A DNA stretch of 64,000 bases from assembly GCF_023150065.1 (NCBI RefSeq), contig NZ_JAKLLN010000016.1, forward strand, positions 1 to 64,000. Reading direction: 5' to 3'. The translations under genes were made by a program, and so were the position numbers. The stretch comes from Zoogloea sp. GTDB lineage: Bacteria > Pseudomonadota > Gammaproteobacteria > Burkholderiales > Rhodocyclaceae. Positions 1 to 64,000 of the stretch are shown here, one piece after another. The notes under the pieces are model-generated. The model saw only the letters and a program-made list of their open reading frames with translations, was not told the origin of the DNA and ran no database searches. Position 1 is the first letter of the stretch. Every line of letters starts with the position of its first letter.

Positions 1-71
1 TTCACTTCGTTCGCTGTGATCAACTTACGGCGGGACTTCCACCCGCAGGAGGGCGCCCATGCTGGGCGCAC
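1..71 (-). mobile_element. Group IIC intron, 5' end (partial, runs off left edge)
   Basis: Read on the minus strand from base 71, the sequence opens with GTGCGCCCAGCATGGGCGC and continues through a GGGTGGAAGTCCC segment. This closely follows the start of the Oceanobacillus iheyensis group IIC ribozyme as I remember it (GUGUGCCCGGCAUGGGUGC, then GGGUGAGAGUCCCG). GUGYG is the group II 5' consensus. The insertion point lies directly behind the T-tract of a rho-independent terminator, the preferred target of class C introns. Only domain I begins in the window; the maturase/reverse transcriptase gene and domains V-VI would lie to the left. Intron identity rests on sequence similarity recalled from memory plus the site context. 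Confidence 0.85.
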
Positions 72-106
72 AAAGAAAAGCCCTTCCTCCGCGGGGAGAA
101 AGGGCT
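72..106 (-). terminator. Rho-independent terminator used as intron insertion site
   Basis: On the minus strand a 12-bp stem with one mismatch (arms 95-106 and 79-90, four-base loop 91-94) is followed by TTTTCTTT at 79-72. It lies 45 bases behind the stop codon of the gene at 152-436, so it is that gene's terminator. The group IIC intron begins at the very next base. Confidence 0.85.
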
Positions 107-151
107 GGATCAATCATGCACCGGAGCTTCCCGCCGGTACCCGGGGAGCGA

Positions 152-436
152 TCAGCGATCAGCGGTGAGCTGGGCGATGAAAGCCGCTTCCTTTTCAGCC
201 GGGAAAGCATGTTCGGCCATCACGCGCTGCACTGCGCGGGGGTCGCTGCCTTCGCCATTCACGTGAAACTCGATACCGATCGTACGACCATTGGCGGCCA
301 GGGTCATGAAGGCACTGCGCCAGCGCTGGGACTCGGCCAGACGTTCGCGGACTTCGCTTTCATTGCGGATGACAACGCCCGCGGCCTTGAGGGAATCCAG
401 AAACTCTGCGTAGGACTCGTTGCAATAACTGCCCAT
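152..436 (-). CDS. Small hypothetical protein (94 aa)
   Basis: I do not recognise this family. It is a 94-residue, charged, soluble protein with no signal peptide or membrane segment. It starts MGSYCNESYAEFLDSLKAAG and its C-terminal half is rich in Ala, Glu and Arg. The ATG at 436 has a good ribosome site (AGGAG, six bases upstream), and a strong intrinsic terminator follows the stop codon, so it looks like a real monocistronic gene. An inverted repeat lies 75-110 bases upstream of the start. The group IIC intron sits behind its terminator and does not interrupt it. Confidence 0.75.
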   Translation of the reverse strand: MGSYCNESYAEFLDSLKAAGVVIRNESEVRERLAESQRWRSAFMTLAANGRTIGIEFHVNGEGSDPRAVQRVMAEHAFPAEKEAAFIAQLTADR

Positions 437-509
437 CGACTTCTCCTGTTAAAACCGGCGATTTCGCGCCTGTGTGTCCTTAACGCAAACGTCAGCTGGC
501 GGGATGACA

Positions 510-543
510 CGATTTCAAAGTTTTTTTCGGTTCCTTGAAATCG
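510..543. repeat. Inverted repeat upstream of small hypothetical gene
   Basis: CGATTTCAA (510-518) and TTGAAATCG (535-543) are perfect inverted 9-mers separated by 16 bases that include a run of seven T. They lie in the 240-base gap 437-676 upstream of the minus-strand gene at 152-436, so they could be a regulator site or a stem in its leader. I see no other coding or RNA feature in this gap. Confidence 0.4.
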
Positions 544-676
544 CGTTCCACCGAGCCGCCTGCTCGCATCGAACACACGCAATGCACTGCAACAGGCGCC
601 AGGAACTGGCGGGATAACGGATGAGCGCCGCAGTTCTTGATATGTGCATCACACCCTCAGGTGAAAAACCGCACAG

Positions 677-1822
677 TCACCGGTCCAGCAGGTGGCCCAG
701 GATGGGGTTGAGCATCGCCTCACCCAGACGCTTGCTGCGCTCGCCGTTCCAGCCGACCAGACCATCCGGCAGATTGGCGTTGTCCTTGAAGGGCATCTCC
801 AGGGTCAGGGACACACAGCCGAAGCGGTGGGCCACCCACTTGGAGGCCAGGGTCAGGAGCTCATCGCGGAAGCGCCCGGTCTGGTAGCCCTGCTCGGTCT
901 GGAGATCCGGGCTGGCGCCCAGCAGGCTGTCGACAAAGCGGGCCTGACGCACCTGCTGGGTCGGCGTGAAGCCGGGCACCTCTTCGGCGGTGGAGAAGAA
1001 CACGTAGGGCAAGGCCTCGTCCCCGTGGATGTCGAGAAAGAGCGCGACGCCGCTGGCTTCCATGGCGTCACGCACCAGCAATACCTCGGGGCTGGTGTCG
1101 GGGCTGGGCTCGCGCCACTCCCGGTTGAGGTTGGCACCGGCGGCATTGGTGCGCAGGTTGCCGCGGATGGCCCCGTCGGGGTTCATGTTGGGAACGATGT
1201 AGAGCACGGCCTTCTCGCGGATGCGCCGGGCCACCGGGTCGGCGCCGTCGAGCAGGCGCTCGAGCAGCCCCTCGACGAACCACTCGGCCATGCTCTCGCC
1301 CGGATGCTGGCGGGCGATGATCCACACCGGCGCCTTGCCCGGCCCGGGCCGCCCGACGGTGACGAGATCCAGGTCGCGCCCTTCCACGGTGGCGCCCAGG
1401 TTGCTCACCGAGGCAAAGGGAGACATCTCGACCCGCCCGAGCAGGTCAAGATGGCGCTCGTGGGAGTACGGCTCGAAATAGGCGTAATAGATGCTGTTGC
1501 GCTCGGGGGTGTGCTCGACGATGAGCTGGCCGTTTTCATAGCGGGTACCTCGGATGCGGAACCAGTTGCGCCGGTCGTAGGACGCCACGCAGCGGTAGTC
1601 GGGCCAGCCGTCCGGGTAGGCCGCCTCGGCGGCGTTCTCGAAGACCAGCCTCACCGGCTGGCCGGCGGCCCCATGCAGGCGGAAGTGGAACCACTGTCGG
1701 AAGGCGGCGTCGCCGTGAATACCCTGATCGGCGCGAATGCGCAGGCGGATGTCGTCGGCCCGGGCCAGGGACAGCACCTCGATGGCGCCGGAGTCGAAAT
1801 TGCTGCTGATGCGAAGGGTCAT
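677..1822 (-). CDS. M14 family zinc carboxypeptidase (cytosolic type)
   Basis: This 381-residue protein has the two-part build of cytosolic M14 carboxypeptidases: a beta-rich N-terminal domain (about residues 1-125) followed by the peptidase domain. Zinc ligands are visible in RQHPGESMAEWF (His173, Glu176) and LFLDIHGDEA (His266), and the general-base Glu is at about residue 342 in LTLEMPF. There is no signal peptide, so it should act in the cytoplasm, removing C-terminal residues from peptides or proteins; the substrate cannot be told from sequence. The reading frame stays open upstream to 2188, but MTLRISSNFD at 1822 is the natural start, 11 bases after the DUF445 gene, with which it is probably co-transcribed. 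Confidence 0.9.
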   Translation of the reverse strand: MTLRISSNFDSGAIEVLSLARADDIRLRIRADQGIHGDAAFRQWFHFRLHGAAGQPVRLVFENAAEAAYPDGWPDYRCVASYDRRNWFRIRGTRYENGQLIVEHTPERNSIYYAYFEPYSHERHLDLLGRVEMSPFASVSNLGATVEGRDLDLVTVGRPGPGKAPVWIIARQHPGESMAEWFVEGLLERLLDGADPVARRIREKAVLYIVPNMNPDGAIRGNLRTNAAGANLNREWREPSPDTSPEVLLVRDAMEASGVALFLDIHGDEALPYVFFSTAEEVPGFTPTQQVRQARFVDSLLGASPDLQTEQGYQTGRFRDELLTLASKWVAHRFGCVSLTLEMPFKDNANLPDGLVGWNGERSKRLGEAMLNPILGHLLDR

Positions 1823-1833
1823 TTGAGCGTGCT

Positions 1834-3102
1834 TCAGGCTGCGTACTGGGTCAGGGCGTAGAGGGCGAGGCCGATGAGGCCGCCCACGAAGGTGCCGTTG
1901 AGGCGGATGAACTGCAGGTCGCGGCCGACGCTGACCTCCACCTCGCGCACCAGGTCCTCGTCCTTCCAGGCCTTCATGGTGGCAGCGATGTGATGGGCCA
2001 GGCCATCGCGGAGTTCGGGCGCCAGGCTCTCGACCGTGCGCTCCAGGTGTTCGTTGAAGGACTCGCGCAGGGACGGGTTGTCGGCGAGGGCGGCCCCGAG
2101 GGCGGCGGCGGCCGAGGCCAGATGGCGGCGCGCCCGGGAATCGGGGCGCTGCATGTCCCGGGTCAGCCAGGCCCGCAGATCGTCCCATAGCTCACGCAGG
2201 CTGGCGCCCACCGCCGGGTGGGCCAGGAACTCGCGCTTGGCCTGATCGACCCGGGTACGGAAGACCTGGTCGTCGCCCAGCCGTCCGATGTAGGCAGCGA
2301 TCAGCTCGTCGAAGGCCTGGCGCCGGGGGTGGGCCGGGTCGCGGGCGACCTCGTCGAGCAGGCCGTGCACACCGGTCAGGATGCCCGCGGAGACCCGCTC
2401 GCCGAGCTCGGCGGGGTTGATGCCGACGAGCCCCAGGGTGGCCACCACCTTGGGGTACTCGTGCCCGGCCACATCCACGATCATCCGCGCAAAGCCCTGG
2501 CGCACGGCGGGGTCGTCCAGCCAGTGGGCCAGCCGGGCCAGCCCCTCGTCCAGCAGGGCCTGGTGCCGGCCCTGCTCGGTGAGCAGGGCGAGCAGCCGGC
2601 CGAGTCCATCGGCCATGTCCAGGCTGCCAGCCCGCCGCCGCAGGGCGTGCAGGAAGAGACGGCGGACCCGCGGGTCGTCCATGAAGTCCACCGACTCCGC
2701 CAGCACCACCACCAGCCGCCCGGCCAGCAGGTCGCCGTTGCCGGGGGTGCGCAGCCAGGCGGCCACACGGTCGGCAGGCTGGGCCGCGCGCAGGCGCGCC
2801 ACCAGGGAAGCGGTATCGAGAAAGCGGTCGCGGATGAACTCGGCCAGGTTGTCGGCCAGCCGCGCCTTGTTGCGGGGCAGGATGGCGGTGTGGGGCACCG
2901 GCACGCCGAGGGGGTGGCGGAACAGGGCCACCACCGCAAACCAGTCGGCCAGGGCGCCGATCAGGGCTGCCTCGGCAAACGCTCCGACCCAGCTCCAGCC
3001 CTGGAGCCGCGCCACCACGAGCAGCACCGCCACCCCCACCAGGGCGCCGGTGGCCAGTCGCTTCATGCGGGCGAGGCCCGCAATCTTGTCCGGATGTGCC
3101 AC
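1834..3102 (-). CDS. DUF445 domain membrane protein
   Basis: A 422-residue DUF445 (YjiN-like) protein of unknown function. The N-terminal part carries two hydrophobic segments around the conserved stretch ALIGALADWFAVVALFRHPL, a long helical middle follows, and the C-terminus ends in another hydrophobic segment (FVGGLIGLALYALTQ), which suggests anchoring at both ends. I chose GTG at 3102 because GAGG at 3112-3109 lies six bases before it. A TTG at 3114 overlapping the yaaA stop codon and an ATG at 3066 are alternatives. It follows yaaA almost without a gap, so translation is probably coupled. Confidence 0.85.
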   Translation of the reverse strand: MAHPDKIAGLARMKRLATGALVGVAVLLVVARLQGWSWVGAFAEAALIGALADWFAVVALFRHPLGVPVPHTAILPRNKARLADNLAEFIRDRFLDTASLVARLRAAQPADRVAAWLRTPGNGDLLAGRLVVVLAESVDFMDDPRVRRLFLHALRRRAGSLDMADGLGRLLALLTEQGRHQALLDEGLARLAHWLDDPAVRQGFARMIVDVAGHEYPKVVATLGLVGINPAELGERVSAGILTGVHGLLDEVARDPAHPRRQAFDELIAAYIGRLGDDQVFRTRVDQAKREFLAHPAVGASLRELWDDLRAWLTRDMQRPDSRARRHLASAAAALGAALADNPSLRESFNEHLERTVESLAPELRDGLAHHIAATMKAWKDEDLVREVEVSVGRDLQFIRLNGTFVGGLIGLALYALTQYAA

Positions 3103-3110
3103 GGGCCGCC

Positions 3111-3896
3111 TCAATCCTGACGGCGCCGGAACACCCAGCGGGCGTCGTCCGAGGCCTCGGGGGCGAAGGCATAACCGTCCTCCGCAAAGCCTTTCAGCTG
3201 CTCGACGTCCTGCAGCCGCCCGGTGATGGCGTGGCGGGCCATCAGGCCCCTGGCCCGCTTGGCGTAGAAGCTGATGATCTTGTAGCGGCCGCCCTTCCAG
3301 TCCTCAAAGCCCACATTGAGGAGGCGACCCTTGAGCCTGGCCGGCTTGACCGACTTGAAGTACTCCTCGGAAGCCAGATTGACCAGCACCGGCTCCCGCC
3401 CGGCATCCTCCTCGGCGGTGAGCAGGCGGTTGAGGGCCTCCGTCTGGGTCATGCCCCAGAAGGCGTACAGATCCTTGCCCCGCGGGTTGGCAAAGCGGGT
3501 GCCCATCTCCAGCCGGTAGGGCTGCATCAGGTCGAGGGGCTTGAGGAGGCCATACAGACCGGACAGGATGCGCAGGTGGGCCTGGGCATAGTCGAGGTCG
3601 GCCTCGGACAGGCTGCGGGCGTCGAGGCCGTCATAGACATCGCCGTTGAAGGCCAGCACCGCCGGGCGGGCATTGGCGGGCGTGAAGGGCTGGGACCACT
3701 CGGCATAACGAGCCAGATTGAGGGCCGCCAGGGTGTCGGACAGGTCCATCAGGCGCGCCACCTCGGCGTGGGACAGCTCGCGCAGGCCGGCGATCAGCTC
3801 GGCCGCATCGTCAAGGTATTCGGGGTCGGTGAAGCGGGAGCTTGCCAGGGGCGACTCGTAGTCGAGGGCCTTGGCCGGGGACAACACGAAAATCAT
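3111..3896 (-). CDS. yaaA: Peroxide stress protein YaaA
   Basis: A 261-residue member of the YaaA/DUF328 family, full length for the family. It begins with the hallmark [14 protein letters not shown] and contains the conserved [23 protein letters not shown] and [10 protein letters not shown] segments. In E. coli the homologue is induced by OxyR and limits free iron during peroxide stress. It is cytosolic. The next gene upstream on the same strand encodes a CDF metal transporter, which fits a metal-homeostasis grouping, although the genes are 55 bases apart and could be transcribed separately. Confidence 0.93.
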
Positions 3897-3951
3897 CGAA
3901 ACAGTCCGGAAGATCGGGAGACGCCCAATCTTATCAAACCGGCGCCCCTCT

Positions 3952-4815
3952 TCAGGGCAGGGGCTCGAGATGGGTGCTGACTTCCAGGCCCGGAATGGCC
4001 GACTCCAGCTCGGCCTCGATCTCATCCAGCAGATCATGCCCCTGGCGCACCGACCAGTCACCGGGCACCAGCACCACCACCTGCAGGAAGGACGACGCGC
4101 CCGCCCGGCGGGTGCGCAGCCCCCGGTAGCGCACGCCCCGCGCCTGGTAGGCGTCGAGCACCCCCTGCACCCGGGCCACGCTGTCGGCATCGAGGCTGCG
4201 GTCCATCAGCCCATCCACCGACTCCCGCAGCAGGCCCACGGCCTCCCAGGTGATGTGCAGGCCCACCGCGATGGCAATAAGCGCATCCAGGCGCAGCCAC
4301 CCGGTCCAGGCCACCAGGGCCACACCGGCGATCACCCCCAGGGAGGTCCACACGTCGGTCATGAGATGCCGGGAGTCGGCCCGCAGGGCGATGGAGTTGA
4401 GCCGCTCGCCGGCCTTGCCGAGCACGCGGGCCACCACGAAGTTGATGGCCGTGGCCGCCGCCGACCAGGCCAGGCCCCAGCCGGGTGACTCGATGGGGCG
4501 CGGGTCCATCAGCCGTTCGCCGGCGGTCCAGATGATGGCCACTGCGGCCCCCAGGATGAGGAAGCCCTCGAAGCCGCTGGAAAAATACTCCGCCTTGCCG
4601 TGGCCGTAGGGGTGATTGCCGTCGGGCGGGTCACGGGTGATGAGGATCATCCACAGCGCGAAACCCGCCCCCGCCAGATTGACGAAGGACTCCAGCGCGT
4701 CGGACAACAGCCCCACGGACCCGGTGATGGACCAGGCCAGGGTCTTGAGGGAGATGGTCGCTAGGGCTGCCGCGATGGACAGCCAGGCATAGTGGTGCCG
4801 GTCGAGGGTGGGCAC
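3952..4815 (-). CDS. Cation diffusion facilitator family transporter
   Basis: A 287-residue CDF-family divalent metal/proton antiporter of the inner membrane. It has about six hydrophobic segments, the conserved [12 protein letters not shown] in segment 2 (Asp39), the cytoplasmic loop motif [14 protein letters not shown], and [17 protein letters not shown] (His150, Asp154) in segment 5. A cytosolic dimerisation domain of about 85 residues closes the protein. The motifs do not settle whether zinc, iron or another metal is exported, so I leave off a gene symbol. It lies nine bases behind relA and may be co-transcribed with it. Confidence 0.9.
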
Positions 4816-4824
4816 GCCGGGACC

Positions 4825-7029
4825 TCAGCCGCGCTCGACGTCGGTGACGCCCTTGACCTCGCGAATCAAGGTCAGGGCGCGCTGGATCTGATGCACGCCC
4901 TGCACCTCGAGGGTGAAGCGCATGCGCGCCGCCCCCTTGCGGCTCAGGGTATTGACGGCGATCACGTTGAGCTTTTCCCGGGACAGCACTTCGGAGATGT
5001 CGCGCAGCAGGCCCTGACGGTCCATGGCGTGGACCAGCACGTCCACCGGGAAGACTGCCTCCTTGGGGCTGGCCGCCCCACCCCACTGGGCACTGATGAG
5101 CCGCTCGGGGTGGGAGCGGACGAGCTGCTGGAAATCACGGCACTCGACCCGATGGATAGACACGCCGCGCCCCCGGGTGACGTAACCCTGGATCGCGTCC
5201 GGCGGCGCTGGCTTGCAGCAGCGGCCGAGGGAGGTCATGAGCTTGCCGACGCCGACGATCAGGATGGTGTCGCCGGCATCGCCCGAGTGGCTCTGGCCCA
5301 GCACCACCTCGGGTATTTCCTGGGATTCGTCGCCTGCGTCGGCACCGCGCAGGGCCACCTGGATGGCCCGGGGGCCCACCTCGCCACGACCGGCGGCGAT
5401 GAACAGGGCATCCGGCCCCTTGAAGCCCAGGCGCGTGGCCAGATCGTCGAGATTGACCTGACCGTGGCCTTCACGCTGGATCTCGCGGGTGAGCACGCTG
5501 CGCCCGCGCACCAGCAGCTCCTCTTCCTCGAGGGCGCTGAAATACTGCTTGATCTTCTGCCGGCCCCGGGTCGTGACCACGTAGTTCTGGTGGGGGTTGA
5601 GCCAGTCCCGGGACGGCCCGCCCTCCTTGGTGGACATGATCTCCACCGTCTGCCCGCTTTCCAGGGGGGTGTTGAGGGTCACCAGCTGGCCATTGACCTT
5701 GGCGCCCCGGCAACGGTGCCCCAGGTCGGTGTGCACCCGGTAGGCGAAATCGATGGGGGTGGCACCCCGGGGCAGGTCGATCACCCGCCCCTGGGGGGTG
5801 AGCACGTAGATGGTGTCGTCCAGCGACGCCCGCTTGAACTGCTCCAGCCAGTCGGCCGAATCGGTCACCTCGTCGCGCCAGGAAAGCAGGCTGCGCAGGA
5901 GGGCGATCTTCTCGTCGTAGTCGCCGCTGGAGGGGCCGCTGCCTTCCTTGTAGCGCCAGTGGGCAGCCACGCCCAGCTCGGCGTGGTTGTGCATGTCGTA
6001 GGTGCGGATCTGCACCTCAAGGGCCCGGCCGTCACCGGCATACACGGCGGTATGCAGGGACTGGTAGTTGTTGCCCTTGGGCATGGAGATGTAGTCGTCG
6101 AACTCCTTGGGGATGGGTGTCCAGATCTGGTGCACGATGCCCAGCACCGCGTAGCAGTCCTTCACCTCCTTCACCAGCACCCGCAGCGCGCGCACATCGT
6201 AGATCTGCGAGAAGTCGAGCCGCTTGGCGCGCATCTTGTTGTAGATGCTGTAGATGTGCTTGGGCCGGCCATACACCTCAGCCACGACGCCGATGGATTC
6301 CACCTCGTTCTTCAGGCGCGCCACCGCGTCGACGATGAACTGCTCCCGCTCCACCCGGCGCTCGTCGAGCATGCGGGCGATGCGCTTGTAGGTGTCGGGC
6401 TCGAGGAAGCGGAAGGACAGGTCCTCGAGCTCCCACTTCAGCTGCCAGATGCCCAGCCGGTTGGCCAGGGGGGCGTAGATGTCCAGGCTCTCCCGGGCGA
6501 TGGACTCGCGGGTGCGGCCGGGGTGATCGGTGAAGTAGCGCAGGGTCTGGGTGCGCGAGGCGACCCGCAGCAGCACCACGCGGATGTCCTCCACCATGGC
6601 CAGCAGCATCTTGCGCAGCACCTCGCTCTGGGCACGGATCTCGGGCGCGCTGGCGGTGGTGGTCATGCGGGTGATCACGCGCAGGCCGTTGAGGCGGCGC
6701 AGACCGTCCACCAGGCGCGCAACGCCCTCGCCGTAGCGGGTGGCGATCTCCTCGTTGGGGTGGTCGAGCACGTCGCCCACCGCAAAGCACAGGGCCGCAA
6801 TGCGCGTGTCGGCATCGAGGCGCAGGGACGCCGCGATCAGCGCCGTGCCCAGGGCGTGCTGCCACACCTGCTCCTGAGTGCCGAGGGTGCGGCTGTCATA
6901 GATGGGCTGAATCCAGGCGAGTGCATCACTCACACGGCGGGCATCGTCGGGCAGCAGGCCCTCGCACAGCAGTTCGGCTGACGAGAGCGCGGATACGGAC
7001 TGGGATATCGAATGAGTAACGGCGACCAT
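4825..7029 (-). CDS. relA: GTP pyrophosphokinase RelA
   Basis: A 734-residue long RelA/SpoT homologue that makes (p)ppGpp from ATP and GTP/GDP when ribosomes stall. The N-terminal hydrolase (HD) domain is degenerate: where active enzymes carry His-Asp, this one reads FAVGDVLDHP (residues 82-91). The synthetase domain carries GRPKHIYSIYNKM and the RelA-type EFDDYISMPKGNNYQSLHT (EFDD at 309-312). A TGS domain follows at about 405-465, then a zinc-finger/ACT region with GRCCKPAPPD. This architecture marks a synthetase-only RelA and not a bifunctional SpoT. It diverges from the mtfA-like gene across about 125 bases. Confidence 0.93.
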   Translation of the reverse strand: MVAVTHSISQSVSALSSAELLCEGLLPDDARRVSDALAWIQPIYDSRTLGTQEQVWQHALGTALIAASLRLDADTRIAALCFAVGDVLDHPNEEIATRYGEGVARLVDGLRRLNGLRVITRMTTTASAPEIRAQSEVLRKMLLAMVEDIRVVLLRVASRTQTLRYFTDHPGRTRESIARESLDIYAPLANRLGIWQLKWELEDLSFRFLEPDTYKRIARMLDERRVEREQFIVDAVARLKNEVESIGVVAEVYGRPKHIYSIYNKMRAKRLDFSQIYDVRALRVLVKEVKDCYAVLGIVHQIWTPIPKEFDDYISMPKGNNYQSLHTAVYAGDGRALEVQIRTYDMHNHAELGVAAHWRYKEGSGPSSGDYDEKIALLRSLLSWRDEVTDSADWLEQFKRASLDDTIYVLTPQGRVIDLPRGATPIDFAYRVHTDLGHRCRGAKVNGQLVTLNTPLESGQTVEIMSTKEGGPSRDWLNPHQNYVVTTRGRQKIKQYFSALEEEELLVRGRSVLTREIQREGHGQVNLDDLATRLGFKGPDALFIAAGRGEVGPRAIQVALRGADAGDESQEIPEVVLGQSHSGDAGDTILIVGVGKLMTSLGRCCKPAPPDAIQGYVTRGRGVSIHRVECRDFQQLVRSHPERLISAQWGGAASPKEAVFPVDVLVHAMDRQGLLRDISEVLSREKLNVIAVNTLSRKGAARMRFTLEVQGVHQIQRALTLIREVKGVTDVERG

Positions 7030-7153
7030 GCCGGCATTATCCTATAGGCTGAGCAGTGAAAGTTTGATCTTGATCGCCCTGCCGGTAATGTCAGGCGCGC
7101 CATTCCGACCCCACGCCGGCCATTTCGGTTTCATCGACACTTCACCCGAACCC

Positions 7154-7957
7154 ATGTTTTCCGCCTTTCGCCGCTGGCGTCGCCAGCGCGCCGCAGACCG
7201 CCACACGATAGCGCCCGAACAGTGGAGCGCCGTCGAGGGCAGCCTGCCCTTTCTCGACTACCTGCCTCCCGAAGATCGACCGCGCCTGCGCCGCATGGCC
7301 CTGGAGTTCCTCGCCGACAAGCAGGTGCATGGGGCCGAAGGTGTGGTGATCACCGACACCCTCCTCCTCTCCATCGCCCTGCAGGCCTGCCTGCCAGTGC
7401 TCAACATCGGGCTGGACGCCTACGCCGACTGGGTAGGCATCATCGTGTATCCGGGTGACTTCGTGATCCCCCGCAGCATCACCGACGAAGACGGTGTGGT
7501 GCACGAATACGACGACGAGGTGCTTGGCGAGGCCTGGGAAGGGGGCCCGGTGCTGGTGTCGTGGTTCGAGGGCGAGAACCCTTTCGACGGCATCAACGTG
7601 GTGATCCACGAGTTCGCCCACAAGCTCGACATGGGCAACGGCGAGGTGGACGGCTACCCGCGGCTCCCGCCGCATCTCTCCGCCCGCGACTGGGCCCGGG
7701 CCTTCCAGCCTGCCTACGACGATTTCTGCGAGCGGGTGGACCGGGGCGAGGACACCGCCCTCGACCCTTACGGCGCCGAGCATCCGGGGGAGTTCTTTGC
7801 GGTGATGAGCGAGGCGTTTTTTGAAACCCCCGGCCTTCTCAAAGCCGAATACCCCGCCGTGTACGAGCAGCTCTCCCGCTACTTCGGACAGGACCCGGCC
7901 CTGCGCGAAGCCCAGCTTGGGCACCCCTCCCCCGGATCATCAGCAGGCTCTCTTTGA
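7154..7957 (+). CDS. MtfA-like zinc peptidase (M90 family)
   Basis: A 267-residue cytosolic peptidase of the MtfA/M90 family. The zinc signature HEFAHKLDMGNG (HExxH) lies near residue 152, and a conserved downstream segment EHPGEFFAVMSEAFFE supplies the third ligand. In E. coli, MtfA binds the repressor Mlc and thereby affects glucose phosphotransferase expression; whether that partner exists here is unknown. The frame is open upstream to 7028, but MFSAFRRWRR at 7154 matches the family N-terminus. Its stop codon lies inside the -35 element of the next gene's promoter. Confidence 0.88.
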   Translation: MFSAFRRWRRQRAADRHTIAPEQWSAVEGSLPFLDYLPPEDRPRLRRMALEFLADKQVHGAEGVVITDTLLLSIALQACLPVLNIGLDAYADWVGIIVYPGDFVIPRSITDEDGVVHEYDDEVLGEAWEGGPVLVSWFEGENPFDGINVVIHEFAHKLDMGNGEVDGYPRLPPHLSARDWARAFQPAYDDFCERVDRGEDTALDPYGAEHPGEFFAVMSEAFFETPGLLKAEYPAVYEQLSRYFGQDPALREAQLGHPSPGSSAGSL

Positions 7958-7982
7958 TTTGCCCGACAGCGCTGTCTACATT
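7954..7982 (+). promoter_or_regulatory. Candidate promoter with a palindromic operator in its spacer
   Basis: TTGATT (7954-7959) and TACATT (7977-7982) are spaced by 17 bases, giving four of six matches to each sigma-70 hexamer. The spacer contains a perfect 12-bp palindrome, GACAGCGCTGTC, at 7965-7976. A dimeric repressor bound there would block the promoter of the gene at 8028. Confidence 0.45.
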
Positions 7983-8027
7983 GCTTAGGCCGCTCCGGCA
8001 TTCATGACAGAAAGTGGAGAGCAATTC

Positions 8028-8468
8028 ATGGCCATCACCTGGATTCTTGTCGCCAACGCGAGTCTTGCCCGTCTGTACGCCAACCTCGGGCCCAATAAGG
8101 GCCTGCAGCTGGTAAAGGAGATCATTCACCCCGAAAGCCGCATGAAAAATGCCGACCTGGCCTCCGACCGGGCCGGGCAGATGCAGGCCGCAGGCAGCGG
8201 CCACGGAGCCCGGGAGCAACCCACCCCGCCCAAACAGAACGCCGCCCGCAGCTTTGCCCAGAGACTGGCCAAGGAGCTCTACATCGGCCGCAGCCGCAAC
8301 CAGTTCGGCCGCGCCATCCTCATCGCCCCGCCGGCCTTCATGGGCATGCTCAACGCCACCCTGGACCGCCCGACCGCCCAGCTGGTCACCGACCGCTTCG
8401 AAAAGGACTACACCAAGTCCCCCGAGCCCGCCCTGTGCGGGCGCCTGGAGCAGTGCCTGTTCGTCTGA
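8028..8468 (+). CDS. Host attachment family protein
   Basis: A 146-residue protein of the 'host attachment protein' family (Pfam Host_attach), named after plant-attachment work in Agrobacterium but of unsettled molecular function. It starts MAITWILVANASLARLY, a typical opening for the family, and is soluble and basic, with a disordered central stretch (about residues 45-75) before the conserved ARSFAQRLAKELYIGR and FGRAILIAPPAFMGML. I chose ATG at 8028 over the in-frame ATG at 8004 because GGAG lies eight bases before it. It has its own candidate promoter with a palindrome and a strong terminator, so it is a single-gene unit. Confidence 0.88.
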   Translation: MAITWILVANASLARLYANLGPNKGLQLVKEIIHPESRMKNADLASDRAGQMQAAGSGHGAREQPTPPKQNAARSFAQRLAKELYIGRSRNQFGRAILIAPPAFMGMLNATLDRPTAQLVTDRFEKDYTKSPEPALCGRLEQCLFV

Positions 8469-8540
8469 CCTCCCTGCGGCACCCCTGCGCCCATCCGCCG
8501 CACTGACGGCGTAGACCGGCCCGAGGGGTACGCCGCACTT

Positions 8541-8580
8541 GCAGGCAGCTGTGACCAGGGTCGCAACTGCCTGCTCTTTT
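8541..8580 (+). terminator. Rho-independent terminator after host attachment gene
   Basis: GCAGGCAG (8541-8548) pairs with CTGCCTGC (8567-8574). The interior (8550-8565) folds further into TGTGACC/GGTCGCA with one wobble pair, giving a long stem with a single mismatch, followed by TCTTTT at 8575-8580. It lies about 70 bases after the stop codon at 8468. Confidence 0.75.
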
Positions 8581-8673
8581 GCCCTTACCCACCCACCATC
8601 CGTGAGGAAGTACCGGCGCCCGACGGCCCCGGGCTTCTATTCTCGCCACCATTCCATCCAGATTGGTGTGCCC

Positions 8674-9513
8674 ATGAAAACAACATCCCTCGCCAGCTTC
8701 GCCCTTGCCTTCGCCACCGCGGCCATCGCCCTCCCCGCCCATGCCGATCCGCTGACCATCGACGGCAACTTTGCCGACTGGGGTGTGAAGAACAACGGCA
8801 CGCTGGCAGGATGGACGCCGAACAATGGCGTGCTGTTCACCGTGGAAGACCAGAGCAACGCCAACGGCGGCTACCTCAGCCCTGGCTGGGGCGGCCAGGC
8901 CTACGACGCCGAAGCCATGTACCTCACCTGGTACACGAAAGCCGACGGCCAGACCTACCTTGCCCTCGGCCTGATCACCGGCCATGACCCCAACACCCCT
9001 ACCGGCGGCAACAGCTACGGCCGCGGCGACTTCGCCATCGACTTCGGGCGTGATGGCAGCTTCGAGTTCGGCGTACTCACCGCCAACCGCAGCAGCACCC
9101 TGCTGCAGGGCGACGTGGTGAGCACCACCAACGCCGACTGGGCCACCGGCCTGTGGAGCGCCCCCGGCGTGTATGACCCCGCCCACTCCCCCTACGTCAC
9201 CAAGGTAAACACCGGCACCGATGTGGGCAATGCCAGCATGGCCATCTCCAACAGCTTCGGCAACATGGGCACCCTGGGCGGCAACCACTGGTTCTACGAG
9301 GTGGAGATCCCGGTGTCGGCCTTCGGCAACCACTGGGTCGGCAGCACCCCCTCCGAGAGCTTCGACGTGCAATGGACCATGCTCTGCGCCAACGACATCA
9401 TCATTCTCGATCCGCCCGCCGCGACGGTGTCCGAGCCGGCCTCCCTGGCCCTGGCGCTGGGTGCCTTCGGCCTCGCCGGGGTCGCCCGCAGGCGCAGGCC
9501 CGTGGGTCGGTAA
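8674..9513 (+). CDS. PEP-CTERM sorting domain protein
   Basis: A 279-residue exported protein with an N-terminal signal peptide (MKTTSLASFALAFATAAIAL, cleavage probably after PAHA) and a C-terminal PEP-CTERM sorting signal: VSEPASLALALGAFGLAG followed by the basic tail RRRR. The P of the usual PEP is replaced by S here (SEP). Such proteins are recognised by EpsH-type exosortases and are often linked to exopolysaccharide and floc formation. The mature part begins with DPLTIDGNFADWGV, a secreted beta-domain style, and has no recognisable enzyme motif. No exosortase gene is in the window. The 205-base region before it holds the previous gene's terminator. Confidence 0.88.
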   Translation: MKTTSLASFALAFATAAIALPAHADPLTIDGNFADWGVKNNGTLAGWTPNNGVLFTVEDQSNANGGYLSPGWGGQAYDAEAMYLTWYTKADGQTYLALGLITGHDPNTPTGGNSYGRGDFAIDFGRDGSFEFGVLTANRSSTLLQGDVVSTTNADWATGLWSAPGVYDPAHSPYVTKVNTGTDVGNASMAISNSFGNMGTLGGNHWFYEVEIPVSAFGNHWVGSTPSESFDVQWTMLCANDIIILDPPAATVSEPASLALALGAFGLAGVARRRRPVGR

Positions 9514-9521
9514 GCAGAAAC

Positions 9522-9549
9522 GACGAAGCCGGCAGTTGCCGGCTTCGTC
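9522..9549. terminator. Bidirectional terminator between convergent genes
   Basis: A perfect 12-bp stem (9522-9533 with 9538-9549) closes a four-base loop AGTT. It lies nine bases after the PEP-CTERM gene and 34 bases behind the convergent ispF stop codon. The T-run is weak on both sides (GTTTCTG on the minus strand), so efficiency is uncertain, but its position fits termination from both directions. Confidence 0.65.
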
Positions 9550-9582
9550 ACATTGCGATCAGGCCTTCTGCAGCCGCAGCCC

Positions 9583-10074
9583 TCAAGACTCCGCCCGCGC
9601 CATCAGCGCCACCGCCTGGGCGGCGATGCCCTCGCCGCGGCCGGTGAAGCCCAGCTTCTCGGTGGTCTTGCCCTTGATATTGACGGCGGCCGGATCAACG
9701 CCCAGGTCGGCCGCGATGTTGGCCACCATGGCCGGCACGTGGGGCAGGATGCGCGGCGCACGGGCAATCACCGTGGCGTCCACGTTCACCGTCACCCAGC
9801 CGGCGGCCCGGGCGGCGGCGGCGGCCTCACGCAGCAAGACCCGGGAGTCGGCGCCTTCGAAACGCGGATCGGTATCCGGAAAATGCCGGCCGATGTCACC
9901 CAACCCGGCCGCACCGAGCACGGCATCGGTGATGGTGTGGAGCAGCACATCGGCGTCGGAATGCCCGAGCAGGCCCTTGGCAAAGGGAATCGTCACCCCG
10001 CCGACAATCAGCGGACGGCCGGGAACCAGGGCATGGACATCAAAACCCTGGCCGATACGAAACGGAACGTGCAT
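9583..10074 (-). CDS. ispF: 2-C-methyl-D-erythritol 2,4-cyclodiphosphate synthase
   Basis: A 163-residue enzyme of the MEP isoprenoid pathway that cyclises CDP-methylerythritol phosphate to the 2,4-cyclodiphosphate with release of CMP. Divalent-metal ligands are seen in GFDVHAL (Asp12, His14) and LLHTITDAV (His46). The conserved LGHSDADV and [16 protein letters not shown] segments are present, and the length is normal for the family. The frame is open upstream inside ispD, but ATG at 10074 gives the family N-terminus [12 protein letters not shown] and lies two bases after the ispD stop codon, so the two are co-translated. Confidence 0.97.
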
Positions 10075-10076
10075 CT

Positions 10077-10778
10077 TCAAGCCTCGCGGTGCTGGAGAAT
10101 CCACTCGGCCAGGTGCAGGTCGAGAGGGAAAGTGACTTTCAGGTTGGTGGGATCGCCGCGCACCAGTCGCGGGCGCAGGCCCATGGCCTCGATGGCGCTG
10201 GCTTCGTCGGTGACCTGACGGGCGGTTTCCAGGGCCCGCTTGAGCATCACGTAGCGGAACATCTGCGGCGTCTGGGCTTGCCACAGCCCCTCGCGGGGCA
10301 CGGTACCGGCGATGTGGTGGGTGCTGTCCTCGCGCTTCAGGGTGTCGGCCACCGGCACCGCCAGAATGCCGCCCACCTCGTCATGCATCAGCTCGCGCAC
10401 CAGCCCCTCGATATGCCAGGGCGCCAGGCACGGCCGGGCGGCGTCATGGACCAGGATCCAGTCGCCCTCCGAGGTGTCATCAGCAATGGCCCGCAGGCCG
10501 TTGAGCACGCTGTCGGCGCGGGAGGCTCCGCCGCAGAACAGGGGCACCAGGCGATCGCCGAACGAAGACCAGTCATGGCGGTCCCATTCCTGGTCGCCGA
10601 CCGAGAGCACCACATAGACGCGGTCGATCACCGGTGACTCGCACAGAACAGCGAGGGTATGGCGAATCAGGGGTTCGCCGAGAAGGGAAAGATATTGTTT
10701 GGGTTGCTCGCTGCGCATCCGGCTGCCGCTCCCGGCGGCGGGCACAATGGCGAAACAACGGGTGGTTGAGGTTCGCAT
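10077..10778 (-). CDS. ispD: 2-C-methyl-D-erythritol 4-phosphate cytidylyltransferase
   Basis: A 233-residue cytidylyltransferase that joins CTP to methylerythritol phosphate in the MEP pathway. The nucleotide-binding loop [11 protein letters not shown] followed by [11 protein letters not shown] lies at residues 11-34. The central VHDAARPCL, the VPVADTLKR segment and the C-terminal [16 protein letters not shown] are all family hallmarks. It forms an operon with ispF directly downstream, and dxr of the same pathway is also in the window at 59921-61114. It diverges from the DUF4010 gene across 71 bases. Confidence 0.97.
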
Positions 10779-10849
10779 CGCGCAATTCTACTCAATGTCC
10801 CCCCGCCTTCTGCCGCTGATTGTGTATCCCTGCCCCTGGAAAACACCCC

Positions 10850-12118
10850 ATGCTCTTCTCGCTGCCCTTTGAACCCCGCCAGCTGGAAGCCCTCGCCCTG
10901 GCCACCGCCATCGGCCTTCTCATGGGCCTGGAACGGGAGCGCCGCCCCAACGCCCGGGCCGGCGTGCGCACCTTCGGCCTCACCGGGCTGCTCGGCGCCA
11001 TCGCCGCGCTGCTGACCGAACAGCTGGCCACCCCGGCCCTGCTGATCGCCGGTTTTGCCCTGGTGGCGCTGATGATCATCGCTGCCAACTTCCGCCAGCC
11101 CGAACCCGACGACCCCGGCACCACCTCGGTGATTGCCCTGCTGGTGTGCTACACCCTGGGCGCCATGGTGTGGCTGGGCCACGGCCGGCTGGCCGTGATG
11201 GCGGCAGTGGGGTCCACCTTGCTGCTCTATTTCAAGTCCGAGCTGCGCGGTGTGGCATCGCGCCTGACGCCCCAGGACTGGCGCTCCATCCTGCAGTTCT
11301 CGGTGCTGTCGCTGATCGTGCTGCCCATCCTGCCCAACCGGGGCTTCGGCCCCTACGAGGCGGTCAATCCCCATCAGGTGTGGCTGATGATCGTGCTCAT
11401 CTCGGGGGTCAGCCTGGCCGGCTACATGGCCCTGCGTCTGGTCGGAGCCCGCTATGGGGCGCCCCTGCTGGGGCTGCTCGGCGGGCTGGTGTCGAGCACG
11501 GCGACGACCATGGTGTTTGCGCGCCATGCCCGCGAGAACCCGGCCATGACCACCACGGCCAGCCTGGTGATTCTCCTCGCCAACCTGATCATGGTGGTAC
11601 GCATCCTGGCCATCGCCGGTGCACTGTCGGCGCCGGTGGTGCCCCTGCTGGCCACCGGCTGCGCCCTGGCCGTGCTGCTCGGGGCCATCATGCTCGGCCG
11701 CGACTGGCGCCAGCTGGCCAGCAAGGACGCCCTGCCCATCCCCGAAACCCGCAACCCGACCGAACTCCGCGCCGCCATCGGCTTCGGCCTGCTTTACGCC
11801 GCCGTGCTCCTGTGTGCGGCCTGGCTGTCGGACATCGCCGGGCGCGGCGGCCTCTACCTGCTGGCGCTGGCCTCCGGCCTGACCGACGTGGACGCCATCA
11901 CCCTGTCCACCCTGCGCCTGCACACGGTGGGCAAGGTGGAGACACTGCCTGCCGCCGTCGCCATCCTGCTGGCCATGCTCGCCAACCTGGCGTTCAAGTC
12001 GGGGCTGGCCTTCACTCTGGGCGGCGGCGCCCTCGGCCGGCATGTGCTCGGCGGCATGCTCGCGGTGGGCATCGGCCTGGGCGGCGGCATCGCATGGCTG
12101 TTGCACTCCTCCCTATAA
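10850..12118 (+). CDS. MgtC/SapB-type, DUF4010 membrane protein
   Basis: A 422-residue polytopic inner-membrane protein combining an N-terminal MgtC/SapB-like unit (IGLLMGLERERRPN then AGVRTFGLTGLLG, residues about 17-48) with a C-terminal DUF4010 domain; about 12 hydrophobic segments are visible. MgtC relatives are linked to magnesium limitation and ATP-synthase control in pathogens, but the function of this larger family is unknown. ATG at 10850 gives the best N-terminus; an upstream in-frame ATG at 10820 adds ten residues. It precedes the AmmeMemoRadiSam genes by 48 bases and may share their transcript. Confidence 0.87.
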   Translation: MLFSLPFEPRQLEALALATAIGLLMGLERERRPNARAGVRTFGLTGLLGAIAALLTEQLATPALLIAGFALVALMIIAANFRQPEPDDPGTTSVIALLVCYTLGAMVWLGHGRLAVMAAVGSTLLLYFKSELRGVASRLTPQDWRSILQFSVLSLIVLPILPNRGFGPYEAVNPHQVWLMIVLISGVSLAGYMALRLVGARYGAPLLGLLGGLVSSTATTMVFARHARENPAMTTTASLVILLANLIMVVRILAIAGALSAPVVPLLATGCALAVLLGAIMLGRDWRQLASKDALPIPETRNPTELRAAIGFGLLYAAVLLCAAWLSDIAGRGGLYLLALASGLTDVDAITLSTLRLHTVGKVETLPAAVAILLAMLANLAFKSGLAFTLGGGALGRHVLGGMLAVGIGLGGGIAWLLHSSL

Positions 12119-12166
12119 TGGAGATCAGGGGGTGTCCCCGTTTCGACAAAAGGATCGAAGGAAACC

Positions 12167-12985
12167 ATGGCTCACGCGTCCCAACGCCTGCCGGCTGTCG
12201 CCGGGCTGTTCTACCCGGCGGATTCCCACAGCCTCCATGCCCAGGTGGCCGGCTTTCTGTCGGCGGCAATGCCGGCCGAGGTGGTCGATGCGCCCAAGGC
12301 CCTGGTCGTGCCCCACGCCGGCTATATCTACTCGGGGGCCGTGGCCGCCTGTGCTTACGCCGAGCTCACCCAGCGCCGCGAGAGCATCCGGCGGGTGCTG
12401 ATCCTGTGCCCCACCCACCGGGTCGCCGTTCGCGGCATGGCCCTCCCCGCCGCCCAGACCTTCATCACCCCCCTCGGCGCCGTGGCCGTGGACCGGGAGG
12501 CCTGGCTGCGGGCGCGGGAGATGCCCGGCGTCATCGTCGATGACCGCCCCCATGCCGACGAACACGGCATTGAAGTGCAGCTGCCCTTCCTGCAGAGCAC
12601 CCTCCACCACTTCGAGATCCTGCCCCTCGCCGTCGGCCAGGTGGACGCCCACCTGGTCGCCAACCTGCTCGAAGCCCTGTGGGGCGGCCCCGAGACCCTC
12701 ATCGTGATCAGCTCCGACCTGTCCCACTACCACCCCTATCGACAGGCCCAGTGGCGCGACAAGGCCACCGTCGCCCAGATCCGCCAACTGGACGCCACCC
12801 TGGACGGCGAACAGGCCTGTGGCGCCACCGCCATCAACGGCCTGCTGCTGGCCGCCCCCCGTCACCAGCTGGCTCCCCATGTGCTCGACCTGCGCAACTC
12901 CGGCGATACCGCCGGTGACCGCGACCGTGTTGTGGGCTACGCCGCCATCGCCTTTGCCGAGAATATCGACCATGCCCGCCACTGA
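12167..12985 (+). CDS. amrB: AmmeMemoRadiSam system protein B (Memo family)
   Basis: A 272-residue Memo-family protein, related in fold to class III extradiol dioxygenases. Conserved elements are AVAGLFYPAD near the N-terminus, VVPHAGYIYSGAVAA (about 48-62), the HGIEVQLPFLQ segment and ISSDLSHYHPY. Human Memo1 is a redox and metal-binding protein, whereas the bacterial biochemical role is not established. It is the first gene of a three-gene set with amrA and amrS; its end overlaps amrA by 14 bases. Confidence 0.93.
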   Translation: MAHASQRLPAVAGLFYPADSHSLHAQVAGFLSAAMPAEVVDAPKALVVPHAGYIYSGAVAACAYAELTQRRESIRRVLILCPTHRVAVRGMALPAAQTFITPLGAVAVDREAWLRAREMPGVIVDDRPHADEHGIEVQLPFLQSTLHHFEILPLAVGQVDAHLVANLLEALWGGPETLIVISSDLSHYHPYRQAQWRDKATVAQIRQLDATLDGEQACGATAINGLLLAAPRHQLAPHVLDLRNSGDTAGDRDRVVGYAAIAFAENIDHARH

Positions 12986-13535
12986 TGCCCTGGGGCTGGC
13001 CCTGCTGGCCCAGGCCCGCCACGCCATTGCCACCGCACTCGAACAGCCTGCCGAGACCGCCGCCGAAAACCCGCAGCTCTCCGAGCGGGGCGCCTGCTTT
13101 GTCACCCTGACCCTCGACGGCGCCCTGCGCGGCTGCATCGGCAGCCTCAACGCCCATCGCCCCCTGGGCGAGGACGTCCGCGAAAACGCCGTTGCCGCCG
13201 CCCTGCGTGACCCCCGCTTCCCGCCCCTGGATGCGGCCGAGTTCCAGCGTGTCGAGGTGGAAGTCTCCCTGCTCGGGGAGCCCGAGTTCATCGACTTCCA
13301 TGACGAGGCCGACGCCCTCAGCCAGCTCGTGCCGGGCCGGGACGGCGTGATCTTCTTCAACGGCTGTCAGAAAGCCACTTTCCTTCCCCAGGTGTGGGAG
13401 CAGTTGCCCGACCGGCGCAGCTTCATGGCCGCCCTCAAGCAGAAGGCCCGCCTGCCCGCCGACTTCTGGGGCCCCAACGTCATGCTGGCACGCTACCAGG
13501 TGCGCAAATGGAAAGAGGCGCCACACGGGAGCTGA
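12972..13535 (+). CDS. amrA: AmmeMemoRadiSam system protein A (AMMECR1 family)
   Basis: A 187-residue AMMECR1-domain protein with the family hallmark LRGCIGSLNAHRPL (about residues 50-63), preceded by GACFVTLTLDG and followed by NAVAAALRDPRFPPL. The human homologue is tied to a contiguous-gene syndrome, and the domain's activity is unknown in any organism as far as I know. ATG at 12972 lies inside the last codons of amrB (14-base overlap), so the two are translationally coupled. The adjacent genes amrB and amrS complete the recurring trio. Confidence 0.93.
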   Translation: MPATDALGLALLAQARHAIATALEQPAETAAENPQLSERGACFVTLTLDGALRGCIGSLNAHRPLGEDVRENAVAAALRDPRFPPLDAAEFQRVEVEVSLLGEPEFIDFHDEADALSQLVPGRDGVIFFNGCQKATFLPQVWEQLPDRRSFMAALKQKARLPADFWGPNVMLARYQVRKWKEAPHGS

Positions 13536-13539
13536 CAGC

Positions 13540-14613
13540 ATGGACGCCCACCCCGCCCGCTACTGGCATCTCCTCGACGACGGCCGCCTGCAGTGCGACC
13601 TGTGCCCGCGGGACTGCCGCCTCCACGAGGGCCAGCGGGGTGCCTGCTTCGTGCGTCAGCGGGTCGGCGCCGGGATGGTGCTGACGACCTACGGGCGCAG
13701 CTCGGGCTTCTGCATCGACCCCATCGAGAAGAAGCCTCTCAACCACTTCCACCCGGGCAGCAGCGTGCTCTCTTTCGGCACGGCGGGCTGCAACCTGGCC
13801 TGCAAGTTCTGCCAGAACTGGGACATCTCCAAGAGCCGCAGCATGGACCGGCTGATGGATGCGGCCGCGCCCGGCGAGATCGCCGCAGCCGCCGCCCGCC
13901 ACGGCTGCCACAGCGTAGCCTACACCTACAACGACCCGGTGATCTTCGCCGAATACGCCATCGACACCGCCCTGGCCTGCCGGGCGCTGGGCATCGCCAG
14001 CGTGGCCGTCACCGCCGGCTACATCCACCCGGCACCGCGCCGGGACTTCTACGCGGTGATGGATGCCGCCAACGTCGATCTGAAAGCCTTCACCGAGGAT
14101 TTCTACGTGCATCAGACCGGCGCCCACCTCGCCCCGGTTCTCGACACCCTGCTCTATCTCCACCACGAAACACAGGTGTGGCTGGAGATCACCACCCTGC
14201 TGATCCCCGGCCTCAACGACAGCGACGCCGAGCTTGCCGCCCTGTCCCGCTGGATCTGCGACGAACTGGGCCCGGATGTGCCCCTGCATTTCACCGCCTT
14301 CCATCCGGACTACAAGCTCGACACCCTGCCGCCCACCCCACCCGCCACCCTCACCCGGGCGCGGCAGATCGCCCGGGCCGCCGGGCTGCATTACGTATAT
14401 ACCGGCAACGTGCGCGACCTTAAAGGCGGCTGCACCCGCTGCCCCTCTTGCGACAGCCTGCTGATCGAACGGGACGGGTACCGGATCCTCGCCTACCGGC
14501 TGGATGCCAGCGGCGCATGCCCCGGCTGCGGCCACCGGCTGGCCGGACGTTTCGGCAAATTCGCCACGCCGTTCGGGGCACGCCGTGTTCCAGTGCACAT
14601 CGGCGGCCACTAG
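13540..14613 (+). CDS. amrS: AmmeMemoRadiSam system radical SAM enzyme
   Basis: A 357-residue radical SAM protein of the type found next to AMMECR1 and Memo proteins. The [4Fe-4S]/SAM motif is CNLACKFC (Cys84, Cys88, Cys91). An N-terminal Cys cluster (CDLCPRDCRLHEGQRGAC) and a C-terminal CTRCPSCDSLLIER plus CPGCGHRLAGRFG look like metal-binding knuckles that could hold further clusters or zinc. It resembles pyruvate-formate-lyase-activating enzymes. The substrate is unknown. It starts four bases after amrA, completing a compact operon. Confidence 0.94.
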   Translation: MDAHPARYWHLLDDGRLQCDLCPRDCRLHEGQRGACFVRQRVGAGMVLTTYGRSSGFCIDPIEKKPLNHFHPGSSVLSFGTAGCNLACKFCQNWDISKSRSMDRLMDAAAPGEIAAAAARHGCHSVAYTYNDPVIFAEYAIDTALACRALGIASVAVTAGYIHPAPRRDFYAVMDAANVDLKAFTEDFYVHQTGAHLAPVLDTLLYLHHETQVWLEITTLLIPGLNDSDAELAALSRWICDELGPDVPLHFTAFHPDYKLDTLPPTPPATLTRARQIARAAGLHYVYTGNVRDLKGGCTRCPSCDSLLIERDGYRILAYRLDASGACPGCGHRLAGRFGKFATPFGARRVPVHIGGH

Positions 14614-14688
14614 GCCTCTGCGCAGCCTTGCCGCGCCCGGCGGTGCATGCGATTGTGAACGGCAGAGTACCGCCCGACTCCTTCGATC

Positions 14689-15363
14689 ATGATGAAACTG
14701 CGCCACAGCGCCCTCAGCATTGCCGCCGGCCCCGTCTGGCTGGAAGCCCTCCTCGCCCATTCCCCCGACGCCGCAGGCCTGGTCCTGATTGCCCAGAACG
14801 CCGTCGGAAACCACCGCGACTCCCGGGAAGCACACTTCGCCCGGCGCCTCCAGGAATCCGGCTTCGCCACCCTGCTCTTCGACCTGCTCAACCACTACGA
14901 AGAGTCCCGCGACCCGGACACCCGCTTCAACACGCCCCTGCTCGGCCAGCGCATCCGCGCCGTCTTCGAATGGTTGCGCCACCAGCCGCCCCTCACCACC
15001 CTGCCGGTGGGGCTGGTGGCCAGCGGCACGGGCTGCGGTGCCGCCATCCGCGCCCTGGCCCATGAACCGGATGCCGTCAGCGCCCTGGTGTGCCGGGGCG
15101 GCCGCCCCGGGCTGGCCGGCATCACCCCCCTGCGCCAGGTGGCCTGCCCGACCCGACAGATCGTCGGTGAACGCGACGAGGGGCTACCCAATATCCGCCA
15201 GGCCTACGATCTGCTGACCTGCCCCAAGGACTGGCGCAGCGTTGCGGGCACCGACGACTTTTTCCGTGAGCCCGGCGCCCTGGACGATGCCGCCACCCAG
15301 ACCGCCGACTGGTTCCACCACCACCTCATCCGCAGCACGCCGGCCCCCGAACCAGGCGCCTGA
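14689..15363 (+). CDS. Alpha/beta-hydrolase-fold protein with apparently lost triad
   Basis: A 224-residue protein related to the dienelactone-hydrolase-like family in which active members carry a GASTG nucleophile elbow and a THLFEEPG histidine motif. Fold landmarks are kept: GLVLIAQNAVGNHRDSRE, TLLFDLLNHYEE, CRGGRPGLAG and the C-terminal FREPGAL...ADWF. The elbow reads ASGTG (111-115), with Gly113 where the catalytic Ser should be, and the His position reads TDDFF (Asp190). Both changes suggest a non-catalytic role. It lies 75 bases after amrS in the same direction. The motif comparison is from memory of the family. Confidence 0.75.
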   Translation: MMKLRHSALSIAAGPVWLEALLAHSPDAAGLVLIAQNAVGNHRDSREAHFARRLQESGFATLLFDLLNHYEESRDPDTRFNTPLLGQRIRAVFEWLRHQPPLTTLPVGLVASGTGCGAAIRALAHEPDAVSALVCRGGRPGLAGITPLRQVACPTRQIVGERDEGLPNIRQAYDLLTCPKDWRSVAGTDDFFREPGALDDAATQTADWFHHHLIRSTPAPEPGA

Positions 15364-15384
15364 AAGCCGCCCGGGCAACACCGC

Positions 15385-15837
15385 TCAACCCGCTGCCAGG
15401 CGCCGCTCCATGGCCTGATGGGGCAGCCCCGCCTCCTCGTACTCCGGCCCCACCGGCTCAAAGCCGAAACGGGCATAGAAACCCAGCGCGTGGGTCTGGG
15501 CACTGAGGGCCAGCACCGGCAGGCCGCGGCTCAGCGCCTCATCAATGAGGGCGCCCAGCAAGGCCGCGCCCACCCCGTGACCACGCCACCCGGCGTCCAC
15601 GGCCATGCGACCGATATGGCCGTCCGGCAGCAGACGCCCGGTACCCACGGCCTGCTCGCCCACCAGCGCCAGGGCATGACAGGACAGCGGGTCGAACTCA
15701 TCGAGTTCCATCTCCACCGGCACCCCCTGCTCGTCCACGAAAACCCGGAAACGGATCGGCGCGGCACGCTCGGCAAGCTCGGGCCACGTCCCCAGCACGA
15801 TACGGACGGCCTCGGCGCCAGCCCCGGTGCCGCTCAC
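15385..15837 (-). CDS. GNAT family N-acetyltransferase
   Basis: A 150-residue GNAT acetyltransferase of the YjcF/ElaA-like group. The acetyl-CoA-binding motif is IGRMAVDAGWRGHGVGAALL (about residues 75-94), preceded by RFRVFVDEQGVPVEMELDEF, a typical N-terminus for this subgroup. The C-terminal HALGFYARFGFEPVG is the usual Tyr-containing last element. The acceptor substrate cannot be inferred. Its start overlaps the end of the L,D-transpeptidase gene by four bases, so it is the last gene of the tadA-transpeptidase-GNAT set. It converges with the gene ending at 15363. Confidence 0.88.
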   Translation of the reverse strand: MSGTGAGAEAVRIVLGTWPELAERAAPIRFRVFVDEQGVPVEMELDEFDPLSCHALALVGEQAVGTGRLLPDGHIGRMAVDAGWRGHGVGAALLGALIDEALSRGLPVLALSAQTHALGFYARFGFEPVGPEYEEAGLPHQAMERRLAAG

Positions 15838-16313
15838 GCCTCGATCTCCACGACCGTCCCCGCCGGCACCAGGTCGAAGAGTTCGGCCACATCACGGTTG
15901 CGCATGCGCACACAGCCAATCGACAGGGGAACGCCCATGGGCTCCGTGTCCGGTGTACCGTGGATGTAGATATAGCGCTGCATGCTGTCCACCGACCCGA
16001 GACGATTGCGCCCGGGCTCGGTGCCCGACAGCCACAGGATGCGGGTCAGGATCCAGTCCCGCTCCGGGGCACTGGCGGCAAGCGCCGGCGACCACAGCTC
16101 TCCGGTGGGCCGACGCCCCCGGAAGGCCGCCCCCAGCGGCGCCCCCGCCCCAATCCGCGCCCGGACGATATGGCGCCCGCGGGGCGTGCGGTAACTGCCC
16201 TTCTCCTCGCCCGCACCGTTGCGGGCAGTGGACACACGGTAGCAGCGCAGGCAGGCGCCGTCGTCCCCGAAGAGCCGCAGTGTCTGGCTGGGAATGTGGA
16301 TACGGATGTACAC
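15834..16313 (-). CDS. L,D-transpeptidase (YkuD domain), no signal peptide
   Basis: A 159-residue protein consisting almost only of a YkuD catalytic domain. The active-site pattern is present: His118 in YIHGTP and the SIGCVRM stretch with Cys134 and Arg136. These enzymes make or cut 3-3 peptidoglycan cross-links or attach lipoproteins in the periplasm. This protein begins directly with MYIRIHIPSQTLRLF and shows no signal peptide or anchor, which is odd for a wall enzyme, although I recall similar short homologues in related bacteria. It lies five bases after tadA and overlaps the GNAT gene. Confidence 0.88.
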   Translation of the reverse strand: MYIRIHIPSQTLRLFGDDGACLRCYRVSTARNGAGEEKGSYRTPRGRHIVRARIGAGAPLGAAFRGRRPTGELWSPALAASAPERDWILTRILWLSGTEPGRNRLGSVDSMQRYIYIHGTPDTEPMGVPLSIGCVRMRNRDVAELFDLVPAGTVVEIEA

Positions 16314-16318
16314 GAGGT

Positions 16319-16825
<507 letters not shown>

Positions 16826-16912
16826 TCACAGGTTCGTTTAGGGATTTTAAAGCAGCATCGTGGAAAGACCCGGCACAACGACAACAGGCACGCTTCCGGC
16901 AGGGCCCGCCCG

Positions 16913-19900
16913 ATGAACTCCATGCCGAGTTCAGGGCAAGGCTCGCAGCCGGCGGATAGCGCTTCGCCTCCAAGCCTCACGCCAGCTCTGCGGGCGGTGG
17001 CAGTCTATCTGCTGGCGGCCCTTGTCCTGATCGTCGGAGGACTGCTGATCACCGGCCGCCATGCCGCCACACCCGTGCTGACGGCTCCGTGGCTGCTGCT
17101 CTTCGCGGCCGCCTCGGCCCTGTTCATCTTCCTCACCCTGCGGCGTGCCGGTCGTGCTGCAACAGCCCCAACCGCTCCGGACATCAATGCCGACTACCGG
17201 GCTCTCTTCGATGCCTGCCCCGACCCCCAGTGGCTCTATGACGCGGACAGTGGCCGTGTGCTGGCCGCCAATGCCGCCGCAACCAGGCTCTACGGTCTCC
17301 CCGTCGACACCCTGGTGGGCACGCGGGCGGACACCCTCGTCAGCCCCCTGCCACTTCCCTCCGCAGCAGCCATACTGCTCAGCCACCAGCCCGCCAGCGG
17401 CTCGGCGCTGGAGTTCGAGACCCGCATCCACGAGCAGCCCTTTGCCGGCCACCGCTGCCACCTGGTGGTAGTCCATGAGCAGAGCCGGCAGCTGCGCGCC
17501 GAAACGCGCTTCGCCGAGGCCCTGGCCAAGGTCCAGCACATCCTGTACCGCTTCGACCCGGTTCATGAATGCTACGACTACATCTCGGCCAAGGCCGAGG
17601 ACTGGCTCGGCACCCCGATCGCTGTCCTGTGCGCCCCTGGCGGCTGGCAGCACTTCGCCCGCCGCACGAGCCCGGAAGACCTCAGCCGGGTGTGGGCCAT
17701 CATCAGCGATGCCCTGAAGACCCCCGGGGATGATCCGGTCGAAATCAGTGTCGAGTACCGCCTCGATGCCTGCGCCGGCCCCCTGTGGATCCACGACTCC
17801 ATGACCCTGCTGCGTCGCCCGGACGGCAGCCTGCGGGCCATCATCGGCGCCGCCTCCGACCAGACCGCCCAGCGGGCCACCCGTGAATACCTCGGTGTAA
17901 CCCTGCGCAGCATCGGTGACGCGGTGATCGCCACCGACGAAGACAGCCGGATCACCCTGATGAACCCCGTGGCCGAGGTCCTCACCGGCTGGTCCGAAGA
18001 CGAAGCCCGCGGCCAGCCCCTTGCCGACGTCTTCCGCATCGTCAGCGAGGACACCGGCGAAGCGCTGGAAAGCCCTGCGGACAAGGTCATGCGCGACGGC
18101 CGTCAGGTCGGGCTGGCCAACCACACCCTGCTCATTGACCGGGACGGCCGGCGTCGCCCCATCGTCGACAGCGGCGCCCCCATCCTGATGGCACCCCACA
18201 AGACGCCCCTCGGGGTCGTCGTGGTGTTCCGGGACCAATCCGAGGAGCGGAGCATCGCCCGCACGGTCGCCGACCAGCAGGCCCGCTACCGGGCCCTCGT
18301 CGAGAACGCGCCGGTGGGCATCTTCCACTTCACCTCCGACCTGCTGGTCAGCTACTGCAACAGCCGGCTGGCCGATTTCTTCAAATCCACCCCGGAGCAG
18401 TTGGCCGGAATGGACCTGCACTCCCTGGGCGATCAGGCCATCCTGTCGATACTCCGCAAGGCCCTGCTCGGCCAGCGGGGCGCCTACGACGGCCCGTTCG
18501 TGTCCCCCCTGTCCACCGACATGCAGATCCTGTCGATCCGCGTGGCCCCCGAATACGATGCGGAAGGCAAGGTCTTCGGGGGCGTGGGCATCGTCGAGGA
18601 CCGCACCGCCTTCCTGGAAGCGGAAGAGCAGCTGCGCGACACCCGCGAACGCTACGTGCTGGCCCAGCGGGGCACCAACGAGGGTCTCTGGGACTGGGAC
18701 CCGAAGACCCGCTATCTTTATCTCTCTGCCCGCCTGCTGTCCCTCCTCGGGCTGCACAGCGACACCCTGCGCACCACCGGCGAGGAGTGGCTGAAGCTGA
18801 TCCACCCGGACGACCGGCCGCGCTTCCGGACCGACTTTGTGGCCCACCTGCGCGGCGACACCGAACATTTCGAGTCCGAATACCGCATTGCCGACAAGGA
18901 CGGAAAGTTCCACTGGGTCCTGGCCCGGGGGCTGGCCCATCGCAACCAGCAGGGCCGGGCCGTGCGCATTGTCGGCTCCATCGGCGACATCACCGCCCGC
19001 AAGCTCGCCGAAGAGCAACTCAAGGCCGAGCGCGATTTCTCCCGCGGCCTCATCGACAGTCTGCCGGCCCCGTTCTTCCTGTTCGACCAGAACGGCCATC
19101 TGCTGCTGTGGAACCGCTTCGTCAGCGACCTGACCGGGCTGGCCGACGACACCCTGCTGCATGCGGAAGCCCAGAGCCTGGTGATTCCCGAGCAGGAGCC
19201 GCTGATGGCCCATCGCATCGAGACGGCACTGATCTCGGGCGAAGCCTCGGCCGAAGTGATGCTCCGGCGCAATGGCGGCGAGCCGGTGCCCTTCCTCGTG
19301 GTCGGCCGCCGGGTCATCCTCGACGGCAAGCCCCATATCGTCGGCGTGGGCACCGACCTGACCGAACGCAAGTTTGCCGAGCGGGCCATCAAGCGCCTCA
19401 ACACCGAACTGGAACGGCGCGTGGCCGAACGGACCTCCCAGCTCAGTGCCGCCCTGAGCGAGCTGGAGTCCTTCAGCTACTCGGTTTCCCACGATCTGCG
19501 CGCCCCGCTGCGCGCCATCGAGGGCTACAGCGCCATCCTGGGCTCCGACTACGGTGACAAGCTCGACGACGAAGCCAAGGAGCTGCTGCGCCGGGTGCGC
19601 GCCGCCGTGCATCGTATGGGCCAGCTGATCGACGACCTGCTGACCCTGTCGCGGGTCAGCCGCAAGGAGCTCGACCGCCGCCCCGTTGACCTCTCCAACC
19701 TCGCCCAGGTGATCTGCGACGAGCTGCGCCAGCAGGAACCGGAGCGGAACGTCAGCGTGCACATCGCTCCCCGGTTGCAGGTCGAGGGCGACCCCAGCCT
19801 GATGCGTACGGTGCTGGAGAACCTCCTCGGCAACGCCTGGAAGTTCACCGGCCGGGTCGACCAGCCGTGCATCGAATTCGACTGCGCCCGCCACGAGGGC

Positions 19901-20146
19901 GTCGATTCCTTCGTGGTCCGTGACAACGGCGCCGGCTTTGACATGCGCTACCGGGAAAACCTCTTCCGTCCCTTCCAGCGCCTCCACTCCGACCGGGAGT
20001 TCCCGGGCACCGGGATCGGCCTGGCCACCGTCGCCCGCATCGTCCACCGCCATGGCGGCGAGGTGTGGGCCGAAGGAGAAGTCGGCAAGGGTGCGGCGCT
20101 CTACTTCAGCATCGGCCAGCCCCCCGTCCTGCAGAACGTCGGCTGA
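16913..20146 (+). CDS. Membrane sensor histidine kinase with six PAS domains
   Basis: A 1077-residue sensor kinase. Two hydrophobic segments (about 28-47 and 57-76) with almost no loop anchor it in the inner membrane, so sensing is probably cytoplasmic or within the membrane. I count six PAS-like units beginning near residues 93, 200, 322, 455, 576 and 705, several followed by PAC-type motifs. The dimerisation box is SYSVSHDLRAPLRAIEGY (phospho-acceptor His860), and the ATPase has VLENLLGNAWKFT, VVRDNGAGFDM and GTGIGLATVARIV, the phytochrome-like subtype. No response regulator gene is adjacent, and its ligand is unknown. The start at 16913 has AGGG eight bases upstream; the open frame continues back to 16511 inside antisense tadA sequence. 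Confidence 0.92.
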   Translation: MNSMPSSGQGSQPADSASPPSLTPALRAVAVYLLAALVLIVGGLLITGRHAATPVLTAPWLLLFAAASALFIFLTLRRAGRAATAPTAPDINADYRALFDACPDPQWLYDADSGRVLAANAAATRLYGLPVDTLVGTRADTLVSPLPLPSAAAILLSHQPASGSALEFETRIHEQPFAGHRCHLVVVHEQSRQLRAETRFAEALAKVQHILYRFDPVHECYDYISAKAEDWLGTPIAVLCAPGGWQHFARRTSPEDLSRVWAIISDALKTPGDDPVEISVEYRLDACAGPLWIHDSMTLLRRPDGSLRAIIGAASDQTAQRATREYLGVTLRSIGDAVIATDEDSRITLMNPVAEVLTGWSEDEARGQPLADVFRIVSEDTGEALESPADKVMRDGRQVGLANHTLLIDRDGRRRPIVDSGAPILMAPHKTPLGVVVVFRDQSEERSIARTVADQQARYRALVENAPVGIFHFTSDLLVSYCNSRLADFFKSTPEQLAGMDLHSLGDQAILSILRKALLGQRGAYDGPFVSPLSTDMQILSIRVAPEYDAEGKVFGGVGIVEDRTAFLEAEEQLRDTRERYVLAQRGTNEGLWDWDPKTRYLYLSARLLSLLGLHSDTLRTTGEEWLKLIHPDDRPRFRTDFVAHLRGDTEHFESEYRIADKDGKFHWVLARGLAHRNQQGRAVRIVGSIGDITARKLAEEQLKAERDFSRGLIDSLPAPFFLFDQNGHLLLWNRFVSDLTGLADDTLLHAEAQSLVIPEQEPLMAHRIETALISGEASAEVMLRRNGGEPVPFLVVGRRVILDGKPHIVGVGTDLTERKFAERAIKRLNTELERRVAERTSQLSAALSELESFSYSVSHDLRAPLRAIEGYSAILGSDYGDKLDDEAKELLRRVRAAVHRMGQLIDDLLTLSRVSRKELDRRPVDLSNLAQVICDELRQQEPERNVSVHIAPRLQVEGDPSLMRTVLENLLGNAWKFTGRVDQPCIEFDCARHEGVDSFVVRDNGAGFDMRYRENLFRPFQRLHSDREFPGTGIGLATVARIVHRHGGEVWAEGEVGKGAALYFSIGQPPVLQNVG

Positions 20147-20185
20147 GCCGTCTCGCCCAAGTGGGCCGGGCCTGAAGCCGGCCCT

Positions 20186-20686
20186 CTAACGCAGCAGCAC
20201 GGGGCGATCGGAGAGTTCGTTGGGGTTGTCCGGCCGGGCCGGAAAATGCCTCGTCAGCAGATCGCCCACCGCCTTGACGGCATCCACCGCACCCTGCTCG
20301 AAACGGCCGCTGCGAAAGGCCAGTTCCATCTGCCGGCAGATCCCGTCCCATTCGGCCTGGGCGACCCGGGCAGCAATGCCCCGGTCGGCCACGATCTCGA
20401 CCCGACGGTCGAGCCACTGGACGTACACCAACACGCCGGTGTTTTCTTCCGTATCCCACACCCGAAGCCGCGAGAAGACCTCGACGGCCCGCTCCCGGGC
20501 CGACACACCCTGCCGCAGGTCGGCCAGATCGAGGCCTGCCTCCACCGCAAAGCGCAGCTCCCCCCGATGACGGGTTTCCGATGCCTTCACAGCCTGCTCG
20601 ATGGCGGCCAGCACGCTTGCCGGAAAAACCCGGTCCAGAACCCAGGCCGGCGTGAGCAGATGACGCAGGATGCGCAGCATGGACAT
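20186..20686 (-). CDS. TPM domain protein without signal peptide
   Basis: A 166-residue TPM-domain protein (TPM_phosphatase/YgcG-like fold). Conserved parts are RHRGELRFAVEAGLDL, ERAVEVFSRLRVWDTEEN, GVLVYVQWLDRRVEIVADRG and the C-terminal VGDLLTRHFPA. Unlike its upstream neighbour it has no signal peptide, so the domain is probably cytoplasmic or only loosely membrane-associated through the short N-terminal hydrophobic stretch. Its ATG shares one base with the stop codon of the preceding gene (TGATG at 20688-20684), which indicates translational coupling. It is the third gene of a lemA operon. Confidence 0.87.
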   Translation of the reverse strand: MSMLRILRHLLTPAWVLDRVFPASVLAAIEQAVKASETRHRGELRFAVEAGLDLADLRQGVSARERAVEVFSRLRVWDTEENTGVLVYVQWLDRRVEIVADRGIAARVAQAEWDGICRQMELAFRSGRFEQGAVDAVKAVGDLLTRHFPARPDNPNELSDRPVLLR

Positions 20687-21573
20687 CACCAGTCCCCCGA
20701 GGCGCCACCGCCACCAAATCCACCCCCACCGCCGGACCATCCACCGCCTCCGCCGCCCCGTCCGAAACCGCCACCGCCCATTCCGCCTCCTGTCCATGGG
20801 CCGCCGATCCCGCGGCCCCCTCCGCCAGAGCCCATCGCCAGCACGAACACGAAGGCCAGCACCCCACCCACCACGCCGATGGCCAGCACCCCGGACAGGG
20901 TCCACGCCCCGAAGCCGACAATCCCCGAAGCGAGGCCTGCTCCCAGCAGGCGACCGAAAATCGCCCTCAGCACACCGCCCACCACGATGGTGCCGATGAT
21001 TCCGAGCACCAACAGCTCCTCGAAGCCTGCTTCCTGCCCGCGAGCTGCGGCTGTCGGAGGCGGCAGGGCCTCACCGGCGATGCGGGCCGCGATGGCGTCC
21101 ACCCCGGCCTCGATACCGCCGGCGAAATCCCCGCCCCGCAGATGCGGCGCCACCACGTCGGCAATGATGCGCTTGGCGATGGCATCGGGCACGGCGCCCT
21201 CCAGACCCCGTCCCACCTCGATGCGCATCCGGCGATCGTCCCGGGCAATCAGGAACAGGATTCCGTCATCGACCCCCTGGCGGCCCAGCCGCCAGGCCTC
21301 GGCCACCCGCAGGGCGTAGGACTCGACCGCCTCAGGTCGGGTGGTGGCCACCACCAGCACGGCCACCTGGGCGCCCTTGTCCTTCTCGAGGGCTACCAGG
21401 CGCGCCTCCAGAGCCTCGCGACGGGCCTCCGGTAACAGCCCCAGGGTGTCGGTGACGTGGGCCGACAGGCTCGGCAGGGTCTGCAGCTCCTGGGCGTGCA
21501 ACACCCCGGCCAGGCTGCACAACAGCAGCACGAGAAAGCGCAGAAACATGCTGCGGCCCATGGCCAGCGACAC
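20686..21573 (-). CDS. TPM domain membrane protein (YgcG family)
   Basis: A 295-residue exported protein: signal peptide (FLRFLVLLLCSLAGVLHA), a periplasmic TPM domain with TDTLGLLPEARREAL, QVAVLVVATTRPEAV, GVDDGILFLIARDDRRMRIE and GRGLEGAVPDAIAKRII, then two or three hydrophobic segments (about 185-250) and a 45-residue Gly-rich tail ending in SGDW. The family is found with LemA proteins; plant and bacterial relatives are linked to photosystem II repair or phosphatase activity, but the role here is unknown. I chose GTG at 21573 because AAGG, overlapping the lemA stop codon, lies seven bases before it; ATGs at 21561 and 21549 are alternatives. Confidence 0.88.
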   Translation of the reverse strand: MSLAMGRSMFLRFLVLLLCSLAGVLHAQELQTLPSLSAHVTDTLGLLPEARREALEARLVALEKDKGAQVAVLVVATTRPEAVESYALRVAEAWRLGRQGVDDGILFLIARDDRRMRIEVGRGLEGAVPDAIAKRIIADVVAPHLRGGDFAGGIEAGVDAIAARIAGEALPPPTAAARGQEAGFEELLVLGIIGTIVVGGVLRAIFGRLLGAGLASGIVGFGAWTLSGVLAIGVVGGVLAFVFVLAMGSGGGGRGIGGPWTGGGMGGGGFGRGGGGGGWSGGGGGFGGGGASGDW

Positions 21574-21582
21574 GGATCGACC

Positions 21583-22206
21583 TTATTGCGCCTTGGCCGG
21601 CGCAGCCGCCGGAGCGGGCGCACCAAAATTGACCTTGGGCGGCTCGCTGATGGCCTGCTCGTTCTCGACGGTGAAGTTGGCCTTGGCCTTCGCACCGATG
21701 ACCATGGCGGTCAGGTTGTTGGGGAAGGTGCGCACCGAGATGTTGTAGTCCTGCACCGCCTTGATGTAACGGTTGCGGGCCACGGTGATGCGGTTCTCGG
21801 TGCCTTCGAGCTGGGCCTGGAGATCGCGGAAATTGGCGTCGGCCTTGAGGTTGGGGTAGTTCTCGGACACCACCAGCAGGCGCGACAGGGCACCGGACAG
21901 CTCACCCTGGGCCTTCTGGAAACGGGCCATGGCTTCAGGATCATTGACCAGTTCGGGGGTCACCTTCATGCCCGCCACGCTGGCCCGGGCTTCGGTCACC
22001 CGGGTCAGGACTTCCTTCTCGTGGGCGGCGTAACCCTGCACCACCTGCACCAGGTTGGGAATCAGATCGGCCCGCCGCTTGTACTGGTTGAGCACTTCAG
22101 ACCAGGAGGCGTTGATCTGTTCGTCGTTGATCTGGATCTGGTTGTAGCCGCAGCCGGAGAGCAGGAACAGCGACAGGATCAGGGACAGAAGATGCTTGAT
22201 GGACAT
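21583..22206 (-). CDS. lemA: LemA family lipoprotein/membrane protein
   Basis: A 207-residue LemA-family protein. The N-terminus HLLSLILSLFLLSGCGYNQI contains a lipobox-like LLSGC, so it may be a lipoprotein. The conserved segments NQIQINDEQINASWSEVLNQ, KRRADLIPNLVQVVQGY and ENYPNLKADANFRDLQ, followed by EGTENRI, cover the alpha-helical core. The C-terminus is an Ala/Pro-rich tail. The function is unknown; it usually pairs with TPM-domain proteins, as here. I chose ATG at 22206 (GAGG nine bases upstream) over in-frame starts up to 22257. The 165 bases before it hold no other gene. Confidence 0.9.
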   Translation of the reverse strand: MSIKHLLSLILSLFLLSGCGYNQIQINDEQINASWSEVLNQYKRRADLIPNLVQVVQGYAAHEKEVLTRVTEARASVAGMKVTPELVNDPEAMARFQKAQGELSGALSRLLVVSENYPNLKADANFRDLQAQLEGTENRITVARNRYIKAVQDYNISVRTFPNNLTAMVIGAKAKANFTVENEQAISEPPKVNFGAPAPAAAPAKAQ

Positions 22207-22371
22207 GGAGCACGCCCTCATGAAGGAGAAATCGGGTTGAAGCCGGCGGGTCAACACACGACACCGGCAAGGTCGGGGCCATTCTAGCGGCGCCCGGTGC
22301 CCACGCGGAGCTATCCACCCCGCGTGTTGAAATCTTGCACTTCCAGCCCCCGGAAAGTCCTTCTCAAGCCC

Positions 22372-23199
22372 TCATGAAGCCTTCAGGCCGACCATGGTGC
22401 GGCGGGCAAAGCAGAGATCTTCCCAGGCCTTGGCCTTGTCCTGCAGATTTCGCAGCAGATAGGCCGGATGGTAGGTCACCACCACCGGAATGTCATTATG
22501 GGAGAAGAGCTTGCCACGGGACGCCGCAATCCGGACCTCTTCATTGAGCAAGGCCTGGGCCGCCGGGCGCCCCAGGGCGACGATCAGGCGAGGCCGGATC
22601 AGGGCGATCTGGCGTTGCAGGTAAGGGAAGCAGGCCGCCAGCTCGGCCGCCTCCGGAGTGCGGTTGTTGGGCGGACGGCACTTGACGGCATTGGCGATAT
22701 ACACGTCTTCACCACGTTTCAGATCGATGCGCGCCAGCATGGCATCCAGCAAACGCCCGGCCTGACCGACGAAGGGCTCGCCGCGCTCGTCCTCTTCGGC
22801 TCCCGGCCCTTCGCCCACGAACAGCCAGTCGGCCTGGCGGTCGCCGACACCGGGCACTGCCTGCTTGCGACGCTTGCACAGACCACAGGCATCGCAGCCG
22901 CGGATACGTGCCTCCAGGGTGTCCCAGTCCAGCCCGGACACCGCCTCACCCGTGTCGCTGCGCTGCATGGCCTGCGCCGGGACGGCTGGAGCAGCCGCCT
23001 GTTGCAGGCTCTCCCGCAGATCGGGGCGCGCCGGGCGCGGCGCAGACTCGCGTACCGGAGCCGACTCAAGCACCACCGGGGCAGGCTCGGGCAGGATCTC
23101 CGCCGGCGCAGGCTCCACCTCCACCTGCCCGGCGCCCCTCAGACGCCACAAGGGTGCAAGCCCCATCTCCCGCAGGATCGCGTCACGACGCTGGTTCAT
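22372..23199 (-). CDS. Uracil-DNA glycosylase, type 4 (Fe-S)
   Basis: A 275-residue family-4 uracil-DNA glycosylase that removes uracil from DNA. A Pro/Ala-rich N-terminal extension (about residues 25-85) precedes the catalytic domain. Cluster cysteines appear as CDACGLCKRRKQ and CRPPNNRTP. The active-site motif is FVGEGPGAEEDERGEPFVG and the second motif is VVTYHPAYLLR. The short N-terminal element MNQRRDAILREMGLAPLW resembles that of related betaproteobacterial proteins. I chose ATG at 23199 because GAGG lies eight bases upstream. It overlaps nothing but follows rimI so closely that the two should be co-transcribed with tsaB. Confidence 0.92.
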   Translation of the reverse strand: MNQRRDAILREMGLAPLWRLRGAGQVEVEPAPAEILPEPAPVVLESAPVRESAPRPARPDLRESLQQAAAPAVPAQAMQRSDTGEAVSGLDWDTLEARIRGCDACGLCKRRKQAVPGVGDRQADWLFVGEGPGAEEDERGEPFVGQAGRLLDAMLARIDLKRGEDVYIANAVKCRPPNNRTPEAAELAACFPYLQRQIALIRPRLIVALGRPAAQALLNEEVRIAASRGKLFSHNDIPVVVTYHPAYLLRNLQDKAKAWEDLCFARRTMVGLKAS

Positions 23200-23209
23200 C
23201 CCACACACC

Positions 23210-23662
23210 TCACAGGGGCAGCCTCATGACCAGCGCGTCCTCGCGCCCATTGACCGCAGGGTAATAGCCCTTGCGCCGACCGATGGTCTCAAAGCCTGCC
23301 TTTTCGTACATGGCCAGGGCTGGCGTGTTGGACGGGCGTACCTCCAGAAAGATCTGCCGCCCCCCCGCGGCCCGGGCCACGGCCCCGAGATGATCCAGCA
23401 GGCGACGCCCCAGCCCCAGCCCCTGACGGGCCTTGCAGACACTGATGTTGAGGATGTGCGCCTCGTCCAGCACCATCATCAGCACCGCGTAACCGGCCCG
23501 CTCGCCGCCCTCGAAGAGCGTCCAGCAACCATATCCGGCGATGATGGAGTCGGCGAAGTTCTGCGCCGACCAGGGAAACGGATAAAGCTCACGGTCCTGG
23601 GCCGCGATCCATTCCAGATCGGCGCTTTCCATGGGTACGAAGTCCAGGGCAAGCACGCTCAT
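23210..23662 (-). CDS. rimI: Ribosomal protein S18 alanine N-acetyltransferase
   Basis: A 150-residue GNAT enzyme that acetylates the N-terminal alanine of ribosomal protein S18. Typical RimI features are ELYPFPWSAQNFADSI, EAHILNISVCKARQGLGLGR (acetyl-CoA loop) and FLEVRPSNTPALAMYEKAGF. It lies between tsaB and the UDG gene; the tsaB-rimI linkage is widely conserved and supports RimI over a generic GNAT. The 46 bases separating it from tsaB hold no other feature. Confidence 0.94.
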   Translation of the reverse strand: MSVLALDFVPMESADLEWIAAQDRELYPFPWSAQNFADSIIAGYGCWTLFEGGERAGYAVLMMVLDEAHILNISVCKARQGLGLGRRLLDHLGAVARAAGGRQIFLEVRPSNTPALAMYEKAGFETIGRRKGYYPAVNGREDALVMRLPL

Positions 23663-23708
23663 CGCGCCCGTCCCCCAAGCCCTGCCACACCCTCGGCAAT
23701 CCCCGCGA

Positions 23709-24401
23709 TCACGCCTTGCCTCCGCGGGCCAGACGCTCGGCAGTGGTCATGGCCACCTTGTCGCGCACGTACAGGGGCGCGGCCAGGGCGGGGTCGACGA
23801 GCTCGCCCCGCAGGAAACACTGCCCCGCCAGGCGGGCAATGCTGGAGGCCAGGGGCACTGGTGCCCCGTCGAATCCTGCCAGACGGGAGCCCAATGCCGG
23901 CACCAGGCTTTCCGGATAGGCCTGGAAGGCGGTACCGAAGCCGAACCAGCTTCCCTCCGCTGGGAGACGGACCTCCGACGGCGCGGCACAGGCTGGCGCC
24001 ATCATCTCCTCCAGCCCTTCGGGCGTGCGCCGGTAAGCTGCGAAATACACTTCGGACATGCGCGCATCCGCTGCCACGAAAATCATGTCCTGTGGGCACT
24101 GGCTGGCCAGGGCCTCGAGGTTGCCCACCGGGATCACGGGCTTGCCGAGCCCCAGGGCCAGGCCCTGAGCCGCACCGCAGGCCAGGCGCAGGCCGGTGAA
24201 AGCACCCGGCCCGGCACCGAAGGCAATGGCGTCGAGCTGGTCCAGGGTGACTCCGCAGCTGTCGAGCAGGGCGACGACCCCGGGCAAAAGAGTTTCCGAG
24301 TGGCCAGGACGACCGACAACCGGACGTTCGATGACAGTGGCGCCGTCAAACAGGGCAACGGAGCCGGAATCGGTGGATGTTTCGAGGGCGAGAATCTTCA
24401 T
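23709..24401 (-). CDS. tsaB: tRNA threonylcarbamoyladenosine biosynthesis protein TsaB
   Basis: A 230-residue TsaB, the partner of TsaD and TsaE in making t6A37 in tRNAs that read ANN codons. It begins MKILALETSTDSGSVALF and contains GRPGHSETLLPGV and the ASKHA-type FGAGPGAFTGLRLACGAAQG. TsaB lacks the metal-binding histidines of TsaD, and the same is true here. There is no good Shine-Dalgarno before ATG 24401, and a -10-like TAGAAT lies at 24416-24411, so the message could have a very short leader. It leads the tsaB-rimI-UDG set. Confidence 0.95.
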   Translation of the reverse strand: MKILALETSTDSGSVALFDGATVIERPVVGRPGHSETLLPGVVALLDSCGVTLDQLDAIAFGAGPGAFTGLRLACGAAQGLALGLGKPVIPVGNLEALASQCPQDMIFVAADARMSEVYFAAYRRTPEGLEEMMAPACAAPSEVRLPAEGSWFGFGTAFQAYPESLVPALGSRLAGFDGAPVPLASSIARLAGQCFLRGELVDPALAAPLYVRDKVAMTTAERLARGGKA

Positions 24402-24459
24402 AGCGGCCGCATTCTACCGCCCTCCGGGCCTGCGGTCCGCGTCAGCGGAGGCTCAGCGC

Positions 24460-24780
24460 TCAATCGGGACGGCGCGGCGGGTTGCCGTAAACGTCGCGAC
24501 CGGCTTCGTGCACATCGCGGCGCAACTGACGACGCTCCTCCGGTGACCAGCGACGGGGATTGCGTTCATCCATCTCGCTGCGACGCATCGGCTCGGCAGC
24601 AAATGCCGGCATCTGGCGCATGGGGCGATCCTGGGGCGCCGCATACTGGCGGAGGAAGGGCGTGAGACGTTCCCCCGGATCGGCCAGCGCGCTGCCCGCG
24701 CACAGCGACGACAGCAGCACGACCACCCCAAGGGGCAGGCCGTGACGAATCCATATCGGTGAATCTATCCCGTGGCGCAT
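24460..24780 (-). CDS. Small secreted hypothetical protein
   Basis: A 106-residue exported protein of unknown function. The signal peptide spans about residues 1-38 (core LPLGVVVLLSSLCAGSALA). The mature part is short and basic, with SPEERRQLRRDVHEAGRDVY near the C-terminus. That pattern recurs in small periplasmic proteins of betaproteobacteria. The frame is open upstream to 24870, but MRHGIDSPIW at 24780 gives a normal signal peptide. It diverges from ompR, and the 191-base gap between them holds a small hairpin (24846-24860) and presumably both promoters. Confidence 0.72.
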   Translation of the reverse strand: MRHGIDSPIWIRHGLPLGVVVLLSSLCAGSALADPGERLTPFLRQYAAPQDRPMRQMPAFAAEPMRRSEMDERNPRRWSPEERRQLRRDVHEAGRDVYGNPPRRPD

Positions 24781-24971
24781 GGTCCTTATCCTAACCCGGA
24801 CCGGCGTTTTTCGGCATCCCCGCCCGGCCCTGAATTGATTCTGGCAGCCCGCGTCGGGCTTGGAATCCACCTTTGTAAGAGAATGTTAGACCCGCACAGG
24901 GACTTACGTTTGCTTACCCGACCTGCACAGCCGGCCTAGCCGGGCGATCGGGGAGCCGTTAGGATGAGACC

Positions 24972-25700
24972 ATGGAAAAAGAAAGCTATCGCATTCTCGT
25001 CGTCGATGACGATCTCCGCCTGCGTGACCTGCTCAAGCGCTACCTCGGTGAGCAGGGCTTCAACGTCAAGGTGGTCAACGACGCAGCCCAGATGGACCGG
25101 GCCATCCTCCGGGAACACTTCGATCTGATGGTGCTCGACCTGATGCTGCCCGGGGAGGACGGCCTGTCGATCTGCCGACGCCTGCGGGGCACCGGCAACC
25201 AGATCCCCATCGTGATGCTCACCGCCAAGGGCGATGACGTGGATCGCATCATCGGCCTCGAGATGGGCGCCGACGACTATCTGCCCAAGCCCTTCAACCC
25301 CCGCGAACTGGTGGCCCGCATCCATGCTGTGATGCGCCGCCAGCCCCAGACGCCGCCGGGTGCGCCGGTGGCCGACGACGAAGACGTGAGCTTCGGCCAG
25401 ATCGTCGTGCAGCTGGGCAACCGCATCCTGATCCGCAATGGCGAGGAAACCCTGCTCACCACCGGTGAGTTCGCCCTGCTCAAGGTGCTGCTGCAGCACC
25501 CGCGCCAGCCCCTGTCCCGGGACCGCCTGATGGAACTGGCCCGCGGCCGGGAATACGACGTGTTCGACCGCTCCATCGACGTGCAGATCTCGCGCCTGCG
25601 CAAGCTGATCGAAGAAGACCCCGGCAAGCCCCGCTACATCCAGACCGTGTGGGGTTTCGGCTATGTCTTCGTACCGGACGGCAACAAGCACGCCCCCTGA
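24972..25700 (+). CDS. ompR: Response regulator OmpR
   Basis: A 242-residue OmpR/PhoB-type regulator. The receiver domain shows VVDDDLRLRDLL, the phospho-acceptor in MVLDLMLPGEDGLS, the conserved Thr in VMLTAKGDD and Lys in YLPKPFNPREL. The winged-helix DNA-binding domain ends in SIDVQISRLRKLIEEDP and RYIQTVWGFGYVFVP, which match OmpR closely. EnvZ follows eight bases later. The pair would control porin and osmotic or envelope responses; actual targets are not visible here. Confidence 0.94.
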   Translation: MEKESYRILVVDDDLRLRDLLKRYLGEQGFNVKVVNDAAQMDRAILREHFDLMVLDLMLPGEDGLSICRRLRGTGNQIPIVMLTAKGDDVDRIIGLEMGADDYLPKPFNPRELVARIHAVMRRQPQTPPGAPVADDEDVSFGQIVVQLGNRILIRNGEETLLTTGEFALLKVLLQHPRQPLSRDRLMELARGREYDVFDRSIDVQISRLRKLIEEDPGKPRYIQTVWGFGYVFVPDGNKHAP

Positions 25701-25707
25701 ACGGCCC

Positions 25708-27069
25708 ATGGCCTCTGCTGCCCCTTATCGATCCTTCCTGGTCGGGGCCCCGCGAACCCTGCTGTGGCGCATCTTCCTGGTCGTCACTGTACTGATGCTG
25801 GCCTCGGTGGCGGTCTGGTCCGCCATCTTCAGCCACTTCGATCAGGCCAGCCGGGCCGCCCAGACGGCCCAGACCGTGGTCAGCATCATCAACCTGACCC
25901 GCACGGCCCTGCTCAATGCCGACCCTTCGTTGCGCAAGGACCTCCTCCTCGACCTCGCCACCCAGGAAGGCATCCGCATCTACCCGGCCGAAGCCGACGA
26001 CCGGACGACGCCGCTTGAGGACAGCAACCTAGTGCGCAAGCTCACCGCCGATGTCCGCCACCAGCTCGGGCCGGACACCCGCTTTGCCGCCTCCTGGGAA
26101 GGCCTGACCGGCTTCTGGGTCAGCTTCCGCATCCAGGCCGACGACCCGGAAGACACCGGCGAATTCTGGCTCATGCTGCCGGCAGAGCGGATCATGCGCC
26201 CCCATGCCCTGGAATGGATGTGGTGGGGCACTGCCGCCCTCAGCCTGGCCATGCTGGGCGCCTACATGATCGTGTCGCGCCTCAACCGCCCCCTCAAGGC
26301 GCTGGCCTCTGCCGCCCGCACGGTGGGCCGGGGTGAAGTCCCCCCCCGGCTCAGCGAAAGCGGCCCCGCCGAACTGGCCGATCTGGCCCATGCCTTCAAC
26401 CAGATGTCCAATGACCTCCAGGAACTCGATGCCGACCGGGCCCTGATCCTGGCCGGTGTGTCCCACGATCTGCGCACGCCGCTGGCGCGCCTGCGCCTGG
26501 GCATCGAGATGTGCGGCGCGGATCCGGGCGAGGTCGATGCCATGGTCTCCGACATCGAGGACATGGACCGCATCATCGGGCAGTTCCTGGCCTTCTCGAA
26601 GGCTGACGGGGACGAAGCACTGGAAACCCTGGATCTCGCCGAGCTGGCCACCGAGCTGTCCGGGCTCTATGCCCGCCGGGGATTTCCCATCACTGTGCTG
26701 GCCACCACCGCTGCCCGGGCCCAGGCGCGCCCCCAGGCACTGCGTCGGGCGGTCACCAACCTGATAGAGAACGCCCTGCATTACGCCGGCCACCCGCCGG
26801 AACTCGCCGTCGGCATGCTGGATGGCCGCCCGATGATCGAAGTGCTCGACCGCGGCCCCGGGATTCCCGCCGCCCAGACCGAAAAGGTGAAACGCCCCTT
26901 TACCCGTCTGGAATCCGCCCGCAGCAACACCAAGGGCTCGGGCCTGGGGCTGGCCATCGTGGACCGCATCGTCCGCGGCCAGCACGGCGAATTTCGCCTG
27001 CTCCCCCGGGAAGGCGGCGGCCTGCGCGCCAGCATCCTGCTGCGCGGTCATACCAAAAGCCTGAGTTGA
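25708..27069 (+). CDS. envZ: Sensor histidine kinase EnvZ
   Basis: A 453-residue inner-membrane kinase with two transmembrane segments (about 19-42 and 170-190) flanking a periplasmic domain of about 130 residues. A HAMP linker follows, then the phospho-acceptor box GVSHDLRTPLARLRLGIEM and the ATPase motifs NLIENALHYAG, EVLDRGPGIP and GSGLGLAIVDRIV. This matches EnvZ, partner of the ompR product encoded immediately upstream. The start ATG 25708 lies just after the ompR stop codon. A -10-like TAGAAT lies after the gene at 27073-27078, probably belonging to the next gene. Confidence 0.93.
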   Translation: MASAAPYRSFLVGAPRTLLWRIFLVVTVLMLASVAVWSAIFSHFDQASRAAQTAQTVVSIINLTRTALLNADPSLRKDLLLDLATQEGIRIYPAEADDRTTPLEDSNLVRKLTADVRHQLGPDTRFAASWEGLTGFWVSFRIQADDPEDTGEFWLMLPAERIMRPHALEWMWWGTAALSLAMLGAYMIVSRLNRPLKALASAARTVGRGEVPPRLSESGPAELADLAHAFNQMSNDLQELDADRALILAGVSHDLRTPLARLRLGIEMCGADPGEVDAMVSDIEDMDRIIGQFLAFSKADGDEALETLDLAELATELSGLYARRGFPITVLATTAARAQARPQALRRAVTNLIENALHYAGHPPELAVGMLDGRPMIEVLDRGPGIPAAQTEKVKRPFTRLESARSNTKGSGLGLAIVDRIVRGQHGEFRLLPREGGGLRASILLRGHTKSLS

Positions 27070-27108
27070 AGCTAGAATCAGGTCCGTCACCCTCCGCGTA
27101 GTGCTCCC

Positions 27109-27819
27109 ATGATCCTGTTCCGCCAGTTCTTCGATCCCACCAGCAGCACCCTCAGCCATCTGCTCGCAGATCCCCTGACGGGCGACGCTGTCATCATCGA
27201 CTCGGTCAAGGAGCACGTCGGTGCCTACATCACCTTCCTGCAGGAGCAGGAGCTCCGGCTGGCCTGGGTGCTGGAAACCCATGTTCATGCCGATCACATC
27301 ACCGGGGCAGCCGGGCTGCGCGAACTCACGGGGGCACGCAGCGCCATCGGTGCCGGTGGTGGCGTCGGCTGCGCCGATCGTGTCCTGGGCGACGGTGATA
27401 CCGTGGTCTTCGGCAACGAACTCATCCGCGTGATCCCGACCCCCGGCCACACCCCCAGCTGCGTCACCTACCAGTGGCGTGACCGGCTGTTCACCGGCGA
27501 TGCCCTGATGATAGGGGGCTGCGGCCGCACCGACTTCCAAGGCGGCGACGCCGGAACCCTCTACGACAGCATCACCGAGCGCCTCTTCGTACTGCCCGAC
27601 GAAACCCTGGTCTATCCCGGGCACGACTATCGCGGCGCCCGCGTCTCGTGCATCGGCCAGGAGAAAGTCAGCAACCCGCGCCTGTCGGGCCGCAGCCGCG
27701 ACGAGTTCATCGAACTGATGGCCAACCTTGATCTGCCCCGCCCGCGCATGATCGACGAAGCCCTGCCCGCCAATCTGCGCTGTGGCCGCGTTGGAGAACA
27801 CGACATCCATGGTGCCTGA
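27109..27819 (+). CDS. Persulfide dioxygenase (ETHE1-like MBL fold)
   Basis: A 236-residue metallo-beta-lactamase-fold protein of the ETHE1/persulfide dioxygenase type, which oxidises glutathione persulfide to sulfite and glutathione. The iron-binding pattern HVHADH (58-63), PTPGHTPSCVTY, FTGDALMIGGCGRTDFQ and YPGHDYRG follow the ETHE1 subgroup rather than glyoxalase II; the CGRTDFQ string is the best discriminator. A -10-like TAGAAT at 27073 suggests its own promoter. The downstream haemoglobin gene overlaps its last 11 bases. Confidence 0.88.
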   Translation: MILFRQFFDPTSSTLSHLLADPLTGDAVIIDSVKEHVGAYITFLQEQELRLAWVLETHVHADHITGAAGLRELTGARSAIGAGGGVGCADRVLGDGDTVVFGNELIRVIPTPGHTPSCVTYQWRDRLFTGDALMIGGCGRTDFQGGDAGTLYDSITERLFVLPDETLVYPGHDYRGARVSCIGQEKVSNPRLSGRSRDEFIELMANLDLPRPRMIDEALPANLRCGRVGEHDIHGA

Positions 27820-28207
27820 GCAAACCACACCCTACGTCGAGCTCGGCGGAGCCGAAGGCATCCGCCGCCTCGTGCATCGCTTCTACACCCTCATGGACAC
27901 CCTGCCGGAAGCATGGGACGTGCGCCAGATGCACCCGGAGGATCTCTCCGGCTCCGAAGAGAAACTCTTCAAGTACCTCAGTGGCTGGCTGGGCGGGCCG
28001 CCCCTGTTCGAGCAGGAATTCGGCCATCCCCGGCTGCGCGCACGCCACCTTCCCTTCTCCATCGCCAGCGCCGAACGGGACCAGTGGCTGATGTGCATGC
28101 ACCAGGCCTTTGACGAATGCGTCCCCGACGGCCCCCTGCGCGAGCGCCTGTGGGGCGCCATCGAAGGCCTCGCCGACCACATGCGCAACCGCGCCGAACC
28201 AAGCTGA
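27809..28207 (+). CDS. Group II truncated haemoglobin
   Basis: A 132-residue group II (TrHbII/GlbO-like) truncated globin. Conserved elements are [18 protein letters not shown] at the N-terminus, [18 protein letters not shown], the proximal-His helix RLRARHLPF and the Trp of helix G in [12 protein letters not shown]. These globins bind O2, NO or sulfide and often serve redox or nitrosative stress. I chose ATG at 27809, which overlaps the persulfide dioxygenase gene by 11 bases; GTG at 27782 is an alternative. The overlap suggests joint expression, perhaps in sulfide or NO handling. Confidence 0.9.
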
Positions 28208-28265
28208 CCCCATCACCCCTGTTCCGCATCACGCGCTCCGCCTTCCGCTTTCCACGCTCCGACCG

Positions 28266-28802
28266 ATGAAATTCCTTTTCGACCTGTTTCCCATCATCCT
28301 GTTTTTCGTCGCCTACAAGTTCTCCGGCATCTTTGCGGCGACGGCGGTGGCCATTGTGGCCACCGTCGGGCAGATCGCCTGGGTATGGTTCCGCCACCGC
28401 AAGGTGGACACCATGTTGTGGGTCAGCCTGGCCATCGTCACCGTGTTCGGTGGTGCCACCCTGATCTTCCAGAACCCCACCTTCATCAAGTGGAAGCCCA
28501 CGGTCCTGTACTGGTTCTTTGCGGGGGCCCTGCTGTTCTCGGCAATGGTGCTGCGCAAAAATCTGATCCGCACCTTGATGGAAGCCCAGCTCAAGCTGCC
28601 CGACCCCCTGTGGGGGCGCCTCAACCTTGCCTGGGCAGCGTTTTTTGTCGGCATGGGCGTGCTCAACCTGTTCGTCGCCTACACCTACTCCGAAGACACC
28701 TGGGTCAATTTCAAGCTCTTCGGCGGCATGGGCCTGATGCTCGTGTTCGTTGTGGCCCAGGGAATGATGCTGTCCCGTTACCTTGAAGAGGAACCCAAGT
28801 AA
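28266..28802 (+). CDS. yciB: Septation protein A / inner membrane protein YciB
   Basis: A 178-residue polytopic inner-membrane protein of the YciB/IspZ (intracellular septation A) family with about five membrane segments. It starts [18 protein letters not shown] and has the conserved [16 protein letters not shown] and [20 protein letters not shown]. Family members interact with cell-elongation and division proteins and affect envelope integrity. It overlaps yciI by one base, forming the conserved yciB-yciI-bolA-foldase operon. Confidence 0.94.
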
Positions 28803-29104
28803 TGCTGTATGCCCTGATCGGTGAAGATGCCCCCGGCACCCACGAAAAACGCATGGCGGTGCGTGCCGAACATCTCGCCCGCCTCCAGGCTCTCCAGGCC
28901 GATGGTCGCCTGATCCTGGCCGGCCCCTGCCCCGCCGTGGATTCCCCCGACCCGGGCCCTGCCGGCTTCACCGGCAGCGTGATCGTCGCCGAGTTCGCCT
29001 CCCTGGCCGATGCCCAGGCCTGGGCCGATGCCGACCCCTACACCACCACCGGCGTGTTCGCCCGCTGCACGGTAAAGCCTTTCAAGAAGGTCTTTCCCCA
29101 ATGA
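28802..29104 (+). CDS. yciI: YciI family protein
   Basis: A 100-residue YciI-like protein (ferredoxin-like fold). Conserved landmarks are [38 protein letters not shown]'s core with AGPCPAVD, and the C-terminal [12 protein letters not shown]. The His in RAEHLARL and the Asp-Pro-Tyr motif are the putative active-site residues of the family; no firm enzymatic role is known to me. Its ATG shares one base with the end of yciB, and it overlaps bolA by four. Confidence 0.92.
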
Positions 29105-29364
29105 GCGTGATGGACACGATCCGGGAGCGGCTCGCGGCCCTGTCGCCAACCCGCCTTGAGCTGATCGACGACAGCCACCTCCATGCCGGCCATGCAGGTG
29201 CCCGCTCAGGTGGCGGGCACTTTCGCCTCACCATCGTGTCCGAGTGCTTCCGCGGGAAGAACACGGTCGCCCGGCACCGGATCGTTTACGACGCCCTCGG
29301 CGAGATGATGCGCAGGGAGATCCACGCCCTTGCCATCCAGGCCCGCAGCCCCGAAGAAAACTGA
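29101..29364 (+). CDS. bolA: BolA family protein
   Basis: An 87-residue BolA-like protein with the class signature [17 protein letters not shown] and an upstream variable loop that contains His and is Gly-rich ([16 protein letters not shown]). BolA proteins bind monothiol glutaredoxins and [2Fe-2S] clusters, and some bind DNA to adjust cell shape and biofilm. It overlaps yciI by four bases (ATGA) and is followed 34 bases later by the foldase gene. Confidence 0.93.
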
Positions 29365-29398
29365 CTTTCAAACCGCAACACCCAAGCAAGGAAACCTG

Positions 29399-30178
29399 AT
29401 GAAGATCGTCCCGAGCCGTCTGGCTCTGTCCCTCATCGCGGCCTTCGTCGCGATCCCCGCTTTTGCCCAGACCGTCGTCACCGTCAACGGCACCGCGATT
29501 CCCCAGGCCCGCGCCGACGTGATGATCGGTGAGCAGAAGGCCCAGGGCGCACCGGACTCCGAGCAGCTGCGCAACGCGGTCAAGGAAGAACTGATCCGTC
29601 GCGAAGTGCTCGCCCAGGAAGCCCGCAAAAAAGGCGTCGAGAAGGCGGGCAACGTGCAGGCACAGATCGAGCTCGCCCGCCAGGCCGTGCTGATCCGCGC
29701 CTACCTGCAGGACTACGTCAAGGCCCATCCGGTCACCGACGCCGAGATCAAGGCCGAGTACGAGAAGATCAAGTCCCAGATGGGCGACAAGGAATACAAG
29801 GCGCGCCACATCCTGGTCGAGAAGGAAGAAGAGGCCAAGGCCATCATCGCCAAGCTCGACAAGGGCGAGAAGTTCGACGAGCTGGCCAAGCAATCCAAGG
29901 ATCCGGGTTCCAAGGACAAGGGCGGCGACCTGGGCTGGGCCAACCCGGCCGGCTTCGTCAAGCCGTTTGCCGACGGCCTGACCAAGCTCGAAAAGGGCAA
30001 GTACACCACCACCCCGGTCAAGTCAGACTTCGGCTACCACGTCATCAAGCTCGAGGACAGCCGCCCGGTCAAGGCCCCGTCCTTCGACGAGGCCAAGGGC
30101 CAGCTCAAGCAACGCCTGGAGCAGATGCGGGTCGAGCGCCACATCGCCGAACTGCGCACCAAGGCCACCATCAAGTAA
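29399..30178 (+). CDS. PpiC-type peptidyl-prolyl isomerase
   Basis: A 259-residue periplasmic foldase. The signal peptide is MKIVPSRLALSLIAAFVAIP with cleavage after AFA. An N-terminal SurA-like chaperone region (about 25-125) precedes a parvulin domain with YKARHILVEKEEEA, DLGWANPAGFVKPFADGL and FGYHVIKLED. It would help fold exported proteins. The start ATG 29399 has AAGGAAA upstream. It is last in the yciB-yciI-bolA operon and is followed by a terminator. Confidence 0.93.
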   Translation: MKIVPSRLALSLIAAFVAIPAFAQTVVTVNGTAIPQARADVMIGEQKAQGAPDSEQLRNAVKEELIRREVLAQEARKKGVEKAGNVQAQIELARQAVLIRAYLQDYVKAHPVTDAEIKAEYEKIKSQMGDKEYKARHILVEKEEEAKAIIAKLDKGEKFDELAKQSKDPGSKDKGGDLGWANPAGFVKPFADGLTKLEKGKYTTTPVKSDFGYHVIKLEDSRPVKAPSFDEAKGQLKQRLEQMRVERHIAELRTKATIK

Positions 30179-30212
30179 GACCGGCGGCAACGCAGCATCC
30201 AGCGGTACACGA

Positions 30213-30242
30213 GAAAGGGGCCTTGCGGCCCCTTTCCCTTTG
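30213..30242 (+). terminator. Rho-independent terminator after foldase gene
   Basis: GAAAGGGGCC (30213-30222) pairs perfectly with GGCCCCTTTC (30227-30236) around a TTGC loop. The tail CCTTTG is moderately T-rich. It lies 34 bases after the stop codon at 30178 and 31 bases before the end of the convergent acyl-CoA dehydrogenase gene. Confidence 0.8.
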
Positions 30243-30267
30243 CTTCAAACCTTCACGACAGCGCGGA

Positions 30268-32064
30268 TCAGAACTGATCCTCGGTGAGCGCCAGGGCGCC
30301 AGCCGCGCCATTGACCACCGAGTAGGCCAGGCCAGGCGCCTGGGCCAGCAGGTGATCGGCGTAAAAACGCGCGGTGACGATCTTTGCCTTGTAGAAGGCG
30401 GCGTCGCCATTGCCCTCGGCCAGACGGCGGGAAGCCACCAGGGCAGCACGGCCCATCTGCCAGCCACCGGCAACGATGCCCAGCAGCTTGAGGAAGGGCA
30501 CAGAGCCCACGGAGGCCGCCTTGATGTCGTTGCCGTAGGTGGCCACGATGTAGGCCACCGCCTCGTCCACCGCGGTCACGGCCGCAGACAGGGCCTTGCG
30601 GATCGCGGCAAAGTCTTCACCGGTGGCCTCGCCCAGCTGAGCCTCGACCTTGCGCATCTCGGCAATCACGGCCTTGACGGTCTGGCCGCCTTCCTTGGCG
30701 ATCTTGCGGCCGATCAGGTCGTTGGCCTGGATGGCCGTGGTGCCCTCGTAGATCGCGGTGATACGGGCGTCGCGGAAGTGCTGGGCCGCGCCGGTCTCCT
30801 CGATGAAACCCATGCCGCCATGCACCTGCACGCCGGTGGAGGTGATCTCGATGGAGGCCTCGGTCAGCCAGCCCTTCACCACCGGAATCATCAGGTCCAT
30901 GAAGGCCTGGTTCTGGGCGCGCACGGCCTCGTCCGGGTGATAGTGGGCCATGTCGGTGGCAGCACCGACCACGTAGGCCAGGGCACGCTGGGCCTCGATC
31001 TGCGACTTCATGCTCATCAGCATGCGGCGCACGTCGGCGTGATGGATGATGCTCACCTTCGGGCCGCCACGCACGCCGGCCTCTGTCCCCTGGATGCGGT
31101 CCTTGGCATAGGCCAGGGCCTGCTGGTAGGCACGCTCGGAGAGGGCCAGACCTTCCATGCCGACAGCGAAGCGAGCCTCGTTCATCATGATGAACATGTA
31201 CTCGAGGCCGCGGTTGGCCTCACCGACCAGGGTGCCGATGGCGCCACCGTTATCACCAAAGGCCAGCACGGCGGTCGGGCTGGCGTGGATGCCCAGCTTG
31301 TGTTCGATGGACACGCAATGCACATCGTTGCGCTCGCCGGGCGTGCCGTCGGCCTTGAGCAGGAACTTGGGCACGACGAACAGGGAGATGCCCTTCACCC
31401 CCTCCGGTGCGTCCGGCAGACGGGCCAGCACCAGGTGGATGATGTTGTCGGTCATGTCGTGCTCGCCATAGGTGATGAAGATCTTCTGGCCGAAGACCTT
31501 GTAGGTGCCATCACCCTGGGGCACGGCGCGGGTACGCACTGCGGCCAGGTCGGAGCCGGCGGAGGGCTCGGTCAGGTTCATGGTGCCGGTCCATTCGCCG
31601 CTCACCATCTTGTGCAGGTACTGGGCCTTCTGTTCGTCGGTGCCGCGCAGCTTGATGGACTCGATGGCGCCATTGGTGAGCATCGGGCACAGGGAGAAAG
31701 CCATGTTGGCCGACTTCCACATTTCCATGACCGCCGTGGAGACCAGCTTGGGCAGGCCCTGGCCACCGAACTCCGGCTCGCAGGCCAGCGCGGTCCAGCC
31801 GGCTTCGGCGAACTGCTTGTAAGCTTCCTTCCAGCCGGTGGCGGTACGCACCACACCGTTGTCCCAGGTGGCGCCTTCCTGGTCACCGGTCCAGTTGAGG
31901 GGTGCGATCACGCCGCTGGCAAACTTGTTGGCTTCTTCAAGGATGGCATCGACCAGATCGGAGGACGCATCCTCGCAGCCCGGCAGGGCGGCAACGGCGT
32001 CGAGGTCGGCGAGTTCGCGCAGCACGAACTGCATGTCGCGAATGGGTGCGGTGTAGCTGCTCAT
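30268..32064 (-). CDS. Acyl-CoA dehydrogenase (long, DmdC-like)
   Basis: A 598-residue FAD-dependent acyl-CoA dehydrogenase with the extra C-terminal domain of the AidB/DmdC-like subgroup, to which 3-methylmercaptopropionyl-CoA dehydrogenase belongs. Landmarks are the flavin/substrate loop TGTMNLTEPSAGSDLAAVRT, QVHGGMGFIEETGAAQHFRD and AIYEGTTAIQANDLIGRK, the Glu in AIYEG being the expected catalytic base. Substrate length is unknown. It lies 52 bases after the membrane protein at 32117-32782 and in the same orientation as etfB and etfA, whose products would accept its electrons. Confidence 0.93.
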   Translation of the reverse strand: MSSYTAPIRDMQFVLRELADLDAVAALPGCEDASSDLVDAILEEANKFASGVIAPLNWTGDQEGATWDNGVVRTATGWKEAYKQFAEAGWTALACEPEFGGQGLPKLVSTAVMEMWKSANMAFSLCPMLTNGAIESIKLRGTDEQKAQYLHKMVSGEWTGTMNLTEPSAGSDLAAVRTRAVPQGDGTYKVFGQKIFITYGEHDMTDNIIHLVLARLPDAPEGVKGISLFVVPKFLLKADGTPGERNDVHCVSIEHKLGIHASPTAVLAFGDNGGAIGTLVGEANRGLEYMFIMMNEARFAVGMEGLALSERAYQQALAYAKDRIQGTEAGVRGGPKVSIIHHADVRRMLMSMKSQIEAQRALAYVVGAATDMAHYHPDEAVRAQNQAFMDLMIPVVKGWLTEASIEITSTGVQVHGGMGFIEETGAAQHFRDARITAIYEGTTAIQANDLIGRKIAKEGGQTVKAVIAEMRKVEAQLGEATGEDFAAIRKALSAAVTAVDEAVAYIVATYGNDIKAASVGSVPFLKLLGIVAGGWQMGRAALVASRRLAEGNGDAAFYKAKIVTARFYADHLLAQAPGLAYSVVNGAAGALALTEDQF

Positions 32065-32116
32065 TGTTTTTTCTCCACGGAATGTTGTTTTAGGTTTTAC
32101 GACCGGTCGGGCCGGC

Positions 32117-32782
32117 TTACTTGTTCATCAGGTAACTTCTGTCATCAAAACTCGCCACCCACTCGGGGTAGTACACCACCAGCAGGGTCAGGGCCATGCC
32201 CGACAGCCAGGCTTCGGCAAACCCCAGCAGCAGGAAGAAGGGGAGATACTCGGACAGCAGCTTGTCCGCCGGGTAAGCACCGGCGGCAAAGAGGGTCAGC
32301 GATGCGATGAGGCCCTGGAGCAGGACGACCACAGCAGCGCCGATGAAGGCATTGACAAAGATATAGACAAAAAAGTGCCGTGGCAGCCAGCGCCGGACGA
32401 CGCAGGAATAGAGGCTGCAAAGCGCTACCGGGATCATTCCCATCACAAGGAAATTGATCGGGTAGGCCCCCCATTCGACGCTACCGTTGAGCGTGACGCC
32501 CGCCAGTGCGAGGCCCAGCACGACAAGGGCCAGTTGCGGGCCGAAGATCAGGGTGGTCGCCATGGCCCCCAGCAGGTGGAGATTCAGGCCGGGATAGACA
32601 CCGGCATTGAGGCTCCACAGCAGGGTGAGGGTGACGGCAGCGCCAAGAACGGCGTTGAGTTGATGTCCGTCGAGCAGACGGCGCCACGGGGCCGTGCGAA
32701 GGATCCACAGCCCGCCCCCTGCTCCACAGAGCGCGGCAAAAACATGCCACGCCGTGGAGAAGAGCTCGGGCTGAAAGTTCAT
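32117..32782 (-). CDS. COG3235 CbiM-like membrane protein
   Basis: A 221-residue polytopic membrane protein (about six segments) resembling the permease/S-component family CbiM of energy-coupling-factor transporters (COG3235). Recognisable parts are NLHLLGAMATTLIFGPQLAL, GSVEWGAYPINFLVMGMIPV and LGFAEAWLSGMALTLLVVYYP. It lacks the N-terminal Met-His-Ile metal-binding start of true CbiM proteins, and no cbiN, cbiQ or cbiO gene is nearby, so metal transport is doubtful. It sits 28 bases after etfA and 52 before the acyl-CoA dehydrogenase gene. Confidence 0.75.
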   Translation of the reverse strand: MNFQPELFSTAWHVFAALCGAGGGLWILRTAPWRRLLDGHQLNAVLGAAVTLTLLWSLNAGVYPGLNLHLLGAMATTLIFGPQLALVVLGLALAGVTLNGSVEWGAYPINFLVMGMIPVALCSLYSCVVRRWLPRHFFVYIFVNAFIGAAVVVLLQGLIASLTLFAAGAYPADKLLSEYLPFFLLLGFAEAWLSGMALTLLVVYYPEWVASFDDRSYLMNK

Positions 32783-32810
32783 TCAGGCAGGCCCCGGCTG
32801 CTACACCGAC

Positions 32811-33755
32811 TCAGACCGCGGCCGCGAGTTGCGGAACCGCTTCGAACAGATCCGCCACCAGGCCGTAGTCTGCCACCTGGAAGATGGGTGCCTCGGGATC
32901 CTTGTTGATCGCCACGATCACCTTGGAATCCTTCATGCCGGCCAGGTGCTGGATGGCACCCGAGATACCGACAGCCAGGTAGAGCTGGGGCGCGACGATC
33001 TTGCCGGTCTGACCCACCTGATAATCGTTGGGCACATAGCCTGCATCCACCGCCGCACGGCTGGCGCCGAGGGCTGCGCCGAGCTTGTCGGCCAGGGGCT
33101 CGAGCACGGCGTGGTAGTTCTCGCCGCTGCCCATGCCACGACCACCGGAAACGATGATCTTGGCTGCACCCAGCTCGGGACGGGCCGACTTGGTCAGCTC
33201 GCGGCCCAGCAGCTTCGACAGCCCGGAATCGGCCACGGCGGAGAGCTGCTCCACGGCAGCACTGCCACCCTCGCCCGCCGCTTCGAAAGCCGTGGTGCGG
33301 ACGGTGATGACCTTGACGGCATCGGCGGACTTGACCGTCGCCAGAGCGTTGCCGGCATAGATCGGACGCACGAAGGTGTCGGCGGATTCGATGGCGACGA
33401 TCTCGGAGATCTGGGCCACATCCAGCAGAGCGGCCACGCGGGGCAGCACGTTCTTGCCGAAGGTGGTGGCCGGCGCCAGCACATGGGTGATCGAACCGGC
33501 GGAAGCACCAACCACGGCAAGGATCTGGGCCGCCACGTTTTCAGCGGACTGATCGGCGAAGGCTGCCGAATCGGCCACCAGGACCTTGCTCACGCCAGCC
33601 ACCTTCGCGGCAGCCTCGGCGGCGGCACCGGCACCAGCGCCCACCACCAGCAGGGCGATGTCGCCACCCAGCCTGGCTGCTGCGGTCACGGTATTGAGGG
33701 TTGCGCCCTTCAGGGACGCGTTGTCGTGCTCGGCAATAACCAGAACCGTCATCAC
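32811..33755 (-). CDS. etfA: Electron transfer flavoprotein subunit alpha
   Basis: A 314-residue ETF alpha subunit that carries FAD and shuttles electrons from acyl-CoA dehydrogenases to ETF:quinone oxidoreductase. It begins with [17 protein letters not shown] and has the C-terminal FAD-binding fingerprint: [40 protein letters not shown] and [19 protein letters not shown], followed by [19 protein letters not shown]. It overlaps etfB by four bases, so subunits are made in step. Confidence 0.96.
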
Positions 33756-34501
33756 AGCACCTTCGCTTCGTTCTTGAGTTTTTCGACCAGCTGAGCCACG
33801 TCAGCCACCATCACGCCCGCACTGCGCTTGGGCGGCTCGACCACCTTGAGGGTGGTGAGGCGCGGGGCCACATCGACACCCAGATCGGCCGGCTTGACGG
33901 TCTCGAGGGGCTTCTTCTTGGCCTTCATGATGTTCGGCAGGGTGGCGTAGCGCGGCTCATTGAGGCGCAGGTCGGTGGTCACCACGGCCGGCAGCGCGAT
34001 CTCGAGGGTCTCGAGGCCGCCGTCGATCTCGCGGGTCACGGTCGCCTTGCCGGCGCTCACTGCCACCTTGGAGGCGAAGGTTGCCTGGGGCCAGCCCATC
34101 AGCGCGGAGAGCATCTGACCGGTCTGGTTGGCGTCGTCGTCGATGGCCTGCTTGCCGCAGATCACCACCTGGGGCTGTTCCTTGTCGCACAGGGCCTTCA
34201 GCAGCTTGGCCACAGCCAGGGGCTGGAGCTCGGCATCGGTCTCGACCAGGATGCCCCGATCGGCGCCGATGGCCATGGCGGTACGCAGGGTTTCCTGGCA
34301 TGCACCCACGCCGCAGGACACGGCCACCACTTCGGTGGCCACGCCGGCTTCCTTCAGGCGCACGGCTTCCTCGACGGCGATTTCGTCAAAGGGGTTCATG
34401 GACATCTTGACGTTGGCAATATCCACGCCAGTACCGTCGCTCTTCACGCGGACCTTGACGTTGTAATCAACCACACGTTTTACGGGAACCAGAATCTTCA
34501 A
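33752..34501 (-). CDS. etfB: Electron transfer flavoprotein subunit beta (TTG start)
   Basis: A 249-residue ETF beta subunit that binds AMP and pairs with EtfA. It opens [18 protein letters not shown] and contains [21 protein letters not shown], the signature [20 protein letters not shown] and the adenosine-loop region [17 protein letters not shown]. No ATG fits: the start is TTG at 34501, seven bases after an excellent AAGGAG. It is the first gene of a four-gene unit (etfB, etfA, membrane protein, acyl-CoA dehydrogenase) with a leader of about 185 bases that includes a strong hairpin. Confidence 0.95.
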
Positions 34502-34546
34502 TGCTGCGCTCCTTGAAATTGGATTTTCTCCACCAGTTTTATGGGC

Positions 34547-34587
34547 TTGCGACCGAAGGCAGGCCCCGCCGGGAGGCCTGCCCGCAA
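34547..34587 (-). promoter_or_regulatory. Hairpin in the etfB leader
   Basis: GGCAGGCC (34558-34565) pairs perfectly with GGCCTGCC (34575-34582), and an outer pair TTGCG (34547-34551) with CGCAA (34583-34587) extends the stem. It lies about 45-85 bases before the etfB TTG start on the transcribed strand. There is no T-run behind it, so it is not an ordinary terminator; it may stabilise the leader or bind a regulator. Confidence 0.45.
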
Positions 34588-34688
34588 ACCTTTTCTCCGA
34601 CCACCTGCCCCACGGCGCACGGGCGCACGGGAGGCAGTTCGGTACAGCAGGCGGCAGCTTCTCACAGGCCACCTTGCTTTGTCACTTT

Positions 34689-34706
34689 CCGTACGGTACC
34701 GTATGG
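34689..34706. promoter_or_regulatory. Palindromic operator between tetR-type gene and etfB
   Basis: An 18-bp palindrome CCGTACGGTACCGTATGG with a perfect 12-bp core (TACGGTACCGTA, 34692-34703); only the second and seventeenth positions fail to pair. It fills the spacer of the TetR promoter (TTGTCA 34679-34684, TATGGA 34702-34707) and covers the -10 of the divergent etfB promoter (TTGACG at 34721-34716, TACCGT at 34698-34693, spacer 17). One bound TetR dimer could repress both. Confidence 0.65.
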
Positions 34707-34732
34707 ACCTCGAACCGTCAATACTACGCCGT

Positions 34733-35326
34733 ATGGAAAAGACTCCCCGCCTCCAGCTTGATCGTGCCGCCTGGATTCAGGCCGCCCTCGACACCCTCGC
34801 CGACGAGGGTGTGACAGGCGTGCGTGTCGAGGTTCTGGCCAAGCGCCTGCATGTCACCAAGGGCAGCTTCTACTGGCATTTCAAGGATCGCCAGGATCTC
34901 CTCTCGGGCGTGCTCGAAACCTGGAAGGACGGACGTATCCGCGACATCATCAAGCAGACCCGGCCCGAGGCCGGCGGCGAGGAAGCACAGATCTTCCGCG
35001 TCATCGACGTGTACAGCACCAGCCGCAACCGCAAGGGCATCCTGATCGAGCTGGCCATGCGCGAATGGGCCCGCCGCGACCCCGCCGCCGCCGCGATCGT
35101 CGAGGAGGTGGACGCCTGGCGCCTGCGCTGCGCCCGCGAGCTCTTCCTGGCCTGCGGCGTGCCCATGCACGAAGCCTCGACCCGCAGCATGCTCCTGTAC
35201 GCGTACGTGTTCGGCGTGTCGATGATGAACTGCGAGAAGTTCGACGGCGACATCACCCGCATGAAGGACGACATCCGCGAGCTCATTGCCCGCAGCCACA
35301 CGCCCCTGGCAAGTCCGCAACCCTGA
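34733..35326 (+). CDS. TetR/AcrR family transcriptional regulator
   Basis: A 197-residue TetR-type regulator. The N-terminal helix-turn-helix is seen in GVTGVRVEVLAKRLHVTKGS followed by FYWHFKDRQDLLSGVLETW. The C-terminal ligand domain is unassigned; it is about 130 residues and helical. I chose ATG at 34733 (MEKTPRL) because the upstream in-frame ATG at 34703 would lie inside the predicted promoter and operator. Divergent position to the ETF/acyl-CoA dehydrogenase operon suggests control of fatty- or organic-acid oxidation, with an acyl-CoA as possible effector. Its last 44 bases overlap the convergent tatD-type gene. Confidence 0.9.
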   Translation: MEKTPRLQLDRAAWIQAALDTLADEGVTGVRVEVLAKRLHVTKGSFYWHFKDRQDLLSGVLETWKDGRIRDIIKQTRPEAGGEEAQIFRVIDVYSTSRNRKGILIELAMREWARRDPAAAAIVEEVDAWRLRCARELFLACGVPMHEASTRSMLLYAYVFGVSMMNCEKFDGDITRMKDDIRELIARSHTPLASPQP

Positions 35327-36092
35327 TACCCGCCAGCCCCGGAATGGCCTGAACCGCATTGCGGCCCGTGGCCGCGATCAGGGCACCGACGTCCATCCCC
35401 CGCAAGTCGGCGAGCACCTCGGCAAAACGGCGCAGGTTGGCCGGCGGATTGCGCTGCCCCGCGCCCCAGGCCGGGGGTATGTCCGGCGCGTCGGTTTCCA
35501 GCACGATGCGCTCCAGGGGCAGGCTCGCTGCCAGCTCCCGGATGCGTGTCGAGCCACTGTAAGTCATGGCCCCGCCAAAGCCGAGGTGAAAACCCAGGCC
35601 GATGAAGGCCTCTGCCTGCTGACGGCTGCCATTGAAGGCGTGGGCGATCCCTCCCCGGGGGCGGAAGCGCCGCAACTGCTTCAGCACCGCATCCTGGGCA
35701 CGGCGGATATGCAGCACCACCGGCAGATCAAAATCCCGCGCCAGCCTCAGCTGGGCTTCGAAATACTGCAGCTGCAACGGCATGTCACCATCGGGCACGA
35801 AGCCATCCAGGCCGATCTCGCCCACCGCCACCGCGCCCCCCGCGGCAAGCCGCGAGCGCAGGCTTTCCAGATCCGCAGCCTGCGCCCCGCGCACATACAT
35901 CGGGTGGATCCCGAAGGCGTGCCGGCAATCCGGATTGCCGGCACTCAGCGCCGCCACGGCGTCGAAGTTGGCCGCCCCGACCGCCGGAACCAGAAAAGCA
36001 CCAACACCCGCACTACGGGCCTCCTCGAGCACCGCCCCCCGGTCGCCGTCGAACTCGGCGGCGTCCAGGTGGCAGTGGGTGTCGATCAGCAC
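35283..36092 (-). CDS. TatD family metal-dependent hydrolase
   Basis: A 269-residue TatD-type hydrolase/DNase with a TIM-barrel metal site. Motifs visible are LIDTHCHLDAAEF at the N-terminus, GIHPMYV, AVGEIGLDGF (metal-bridging Glu), LPVVLHIRRAQDA, GIAHAFNGSRQQAE and ERIVLETDAPDIPPAW. The family includes 3'-5' DNA exonucleases used in repair and apoptosis-like DNA clearance; the substrate is unconfirmed here. It lies 19 bases behind the enoyl-CoA hydratase gene and overlaps the convergent regulator gene by 44 bases. Confidence 0.9.
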   Translation of the reverse strand: MLIDTHCHLDAAEFDGDRGAVLEEARSAGVGAFLVPAVGAANFDAVAALSAGNPDCRHAFGIHPMYVRGAQAADLESLRSRLAAGGAVAVGEIGLDGFVPDGDMPLQLQYFEAQLRLARDFDLPVVLHIRRAQDAVLKQLRRFRPRGGIAHAFNGSRQQAEAFIGLGFHLGFGGAMTYSGSTRIRELAASLPLERIVLETDAPDIPPAWGAGQRNPPANLRRFAEVLADLRGMDVGALIAATGRNAVQAIPGLAGIRVADLPGACGCGQ

Positions 36093-36111
36093 GACGGATG
36101 CCGCCCGGGGA

Positions 36112-36912
36112 CTACTTGCCGGTCCACACCGGCTTGCGCTTGCTCATGAAGGCGTCGATGCCTTCGGCGGCGTCTTCGCACATCATGTTGCAGGCCATCA
36201 CCTCGGCGGCGTGCTGGTAGGCCGCATCGAGCCCCATCTCCAGCTGGCTGTAGAACATCTGCTTGCCCATGGCGATGGCCGCCGGGGACTTGGCACAGAT
36301 GGACGCCGTCAGGCGGGCCACCTCCTCGTCCAGGGCCTCCAGGGGCACCACGCGGTTCACCAGGCCACGGCGGCGTGCTTCGGCGGCGTCGATGAAATCA
36401 CCGGTCACCAGCATCTCGAAGGCCTCCTTGCGCCCCATGTTGCGGGACAGGCCCACGCTCGGAGTGGCACAGAACAGGCCCACATTGATGCCCGAAACGG
36501 CAAAGCGGGCCACGTCGGACGCCACCGCCAGATCACACATGGAAACCAGCTGACAGCCCGCCGCCGTGGCAATGCCGTGGATGCGCGCGACCACCGGCTG
36601 GGGCATGTTCACGATCTGCATCATCACCTTGCCACACAGGCGGAACAGGGCCTGCTGGAAGGCCTTGGTGTAGTTGCCACGCATCTCCTTGAGATCGTGG
36701 CCGGCGCAGAAGGCCTTACCGGCACCGGCAAGGACCACCACCCGCACCGACGTGTCGGCGGCGATGGCCTCGAGCTCGGCCAGCAGGGCCTCGAGCATGT
36801 CCCGGGACAGGGCATTGAACTGCCCCGGCCGGTTGAGGGTGAGGGTGCTCACGCCGTCGGCGTCGACGCGCAGCAGCATGGGCTCGGTATGGGTATCGGG
36901 GACTGCGTTCAT
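36112..36912 (-). CDS. Enoyl-CoA hydratase/isomerase family protein
   Basis: A 266-residue crotonase-fold protein. The CoA-binding and oxyanion-hole segments are AGAGKAFCAGHDLKEMRG and ARIHGIATAAGCQLVSMCD, and NRPGQFNALSRDML marks the N-terminal region. It resembles the ECHDC3-like subgroup, whose reaction is poorly defined. The second catalytic Glu of classical hydratases is replaced in GINVGLFCATPSVGL, where Cys/Ala occur, so hydration activity is uncertain. ATG at 36912 has a strong GGAGGAG six bases upstream, preferred over the in-frame start at 36960. Confidence 0.88.
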   Translation of the reverse strand: MNAVPDTHTEPMLLRVDADGVSTLTLNRPGQFNALSRDMLEALLAELEAIAADTSVRVVVLAGAGKAFCAGHDLKEMRGNYTKAFQQALFRLCGKVMMQIVNMPQPVVARIHGIATAAGCQLVSMCDLAVASDVARFAVSGINVGLFCATPSVGLSRNMGRKEAFEMLVTGDFIDAAEARRRGLVNRVVPLEALDEEVARLTASICAKSPAAIAMGKQMFYSQLEMGLDAAYQHAAEVMACNMMCEDAAEGIDAFMSKRKPVWTGK

Positions 36913-36967
36913 GGTGTTCTCCTCCAGTTGATGAAACGCCGGCAAGTACCTGCCGGTCATGAAAAAA

Positions 36968-37594
36968 TCAGCTACCGCAGCGGGAGCGCAGGCTGCCGGT
37001 GGCGCCGGGCGCGGCGGCCTCGAGCCCCTCCAGCCAGCTACGGATATCGTTCTTCAGCTGCAGCGTGCCGGCCCGCAGGGCCACAACGCCGCCCGCCGCG
37101 TCGGCCGTTGGCGCCTCGTGATCGAGGGCAAAGGCCCGCACCGCCAGGGGCTGCTCGGTGCGCGGTGCCAGCAGGGTGACCCGGGCCTCGATCACGCCCC
37201 GACTGGCCTGGGGTGAATCGAAACGCTGGGTGAACTCGTCCAGATCCACCCGCAGCCGGCAACCACCCGCAGGGGTCGCCGGATCGCCGGCACGCAGGGC
37301 GCGCTTGAGCACCAGCTCGACCAGCTGCGCCGGCTGGGCTGCCCAGCGGCTGTCCTTGAAAGCCTGACGGCGGGTGGACTGGGCATAGGCCAGCCGATAG
37401 GCCATGACGTTCGACGCCAGCCAGGGAGCCGGCACCACTTCGACAGTGCGCAGGGGCAGGCCGACCGGCGCCAGCATCGCCGCCTCGAGGGGGCCGAAGT
37501 CATGCACCGCGACGCCCGCCGTCGATGGCGGCAAAGCGGTACACCCGGCCAGGGCGGACAGCAGCAGGGGCAGGAACAGGAACAGGCGAGGCAT
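36968..37594 (-). CDS. ABC transport auxiliary lipoprotein (PqiC/MlaB-associated type)
   Basis: A 208-residue lipoprotein: the signal peptide MPRLFLFLPLLLSALAG ends in the lipobox LAGC, giving a lipidated Cys at residue 18. The rest resembles the auxiliary lipoproteins (PqiC-like) encoded with MCE transporters: VEVVPAPWLASNVMAYRLAY, FKDSRWAAQPAQLVELVL and LRVDLDEFTQRFDSP. It probably sits at the outer membrane and interacts with the MCE protein encoded just upstream. The start is uncertain: ATG at 37627 would add 11 residues. Confidence 0.83.
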   Translation of the reverse strand: MPRLFLFLPLLLSALAGCTALPPSTAGVAVHDFGPLEAAMLAPVGLPLRTVEVVPAPWLASNVMAYRLAYAQSTRRQAFKDSRWAAQPAQLVELVLKRALRAGDPATPAGGCRLRVDLDEFTQRFDSPQASRGVIEARVTLLAPRTEQPLAVRAFALDHEAPTADAAGGVVALRAGTLQLKNDIRSWLEGLEAAAPGATGSLRSRCGS

Positions 37595-37631
37595 GTGAGA
37601 AGGAAACTCCGGTCGGGATAGGCTCATCGGC

Positions 37632-38576
37632 TCATCGCGCAGGCTCGCGGAAGCCCGCCTCGCCGGGCCCCGGTTGCGGCCGGCCACGCCCGAGGATGAG
37701 CATCTGGGGCGAGGTATCGATCTCGTCGAGGAGCTCGGACAGCTGCCGCGAGGTGGCCGTCAGCTCCTGGAGCAGCACATTGAAGCGCGGCAGCGTACTG
37801 CCGGTGAGCCCCTCCCCGGCAGTACCGGCCAGGGTGTCGAAACGGTCGCTCAGGGTTTGCAGGCGGACCAGCAGCTTGCGGCCCTCGACCACCGTCGGTA
37901 CTGCTTCGGCGCTCGCTTTTTCCAGGTTCTCGAGCGTGCGATCCACCCGCGCGAGCTTGTCCTTGCTGAAGGCCTGACGCACCGCAGCCAGGGCTCGCGG
38001 CGCTTCCTGCAAGGTTCTGTCCAGCCCGCGGCTGGCCGCTTCCAGGTTGGCCAGGGTGTCATCGACCCGCTTGAGATTGTCGGGCCGGGTCAGGGTCGCC
38101 AGCCTTTCGGTCATGTCGCGCAGTTGCCGCAGGGTCTGCAGGGCCGTGTCGGAGAACTCTTCTATCAGACCGGGCGCCAGGGAGATTCGCGGCGGTTTGC
38201 CGCCCTCCCCGGTCAGCGGCGCGCTGGCGGTACCGGGGTCGTCCAGGGCAATGAAGGCCAGCCCGGTTACGCCCTGGGTTGCCATCCGGGCCCGGGTTGC
38301 GGTGGTCACGGGCAGGTCGGCGCGGATGCGCGCAGTCACCAGCACCAGGCGGGGGTCGGCCGGATCAAGGGCAATGCTCGCCACCTTGCCGGCCACAATG
38401 CCGCGATAGCGGACCGTGGCCTGGGGGTTGAGGCCATTGACGCTGCCGGCACTCACCAGCACCACGTCGCGGGTGGTCTCGCGCTTGTCCGAAAACCACC
38501 ACAGGGCCAGCACCATCGCGGCACTCAGCAGGATGGCGAACAACCCGGCGGCGATGGCATGGGCACGATTTTCCAT
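37632..38576 (-). CDS. MCE-domain (MlaD/PqiB-type) lipid transport protein
   Basis: A 314-residue MCE protein with one N-terminal membrane anchor (AIAAGLFAILLSAAMVLALW) and a single MCE domain at about residues 38-115 (VSAGSVNGLNPQATVRYRGI, GKVASIALDP, TQGVTGLAFIALDD). A long coiled-coil region (about 145-290) follows, unlike the short MlaD of E. coli and more like the tubular MCE proteins that bridge the periplasm. It would carry phospholipids between membranes. It overlaps the ATPase gene by one base. Confidence 0.9.
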   Translation of the reverse strand: MENRAHAIAAGLFAILLSAAMVLALWWFSDKRETTRDVVLVSAGSVNGLNPQATVRYRGIVAGKVASIALDPADPRLVLVTARIRADLPVTTATRARMATQGVTGLAFIALDDPGTASAPLTGEGGKPPRISLAPGLIEEFSDTALQTLRQLRDMTERLATLTRPDNLKRVDDTLANLEAASRGLDRTLQEAPRALAAVRQAFSKDKLARVDRTLENLEKASAEAVPTVVEGRKLLVRLQTLSDRFDTLAGTAGEGLTGSTLPRFNVLLQELTATSRQLSELLDEIDTSPQMLILGRGRPQPGPGEAGFREPAR

Positions 38577-39352
38577 CAGCAGGCCCCTTGCCCGCGCGCC
38601 AGCGCTGCCTGACTGCGGATGCCACGAAAAAAGCGTTCGATGAAGGGATCCTGCACGTTCATGATGTCATCAAGGGTACCGAAGGCCAGTATACGCCCCG
38701 CCGAAAGTACGGCCACCCGGGTGGCCAGCGCCGCCAGGGTGTCCAGATCGTGGGTCACCAGAATCACCGTCAGGCCCAGGGCCTGATGCAGGGACCGGAT
38801 CAGGGCCACGAAAGCCGCACTCAGGTCGGGGTCGAGGCCGGCAGTGGGTTCGTCGAGGAGCAGGAGCTCCGGCTCCAGGGCCAGGGCCCGGGCCAGGGCA
38901 ACCCGCTTCACCATCCCCCCCGAAAGCTCGGCCGGCATGCGCCGGGCCACTTCGGGCTCAAGCTCGACCATGGCCATCTTGAGCAACACCAGATCCCGCA
39001 GCAGGCCTTCATCCACCACGCCGAACTCGCGCAGGGGGAAGGCAATGTTGTCGAAGACGTTGAACGCCGAAAACAGCGCCCCGTGCTGAAAGAGCATGCC
39101 GAAACGCCGGCGGCGGGCCAGCTGCGCCTGACGGGAGCCGGACAACAGCGGTTCGCCGAACACCTTCACCTCCCCCTCTTCCGGGGTCAGCAGGCCCACC
39201 ATCTGGCGCAGCAGCGTGGTCTTGCCGCTGCCCGAGCCCCCCACCAGGGCGACCACCTCTCCGGCCGGCACGGCCAGATCGATCCCCTTGTGGATCCACT
39301 GCCTGCCGAAGCGGGTGGACACGCCCTTCAGCTCCACGGGAAAGGCGCTCAT
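38576..39352 (-). CDS. MCE-type ABC transporter ATP-binding protein
   Basis: A 258-residue ABC ATPase of the MlaF type. Walker A is GGSGSGKTT (38-46), the signature is LSGGMVKR (143-150) and Walker B is LLLLDEPTAGLDP (164-176). The sequence FGMLFQHGALFSAFNVFDNI is characteristic of Mla/Ttg2-type ATPases. It overlaps the permease gene by four bases and the MCE gene by one, so the transporter is made as a unit. The motif set supports lipid transport rather than solute uptake. Confidence 0.93.
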   Translation of the reverse strand: MSAFPVELKGVSTRFGRQWIHKGIDLAVPAGEVVALVGGSGSGKTTLLRQMVGLLTPEEGEVKVFGEPLLSGSRQAQLARRRRFGMLFQHGALFSAFNVFDNIAFPLREFGVVDEGLLRDLVLLKMAMVELEPEVARRMPAELSGGMVKRVALARALALEPELLLLDEPTAGLDPDLSAAFVALIRSLHQALGLTVILVTHDLDTLAALATRVAVLSAGRILAFGTLDDIMNVQDPFIERFFRGIRSQAALARGQGAC

Positions 39353-40482
39353 CGGTAAGGCAGCCCAAAGGAACGGGTGGCAATGGCGAAGACCGCATCC
39401 ACCAGGATCACCACGGTGATGGAGGCCACCACCGACGCCGTGGTGTTGGCGGAGAGGCTCTCGGTGTTCGGGCGCACCCGCAGGCCGAAATAACAGGCCA
39501 CCAGGGCAATCAGCAGGCCGAAGACCGCTCCCTTGGACAGCCCGATCACCAGGTTGGCCGCAGGCACGGCGCGGGGCAACGCATTGAGGAAGAAGTCGAA
39601 GCTCAGGTCGAGCTGCAGGTTGGCCGACACCATCCCCCCGAAGATCGCCACCGCGGAACCCCACAGGGTCAGCAGAGGCATCGCCAGGGTCAGTGCCACC
39701 ACCTTCGGCAGCACCAGGCGCACGTGGCGGGAGATCCCCATGGCGGTGAGGGCGTCGATCTCCTCGGTGACCCGCATCACCCCCAGCTGGGCCGTCATGG
39801 CCGAGCCCGAGCGCCCTGCCACCAGTACCGAGACGAGCACCGGGCCAAGCTCCCGGATGATCCCCAGGCCGAGGATATTGACGATGAACACATCCGCCCC
39901 GAAGGCCCGCAACTGCAGTGCCGACAGGTAGGACATCACCACCCCGATGAGAAAGCCGACCAGGGCCGTCACCGGCATGGCCCGCACCCCGACCTTGTAG
40001 AAATTGGCCGAGATCTCACGAAGGGGCCAGCGCTCGTGCCCTCGCAGCAGGCCGCCCAGGCTGATCACGATATGCCCCACCAGGATCACGAAGCCCAGCA
40101 CATGGTGGGCGATCGCATGCACACCCCGCCCCAGTTGGGCGGTGCCATCGAGAAAGCGGTAGCCGGGCTCGACCGGCGGGGCATCAGCCGGCAGCGCCTC
40201 GGCCCGCGCCAGCACCGGCGCCAGGGCCGCGGGCAGATCAAGCTGCGGCGGGCGTTGTCGCCCCCAGCACCGCCACAGCAGCAAGGCCCCGAAGCTGTCC
40301 AGCCGGGTCACCCCGGCCAGGCTCCAGCCGGCCCCGGTGGGGGCCTGCTCAAGCTGCTGCTGGATGTCGGACGGCAAGGGGCACAGCAGACGCAGGGTCC
40401 AGTCCCCCGACACCACCACCCGCACGCCATCCCCACCGGCATCGATCCGGATGGCCGGGCGCGGGCGGATGGTGTGCGTCAC
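39349..40482 (-). CDS. MlaE-type permease with N-terminal STAS-like domain
   Basis: A 377-residue MlaE-family permease. The C-terminal 260 residues hold about five membrane segments with GFLIGVVMSYLSALQLRAFG, RELGPVLVSVLVAGRSGSA and RVTEEIDALTAMGISRHVRL, the latter being the family signature. The N-terminal 110 residues look like a STAS/MlaB-like domain fused to the permease (GDWTLRLLCPLPSD, LDSFGALLLWRCWG), which replaces a separate MlaB. It starts nine bases after the ppx stop codon. Confidence 0.9.
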   Translation of the reverse strand: MTHTIRPRPAIRIDAGGDGVRVVVSGDWTLRLLCPLPSDIQQQLEQAPTGAGWSLAGVTRLDSFGALLLWRCWGRQRPPQLDLPAALAPVLARAEALPADAPPVEPGYRFLDGTAQLGRGVHAIAHHVLGFVILVGHIVISLGGLLRGHERWPLREISANFYKVGVRAMPVTALVGFLIGVVMSYLSALQLRAFGADVFIVNILGLGIIRELGPVLVSVLVAGRSGSAMTAQLGVMRVTEEIDALTAMGISRHVRLVLPKVVALTLAMPLLTLWGSAVAIFGGMVSANLQLDLSFDFFLNALPRAVPAANLVIGLSKGAVFGLLIALVACYFGLRVRPNTESLSANTTASVVASITVVILVDAVFAIATRSFGLPYR

Positions 40483-40491
40483 CCTCCAGCC

Positions 40492-42003
40492 TCAGGTCGC
40501 GGCCGGGCTGCGCGTGGATGCGCGCTCGAGGCGCACCTTGAGAGGCAGGCCGATGGCCTGCCACTGGCGCTCCTCCTCGTCCAGGGCCGCCGCCGTGAGC
40601 GGCAGATTGCGCAGCCATTCGGCGTCGGCCACCACCACATGGCCCCGCCCCTCCCGCTTCAGGCGCAGGGGGGGAACGCCGCGCCCGTCCCGGGCCCGGT
40701 GCACCACCGCAGCCAGACGCAGGCACAGGATCAGGCGCCACTCCGGACTCTCGGGCTCCAGGGCGCCCACCCGCGACAGCTTGCCCCGGTGCGCCAGCAC
40801 CATCCGCGCCAGACGCCCCTGGTCCATGCGGGAAAAGCCCGGCATGTCGGCGTTGGCCAGAATGTAGGCACTGTGCTTGTGATAGCTGGAATGCGCCACC
40901 GAGACCCCGATCTCGTGGAGCTGGGCCGCCCACTCGAGGAAGCGCCGGTCTACATTTTCTTCCTCTGCTGCTGCCGGATCGAGCTGCAGCAGGAAGGCCC
41001 GGGCGGTCTCTGCCACCTGTCGGGAATGCGCACCATCCACGTCGTAGCGGGCCACGAAGGCCGCCACGGTGGCGTCCCGCAGATCATGGTGGTGATAGCG
41101 GCCAAGCAGGTCGTAAAGCACGCCGAGGCGCAGGGCCCCTTCGGAGAAGGTCATGCGCTCCAGCCCGAACTCTTCGAACACCGACCACATGATGGCGAAG
41201 CCGCCGGTCAGCACGGGCAGCCGATCGGGGCGGAGCCCCTCGAGCTGCAGGTTGTTCACGTTGCCGGCCTTGAGCATCAGGGCCCGCAGCCGCTCCAGGC
41301 CCGTGCGGGTGATGCCACCGTCGGAAAGGCCATTGAGTTCGAGGATATCGACAAGGGCCTTGGCCGAGCCACTCGAACCCACCGCCTCCTGCCAGCCGAT
41401 CTCCCGATAGGCGTGGGAGATGGTCTGGATCTCCTTAAGGGCCGCCAGCTCGGCATCGCGCAGACCACGCTTGTCCACCCGCCCGTCCGGGAAGTGCCGC
41501 AGGGAGAAGCTCACGCAACCCATGTACAGCGACTCCAGGGCAATCGGCTGGAAGCTCTTGCCGATCACGAACTCCGTGGAGCCACCGCCGATGTCCACCA
41601 CCAGTTGCTGCCGGTGGGGGTTCGGCAGGGTGTGGGCGACGCCCACGTAAATCAGGCGCGCCTCTTCCCGACCGGCGATCACCTCGATGGGAAAACCGAG
41701 GGCGGCCTCGGCCTGCACCAGGAAATGGGCGGCGTTCTTGGCCACCCGCAGGGTATTGGTCGCCACCGCCCGCACGGCGTCCGGGGAGTATTCGCGCAGA
41801 CGCTCATTGAAGCAACGCAAGGCGCTGATACCGCGAAACTGGGACGCGGCATCGAGCATGCGGTCAGGGGACAGCCCGGCCGCCAGGCGCACGGACTCCT
41901 TGATACCATCGAGGGGATAGATCTGGTCATTGACGATCCGCCCGACCTGCAGGCGGAAACTGTTTGAGCCAAGATCGATGGCAGCAATCAACTCACGGTT
42001 CAT
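40492..42003 (-). CDS. ppx: Exopolyphosphatase (Ppx/GppA family)
   Basis: A 503-residue Ppx/GppA phosphatase that degrades polyphosphate or converts pppGpp. The ASKHA core motifs are AAIDLGSNSFRLQVG, EVIAGREEARLIYVGV, VVDIGGGSTEFVIG and, in domain II, RADRLPVLTGGFAI-like GLRPDRLPVLTGGFAIM. A C-terminal HD-like domain has LHEIGVSVAHSSYHKHSAYI. The divergent neighbour is ppk1, the classical partner in polyphosphate turnover, which favours an exopolyphosphatase role; GppA activity cannot be excluded. Confidence 0.92.
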   Translation of the reverse strand: MNRELIAAIDLGSNSFRLQVGRIVNDQIYPLDGIKESVRLAAGLSPDRMLDAASQFRGISALRCFNERLREYSPDAVRAVATNTLRVAKNAAHFLVQAEAALGFPIEVIAGREEARLIYVGVAHTLPNPHRQQLVVDIGGGSTEFVIGKSFQPIALESLYMGCVSFSLRHFPDGRVDKRGLRDAELAALKEIQTISHAYREIGWQEAVGSSGSAKALVDILELNGLSDGGITRTGLERLRALMLKAGNVNNLQLEGLRPDRLPVLTGGFAIMWSVFEEFGLERMTFSEGALRLGVLYDLLGRYHHHDLRDATVAAFVARYDVDGAHSRQVAETARAFLLQLDPAAAEEENVDRRFLEWAAQLHEIGVSVAHSSYHKHSAYILANADMPGFSRMDQGRLARMVLAHRGKLSRVGALEPESPEWRLILCLRLAAVVHRARDGRGVPPLRLKREGRGHVVVADAEWLRNLPLTAAALDEEERQWQAIGLPLKVRLERASTRSPAAT

Positions 42004-42095
42004 GAATCACACACGATATGCGCCGAGGGCGCCAAGGGCCGGAATTCTAGCACCGGCGCCCCTCCGACCCACCGGAATCAGTCCCCGGCGCCCCA

Positions 42096-42124
42096 TCGTC
42101 ATCTATCTGAAACACTAGCGTCAC
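42096..42124 (+). promoter_or_regulatory. Candidate Pho box upstream of ppk1
   Basis: Three heptamers repeat at an 11-base period: TCGTCAT (42096-42102), CTGAAAC (42107-42113) and GCGTCAC (42118-42124), separated by CTAT and ACTA. The PhoB box consensus is CTGTCAT repeated every 11 bases with AT-rich four-base spacers; each repeat here matches at about five of seven positions. It ends 38 bases before the ppk1 start and would fit phosphate-starvation control. Confidence 0.5.
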
Positions 42125-42162
42125 ATACTTCGGCTCAATCCGGACGATCACTAGGACGACGC

Positions 42163-44250
42163 ATGCCCCACCACCAATCCGACCGCCACTTCAGCACCGA
42201 TCACTTCATCAACCGGGAGCTGTCGCTGCTTCAGTTTCAGCGCCGTGTGCTGGCCCAGGCGGCCGACACGACAGTCCCGCTGCTCGAGCGGCTCCGCTTT
42301 CTGTGCATCGTCTCGAGCAACCTCGACGAGTTTTTTGAAGTGCGCGTTGCCGGCGTCAAGGAACAGCAGCGTCTCGGCAGCCTCGCCCTGACCACCGACG
42401 GCCTCAGCCCGAAGGAGCTGCAGGCTCGGATCAGCCGCGAGGTGCATAGCCTCATCACCGACCAGTACAACCTGCTCAACAATACGATCCTGCCGGCCCT
42501 GGCCACCGAAGGCATCATCTTCCTGCGTCGTTCCGTGTGGACGGACGCCCAGCACCTGTGGGCGCGGGAGTATTTCGTCCGCGAGGTGATGCCGGTGCTC
42601 ACCCCAATCGGGCTCGACCCCGCCCACCCCTTCCCGCGGGTGCTCAACAAAAGCCTCAACTTTGCCGTCGAACTCGAGGGCCGCGACGCCTTCGGGCGCA
42701 GCTCGGGGGCCGCCATCGTCCAGGCACCCCGCGCCCTGCCCCGGGTCATCCGCCTGCCCAAGGAGCTGACCGGCGTCGATTACGGCTTCGTGTTCCTGTC
42801 GTCGCTGCTCCATGCCCACGTGGGCGAGCTATTTGAAGGCATGAACGTGCTGGGTTGCTACCAGTTCCGGGTCACCCGCAACTCCGACATGTTCGTGGAC
42901 GAGGAAGAGGTCAAGGATCTGCGCGTCACCCTCAAGGGAGAACTGCAGCAGCGCCACTACGGCGATGCGGTGCGTCTCGAGATCGCCGACAACTGCTCGG
43001 AGACCATGGCCAGCTTCCTGATGACCCAGTTCGAGCTGGGCCGGGACGACGTCTATCGAGTACCCGGCATGGTCAACCCGGTGCGCCTCAACCAGGTGCC
43101 CGACTGGGTCGAGCGCCCCGACCTCAAATATCGACCCTTCCGCCCTGCCCGGCCCCGGGGGCTCGAGAAACACGAGAACATCTTCCGCGCCATCCGCCGC
43201 CAGGACATCCTGCTGCACCACCCCTTCCAGAGCTTCGAGCCGGTGATCGAACTGCTCAAGGCCGCCGCCGACGACGCCGACGTGGTCGCCGTCAAGATGA
43301 CCGTGTACCGCACTGGCACCGACTCCGTGCTCATGGAACATCTTGTCCGCGCCGCCCAGAAAGGCAAGGAAGTCACCGTGGTGCTGGAGCTGATGGCCCG
43401 CTTCGACGAGGAAGCCAACATCAGCTGGGCCGCCCGTCTGGAAGAAGTGGGTGCCCACGTGGTGTATGGCGTGTTCGGCTACAAGACCCACGCCAAGATG
43501 CTCCTGCTGGTGCGCCGCGAGGAAGGCACCCTGCGCCGCTACGCCCACCTGGGCACCGGCAACTACCATCCGCGCACCACCCGCTTCTACACCGACTTCG
43601 GCCTGCTCACCGCCAACGAGGAGATAGGAGCCGACGTGGCCGAGGTTTTCAAGCAGCTCACGGGGCTCGGCCAGGCCGGCCGTCTGCGTCATCTGTGGCA
43701 GGCGCCCTTCACCCTGCAGCCCAACGTGGTGCAGGCCATCAAGGATGAAGCCGAGATCGCCCGGGCCGGACGCAAAGGCCGCATCATCGTCAAGGTCAAT
43801 GCCCTGCTGGAGCCGGAGACCATCGAGGCCCTCTACGAGGCCTCCCAGGCCGGCGTCGAGATCGACGTGATCGCCCGCAGCGTGTGCGCCCTCAAGCCTG
43901 GCGTGCCGGGCCTGTCCGACAACATCCGGGTGCGCTCCATCGTCGGCCGCTTCCTCGAGCACCACCGCATCTTCTACTTCGGCGCCGATGGCGCCGACAA
44001 GCTCTACCTGTCCAGCGCCGACTGGATGGAGCGCAATTTCTTCAAGCGCATCGAGGTGGCCTTCCCCATTCTCGACCCGAAAGTGAAACGGCGTGTAATG
44101 AAGGAAGGCCTGCGCCCCTACCTGGGCGACAACTGCCAGGCCTGGGAGCTGGGCAGCGACAATCAGTATCGGCGCAAGAACCCCCGCACCACGCGGCGTT
44201 CGGCCCAGGAGATACTGCTCAAGGAGTTGTGCGGGGTGGCAACGGGCTGA
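42163..44250 (+). CDS. ppk1: Polyphosphate kinase 1
   Basis: A 695-residue PPK1 that reversibly polymerises the gamma phosphate of ATP into polyphosphate, with the usual four-domain layout. The N-terminal FINRELSLLQFQRRVLAQA and NLDEFFEVRVAGVKEQQ, the ATP-contact region AVKMTVYRTGTDS and the phospho-acceptor His443 in KTHAKMLLLVRR are visible. YAHLGTGNYHPRTTRFYTD and the C-terminal YLSSADWMERNFFKRIEVA complete the signature. AGGA lies six bases before ATG 42163. It diverges from ppx, and polyphosphate storage is a common trait in this bacterial order. Confidence 0.97.
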   Translation: MPHHQSDRHFSTDHFINRELSLLQFQRRVLAQAADTTVPLLERLRFLCIVSSNLDEFFEVRVAGVKEQQRLGSLALTTDGLSPKELQARISREVHSLITDQYNLLNNTILPALATEGIIFLRRSVWTDAQHLWAREYFVREVMPVLTPIGLDPAHPFPRVLNKSLNFAVELEGRDAFGRSSGAAIVQAPRALPRVIRLPKELTGVDYGFVFLSSLLHAHVGELFEGMNVLGCYQFRVTRNSDMFVDEEEVKDLRVTLKGELQQRHYGDAVRLEIADNCSETMASFLMTQFELGRDDVYRVPGMVNPVRLNQVPDWVERPDLKYRPFRPARPRGLEKHENIFRAIRRQDILLHHPFQSFEPVIELLKAAADDADVVAVKMTVYRTGTDSVLMEHLVRAAQKGKEVTVVLELMARFDEEANISWAARLEEVGAHVVYGVFGYKTHAKMLLLVRREEGTLRRYAHLGTGNYHPRTTRFYTDFGLLTANEEIGADVAEVFKQLTGLGQAGRLRHLWQAPFTLQPNVVQAIKDEAEIARAGRKGRIIVKVNALLEPETIEALYEASQAGVEIDVIARSVCALKPGVPGLSDNIRVRSIVGRFLEHHRIFYFGADGADKLYLSSADWMERNFFKRIEVAFPILDPKVKRRVMKEGLRPYLGDNCQAWELGSDNQYRRKNPRTTRRSAQEILLKELCGVATG

Positions 44251-44359
44251 ACACCACCCGGGACCAGCCCGGCATGAGGGGCGCATGCACGGGAGCGGAA
44301 TCACGCCCCCGCCCTGTTGTAGAATCCGGGATCGCTCCATTCACTGATGGTCTTCCCCC

Positions 44360-45646
44360 ATGTTTCTGCCCCGCCGCCGACTGATTCTCGCCACCACCCT
44401 CAGCACCCTGGTCCTGGCCGCCTGCGGCGGCGGAGGCTCTTCCGCCCCCGCCCCGTCCAACGTCACGGTCGTGGGTGGTGACACCCAGGCCTTCATCAAC
44501 TGGACCGCCGAAGCCGGTGTCGAGTACTGGCTGTGGTTCAAGGCAGGCACCACCGTGTCGCCGGGCGAGAAGACCGCCAGCTACCGCCTCAAGGTTTCGC
44601 CGCCCTACGTTCTGACCGGCCTCACCAACGGCACCGAGTACGCGTTCTCCATCAACGCCCGCAAGGGTGGCGGCGAAGGTGGCCCCGGCTCCACCCCGGT
44701 CACCGCCACCGTCGGCGCCGCCGGCACCGTATGGCATGCAGGCAACGCTCTGGGCAGCGGCCTGACCCTGCGCGGCGTGGCCTACGGCCTGTCGGCCAGC
44801 GGCGCCAGTACCTACGGCTATGTGGCGGTCGGTGACGGCGGCGCCCTCTTCCGCACTCCCGACACCACCGAGGAGCGCAACTACATCTCCACCTCGCCCC
44901 TCACCTGGATCGCCCCCACCGGCACCCTGGTGAGCAGCAGCATCGACCTCAAGGGCGTGGTCTATGCCAGCAGCCTGGCCAAGTACGTGGCCGTGGGCAG
45001 CGGCGGCAATGCCGCCTACAGCTCCGACGTCAACAACTGGACCACCGTGACCAGCGCCGGCACCGGCACCACCCAGACCCTCAACGCCGTGGCCACCAAT
45101 GGCGGCACGGTGGTGGCCGTGGGTGACAACGGCGCCCTGCGCTACTCCAACGACGGCATCACCTGGAACGCCACTACCGTCACCCCGGCGGTCACCGCCA
45201 ACCTGCGTGGCGTGACCTACTCCACCAAGGGCCTGTGGGTGGCCGTGGGCAGTGGCGGCACCGTGCTCACCAGCACCGACGCGGTCAACTGGACGGCCAC
45301 CACCCAGTCCGGCGATCTCACCGCCGTGGCCACGGTGGCCACCACCGCCAACAGCGTCACCACCTACACCTTCGTCGCCGTGGGCGCCGATGGCACCGTG
45401 CTCACCAGCACCGACGGCAGCACCTGGAGCAGCACCGTGCTGAGCGGCGCCCTGTACGCCGTTTCCGCTGCCACCCGCCTGGTCGCCCTGGGCAGCAACG
45501 GCAACATCTTCACCCGCGAGCTCACCGGCAGCACCTGGACCGCCCAGACCTCGCCCATCGCCGGCAGTACCATGTACGGCCTGATCAACGCGCAGAACAT
45601 CATCACCGCCGTGGGTGGCAGCAGCGCCAGCATCTACGCCTACTGA
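44360..45646 (+). CDS. Lipoprotein with Fn3-like domain and six propeller-type repeats
   Basis: A 428-residue lipoprotein of unknown function. The signal peptide ends in the lipobox LAAC (Cys22), followed by a Gly/Ser-rich spacer. A fibronectin type III-like domain spans about 33-117 (TAEAGVEYWLWFKAGT, LTGLTNGTEYAFSINARKGG). From about 125 onward come six repeats of about 45 residues built on AVGSGG-x-SSDG-x-W (for example VAVGDNGALRYSNDGITWN), a BNR/beta-propeller pattern. Two 25-base DNA segments inside it are identical. A -10-like TAGAAT lies at 44320-44325. No enzyme residues are apparent; binding or surface recognition is possible. Confidence 0.82.
   Translation: MFLPRRRLILATTLSTLVLAACGGGGSSAPAPSNVTVVGGDTQAFINWTAEAGVEYWLWFKAGTTVSPGEKTASYRLKVSPPYVLTGLTNGTEYAFSINARKGGGEGGPGSTPVTATVGAAGTVWHAGNALGSGLTLRGVAYGLSASGASTYGYVAVGDGGALFRTPDTTEERNYISTSPLTWIAPTGTLVSSSIDLKGVVYASSLAKYVAVGSGGNAAYSSDVNNWTTVTSAGTGTTQTLNAVATNGGTVVAVGDNGALRYSNDGITWNATTVTPAVTANLRGVTYSTKGLWVAVGSGGTVLTSTDAVNWTATTQSGDLTAVATVATTANSVTTYTFVAVGADGTVLTSTDGSTWSSTVLSGALYAVSAATRLVALGSNGNIFTRELTGSTWTAQTSPIAGSTMYGLINAQNIITAVGGSSASIYAY
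45257..45416 (+). repeat. Intragenic direct repeat in the lipoprotein gene
   Basis: The 25-base segments at 45257-45281 and 45392-45416 are identical (each begins GGCACCGTGCTCACC) and encode GTVLTSTD in both cases. They are 135 bases apart, which equals 45 codons and one protein repeat unit. This suggests recent duplication or gene conversion between propeller blades. Confidence 0.8.
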
Positions 45647-45739
45647 CCCCAAGGCCAGGCTGCCCGCAGCCGGCCCCCGAGTGGAGCCGCCATGACCTGG
45701 CCGCTCCACTTTTCACTTCCGAGCACCTCCGATCACGCC

Positions 45740-47071
45740 ATGTCGTCCCGCCCGCACAACGCCCGCTTCCTCGACCGCTCCCTCGCCGCGGTGTGGCACC
45801 CCTGCACCCAGATGAAGCACCACGAGCAACTGCCCCTCATCCCCATCTCCCGGGGTCAAGGCGCCTGGCTGTTCGACATGGACGGGCGGCGCTACCTGGA
45901 CGGCATCAGTTCCTGGTGGGTCAATCTCTTCGGCCACGCCAACCCGCGCATCGGCGGCGCCCTCAAGGCCCAGCTCGACACCCTGGAGCATGTGATGCTC
46001 GCCGGCTTCACCCATGAACCGGTGGTCGAACTCTCCGAGCGCCTCGCCGCCCTCACCGGTCACCAGCTTGGCCACGCCTTCTATGCCTCCGACGGCGCCT
46101 CGGCCACCGAGATCGCCCTCAAGATGAGCGTCCATTACTGGCGCAACCTGGGCCGGCCCGGCAAGAACCGCTTCCTCAGTCTGGCCGGCAGCTACCATGG
46201 CGAGACCGTCGGCGCCCTGGCTGTCACCGACGTGGCCATTTTCCGCGACGCCTACGCCGACCTGGTGCGGGGCGGCAGCTGCATCCCCAGCCCGGACGCC
46301 CGCCAGGCCGAGGCCGGCGAGACCGCCGCCGACGTGGCCCGGCGCGCCGCCGCCGCCCTCGAAGCCCACCTCGAGGCCCACGCCGACGAGACCGCGGCCC
46401 TCATCGTCGAGCCGCTGGTGCAGGGCGCCTCCGGCATGGTCATGTACGACCCGGAATACCTGCGCCTCGCCCGCCAGCTGTGCGACCGCTACCAGGTGCA
46501 CCTCATCGCCGACGAGATCGCCGTGGGCTGCGGCCGCACCGGCAGCTTCTTCGCCTGCGAGCAGGCCGGCATCTGGCCCGATTTCCTGCTGCTCTCCAAG
46601 GGCATCTCCGGCGGCTATCTGCCCCTGTCCATCGTCCTCACCACCGACCGTGTCTTCGAGGCCTTCTACGACGACGACACCGCCCGGGGCTTCCTGCACT
46701 CCCACTCCTACACCGGCAACCCTTTGGCTTGCCGGGCGGCCCTGGCCACCCTCGACATCTTTGCCCAGGACGACGTGATCACCGCCAACCGCCCCAGGGC
46801 AACGCGCCTCGGAGAGGCCTTCCATGGCGCGGTGGGCGCACACCCCCGGGTCCGCCACCTGCGCCAGCAGGGCATGATCCTGGCCTTCGACGTGGCCGAC
46901 GCCCCCGCCGGCTTCTCACGGCGCTTCTTTACCGAGGCCCTCGACCGCGAACTGCTGCTGCGCCCCATCGGCAACACGGTCTACACCATGCCGCCCTACA
47001 TCCTGACCGACGACGAGATCGACCTCCTCGCCAGCCGCTGCGCCGCCGCCCTGGAGGCCAGCCTTGGCTGA
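45740..47071 (+). CDS. bioA: Adenosylmethionine-8-amino-7-oxononanoate aminotransferase
   Basis: A 443-residue class III aminotransferase that makes 7,8-diaminopelargonate (DAPA) from KAPA using SAM as amino donor. Typical BioA elements are [43 protein letters not shown], the [20 protein letters not shown] segment and the PLP lysine in [13 protein letters not shown] (Lys287). An in-frame ATG at 45692 with GGAG five bases upstream would add 16 residues; the family alignment favours 45740. It heads the operon bioA-F-H-C-D. Confidence 0.95.
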
Positions 47072-48248
47072 GCCCATCGACCCGCTGGACGAACTCCGCG
47101 CCGGCCTCGACGCGCTCGACACGGCCGGCCTGCGCCGACGCCGGCGCATCGTCACCACCCCCTGCCGGCCCGACACACGCCTGGCCGACCGGGACGGCGC
47201 CGTGCTCGCCTTCTGCTCCAACGATTACCTGGGCCTGGCCGCCGAGCCCGCCATCGCCGCGGCCCTGCGCCAAGGCAGCGAGCGCTGGGGCAGCGGCTCC
47301 GGCGCCTCGCACCTGGTCAGCGGCCACTACGCCGCCCACGAAGCCCTCGAGCAGCGCCTCGCCGCCTTCACCGGCATGGACGACGCGCTCTACTTCTCCA
47401 CCGGCTACATGGCCAACATCGGCGTCATGCCGGCCCTGGTCGGGCGCGGCGACGCCATCTTCGCCGACAAGCTCAACCACGCGTCCCTGGTGGATGGCGC
47501 CCTGCTCTCCCGGGCCGAGCTGATCCGCTACCCCCACTGCGACCTGGGCGCCCTGTCGGCCCGGCTGGCCGCCTCCAGTGCCCCGCGCAAGCTCATCGTC
47601 ACCGACGGCGTGTTCAGCATGGACGGCGACATCGCCCCCCTGCCCGAACTCCTCGCCCTGGCCGAAGCCCACCAGGCCTGGCTGCTGGTGGATGACGCCC
47701 ACGGCTTTGGCGTGCTCGGCCCGCAAGGGCGCGGCTGCCTGGCCCACTTCGGCCTCGCCTCGCCGCGCCTCATCTACATGGGCACCCTGGGCAAGGCCGC
47801 CGGCGTGTCCGGCGCCTTCGTGGCCGGCCAGCGGGACGTGATCGACTGGCTGCTCAACAAGGCCCGCAGCTACATCTTCACCACCGGCGCCCCTCCCATG
47901 CTGGCCGAGGGCCTGCTCACCGCCCTCGATCTGATCGAGCAGGGCGATGCGCGCCGCGCGCATCTGAATGCACTGATCGCCCGCTTCAAGGCGGGTCTGA
48001 GCCTGCAGCGCTGGCAGCTGCTGCCCTCCGACACGCCCATCCAGCCCCTGGTGATCGGCGACAACCACGAAACCCTGGCCGTGTCCCGCGCCCTCGACGC
48101 CGAAGGCCTGTGGGTACCGGCAATCCGCCCACCCACCGTACCCAAAGGTGAGGCGCGCCTGCGCATCGTGCTGTCGGCCGCCCACAGCGCGGAGCAGGTG
48201 GATCGGCTCGTGGATACCCTCAAGCGCCTGGAAGCCACACAAGCATGA
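47064..48248 (+). CDS. bioF: 8-Amino-7-oxononanoate synthase (TTG start)
   Basis: A 394-residue PLP-dependent enzyme condensing pimeloyl-ACP with alanine to give KAPA. The signature [60 protein letters not shown] and the PLP lysine in [13 protein letters not shown] (Lys244) are present. The start is TTG at 47064, six bases after GGAGG, overlapping the last eight bases of bioA; no ATG fits. The C-terminus overlaps bioH by four bases. Confidence 0.96.
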
Positions 48249-48979
48249 CGCGCCCGATCGTTCTTCTGCATGGCTGGGGGCTGTCATCGGCAGTCTGGGC
48301 GCCGCTGCAGCACGCCCTCGACCCGGCCCTGAGCGTAGGCGCCATCGACCTCCCCGGCCATGGCAGCGCCACGCCCGTTGGTCCGCGGCTCGAAGACTGG
48401 GCCGACGCCGTGCTGGGGCAACTGCCCGAGAACTGCCTCGTCGTCGGCTGGTCCCTTGGTGCCCAGCTGGCCCTGCACCTGGCCCACCACCACCCGGCCC
48501 GCATCGACCGGCTCGTCCTCATCAGCGCCACGCCGCGCTTCGTGCAGGCCGACGACTGGCCGGCCGCCATGCCCGCCGCCACGCTGGCCGAATTCCGGCA
48601 CAGCTTCAATGCCGACCCGGCAGGCACCCAGCGCCGCTTCATCGCCCTGCAGGGGCTCGGCGACGGGCGCCGGCGCTCCGTGCTCAATGCCCTCGGCAGC
48701 GCCGTCACGCCGGCGGATGACGCCCACCGGGCAGCCCTGGCCGACGGCCTGGGGCTGCTCGAAAGCACCGACCTGCGCAACCTCGTGCCGGAGATCCGCC
48801 AGCCTGTCCGCCTGCTCCATGGCGCCGTTGACACCCTGATGCCCGCCGCCGCCGCCGAATGGCTGGCCGACACCCTGCCCGATGGGCGCCTGAGCGTCTT
48901 TTCCGATACCGGCCACGCCCCCTTCCTGTCCCGCCCCCTGGACTGTGCCAGCCTGATCGAGGGGTTCGCCCGTGACTGA
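48245..48979 (+). CDS. bioH: Pimeloyl-[ACP] methyl ester esterase
   Basis: A 244-residue alpha/beta hydrolase that removes the methyl group from pimeloyl-ACP methyl ester and ends the BioC-dependent synthesis. The nucleophile is Ser70 in [12 protein letters not shown]; Asp is in [10 protein letters not shown] and His in [11 protein letters not shown]. The start [17 protein letters not shown] is typical of BioH. It overlaps bioF by four bases and bioC by eight, within one translation-coupled operon. The pairing with bioC supports the assignment over a generic esterase. Confidence 0.95.
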
Positions 48980-49748
48980 CGCACCGGCCCCCAAGCGCGC
49001 CGTCCGTGCTGCCTTCGACAAGGCAGCCGACGCCTACGACGCTGTCGCGGCCGTTCAACGCAGCGCCTGCGACCGCCTGCTTGACATGGTCTCGGCACAA
49101 ACATTCGAGCCCCGGCGCATCGTCGACGCCGGCAGTGGCACCGGCTACGCCCTCGCCGGCCTGCACCGGCGCTTTCCCGCGGCCGAGCTGATCGCCCTCG
49201 ACTTTGCCCCGGCCATGCTGCGCCGCCAGCCCCCCGGTTTGGCCCTGCCCCTGTGCGCCGATCTCGAGCGGCTGCCCCTGGCCGACGCCAGCGTCGACGC
49301 CCTGTGGTCCAGCTATGCCCTGCAGTGGTGTCACCCGCGCCGCGCCCTGCCCGAGCTGGCACGCAGCCTGCGCCCCGGCGGCCAGCTGTGGGTCGCCACC
49401 CTCGGCCCGGGTACCCTGCATGAACTGCGCGACGCCTTCCGGCTGGTGGATCAGCATGAGCACGTGCTGCCCTTCCAGGCCCCGGAAGTGCTGGAAGACG
49501 CCGCCGAAGACGCCGGGCTGCGCATCCTGGCCAGCGAACGGGACACCCTCCAGGCCTGGGCTCCCGATCTCCGCGGCCTGCTCGCCGACATCAAGACCCT
49601 CGGTGCCCACCAGACCGGCGCGCCGCGCCGCCCTCCCCTGGGCAAGACGGCCTGGAACAAGCTGGTCAAGGCCTACGAGATGCACCGCACACCGGCGGGT
49701 CTGCCCGCCTCCTACGACACCCTCTGGCTCCTCGCGGAAAAGACATGA
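48972..49748 (+). CDS. bioC: Malonyl-ACP O-methyltransferase (GTG start)
   Basis: A 258-residue SAM-dependent methyltransferase that methylates malonyl-ACP so that it can enter fatty-acid elongation as a pimelate primer. The SAM motif is [15 protein letters not shown] (about 47-61), followed by [12 protein letters not shown] and the conserved [19 protein letters not shown]. The start is GTG at 48972 inside the last codons of bioH (eight-base overlap); there is no better ATG. It overlaps bioD by four bases. Confidence 0.94.
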
Positions 49749-50413
49749 GCGCCTACTTCATCACCGGCACCGATACCGAGATCGGGAAGACCTTCGTTAC
49801 CTGCACCCTCCTCCACGCTGCCCGAGCCCGCGGCCTGAAAGCCGTAGGCATGAAGCCCGTGGCGGCAGGTGCCGAAATGATCGGAGGCGAGCTTATCAAC
49901 GAAGACGCGGCCCGCCTGCGGGCGGCCGGCAGCTTCGATCCCGGCCTGGCCCTGCTCAACCCCTACTGCCTGAGCAGCCCGATCGCCCCGCACATTGCGG
50001 CGGCCGAAGAAGGCGTGCTCATTGAGCCGCAACGCATCCTGGAGGCCTTTGATGCACTCACCCGTCAGGCCGACGTGGTGCTGGTGGAAGGTGTGGGTGG
50101 CTTTCGCGTACCGCTGGCTGCCGGCTACGATACCGCCGATCTGGCCTGTGACCTGGCCCTGCCGGTGATCCTGGTAGTGGGCATGCGCCTGGGCTGCATC
50201 AACCATGCCCTGCTCACCGCCGAGGCCATCCAGGGCCGCGGCCTGCGGCTGGCGGGCTGGATCGCCAACCAGGTGGACCCCGCCATGCTGCGCTTCCAGG
50301 AGAACCTGGACGCCCTGCGCTTGCGCATGGAAGCGCCCCTGCTCGGCGTGGTTCCCTTTCAGGCCGACGGCGAAGCCGCGCGGGCCGCAGCCAGCGTCAG
50401 CCTACCGGCCTGA
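49745..50413 (+). CDS. bioD: Dethiobiotin synthetase
   Basis: A 222-residue ATP-dependent ligase that closes the ureido ring of dethiobiotin from DAPA and CO2. The P-loop is [15 protein letters not shown] (residues 6-20); the substrate Lys in [31 protein letters not shown] and [15 protein letters not shown] follow the family. It is the last gene of the bio operon; bioB is not in this window. Its 3' end overlaps the convergent methyltransferase gene by 12 bases. Confidence 0.96.
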
Positions 50414-51187
50414 ACGCCGCTGGCGCAGCTGCTCGAACAGGCACACCCCGGCAGCCACGCCCACATTCAGGGACTCCATGCCCCCCGGCATCGGGATCCG
50501 CACCCGCCGGGTTGCCAGGGCCGCCACGGCGCCGGACAGGCCCTGCCCTTCCGAACCGAACAGCCAGGCCACCGGCGCCCGCAGGTCCAAGTCGTAAAGC
50601 TCGACCGCGTCGCGCAGATCGGCAGCCAGGATCGCCCCCGGGAAGCCAGCCAGTGCCGCGGCGACATCACAGCCCTCCCAGAGACGCAGCCCGAAGTGGG
50701 CTCCCATCGCAGCCCGCAACACCCGCGGCGACCAGGCCTGGGCACACCCCGGTGTGAGCAACACATCCCCCACCCCGACCGCAGCGGCCGTACGCAGGAT
50801 GGTGCCGAGGTTGCCCGGGTCCTGCACCCCGTCGAGGACCACGCAGGTGTCCACCGGGAGCGGCCCCTCCGGCATGGCCGGCACGGCGATCCGGGCCAGC
50901 ACGCCACTGGGTGAATCCACGGGGCTGATATGGGCGAAGACCCGCTCGGGGACTTCAATGAGGGCATCCGGGGCACAGCGCTGCAGCAGGGACGCGATTT
51001 CCGGCTGGGCCTTGCCACTGTCACTCACCACCACCTGCAGTGGGGCGAAACCCCGTGCCAGCGCCACCTCCAGGAGATGGGCGCCATCGAGCAGCGCCTC
51101 CCCGGCCCTGCGCCGGTCCCGAGCCGAGGTGGCCAGGGCATGCAGGTGCTTGATCGCCGGATTGTCGCGGGAGGTGATCAGCTTCAC
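50402..51187 (-). CDS. TrmH/SpoU family RNA methyltransferase
   Basis: A 261-residue SPOUT methyltransferase probably acting on rRNA 2'-O-ribose. The N-terminal substrate-binding domain has [17 protein letters not shown] and [17 protein letters not shown]. The knotted catalytic domain shows [48 protein letters not shown] and [19 protein letters not shown] chose GTG at 51187, two bases after the preceding gene's stop codon; the frame is open upstream to 51400 in antisense sequence. Which nucleotide is modified cannot be told. Confidence 0.93.
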
Positions 51188-51189
51188 GA

Positions 51190-51645
51190 TCAATAGGCCA
51201 GGCCGAGGGTGGCCAGGGCCACGGTGAATGCCCCCAGGGCCAGGTTCAGCGTGACCCGCTGGCGGATCAGATTGAGCGCCTGCGCCCCCTGGGCCCAGCT
51301 TTCGGCGGCGACCGCCTGCTGCAGGGCCCGCCAAGGGCCGAACCAGATGCTGGCGAAGATACCCGCCATCAGCAGGCCGATGGCCGCCATGACGTGCCAT
51401 GCACGGGGCGCCTGGGCAAACCCCACCTCAAGCAGCATCGCAAAGCCCGACACCACGATCGCCGCAATGCTCACCCACACCACGGGGAAGAAACGCCCCA
51501 GCACCGCGCGCCACAAGCCAAGCCTCTGGGCAGGTGGCAAGGCGAGGGCTGCAGGACGCAGGCAGAAGTGAGCGAAGGCCATTCCGCCAACCCAGGTCAC
51601 GACGCCGGCCAGATGGACGAACAGCAGAAAATGATGGAGCTTCAC
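51190..51645 (-). CDS. CopD-like membrane protein
   Basis: A 151-residue inner-membrane protein with four hydrophobic segments, resembling the CopD/DUF4149-like family. It opens [20 protein letters not shown], containing two His residues placed for metal or haem contact, and has [18 protein letters not shown] and [18 protein letters not shown]. Its function is unknown. The start is GTG at 51645, seven bases after GAGG, overlapping the rnhB stop codon by four bases (GTGA), so it is translationally coupled to rnhB. Confidence 0.8.
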
Positions 51646-52250
51646 AGACAGTCCTCGTCAGTCCATAGGGGAGGATTGGCCACGATGGCATGCACGGGCG
51701 CAAAGCTGCGCCGGTAGATTTCGCACACGCCATGGGCCTTCAGCGCGGCAAGGTGGGCCGGGGTCGGGTAGCCCTTGTGGCCCGCCAGCCCATACTGGGG
51801 ATACTGCTTGTCCAAGGCCACCAGCAGGGCATCCCGCGCGGTCTTGGCCAGGATGGATGCGGCCGAGATCTCGGGCACCAGCGCATCCCCCTTGACGATG
51901 GCCTCGCAGGGCATCGGCAGCTGGGGGCAACGGTTACCGTCCACCGCCACCCGGTCCGGCACCTGCGGCAGCCCGGCCACCGCCCGCTGCATGGCGAGCA
52001 TGGAGGCGTGCAGGATGTTGAGGCGGTCGATCTCCTCGACGCTGGCCTCGGCAATGCACCAGGCCAGGGCCTTCTCGCGGATCTCCAGGGCCAGCGCTTC
52101 CCGGCGCTTTTCGGAGAGCTTCTTGGAGTCGGCCAGCCCGGCGATCGGCTTCGCCGGATCAAGGATGACCGCCGCAGCGACAACCGGCCCGCACAGGGGG
52201 CCGCGCCCGGCTTCATCGACGCCGCACAGAAGGCCTGAAGAACTACCCAC
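51642..52250 (-). CDS. rnhB: Ribonuclease HII
   Basis: A 202-residue RNase HII that cuts RNA at RNA-DNA junctions and removes misincorporated ribonucleotides. Acidic catalytic residues are in [20 protein letters not shown] (Asp11, Glu12), VDGNRCPQ and [31 protein letters not shown] and YRRSFAPV close the family pattern. The start is GTG at 52250 with GGAG six bases upstream. It lies 54 bases behind lpxB, the usual arrangement. Confidence 0.95.
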
Positions 52251-52304
52251 CGGACGCTCCGCAACATCCTCGGAGGAAAAACACCGCCCCTTCGGGCTGC
52301 GTCT

Positions 52305-53456
52305 TCATCGCCCGCGCCCCTGCAGGTAGGGGAGGATGGCAGCAGCGGCCTTGGCTGCGGTGTCCTGCCGCAACTGCAGATGCATCTCGGTGAAGGTACG
52401 GGTCAGCTCGGCCACCTTCTCCTTGTCGGTCAGCCAGGCACTGAGGGCATCGGCAAGGGCCTGGGGCGTGGCAGCATCCTGCAGGATCTCCGGCACCACC
52501 TCGCGCCCGGCCAGCACATTGGGCAGACCAACCCAGGGCAGGTAGGCCATCCGGCGCATCAGGCGGAAGGACCACTTGCCCATCTTGTAGGTGATCACCA
52601 TCGGGCGCTTGAGCAAGGCCGCCTCCAGGGTCGCCGTGCCACTGGCCACCAGCACGGCGTCGGCGGCGATCATCGCGTCAACGGCGTGGCCGAAGAGGAT
52701 GCGGATGGGCAACTCGATGTTGGCGTGGCGGCGCAGGGCTTCCTCGAACAACAGGCGGGTCTCCCGGGTGGCCAGGGGAACGAGGAAGCGGGCCTCGGGG
52801 TGCCGTTCGTGGAGCGCGGCGGCGGTGGCGATGTAAGTGTCGGCGAGGTTGCGCACCTCGGACTGGCGGCTGCCCGGCAGCAGAGCGAACACCGGGACGC
52901 CATCGGGGATCTGCAGCATTTCCCGGGCCGCAGCCCGATCGGGCGCCAGCGGAAAGACATCGGCCAGCGGATGCCCTACATAGCTCACCGGTACCCCGGC
53001 CGCCTGATAAAGAGGCGGCTCGAAGGGGAACAGGCACAGCATGTGGCTGACGGAGCGGGCGATGCCCTTGAGGCGCCCCTTGCGCCAGGCCCAGATGGAC
53101 GGGCCGACGAAGTGGATCGCCGGAATCTGCCGGTCTTTCAGGCGCTTCTCAAGCCACAGGCTAAAATCCGGCGCGTCTACACCGATGAAGGCAGCCGGTG
53201 GGTCGGCCAGCAGCCGCTTGAGCAGCGTGCGGCGGATGCCGGACAGCTCCCGGTAGTTCTTGAGGGCGTCCACGTAACCGTGGACCGCCAGCTTCTCGGC
53301 CGGCCAGAGCGCCTTGAAGCCCTCGGCCTGCATCTTGGGGCCGCCGATGCCGAAGAACTCGGCATCCGGCAGGTGGCGCTTGAGCGCCCGGATCAGGTGG
53401 CTGGCGAGGAGGTCACTGGACGCCTCGCCCGCCACCATGGCGATGCGCAGAGCCAT
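52305..53456 (-). CDS. lpxB: Lipid-A-disaccharide synthase
   Basis: A 383-residue glycosyltransferase that joins UDP-diacylglucosamine to lipid X to form the lipid A disaccharide at the inner membrane. It begins MALRIAMVAGEASSDLLASH and has FFGIGGPKMQAEGF, GVDAPDFSLWLEKRLK, HFVGPSIWAWRKGRLKGI, VLVASGTATLEAALLKRPMV and YLPWVGLPNVLAGREVVPE, all characteristic of LpxB. It follows lpxA by three bases in the conserved lpxD-fabZ-lpxA-lpxB block. Confidence 0.96.
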   Translation of the reverse strand: MALRIAMVAGEASSDLLASHLIRALKRHLPDAEFFGIGGPKMQAEGFKALWPAEKLAVHGYVDALKNYRELSGIRRTLLKRLLADPPAAFIGVDAPDFSLWLEKRLKDRQIPAIHFVGPSIWAWRKGRLKGIARSVSHMLCLFPFEPPLYQAAGVPVSYVGHPLADVFPLAPDRAAAREMLQIPDGVPVFALLPGSRQSEVRNLADTYIATAAALHERHPEARFLVPLATRETRLLFEEALRRHANIELPIRILFGHAVDAMIAADAVLVASGTATLEAALLKRPMVITYKMGKWSFRLMRRMAYLPWVGLPNVLAGREVVPEILQDAATPQALADALSAWLTDKEKVAELTRTFTEMHLQLRQDTAAKAAAAILPYLQGRGR

Positions 53457-53459
53457 GGA

Positions 53460-54233
53460 CTAACGGACGATGCCACGACCGGAGTCGGCAATGAAGTCGG
53501 AGAACTGCTGAAGCTCCGGGACATCGGCCGCTGCGGCCGCAATCTGCTTGCGCGCCTCGTCGAGGGTCAGGCCGTTGCGGTAGAGCGTCTTGTAGGCACG
53601 CTTGATGGCAGCAATGCCTTCACTGGAAAAACCGCGCCGCTTGAGCCCCTCACTGTTGATCCCGTGGGGTGAGGCAGGGTTGCCCGAAACAGTGACGAAG
53701 GGCGGCAGGTCCTGCAGCAGCACGGTGCCGACACCACAGAAACTGTGCGCACCCACACGCACGAACTGGTGCACACCGGTAAAGCCGCCGAGAATCGCCC
53801 AATCGCCCACCGACACGTGGCCGGCCAGGGTGGCATTGTTGGCAAAGATGGTGTTGTTACCCACCATGCAGTCATGGGCCACGTGCACATAGGCCATGAT
53901 CCAGTTGTCGTTGCCGACCCGGGTCAGGCCGCCGTCCTGGATGGTGCCGGTGCTGAAGCTGCAGAACTCGCGAATGGTGTTGCGATCACCGATCTCGAGC
54001 CGGGTCGGTTCATTGGCGTACTTCTTGTCCTGGGGCTCGGAGCCGATGGAGCAGAACTGGAAGATACGATTGTCGCGACCGATCCGGGTGTGGCCCTCGA
54101 TGACCACATGGGGGCCGACCGTCGTGCCCCCGGCAATCTCGACGTGTTCGCCGATGACCGAAAACGGCCCGACCTGCACGTCTGCCGCAAGGCGCGCGCC
54201 CGGATGGACAATGGCAGTCGGGTGGATCGTCAT
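53460..54233 (-). CDS. lpxA: UDP-N-acetylglucosamine acyltransferase
   Basis: A 257-residue left-handed beta-helix enzyme that puts the first acyl chain on UDP-GlcNAc in lipid A synthesis. Hexapeptide repeats run through the first 190 residues, with [20 protein letters not shown] carrying the catalytic His, and [19 protein letters not shown]. The C-terminal helical domain ([19 protein letters not shown]) completes the family. ATG at 54233 overlaps the fabZ stop codon by one base (TGATG); a GTG at 54248 is unlikely. Confidence 0.96.
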
Positions 54234-54673
54234 CACTTGATCGCGCACATGAATTCGGCTTCGGTTGCCACCTCGCCGGCGACACGGGCAACCCCCTTGA
54301 ACTTCCAGATATTGCGGATGGTACGAACGATCTCGACCTCGAGCATCAGCTGATCACCAGGCACCACCGGGCGCTTGAAGCGCACGTTGTCCACCGAGGC
54401 AAAGTACACCATCGCATCCTTGTCCGGGATCGTGCCCTCGGTCTTGAAGGCCAGCACGGCGGCGGCCTGGGCCAGTGCCTCGATGATCAGGACGCCGGGC
54501 ATGACCGGATTGTGGGGAAAGTGGCCGGGGAAGAAGGGCTCGTTGATGGTGACGTTCTTGAGGCCCACGGCACGCTTGCCGAGCTCGATCTCGACGATCC
54601 GATCCACCAGCAGGAAGGGATAACGATGCGGGATGTACTGCTTGATTTCGTTGATGTCGATGATTTCGCTCAT
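54233..54673 (-). CDS. fabZ: 3-Hydroxyacyl-ACP dehydratase FabZ
   Basis: A 146-residue hot-dog-fold dehydratase of fatty acid synthesis that removes water from 3-hydroxyacyl-ACP. The catalytic His and Glu are in [20 protein letters not shown] and [13 protein letters not shown], and [18 protein letters not shown] marks the N-terminus. It is encoded between lpxD and lpxA, overlapping both (four bases and one base), consistent with balancing 3-hydroxyacyl-ACP use between lipid A and phospholipids. Confidence 0.97.
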
Positions 54674-55698
54674 GATTTCTTTTCCATGTCAGCGAGCTTC
54701 TTCTCGAGCTCGCGCACCCGTCCGGCCATCGCGTCCAGGCGACGCAGGTGGGCAAAATTACGAATCCAGTCCGTGTGGGGCATCTGCGGCAGCATCGCGG
54801 TATACACGCCGGGCTTGTCCACAGACTTGGAAATGATGGTCCCGGCCGACACCACGACGTCGTCGCAGACATGCAGATGACCGGCGATCCCGGCCTGCCC
54901 ACCCACCATCACCCGGGCCCCGACACGGGTGCTCCCTGCGATGCCGGAATGCCCCGCCATGATGCTGTCGTCACCGATGCTGACGTTGTGGGCGATCTGG
55001 ATCAGGTTGTCGAGCTTGACGCCGTTACCGATCACCGTATCTCCGAGGGCACCCCGGTCAACGGTGGTATTGGCTCCGATCTCCACATCGTCACCAATCA
55101 GCACCCTGCCGATCTGGGGAATCTTGACCCAGTGGCGGTCCGCATCCCGGGCAAAGCCAAAGCCGTCCGAACCAATGACCACCCCCGAATGCAGGATGGC
55201 CCGCTCACCCACCACACAGTCAAAATTCACCACGACACCGGGGTGCAGAAGGCTGTCGGCACCGATGCGTGCACCGTCGCCAATCAGGCAGCCAGGCCCG
55301 ATCACGCAGTTTTCACCGATCACGCAGTTTTCGCCGATCACCGCATTGGCGCCGACGGATACGGAGGCTGGCAGCGTCGAGGCGACCGAAGCACGCGGAT
55401 GGATGCCCGCAGGAGCGCGCCGCGGCGGATTGAAGAACTGGGCGGCGCGGGCGAAGTAGAGATACGGATCCGGCGTGACGATGCGCGGCCGGTCAGTCAG
55501 TTCGACGGCCTTCGGAGCCAGGATGAAGGCCGTGGCCCGACTGGTTTCGAGGGCCTGGCGATACTTGGGATTGGCAAGAAAGGCGAGATCCCCCTCCCCC
55601 GCCTTTTCCAGTGTGGCGATCTGCCTGACCACCACATCAGGGTCGCCCAGCAGTTCGCCTCCGAGCCTGCCGACGAGGGCACCAAGAGAGACTTCCAT
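54670..55698 (-). CDS. lpxD: UDP-3-O-(3-hydroxyacyl)glucosamine N-acyltransferase
   Basis: A 342-residue beta-helix acyltransferase adding the second hydroxyacyl chain in lipid A synthesis. An N-terminal uridine-binding domain (about 1-100; [34 protein letters not shown]) precedes hexapeptide repeats. The catalytic His lies in [20 protein letters not shown], followed by [21 protein letters not shown] short C-terminal coiled coil ([14 protein letters not shown]) ends the protein. The gene lies 12 bases after the skp gene. Confidence 0.96.
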
Positions 55699-55710
55699 AG
55701 AGGCAGGCGC

Positions 55711-56214
55711 CTACTTCGCTTCGCTCAGGGCCTTGATCACCTTGTCGGTGATATCGATGCGCGGGCTGGCGTAAACGGCTTCCTGGAAGATGATGTCGTA
55801 CTTGTCGGCCTCGGCGATCTGCTTGATCGTCTTGTTGGCACGCTCGAGCACGCCAGCCAGCTCCTCGTTGCGGCGCTGGTTCAGGTCTTCACGGAACTCG
55901 CGCTGCTTGCGCTGGAACTCGCGGTTGAGATCGTTGAACTCGCGCTCCTTGTTGCGGCGCTCGCCCTCACCCATTGTCATGGTGTTCTTCTCGAGCGCTT
56001 CCTGCATGCCTTGCAGCTGCTTGGCGATACGCTGGAGATCCTGATCACGCTTCTCGAATTCCTTCTCGAGCTTCTGCTGCGCCTTCTTGGCAGGCGTCGC
56101 TTCCTTCATGACCCGATCGGAATTGACGAAGCCGACCTTCACCTCGGCAACGGCCGTCTGCGCAAACGCGGCCAGCAGCACTGCTGCCAGCGTGGAAATG
56201 CCAATACCCTTCAC
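55711..56214 (-). CDS. skp: Periplasmic chaperone OmpH/Skp
   Basis: A 167-residue periplasmic chaperone that keeps unfolded outer-membrane proteins soluble on the way to the Bam complex. The signal peptide is MKGIGISTLAAVLLAAFAQT, cleaved after AVA. The mature protein starts EVKVGFVNSDRVMKEATPAK, and its central part (about 45-125) is a long charged coiled coil forming the Skp arms. It lies 38 bases behind bamA and 12 bases before lpxD, the standard order. Confidence 0.94.
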   Translation of the reverse strand: MKGIGISTLAAVLLAAFAQTAVAEVKVGFVNSDRVMKEATPAKKAQQKLEKEFEKRDQDLQRIAKQLQGMQEALEKNTMTMGEGERRNKEREFNDLNREFQRKQREFREDLNQRRNEELAGVLERANKTIKQIAEADKYDIIFQEAVYASPRIDITDKVIKALSEAK

Positions 56215-56252
56215 TCAAACCTCCATCTGCTTGCAATACGGTTCGGTCGCGA

Positions 56253-58544
56253 TCAGAAAACCGTACCCAACTGGAACTGAAACTTCTGCGTACGATCCCC
56301 TTCTTCCTTCTTGAGCGCCTGACCAAGACTGAACTTGAGCGGGCCCACGGGAGAACTCCAGGAGAACGCCAACCCGGCACTGTAACGCAAATCGGAAGCA
56401 CGGACCTTGTCGTCCGCGGCCCACACGTAGCCCGCATCGGCAAACAGGGACAGCCGCATGGACTTGTCCTTCTGGGAGCCGGGCATGGGGAAATAGTACT
56501 CCGCATTGCCGACTACACGACGATTGCCGCCCAGGGAGCGAACATAGCCCGAGCTGTCGGTATAGCGGGGGCCGAGGGTGCTCTGTTCGTAGCCCCGCAC
56601 GGAGCCGATGCCGCCGGCGTAGAAATTCTTGTAGAACGGGAGTTCCTTGCCATCGTAGCCATGGGCATAACCCACGTCACCGTTCAGCATCAGCGCGTAG
56701 CCACCACCAAAGGGAATCCAGTACTGGTGCTGGTAGTTGGCACGGATGTAACGCATGTCGAGAACCGGCGTGGCGACCTCCACCGATGCACGCTGATACA
56801 CACCCGAAGTCGGGTACAGGAAGCTGTCCCGACGATCCCGGGCCCATCCGGCCGTGGCGAGCAGGCTTCGCGCGGTATCACCGAAGGTGTTCACGAAGTT
56901 CACGTAGGGCGCCGGGCTGGAGTCGTAGACCTTGATGGTGGTCTGATCGATGGCCAGGCCGAAATTGATCCGGTCGTCCTCGGCAATCGGGTAGCCAAAA
57001 CGCACACCTGCGCCAATGGAAGAACTCTTGTAGGTGGCCACCGACAGGGAGGTCGGATCAACGTTGCGCTGGTAGATGTCCCAACCCACGCTGACGCCAT
57101 CGATGGTCCAGTAGGGGTTGGTGAAGGACAGGGCAACCGTCTTGTTGATCCGGCCGGTATTCACCTGCAGGGTCATGGCGTTGCCGGTACCAAACAGGTT
57201 CTGCTGGGAGATCGACGCCGACAGGATGACCTTCTCGGAGCTGGAAAAACCTGCACCGAGCATCAGGTTGCCGGTGGCGCGCTCCTTGACAGTGAAGTTG
57301 GCGTCGACCTGGTCGGTGGAGCCGGTGACCGCCGGCGTCTCGATGGTCACCTCGTCGAAGTAGCCGAGACGGTCGAGACGGACCTTGGAACGGTTGAGGG
57401 CCGCACCGTCATACCAGGCCCCCTCCATCTGACGCATCTCGCGACGGATCACCTCGTCACGGGTGCGGACGTTGCCGGCGAAATTGATCTTGCGCACATA
57501 GACGCGACGGCCCGGATCGACGTAGAACGTGAACGCCACCTCGCGCTTGGCCTTGTCCACTTCGGGGGCCGCATTGACGTTGGCAAAGGCATAGCCGGCG
57601 TTGCCCAGACGATCGCTGATGGCCTTGGTGGTGGCGGTGACGCTGTCCCGGACGAAAGTCTCGCCTGCCTTGAGCTTGATGAGCGCCTGCAGCTCCGCCT
57701 CTGGGACCACCATGGTGCCCGCCAGCTTGACGTCGGAAACGGTGTACTTCTCACCCTCGGAGATGCTCAGGGTGATGTAGATGTCCTTCTTGTCCGGCGT
57801 GATCGACACCTGGGTGGAGTCGATGTTGAAGTCGAGATAGCCCCTGTTCAGGTAATGGGAGCGCAGGGCCTCGATATCGCCGGAGAGCTTTTGCTTGGAA
57901 TACTGGTCGCTCTTCGAGTACCAGGTCATCCAGCCGGGCGTGGTCAGGGAAAACAGCTCGAGCAGCTCCTTCTCCTTGAACACCTTGTTGCCGATGATGC
58001 TGATCTGGCGGATGCGCGCCGCCTCGCCTTCGACCACGTTGAAGTTCACGCCGACCCGGTTGCGCTCGAGGGGCGTGACGGTGGTGGTGATCTGTACGCC
58101 GTAGAGACCCTTGGAAAGGTACTGGCGCTTGAGTTCCTGCTCCGCGCGCTCGAGCACGGCACGGTCGAAAATCCGCGACTCGGCCAGGCCGACTTCCTTG
58201 AGGCCCTTCTTCAGCGCTTCCTTGTCGAACTCCTTGATGCCGACAAAATCGACCTGGGAGATGGCCGGACGCTCGTCAAGGACGACGACGATCACGTCCT
58301 TGTCCACCTCGATCCGGACATCCTTGAAGAAACCGGTGGCAAACAGCGCCTTGATCGCCTGGGAGGCCTTGTCGTCGGAAAACTGCTCACCGACCTTCAC
58401 GGGCAGGTAACTGAATACCGTCCCGGCTTCGGTGCGCTGGATACCTTCGATACGAATGTCTTTGACGACGAATGGCTCAAAAGCCAATGCGGGTGAGGCC
58501 GCGAAAAGCGCAGCGATCACCCCGGGAAGAAGCTTGGATTTCAT
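56253..58544 (-). CDS. bamA: Outer membrane assembly factor BamA
   Basis: A 763-residue Omp85 protein, the core of the Bam insertase. A signal peptide (KLLPGVIAALFAASPALA) is followed by five POTRA domains (about 23-345; FVVKDIRIEGIQRTEAGTVF opens the first) and a 16-stranded beta-barrel. Barrel signatures include LGAGFSSSEKVILSASISQQ, the lid-loop VRGYEQSTLGPRY and the terminal strand FQFQLGTVF ending in Phe. It lies six bases behind rseP and 38 before skp. Confidence 0.97.
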   Translation of the reverse strand: MKSKLLPGVIAALFAASPALAFEPFVVKDIRIEGIQRTEAGTVFSYLPVKVGEQFSDDKASQAIKALFATGFFKDVRIEVDKDVIVVVLDERPAISQVDFVGIKEFDKEALKKGLKEVGLAESRIFDRAVLERAEQELKRQYLSKGLYGVQITTTVTPLERNRVGVNFNVVEGEAARIRQISIIGNKVFKEKELLELFSLTTPGWMTWYSKSDQYSKQKLSGDIEALRSHYLNRGYLDFNIDSTQVSITPDKKDIYITLSISEGEKYTVSDVKLAGTMVVPEAELQALIKLKAGETFVRDSVTATTKAISDRLGNAGYAFANVNAAPEVDKAKREVAFTFYVDPGRRVYVRKINFAGNVRTRDEVIRREMRQMEGAWYDGAALNRSKVRLDRLGYFDEVTIETPAVTGSTDQVDANFTVKERATGNLMLGAGFSSSEKVILSASISQQNLFGTGNAMTLQVNTGRINKTVALSFTNPYWTIDGVSVGWDIYQRNVDPTSLSVATYKSSSIGAGVRFGYPIAEDDRINFGLAIDQTTIKVYDSSPAPYVNFVNTFGDTARSLLATAGWARDRRDSFLYPTSGVYQRASVEVATPVLDMRYIRANYQHQYWIPFGGGYALMLNGDVGYAHGYDGKELPFYKNFYAGGIGSVRGYEQSTLGPRYTDSSGYVRSLGGNRRVVGNAEYYFPMPGSQKDKSMRLSLFADAGYVWAADDKVRASDLRYSAGLAFSWSSPVGPLKFSLGQALKKEEGDRTQKFQFQLGTVF

Positions 58545-58550
58545 CCGATT

Positions 58551-59915
58551 TCAGCTAGCAACAAGGCGGTTGATGTCGTTGTAGAAGGCGAAAGCCATTA
58601 GCGCTGCCAGCAGGGCCATGCCGATCTGCTGGCCGATTTCCATAACCCGCTCGGAAACCGGGCCGCCCTTGATGATCTCGATCACATAATACAGCAAGTG
58701 CCCCCCATCAAGCACCGGCACCGGGAGCAGGTTGAGGACCCCGAGACTGATGCTGATCAGCGCCAGGAACTTGATGTAATGGGAAAAACCCATGCGCGCC
58801 GACTGCCCGGCGAAGTCGGCGATGGTCACCGGGCCGCTCAGGTTCTTCACAGAAACCTCGCCAACAATCATGCGCCCCATCACCGAAAGACTGAGCGCTG
58901 CGGTGTCCCAGGTCTGACGCAGCCCCTTGCCGAGCGCATCGAGGGCATCGTAGCGGACGGTCACGAACATCATGTCGCGCCTGCCCTCAGCGTCAGCCAC
59001 GCCGACGCCGATGCGCCCGATCGGACGGCCGTTCTCCTCGACCGACGCCGGGACGATGCGGGTCACGACGGACACGCCATCCCGGAGCACCTCCATCTCC
59101 AGGGATTGGCCCGGCGCCTCGCGAACCGCCATGACCAGCTCGGTCCAGTCAGTCACGGCCTTCTCACCGATACGGACGACCCGATCCCCGGAACGCAGGC
59201 CTGCGACCTCAGCGGCCCCGCCGGGACTGAGCTTGCCCAGCACGGGAGGCAGACTGGGACGCTGCAGCGTCAGCCCCACCTGGGTGGCAATGTCCTGCTT
59301 GTCCTGATCGATGGTAGCCACACTGAGATCAAGCTTGCGGAAGGCAATCTCGCGGGCATCGTTGATGGTCTCGACCACAACGACTCGCTTGTCCAGCGCG
59401 TCATTGATCAGCTCCCAGCGAAACTCCTGCCAGGTCTGCACAGGCCGGCCGTCAACACTGCGCACCACATCGCCATCGGCAAACCCTGCTTTCTCGGCCA
59501 GGCTCGCAGCGACCGGTGCGCCAAGACGCGGTCGCAACTCTTCCACGCCGCCGGCGTACACGCCCCAGTACAAGGCGATGGCCAGGGCAAAATTGGCCAG
59601 CGGCCCGGCCGCGACGATGGCGATCCGCCGCCACACTGTCTGCCGGTTGAAGGCCCGGTGCTGCTCATGAGCCGGCACCGGCGCCTCGCGTTCGTCCAGC
59701 ATCTTGACGTAGCCCCCCAGCGGAAAGGCCGACAGCACCCACTCCGTCTGATCCGGGCCAAAGCGGCGCATCAGCAGCGGTTTGCCGAACCCCAGCGAAA
59801 ACCGCAACACCTTGACACCACACAGGCGCGCCACGCTGTAATGGCCGAACTCGTGAACGACGATCAGGATCCCGAGCGCAAGCAGAAAGGGCAGGACGTA
59901 ATCGAGCAGACCCAT
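58551..59915 (-). CDS. rseP: RIP metalloprotease RseP
   Basis: A 454-residue site-2 intramembrane protease that cleaves RseA in the sigma-E envelope-stress pathway and clears signal peptides. Zinc motif HEFGH (21-25) lies in the first membrane segment and LNLLPVPVLDGGHLLYYVIE, the third-ligand region, near the C-terminus; two PDZ domains lie between (VDGRPVQTWQEFRWEL, LSPGGAAEVAGLRSGDRVVR). I chose ATG at 59915; GTG at 59924, which overlaps the dxr stop codon, would add three residues. Confidence 0.95.
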   Translation of the reverse strand: MGLLDYVLPFLLALGILIVVHEFGHYSVARLCGVKVLRFSLGFGKPLLMRRFGPDQTEWVLSAFPLGGYVKMLDEREAPVPAHEQHRAFNRQTVWRRIAIVAAGPLANFALAIALYWGVYAGGVEELRPRLGAPVAASLAEKAGFADGDVVRSVDGRPVQTWQEFRWELINDALDKRVVVVETINDAREIAFRKLDLSVATIDQDKQDIATQVGLTLQRPSLPPVLGKLSPGGAAEVAGLRSGDRVVRIGEKAVTDWTELVMAVREAPGQSLEMEVLRDGVSVVTRIVPASVEENGRPIGRIGVGVADAEGRRDMMFVTVRYDALDALGKGLRQTWDTAALSLSVMGRMIVGEVSVKNLSGPVTIADFAGQSARMGFSHYIKFLALISISLGVLNLLPVPVLDGGHLLYYVIEIIKGGPVSERVMEIGQQIGMALLAALMAFAFYNDINRLVAS

Positions 59916-59920
59916 GCCAC

Positions 59921-61114
59921 TCACCTGACCAGCCCCCGCACCAGGCCACCCGCGATCTCCCGGGCCTGCCTGTCCGCCTCGAAGACAACCTCGAGGGAGT
60001 CCGCCCGACGGGGCACAAACGCATCCAGCGTGCCAGCGATGACTCCGGCGATGCGGTCGAAACGCAATCCGCCTTCCAGGAAACTGGCCACCGCGACCTC
60101 ATTGGCGGCATTGAGCACCGCCGGTGCAACGCCGCCCTCCTCCAGCGCCCGGTAGGCCAGGGCCAGGCAGGGGAATCGCAGCAGGTCAGGCCGCTCGAAA
60201 TCCAGCCGGGCGATCTCGAACAGGTCCAGGGGACGCACCCCCGCATCCACCCGTTGCGGATAGGCCATGGCGTGGGCAATGGGCGTCCGCATGTCGGGAT
60301 TACCGAGCTGGGCGAGCACCGACCCATCGGCATACGAGACCATCGAATGAATCACGCTCTGGGGGTGAATGACCACCTCGATGCTCGCTGCCGGCAAACC
60401 GAACAGCCAGTAAGCCTCGATGACCTCGAGGCCCTTGTTCATCATGGTGGCCGAATCGACCGAGATCTTGCGCCCCATCACCCAGTTGGGATGGGCGCAG
60501 GCCATCTCGGGTGTCACCGCCGCAAGCTCTTCCAAGGGCTTGCAGCGGAAAGGCCCGCCGGAGGCCGTTAGCAGGATGCGATTGACGCCACTGCCATGGA
60601 GACCACGCTCGAAACCGGCCGGAAGGGCCTGGAAGATGGCGTTGTGTTCACTGTCGATGGGGAGCAGGCTGGCGCCTGCGGCGGCCAGCTCCTGCATGAA
60701 GAGCGCACCGGACATCACCAGCGCTTCCTTGTTCGCCAGCAGGATGCGCTTGCCGGCCCTGGCCGCCGCAAGGGCCGGCACAAGCCCGGCGGCGCCGACG
60801 ATGGCCGCCATGACCATGTCCACTTCCGGCGCCGAGGCCACATCGGCCAGCGCCGCAGCCCCTGCCAGCACCTCGGTGCAGCAGCCTGCGGCATCGAGCC
60901 GGGACTGGAGGGCAGCGGCATCCTCCGTCCTGTCGAGAACCGCATAGGCGGGACGGTGGGCCAGACACTGCTCGAGGAGCTTGTCCACCTGCCGATGGGC
61001 AGTGAGGGCAAACACACCGAAAAGATCCGGATGACGTGCCACCACATCCAACGTGCTGACGCCGATGGAACCGGTGGCACCGAGCACCGTTACGAGTTTC
61101 CTGCCTTGGTTCAT
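59921..61114 (-). CDS. dxr: 1-Deoxy-D-xylulose 5-phosphate reductoisomerase
   Basis: A 397-residue NADPH enzyme making methylerythritol phosphate, the committed step of the MEP pathway completed by ispD and ispF elsewhere in the window. The NADPH loop is [20 protein letters not shown], and metal/substrate residues lie in [18 protein letters not shown] and [40 protein letters not shown] and [20 protein letters not shown] are family hallmarks. It lies four bases behind cdsA and five before rseP. Confidence 0.97.
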
Positions 61115-61118
61115 GACT

Positions 61119-61943
61119 TCAAAGCGCCATCCAGAGCGTCACCAGGCCGGCTATCGGCAGGGTCGACGTAAGACTGTCGATACGATCAAGCACACCGCCG
61201 TGACCCGGCAGCAGACTGCCACTGTCCTTGACCCCCGCCTGCCGCTTGATCAGTGACTCGAACAGGTCGCCGATGATGCTCACTGCAGTGAACGCGATCA
61301 ACGCAGGCACCGCAAGGAGATAGCCCCTCGCGGTAACGCCGTGCCCCAGGTAATTCAGACAGATCAGACCAAAGATCACGACCCCGACCACGGCCCCGTA
61401 GGCGCCCTCCCAGCTCTTGCCGGGACTGATGGACGGGGCCAGCTTGCGACGACCAAAGGCGCGACCGGTGAAGTAAGCGGCGATGTCGGCGACCCACACG
61501 GCGGCCATCACGCCCAGCAACAACCATGGACTGAGCAGGCGGAGATGGGCGATGGCCAGACTGGGCGGCAACAGCAGCACCAGGCCCACCAGCGCTGCCG
61601 CACCCTGCCCCGGCAACTGCCAGCGGGACCGTAGCCAGAATGGCACGCACAGGATCCAGAACAGGGCGCTGACCGCATACACCGGCGCGAGACCGAAGGG
61701 CGCCACCGTCGCATCACTGTGCAAACCGGCCACCGCGCCGGCGGCCAAGCACAGCGCCCCCAGGATCACTGCATAGAGATGCCTGGCGACACCACCGAAA
61801 CCAAGCATGGTTGCCCACTCCGAGGCTGCAATGCCACAGATGAGGGATGCGAACAGGAGCCAGCCCGCGGCGGGCAGGAGAAACAGTGCAGCGAGGAGAC
61901 CTGCGAGCAGGACAAGCGCGGTGATGACCCGCGCCTTAAGCAT
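61119..61943 (-). CDS. cdsA: Phosphatidate cytidylyltransferase
   Basis: A 274-residue inner-membrane enzyme making CDP-diacylglycerol from CTP and phosphatidate. About seven membrane segments are seen; the catalytic C-terminal region contains [55 protein letters not shown] and the signature [17 protein letters not shown]. The ATG at 61943 overlaps the uppS stop codon by eight bases, showing coupling; the longer open frame up to 62228 lies in uppS sequence. Confidence 0.96.
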
Positions 61944-62724
61944 GATCGGACGCGGTGTCGGGCTTGTCGGAGACGACCTGTTCGCTGGTTCGTCCGAAGC
62001 GGCGCTCACGCCCCTGGTAAGAAGCGATCGCCTCGTCCAGGGCAGCCTCACCAAACTCGGGCCACAGCTTGTCGGTGAAGTACAACTCGGAATAGGCAAG
62101 CTGCCAGAGCATGAAGTTGCTGATGCGCTGCTCACCGCCCGTCCGGATGAAAAGATCGGGCTCGGGGCTGAAACTGAGTGCCAGATGCGGGGCGAGGTCT
62201 TCCTCGGAATAGGGCCTTCCTGACGCATTCCCGGAGGTGGAGATCATCTTCTCCACCGCCTGCATGATGTCCCAGCGACCGCCGTAGTTGGCACAGATGG
62301 TGAGGTTCATCTTGCCGTTGTCGGCAGTCAGGGCTTCACCCTCACGGATCAGGGAAACGAGGACATCATCAAATGGCGCCAGATCACCGACGACGCGCAG
62401 GCGAATCTCGTTGCGATGAATGCGCTCGATCTCGGCCTTCAGGGACTTCACGAACAACTGCATCAGGAAAGACACTTCGTCTTTCGGACGACGCCAGTTC
62501 TCGGAGCTGAATGCAAATACCGTAAGGTACTCGACTCCGCGATCCAGGCAGCTGCGGATCACTTCGCGCAGGGAATCGACACCCTTGGCATGGCCTGCCA
62601 CCCGGGGCATCAGCCGCTTGCGCGCCCAACGCCCGTTGCCGTCCATGATGATCGCGATGTGACGCGGAACCTCTGCAGCCTCGGGTACGCCCCGCGTGGA
62701 GCTGAGAAACGGCAATCGCACCAT
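61936..62724 (-). CDS. uppS: Undecaprenyl diphosphate synthase
   Basis: A 262-residue cis-prenyltransferase making undecaprenyl diphosphate, the lipid carrier for peptidoglycan and O-antigen. The first motif is IAIIMDGNGRWARKR with the essential Asp28, then VAGHAKGVDSLREVIRSC, VFAFSSENWRRPKDEVSFLM and ICANYGGRWDI. The C-terminal PEPDLFIRTGGEQRISNFML and LWQLAYSELYFTDKLWPEF complete the family. It starts 53 bases after frr. Confidence 0.97.
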   Translation of the reverse strand: MVRLPFLSSTRGVPEAAEVPRHIAIIMDGNGRWARKRLMPRVAGHAKGVDSLREVIRSCLDRGVEYLTVFAFSSENWRRPKDEVSFLMQLFVKSLKAEIERIHRNEIRLRVVGDLAPFDDVLVSLIREGEALTADNGKMNLTICANYGGRWDIMQAVEKMISTSGNASGRPYSEEDLAPHLALSFSPEPDLFIRTGGEQRISNFMLWQLAYSELYFTDKLWPEFGEAALDEAIASYQGRERRFGRTSEQVVSDKPDTASDHA

Positions 62725-62777
62725 ATCGTATCCGCCTGGAAGAAAAGAAACCGGAAAAGCAGCAACCGACCTGACGG

Positions 62778-63335
62778 TCAGATCTGCATCAGCTCTTGTT
62801 CTTTCTGGACGAGAAGCTTGTCGATCTCGACAATCGCCTTGTCAGTCAGCTTCTGGACATCATCCTGGGCACGACGCTCGTCGTCTTCGGAAATCGTCTT
62901 GGCCTTGAGGGCGTCCTTGAGGGCGCCATTGGCATCGCGGCGCAGATTGCGCACAGCGACCTTGGCACCTTCACCCTCGTGCTTCACCACCTTGATCAGC
63001 TCCTTGCGGCGCTCTTCGGTCAGGGCAGGCATCGGCACACGGATGACCTCACCCTGAGCGGCCGGGTTCAAACCCAGATCGGAGTCACGGATGGCCTTTT
63101 CGACCTTGCCGACCATGGGCTTTTCCCACGGCTGGACACCGATGGTGCGGGCATCGATCAGGGTGATGTTGGCAACCTGACTGATGGGCACCGGGCTGCC
63201 GTAGTAATCGACCATCACGTGATCGAGGATGCCCACGTGGGCACGGCCGGTCCGCACCTTGGCGAGATCCTGCTTGAGGGCCTCGATGGAGCGCTGCATC
63301 TTGTGTTCGGTAGTCTTCTTGAGCTCGGGAATCAT
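62778..63335 (-). CDS. frr: Ribosome recycling factor
   Basis: A 185-residue RRF that, with EF-G, splits the post-termination ribosome. The sequence has the family features [40 protein letters not shown]-like [50 protein letters not shown] and ending [13 protein letters not shown]. It lies ten bases behind pyrH, the universally conserved arrangement. Confidence 0.97.
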
Positions 63336-63345
63336 TGCTTCATCC

Positions 63346-64000
63346 TCAGCAGTAAACCAGCGTGCCTTCGTCCTCGCCCATCACCACCCGCTTCAGCGCC
63401 CCACTCTTGAAAAGGCTGAATACATTGATGGGAAGACGCTGATCACGGCACAGCGCGAAGGCCGTCGCATCCATGACCGCCAGATTTCGCGAGATGGCCT
63501 CGTCGAAGGAAATCTTGTGGAAACGGGTTGCCGACGGATCCTTCTTGGGATCAGCCGTGTAGATGCCATCCACCTTGGTCGCCTTCAGGACGATGTCCGC
63601 GCCGATCTCGGAGCCACGCAGGGCTGCAGCGGTATCGGTGGTGAAGAAGGGATTGCCGGTGCCGGCACCAAAAATGACGACACGCCCCTCTTCGAGGTAG
63701 CGGATCGCCTTGCCACGGATATAAGGCTCGACCACCTGGTCGATGCGCAGGGCCGACTGGACCCGCGCATTGACCCCTGCGGCACGGAACGCATCCGCAA
63801 GGGCCATGGCGTTCATCACGGTGGCCAGCATCCCCATGTAGTCGGCGGTGGCGCGATCCATACCGGACGCAGCCCCCGCCATTCCACGGAAGATGTTCCC
63901 GCCGCCAATCACAATCCCGACCTCGACACCGATGCGGGTCACATCGACCACATCGGTAACGATTCCGGCGACCACCTCGCGGTTGATACCGTAGGCGTCG
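63346..64000 (-). CDS. pyrH: UMP kinase (partial, N-terminus beyond right edge)
   Basis: The C-terminal 217 residues of a UMP kinase, which phosphorylates UMP to UDP. The frame runs to the window end ([20 protein letters not shown] is the first visible part), so the start codon and about 20 residues lie outside. Visible landmarks are [18 protein letters not shown], the ATP-binding [20 protein letters not shown] and [21 protein letters not shown] spurious internal GTG at 63975 is not the start. It precedes frr. Confidence 0.96.

Follow-up and report, generated by a model that had tools for sequence, protein, structure and literature searches.

Group IIC (class C) introns were reportedly found by Robart, Seo and Zimmerly in 2007 to be inserted after intrinsic terminators. 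Two reviews (PMC4424553; PMC3898094) give the same placement, with GsI-IIC as an example. According to the 2015 review (PMC4424553), bacteria seldom carry ORF-less introns, and the genomes that do nearly always contain related introns as well, whose proteins may act on them; mobilization in trans is described for the ORF-less TeI3 introns of T. elongatus (PMC2882425). A literature search on Zoogloea and group II introns, read at the level of titles, returned no paper on introns of this genus.

The window (the whole stretch of Zoogloea sp. DNA analyzed, 64,000 nt, G000:C77:1-64000) begins with base 1 at a contig edge in an assembly of 251 contigs, and the first 71 nt of a group IIC intron 5' end (positions 71-1, minus strand, starting GTGCG) run off that edge. 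On the minus strand GTGCGCCCAGCATGGGCGC reads from base 71 downwards and is followed by GGGTGGAAGTCCC. The T-run TTTCTTT (78-72, minus strand) forms the end of the 5' exon and the presumed IBS1 region, and is preceded by an intrinsic terminator stem-loop (106-79, minus strand; 12 pairs, seven of them G-C, with a loop of 4) that is the presumed target motif. Upstream of the terminator the ORF list contains a 94-aa ORF on the same strand (436-152), a flanking gene with no Pfam match. The preliminary description had read the start at base 71 as the opening of a class C intron set directly behind a terminator; both strings lie where it placed them, the repeats of this sequence carry intron parts, and hairpin, T-run and intron start adjoin without a gap. 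The hairpin and intron start together fold better than 200 of 200 shuffled sequences (z -3.35); the folding of the 71 intron bases alone is unremarkable (z -1.75, with 14 of 200 shuffles as good), and a terminator scan of bases 1-600, weak by itself, gives one site against a shuffle mean of 0.9. Group IIC introns recognize their exons through EBS1 and EBS3, with no EBS2; here a search by eye for an EBS1/IBS1 pairing found no consistent register. Rfam yields no match at gathering over the whole window, and in bases 1-500 the sole intron match is to RF02003 (14.1 bits, E 0.83) and is unusable, because the visible piece of intron is too short.

The same 5' end is present at seven places in the genome (contigs C77, C22, C184, C207, C188, C251 and C180) and is 100% identical over the comparable 63-71 nt, with upstream flanks that all differ from one another; this recurrence excludes chance for the 71-nt intron start. 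Six of the seven copies stop at a contig edge 63-75 nt inside the intron, a pattern typical of a collapsed repeat; the window begins at base 1 of its contig because the intron is repetitive. It is most improbable that the segment is a dead piece of 5' end, cut short so that nothing more of the intron remains at the locus: that only 71 nt are visible, at a contig edge, would fit this, but the shared breakpoints are those of a collapsed repeat, and synteny places a matching 3' end on C229 (below). There is no whole intron on any contig of this genome, and the C207 copy is the only one readable beyond the first 75 nt, for 565 nt with a gap of 10 Ns. In spite of this gap it matches RF02001 (group II domains D1-D4, read here at the level of group II) with 56.8 bits and an E-value of 6.2e-10, and the same 5' end also opens RF02001-matching introns in the congeneric genome G006.

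The preliminary description had proposed to look for a covariance-model match, a reverse transcriptase (RT) ORF, a domain V with a 3' end, and an empty terminator in a sister strain. Base 1 is the contig edge, and these checks, carried out by indirect means, favour its reading. The first is provided by the C207 copy, and the second is recovered in two parts, again on contigs other than the window's. C174:1-420 codes for the C-terminal 140 aa of a group II maturase, with GIIM (75.8 bits) as its only Pfam match, and the C207 copy contains an N-terminal RT piece; the middle of the protein was not found in the assembly. Among solved structures the best relative of the 140 aa is the GsI-IIC RT (6ar1, 4.4e-22), and the full-length RT of a relative in Azonexus (L016) scores 447 bits to the GsI-IIC RT, 333 to 7uim, 138 to 6me0 and 123 to LtrA, with RVT_1 and GIIM as its only Pfam domains. 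Pfam finds no endonuclease domain in either the 140 aa or the L016 protein, and the genome is predicted to encode a class C RT/maturase of the type without one. A third hit, on C110 (43% to the IIC RT), is a different RT; this ORF (L141, G000:C110:88338-88991) matches RVT_1 with 148.8 bits, has no GIIM match, is the only hit of the retron RT model NF038233, and adjoins an ORF matching both IS66 and DDE_Tnp_1 transposase models. As judged by eye, another element seems to split the RT ORF of a related intron in Aromatoleum anaerobium (L036), shortly past the N-terminal part of that ORF.

The third element is recovered in part. On C174 the maturase end is followed by a domain V/VI match to RF00029, significant in the small search that gave it (161 bases, E 1.6e-6), but its score of 38.1 bits is slightly below the curated gathering cut-off of 40, and it is not listed at gathering. 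This D5/D6 region folds strongly (z -5.67) into two hairpins, the second with an unpaired UA, and its domain V triad reads CGC in the RF00029 alignment, a triad that we take to mark IIC introns. Eight 3' ends in the genome (on C174, C196, C207, C189, C177, C229, C122 and C173) show no difference over the 74-77 nt compared, and a ninth on C180 is 83% alike. On C180 a remnant of the 3' end of an ORF-less intron (L139, G000:C180:28373-28489) is next to what appears by eye to be a transposase remnant.

The fourth, the empty terminator, is present in a sister genome. The window flank (72-640) is matched in 22 of 40 genomes searched, our own included, and in the closest of these, G004, the flank runs up to L144:1965 with 92.5% identity, and the 3' flank of the intron end on C229 continues from L144:1971 with 90.5% identity and no intron in between. 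The stem-loop aligns with the terminator of G004, and the empty site joins at the T-run; it shows that an intron has been gained or lost here. The window insertion most likely has its other end on contig C229; the link between C77 and C229 rests on synteny, which is close in G004 and supported at lower identity by L150 and L152, in whose genomes both flanks are near each other (79-80% identity over the C229 flank). C229 encodes a phosphatidylserine decarboxylase (PF02666, 186 bits) in convergent orientation, with its stop codon one base from the intron end, and the insertion site lies between two convergent genes, this one and the 94-aa ORF.

With 5' and 3' ends, D1-D4, a maturase C-terminus and a domain V/VI match slightly below the gathering cut-off in the genome, and the sister site empty, we conclude that window positions 71-1 (minus strand) are almost certainly the start of a class C (group IIC) intron retroelement that this genome carries in several copies. 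Like GsI-IIC and other group IIC introns the element has a 5' GTGCG, a site made of a hairpin and T-run, and several copies per genome; elsewhere in the genome it shows matches to D1-D4 and, slightly below the cut-off, to domain V/VI, and an RT whose only Pfam match is GIIM. The window copy departs in nothing visible from this family and its site is usual for such introns, so it is an ordinary member.

The relation to terminators extends to relatives. An exact 19-mer of the intron start is present in at least 120 genome stretches, and among the matches listed 94 of 120 contain an AAGTCC core within 71 nt and 26 do not. We scored a flank as terminator-like when it had a home-made hairpin score of at least 18 and at least five Ts in its last 10 bases, leaving out 29 of the 120 relatives (the 26 without the core and three lacking 60 clean upstream bases). 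All seven 5' flanks in our genome, each a hairpin with a T-run, are terminator-like, and sequence and site agree with class C targeting as had been suggested at the outset; among the matches listed so are 81 of 91 relatives, compared to 6 of 907 random positions in the same loci. Some of the 10 relatives that fail have, by eye, a hairpin with few Ts. A GAAG/GGAAG core retains the seven copies of our genome and, among the matches listed, only 9 of 120 relatives, of which seven are terminator-like (random positions, 3 of 319). Insertion of a smaller fraction of IIC introns at attC sites is noted in the 2015 review (PMC4424553), and a group IIC-attC intron or other hairpin-targeting element could in principle occupy such a position instead of a terminator-targeting one; with a hairpin and T-run at every site in this genome and the window insertion lying between two convergent genes, we consider this very improbable. 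By analogy with the known family, the intron would be transcribed by read-through, its splicing would be aided by the intron-encoded RT/maturase, and the resulting RNP would reverse-splice into a new site, just past the hairpin of a different terminator, and be copied into DNA there.

Intron sequence visible for the window insertion amounts to 71 nt at C77 and the 76-nt 3' end at C229, which would fit a copy with or without an RT. Going by the length of RT-bearing relatives, it probably extends for about 1.8 kb up to the C229 3' end. Alternatively, the copy could lack an ORF and be a non-autonomous IIC mini-intron of about 650 nt, or several introns could be stacked behind the window terminator, with RT-bearing copies mobilizing them in trans. 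The case for this comes largely from G006, which we take to be a Zoogloea metagenome-assembled genome. The first 227 nt of the intron are matched in 10 of 23 genomes of the genus, our own included, and G006 has 14 matches, 13 units of which were examined. Eight of these are 643-653 nt long and give no match to the L016 RT by tblastn. Four of the eight, located at three places, agree in 653 of 653 bases, and the rest are 93.5-96.2% similar to them. The remaining five units have RT matches (one of 1834 nt, one of 1838 nt, two incompletely covered and one divergent), and for three of these units the match is split into several pieces in that assembly. Units also occur end to end, as short, short and RT-bearing in L183 (G006:C4:50000-53500), as short and short in L184, and as short and RT-bearing in L185. 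Each of these three stacks has one terminator, and the unit nearest to it is in every case RT-less and about 650 nt long; units of L183, L184 and L187 match RF02001. One short unit (L184:1446-794) has a 3' end like that of the RT-bearing units, so the 3' ends of our genome are compatible with a mini-intron too, and C180 holds the remnant of an ORF-less 3' end.

Against this, the only copy in our genome readable beyond 75 nt, that on C207, carries an RT N-terminus, and a search with the ORF-less body matches just the C180 remnant there, with two candidates scored per genome. The same search over 369 genomes drawn from the class, again with two candidates per genome, gave matches in 40, our own included; those listed with a match do not include G006, and outside our own genome all but one of the listed matches run from query position 144 on, around domain V/VI. 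No stacked intron junction was found in our genome by an exact pattern, which across the genus occurs at two places in one of 23 genomes, both in one G006 stack, and in none of 399 genomes sampled across the order (G006 not among them). This pattern misses two of the three known G006 stacks and repeats break assemblies, so its absence says little. On balance we regard a mini-intron or stack at the window site as unlikely, and prefer a single RT-bearing copy of ordinary length.

The T. elongatus introns, which we presume to be IIB, offer a parallel to the short units of G006. In G006, as for TeI3 (PMC2882425), RT-less short derivatives outnumber RT-bearing ones (8 vs 5 of the 13 G006 units), but the T. 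elongatus introns form nested twintrons, whereas those of G006 are of IIC type and follow one another directly behind a single terminator. It is conceivable, though we think it quite doubtful, that RT-less IIC mini-introns of about 650 nt in this genus depend on RT-bearing relatives and can accumulate behind a single terminator, and that the contig break conceals a stack of this kind at the window site. Such accumulation might occur if insertion leaves the hairpin and T-run intact so that the target is reloaded, or alternatively if the D5/D6 hairpins of the resident intron act as a new target. A limited literature search by title and start of abstract found no stacked IIC introns, and we do not claim that they are unreported.

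For the window itself, the assignment explains the contig break at base 1; beyond that, it contributes a further copy of an intron class that is already well known. The stacks of G006, which lie outside the window, are the one unusual thing and deserve a separate look: a genome with both RT-bearing and RT-less IIC introns together with stacks would allow testing whether an occupied terminator stays a target.
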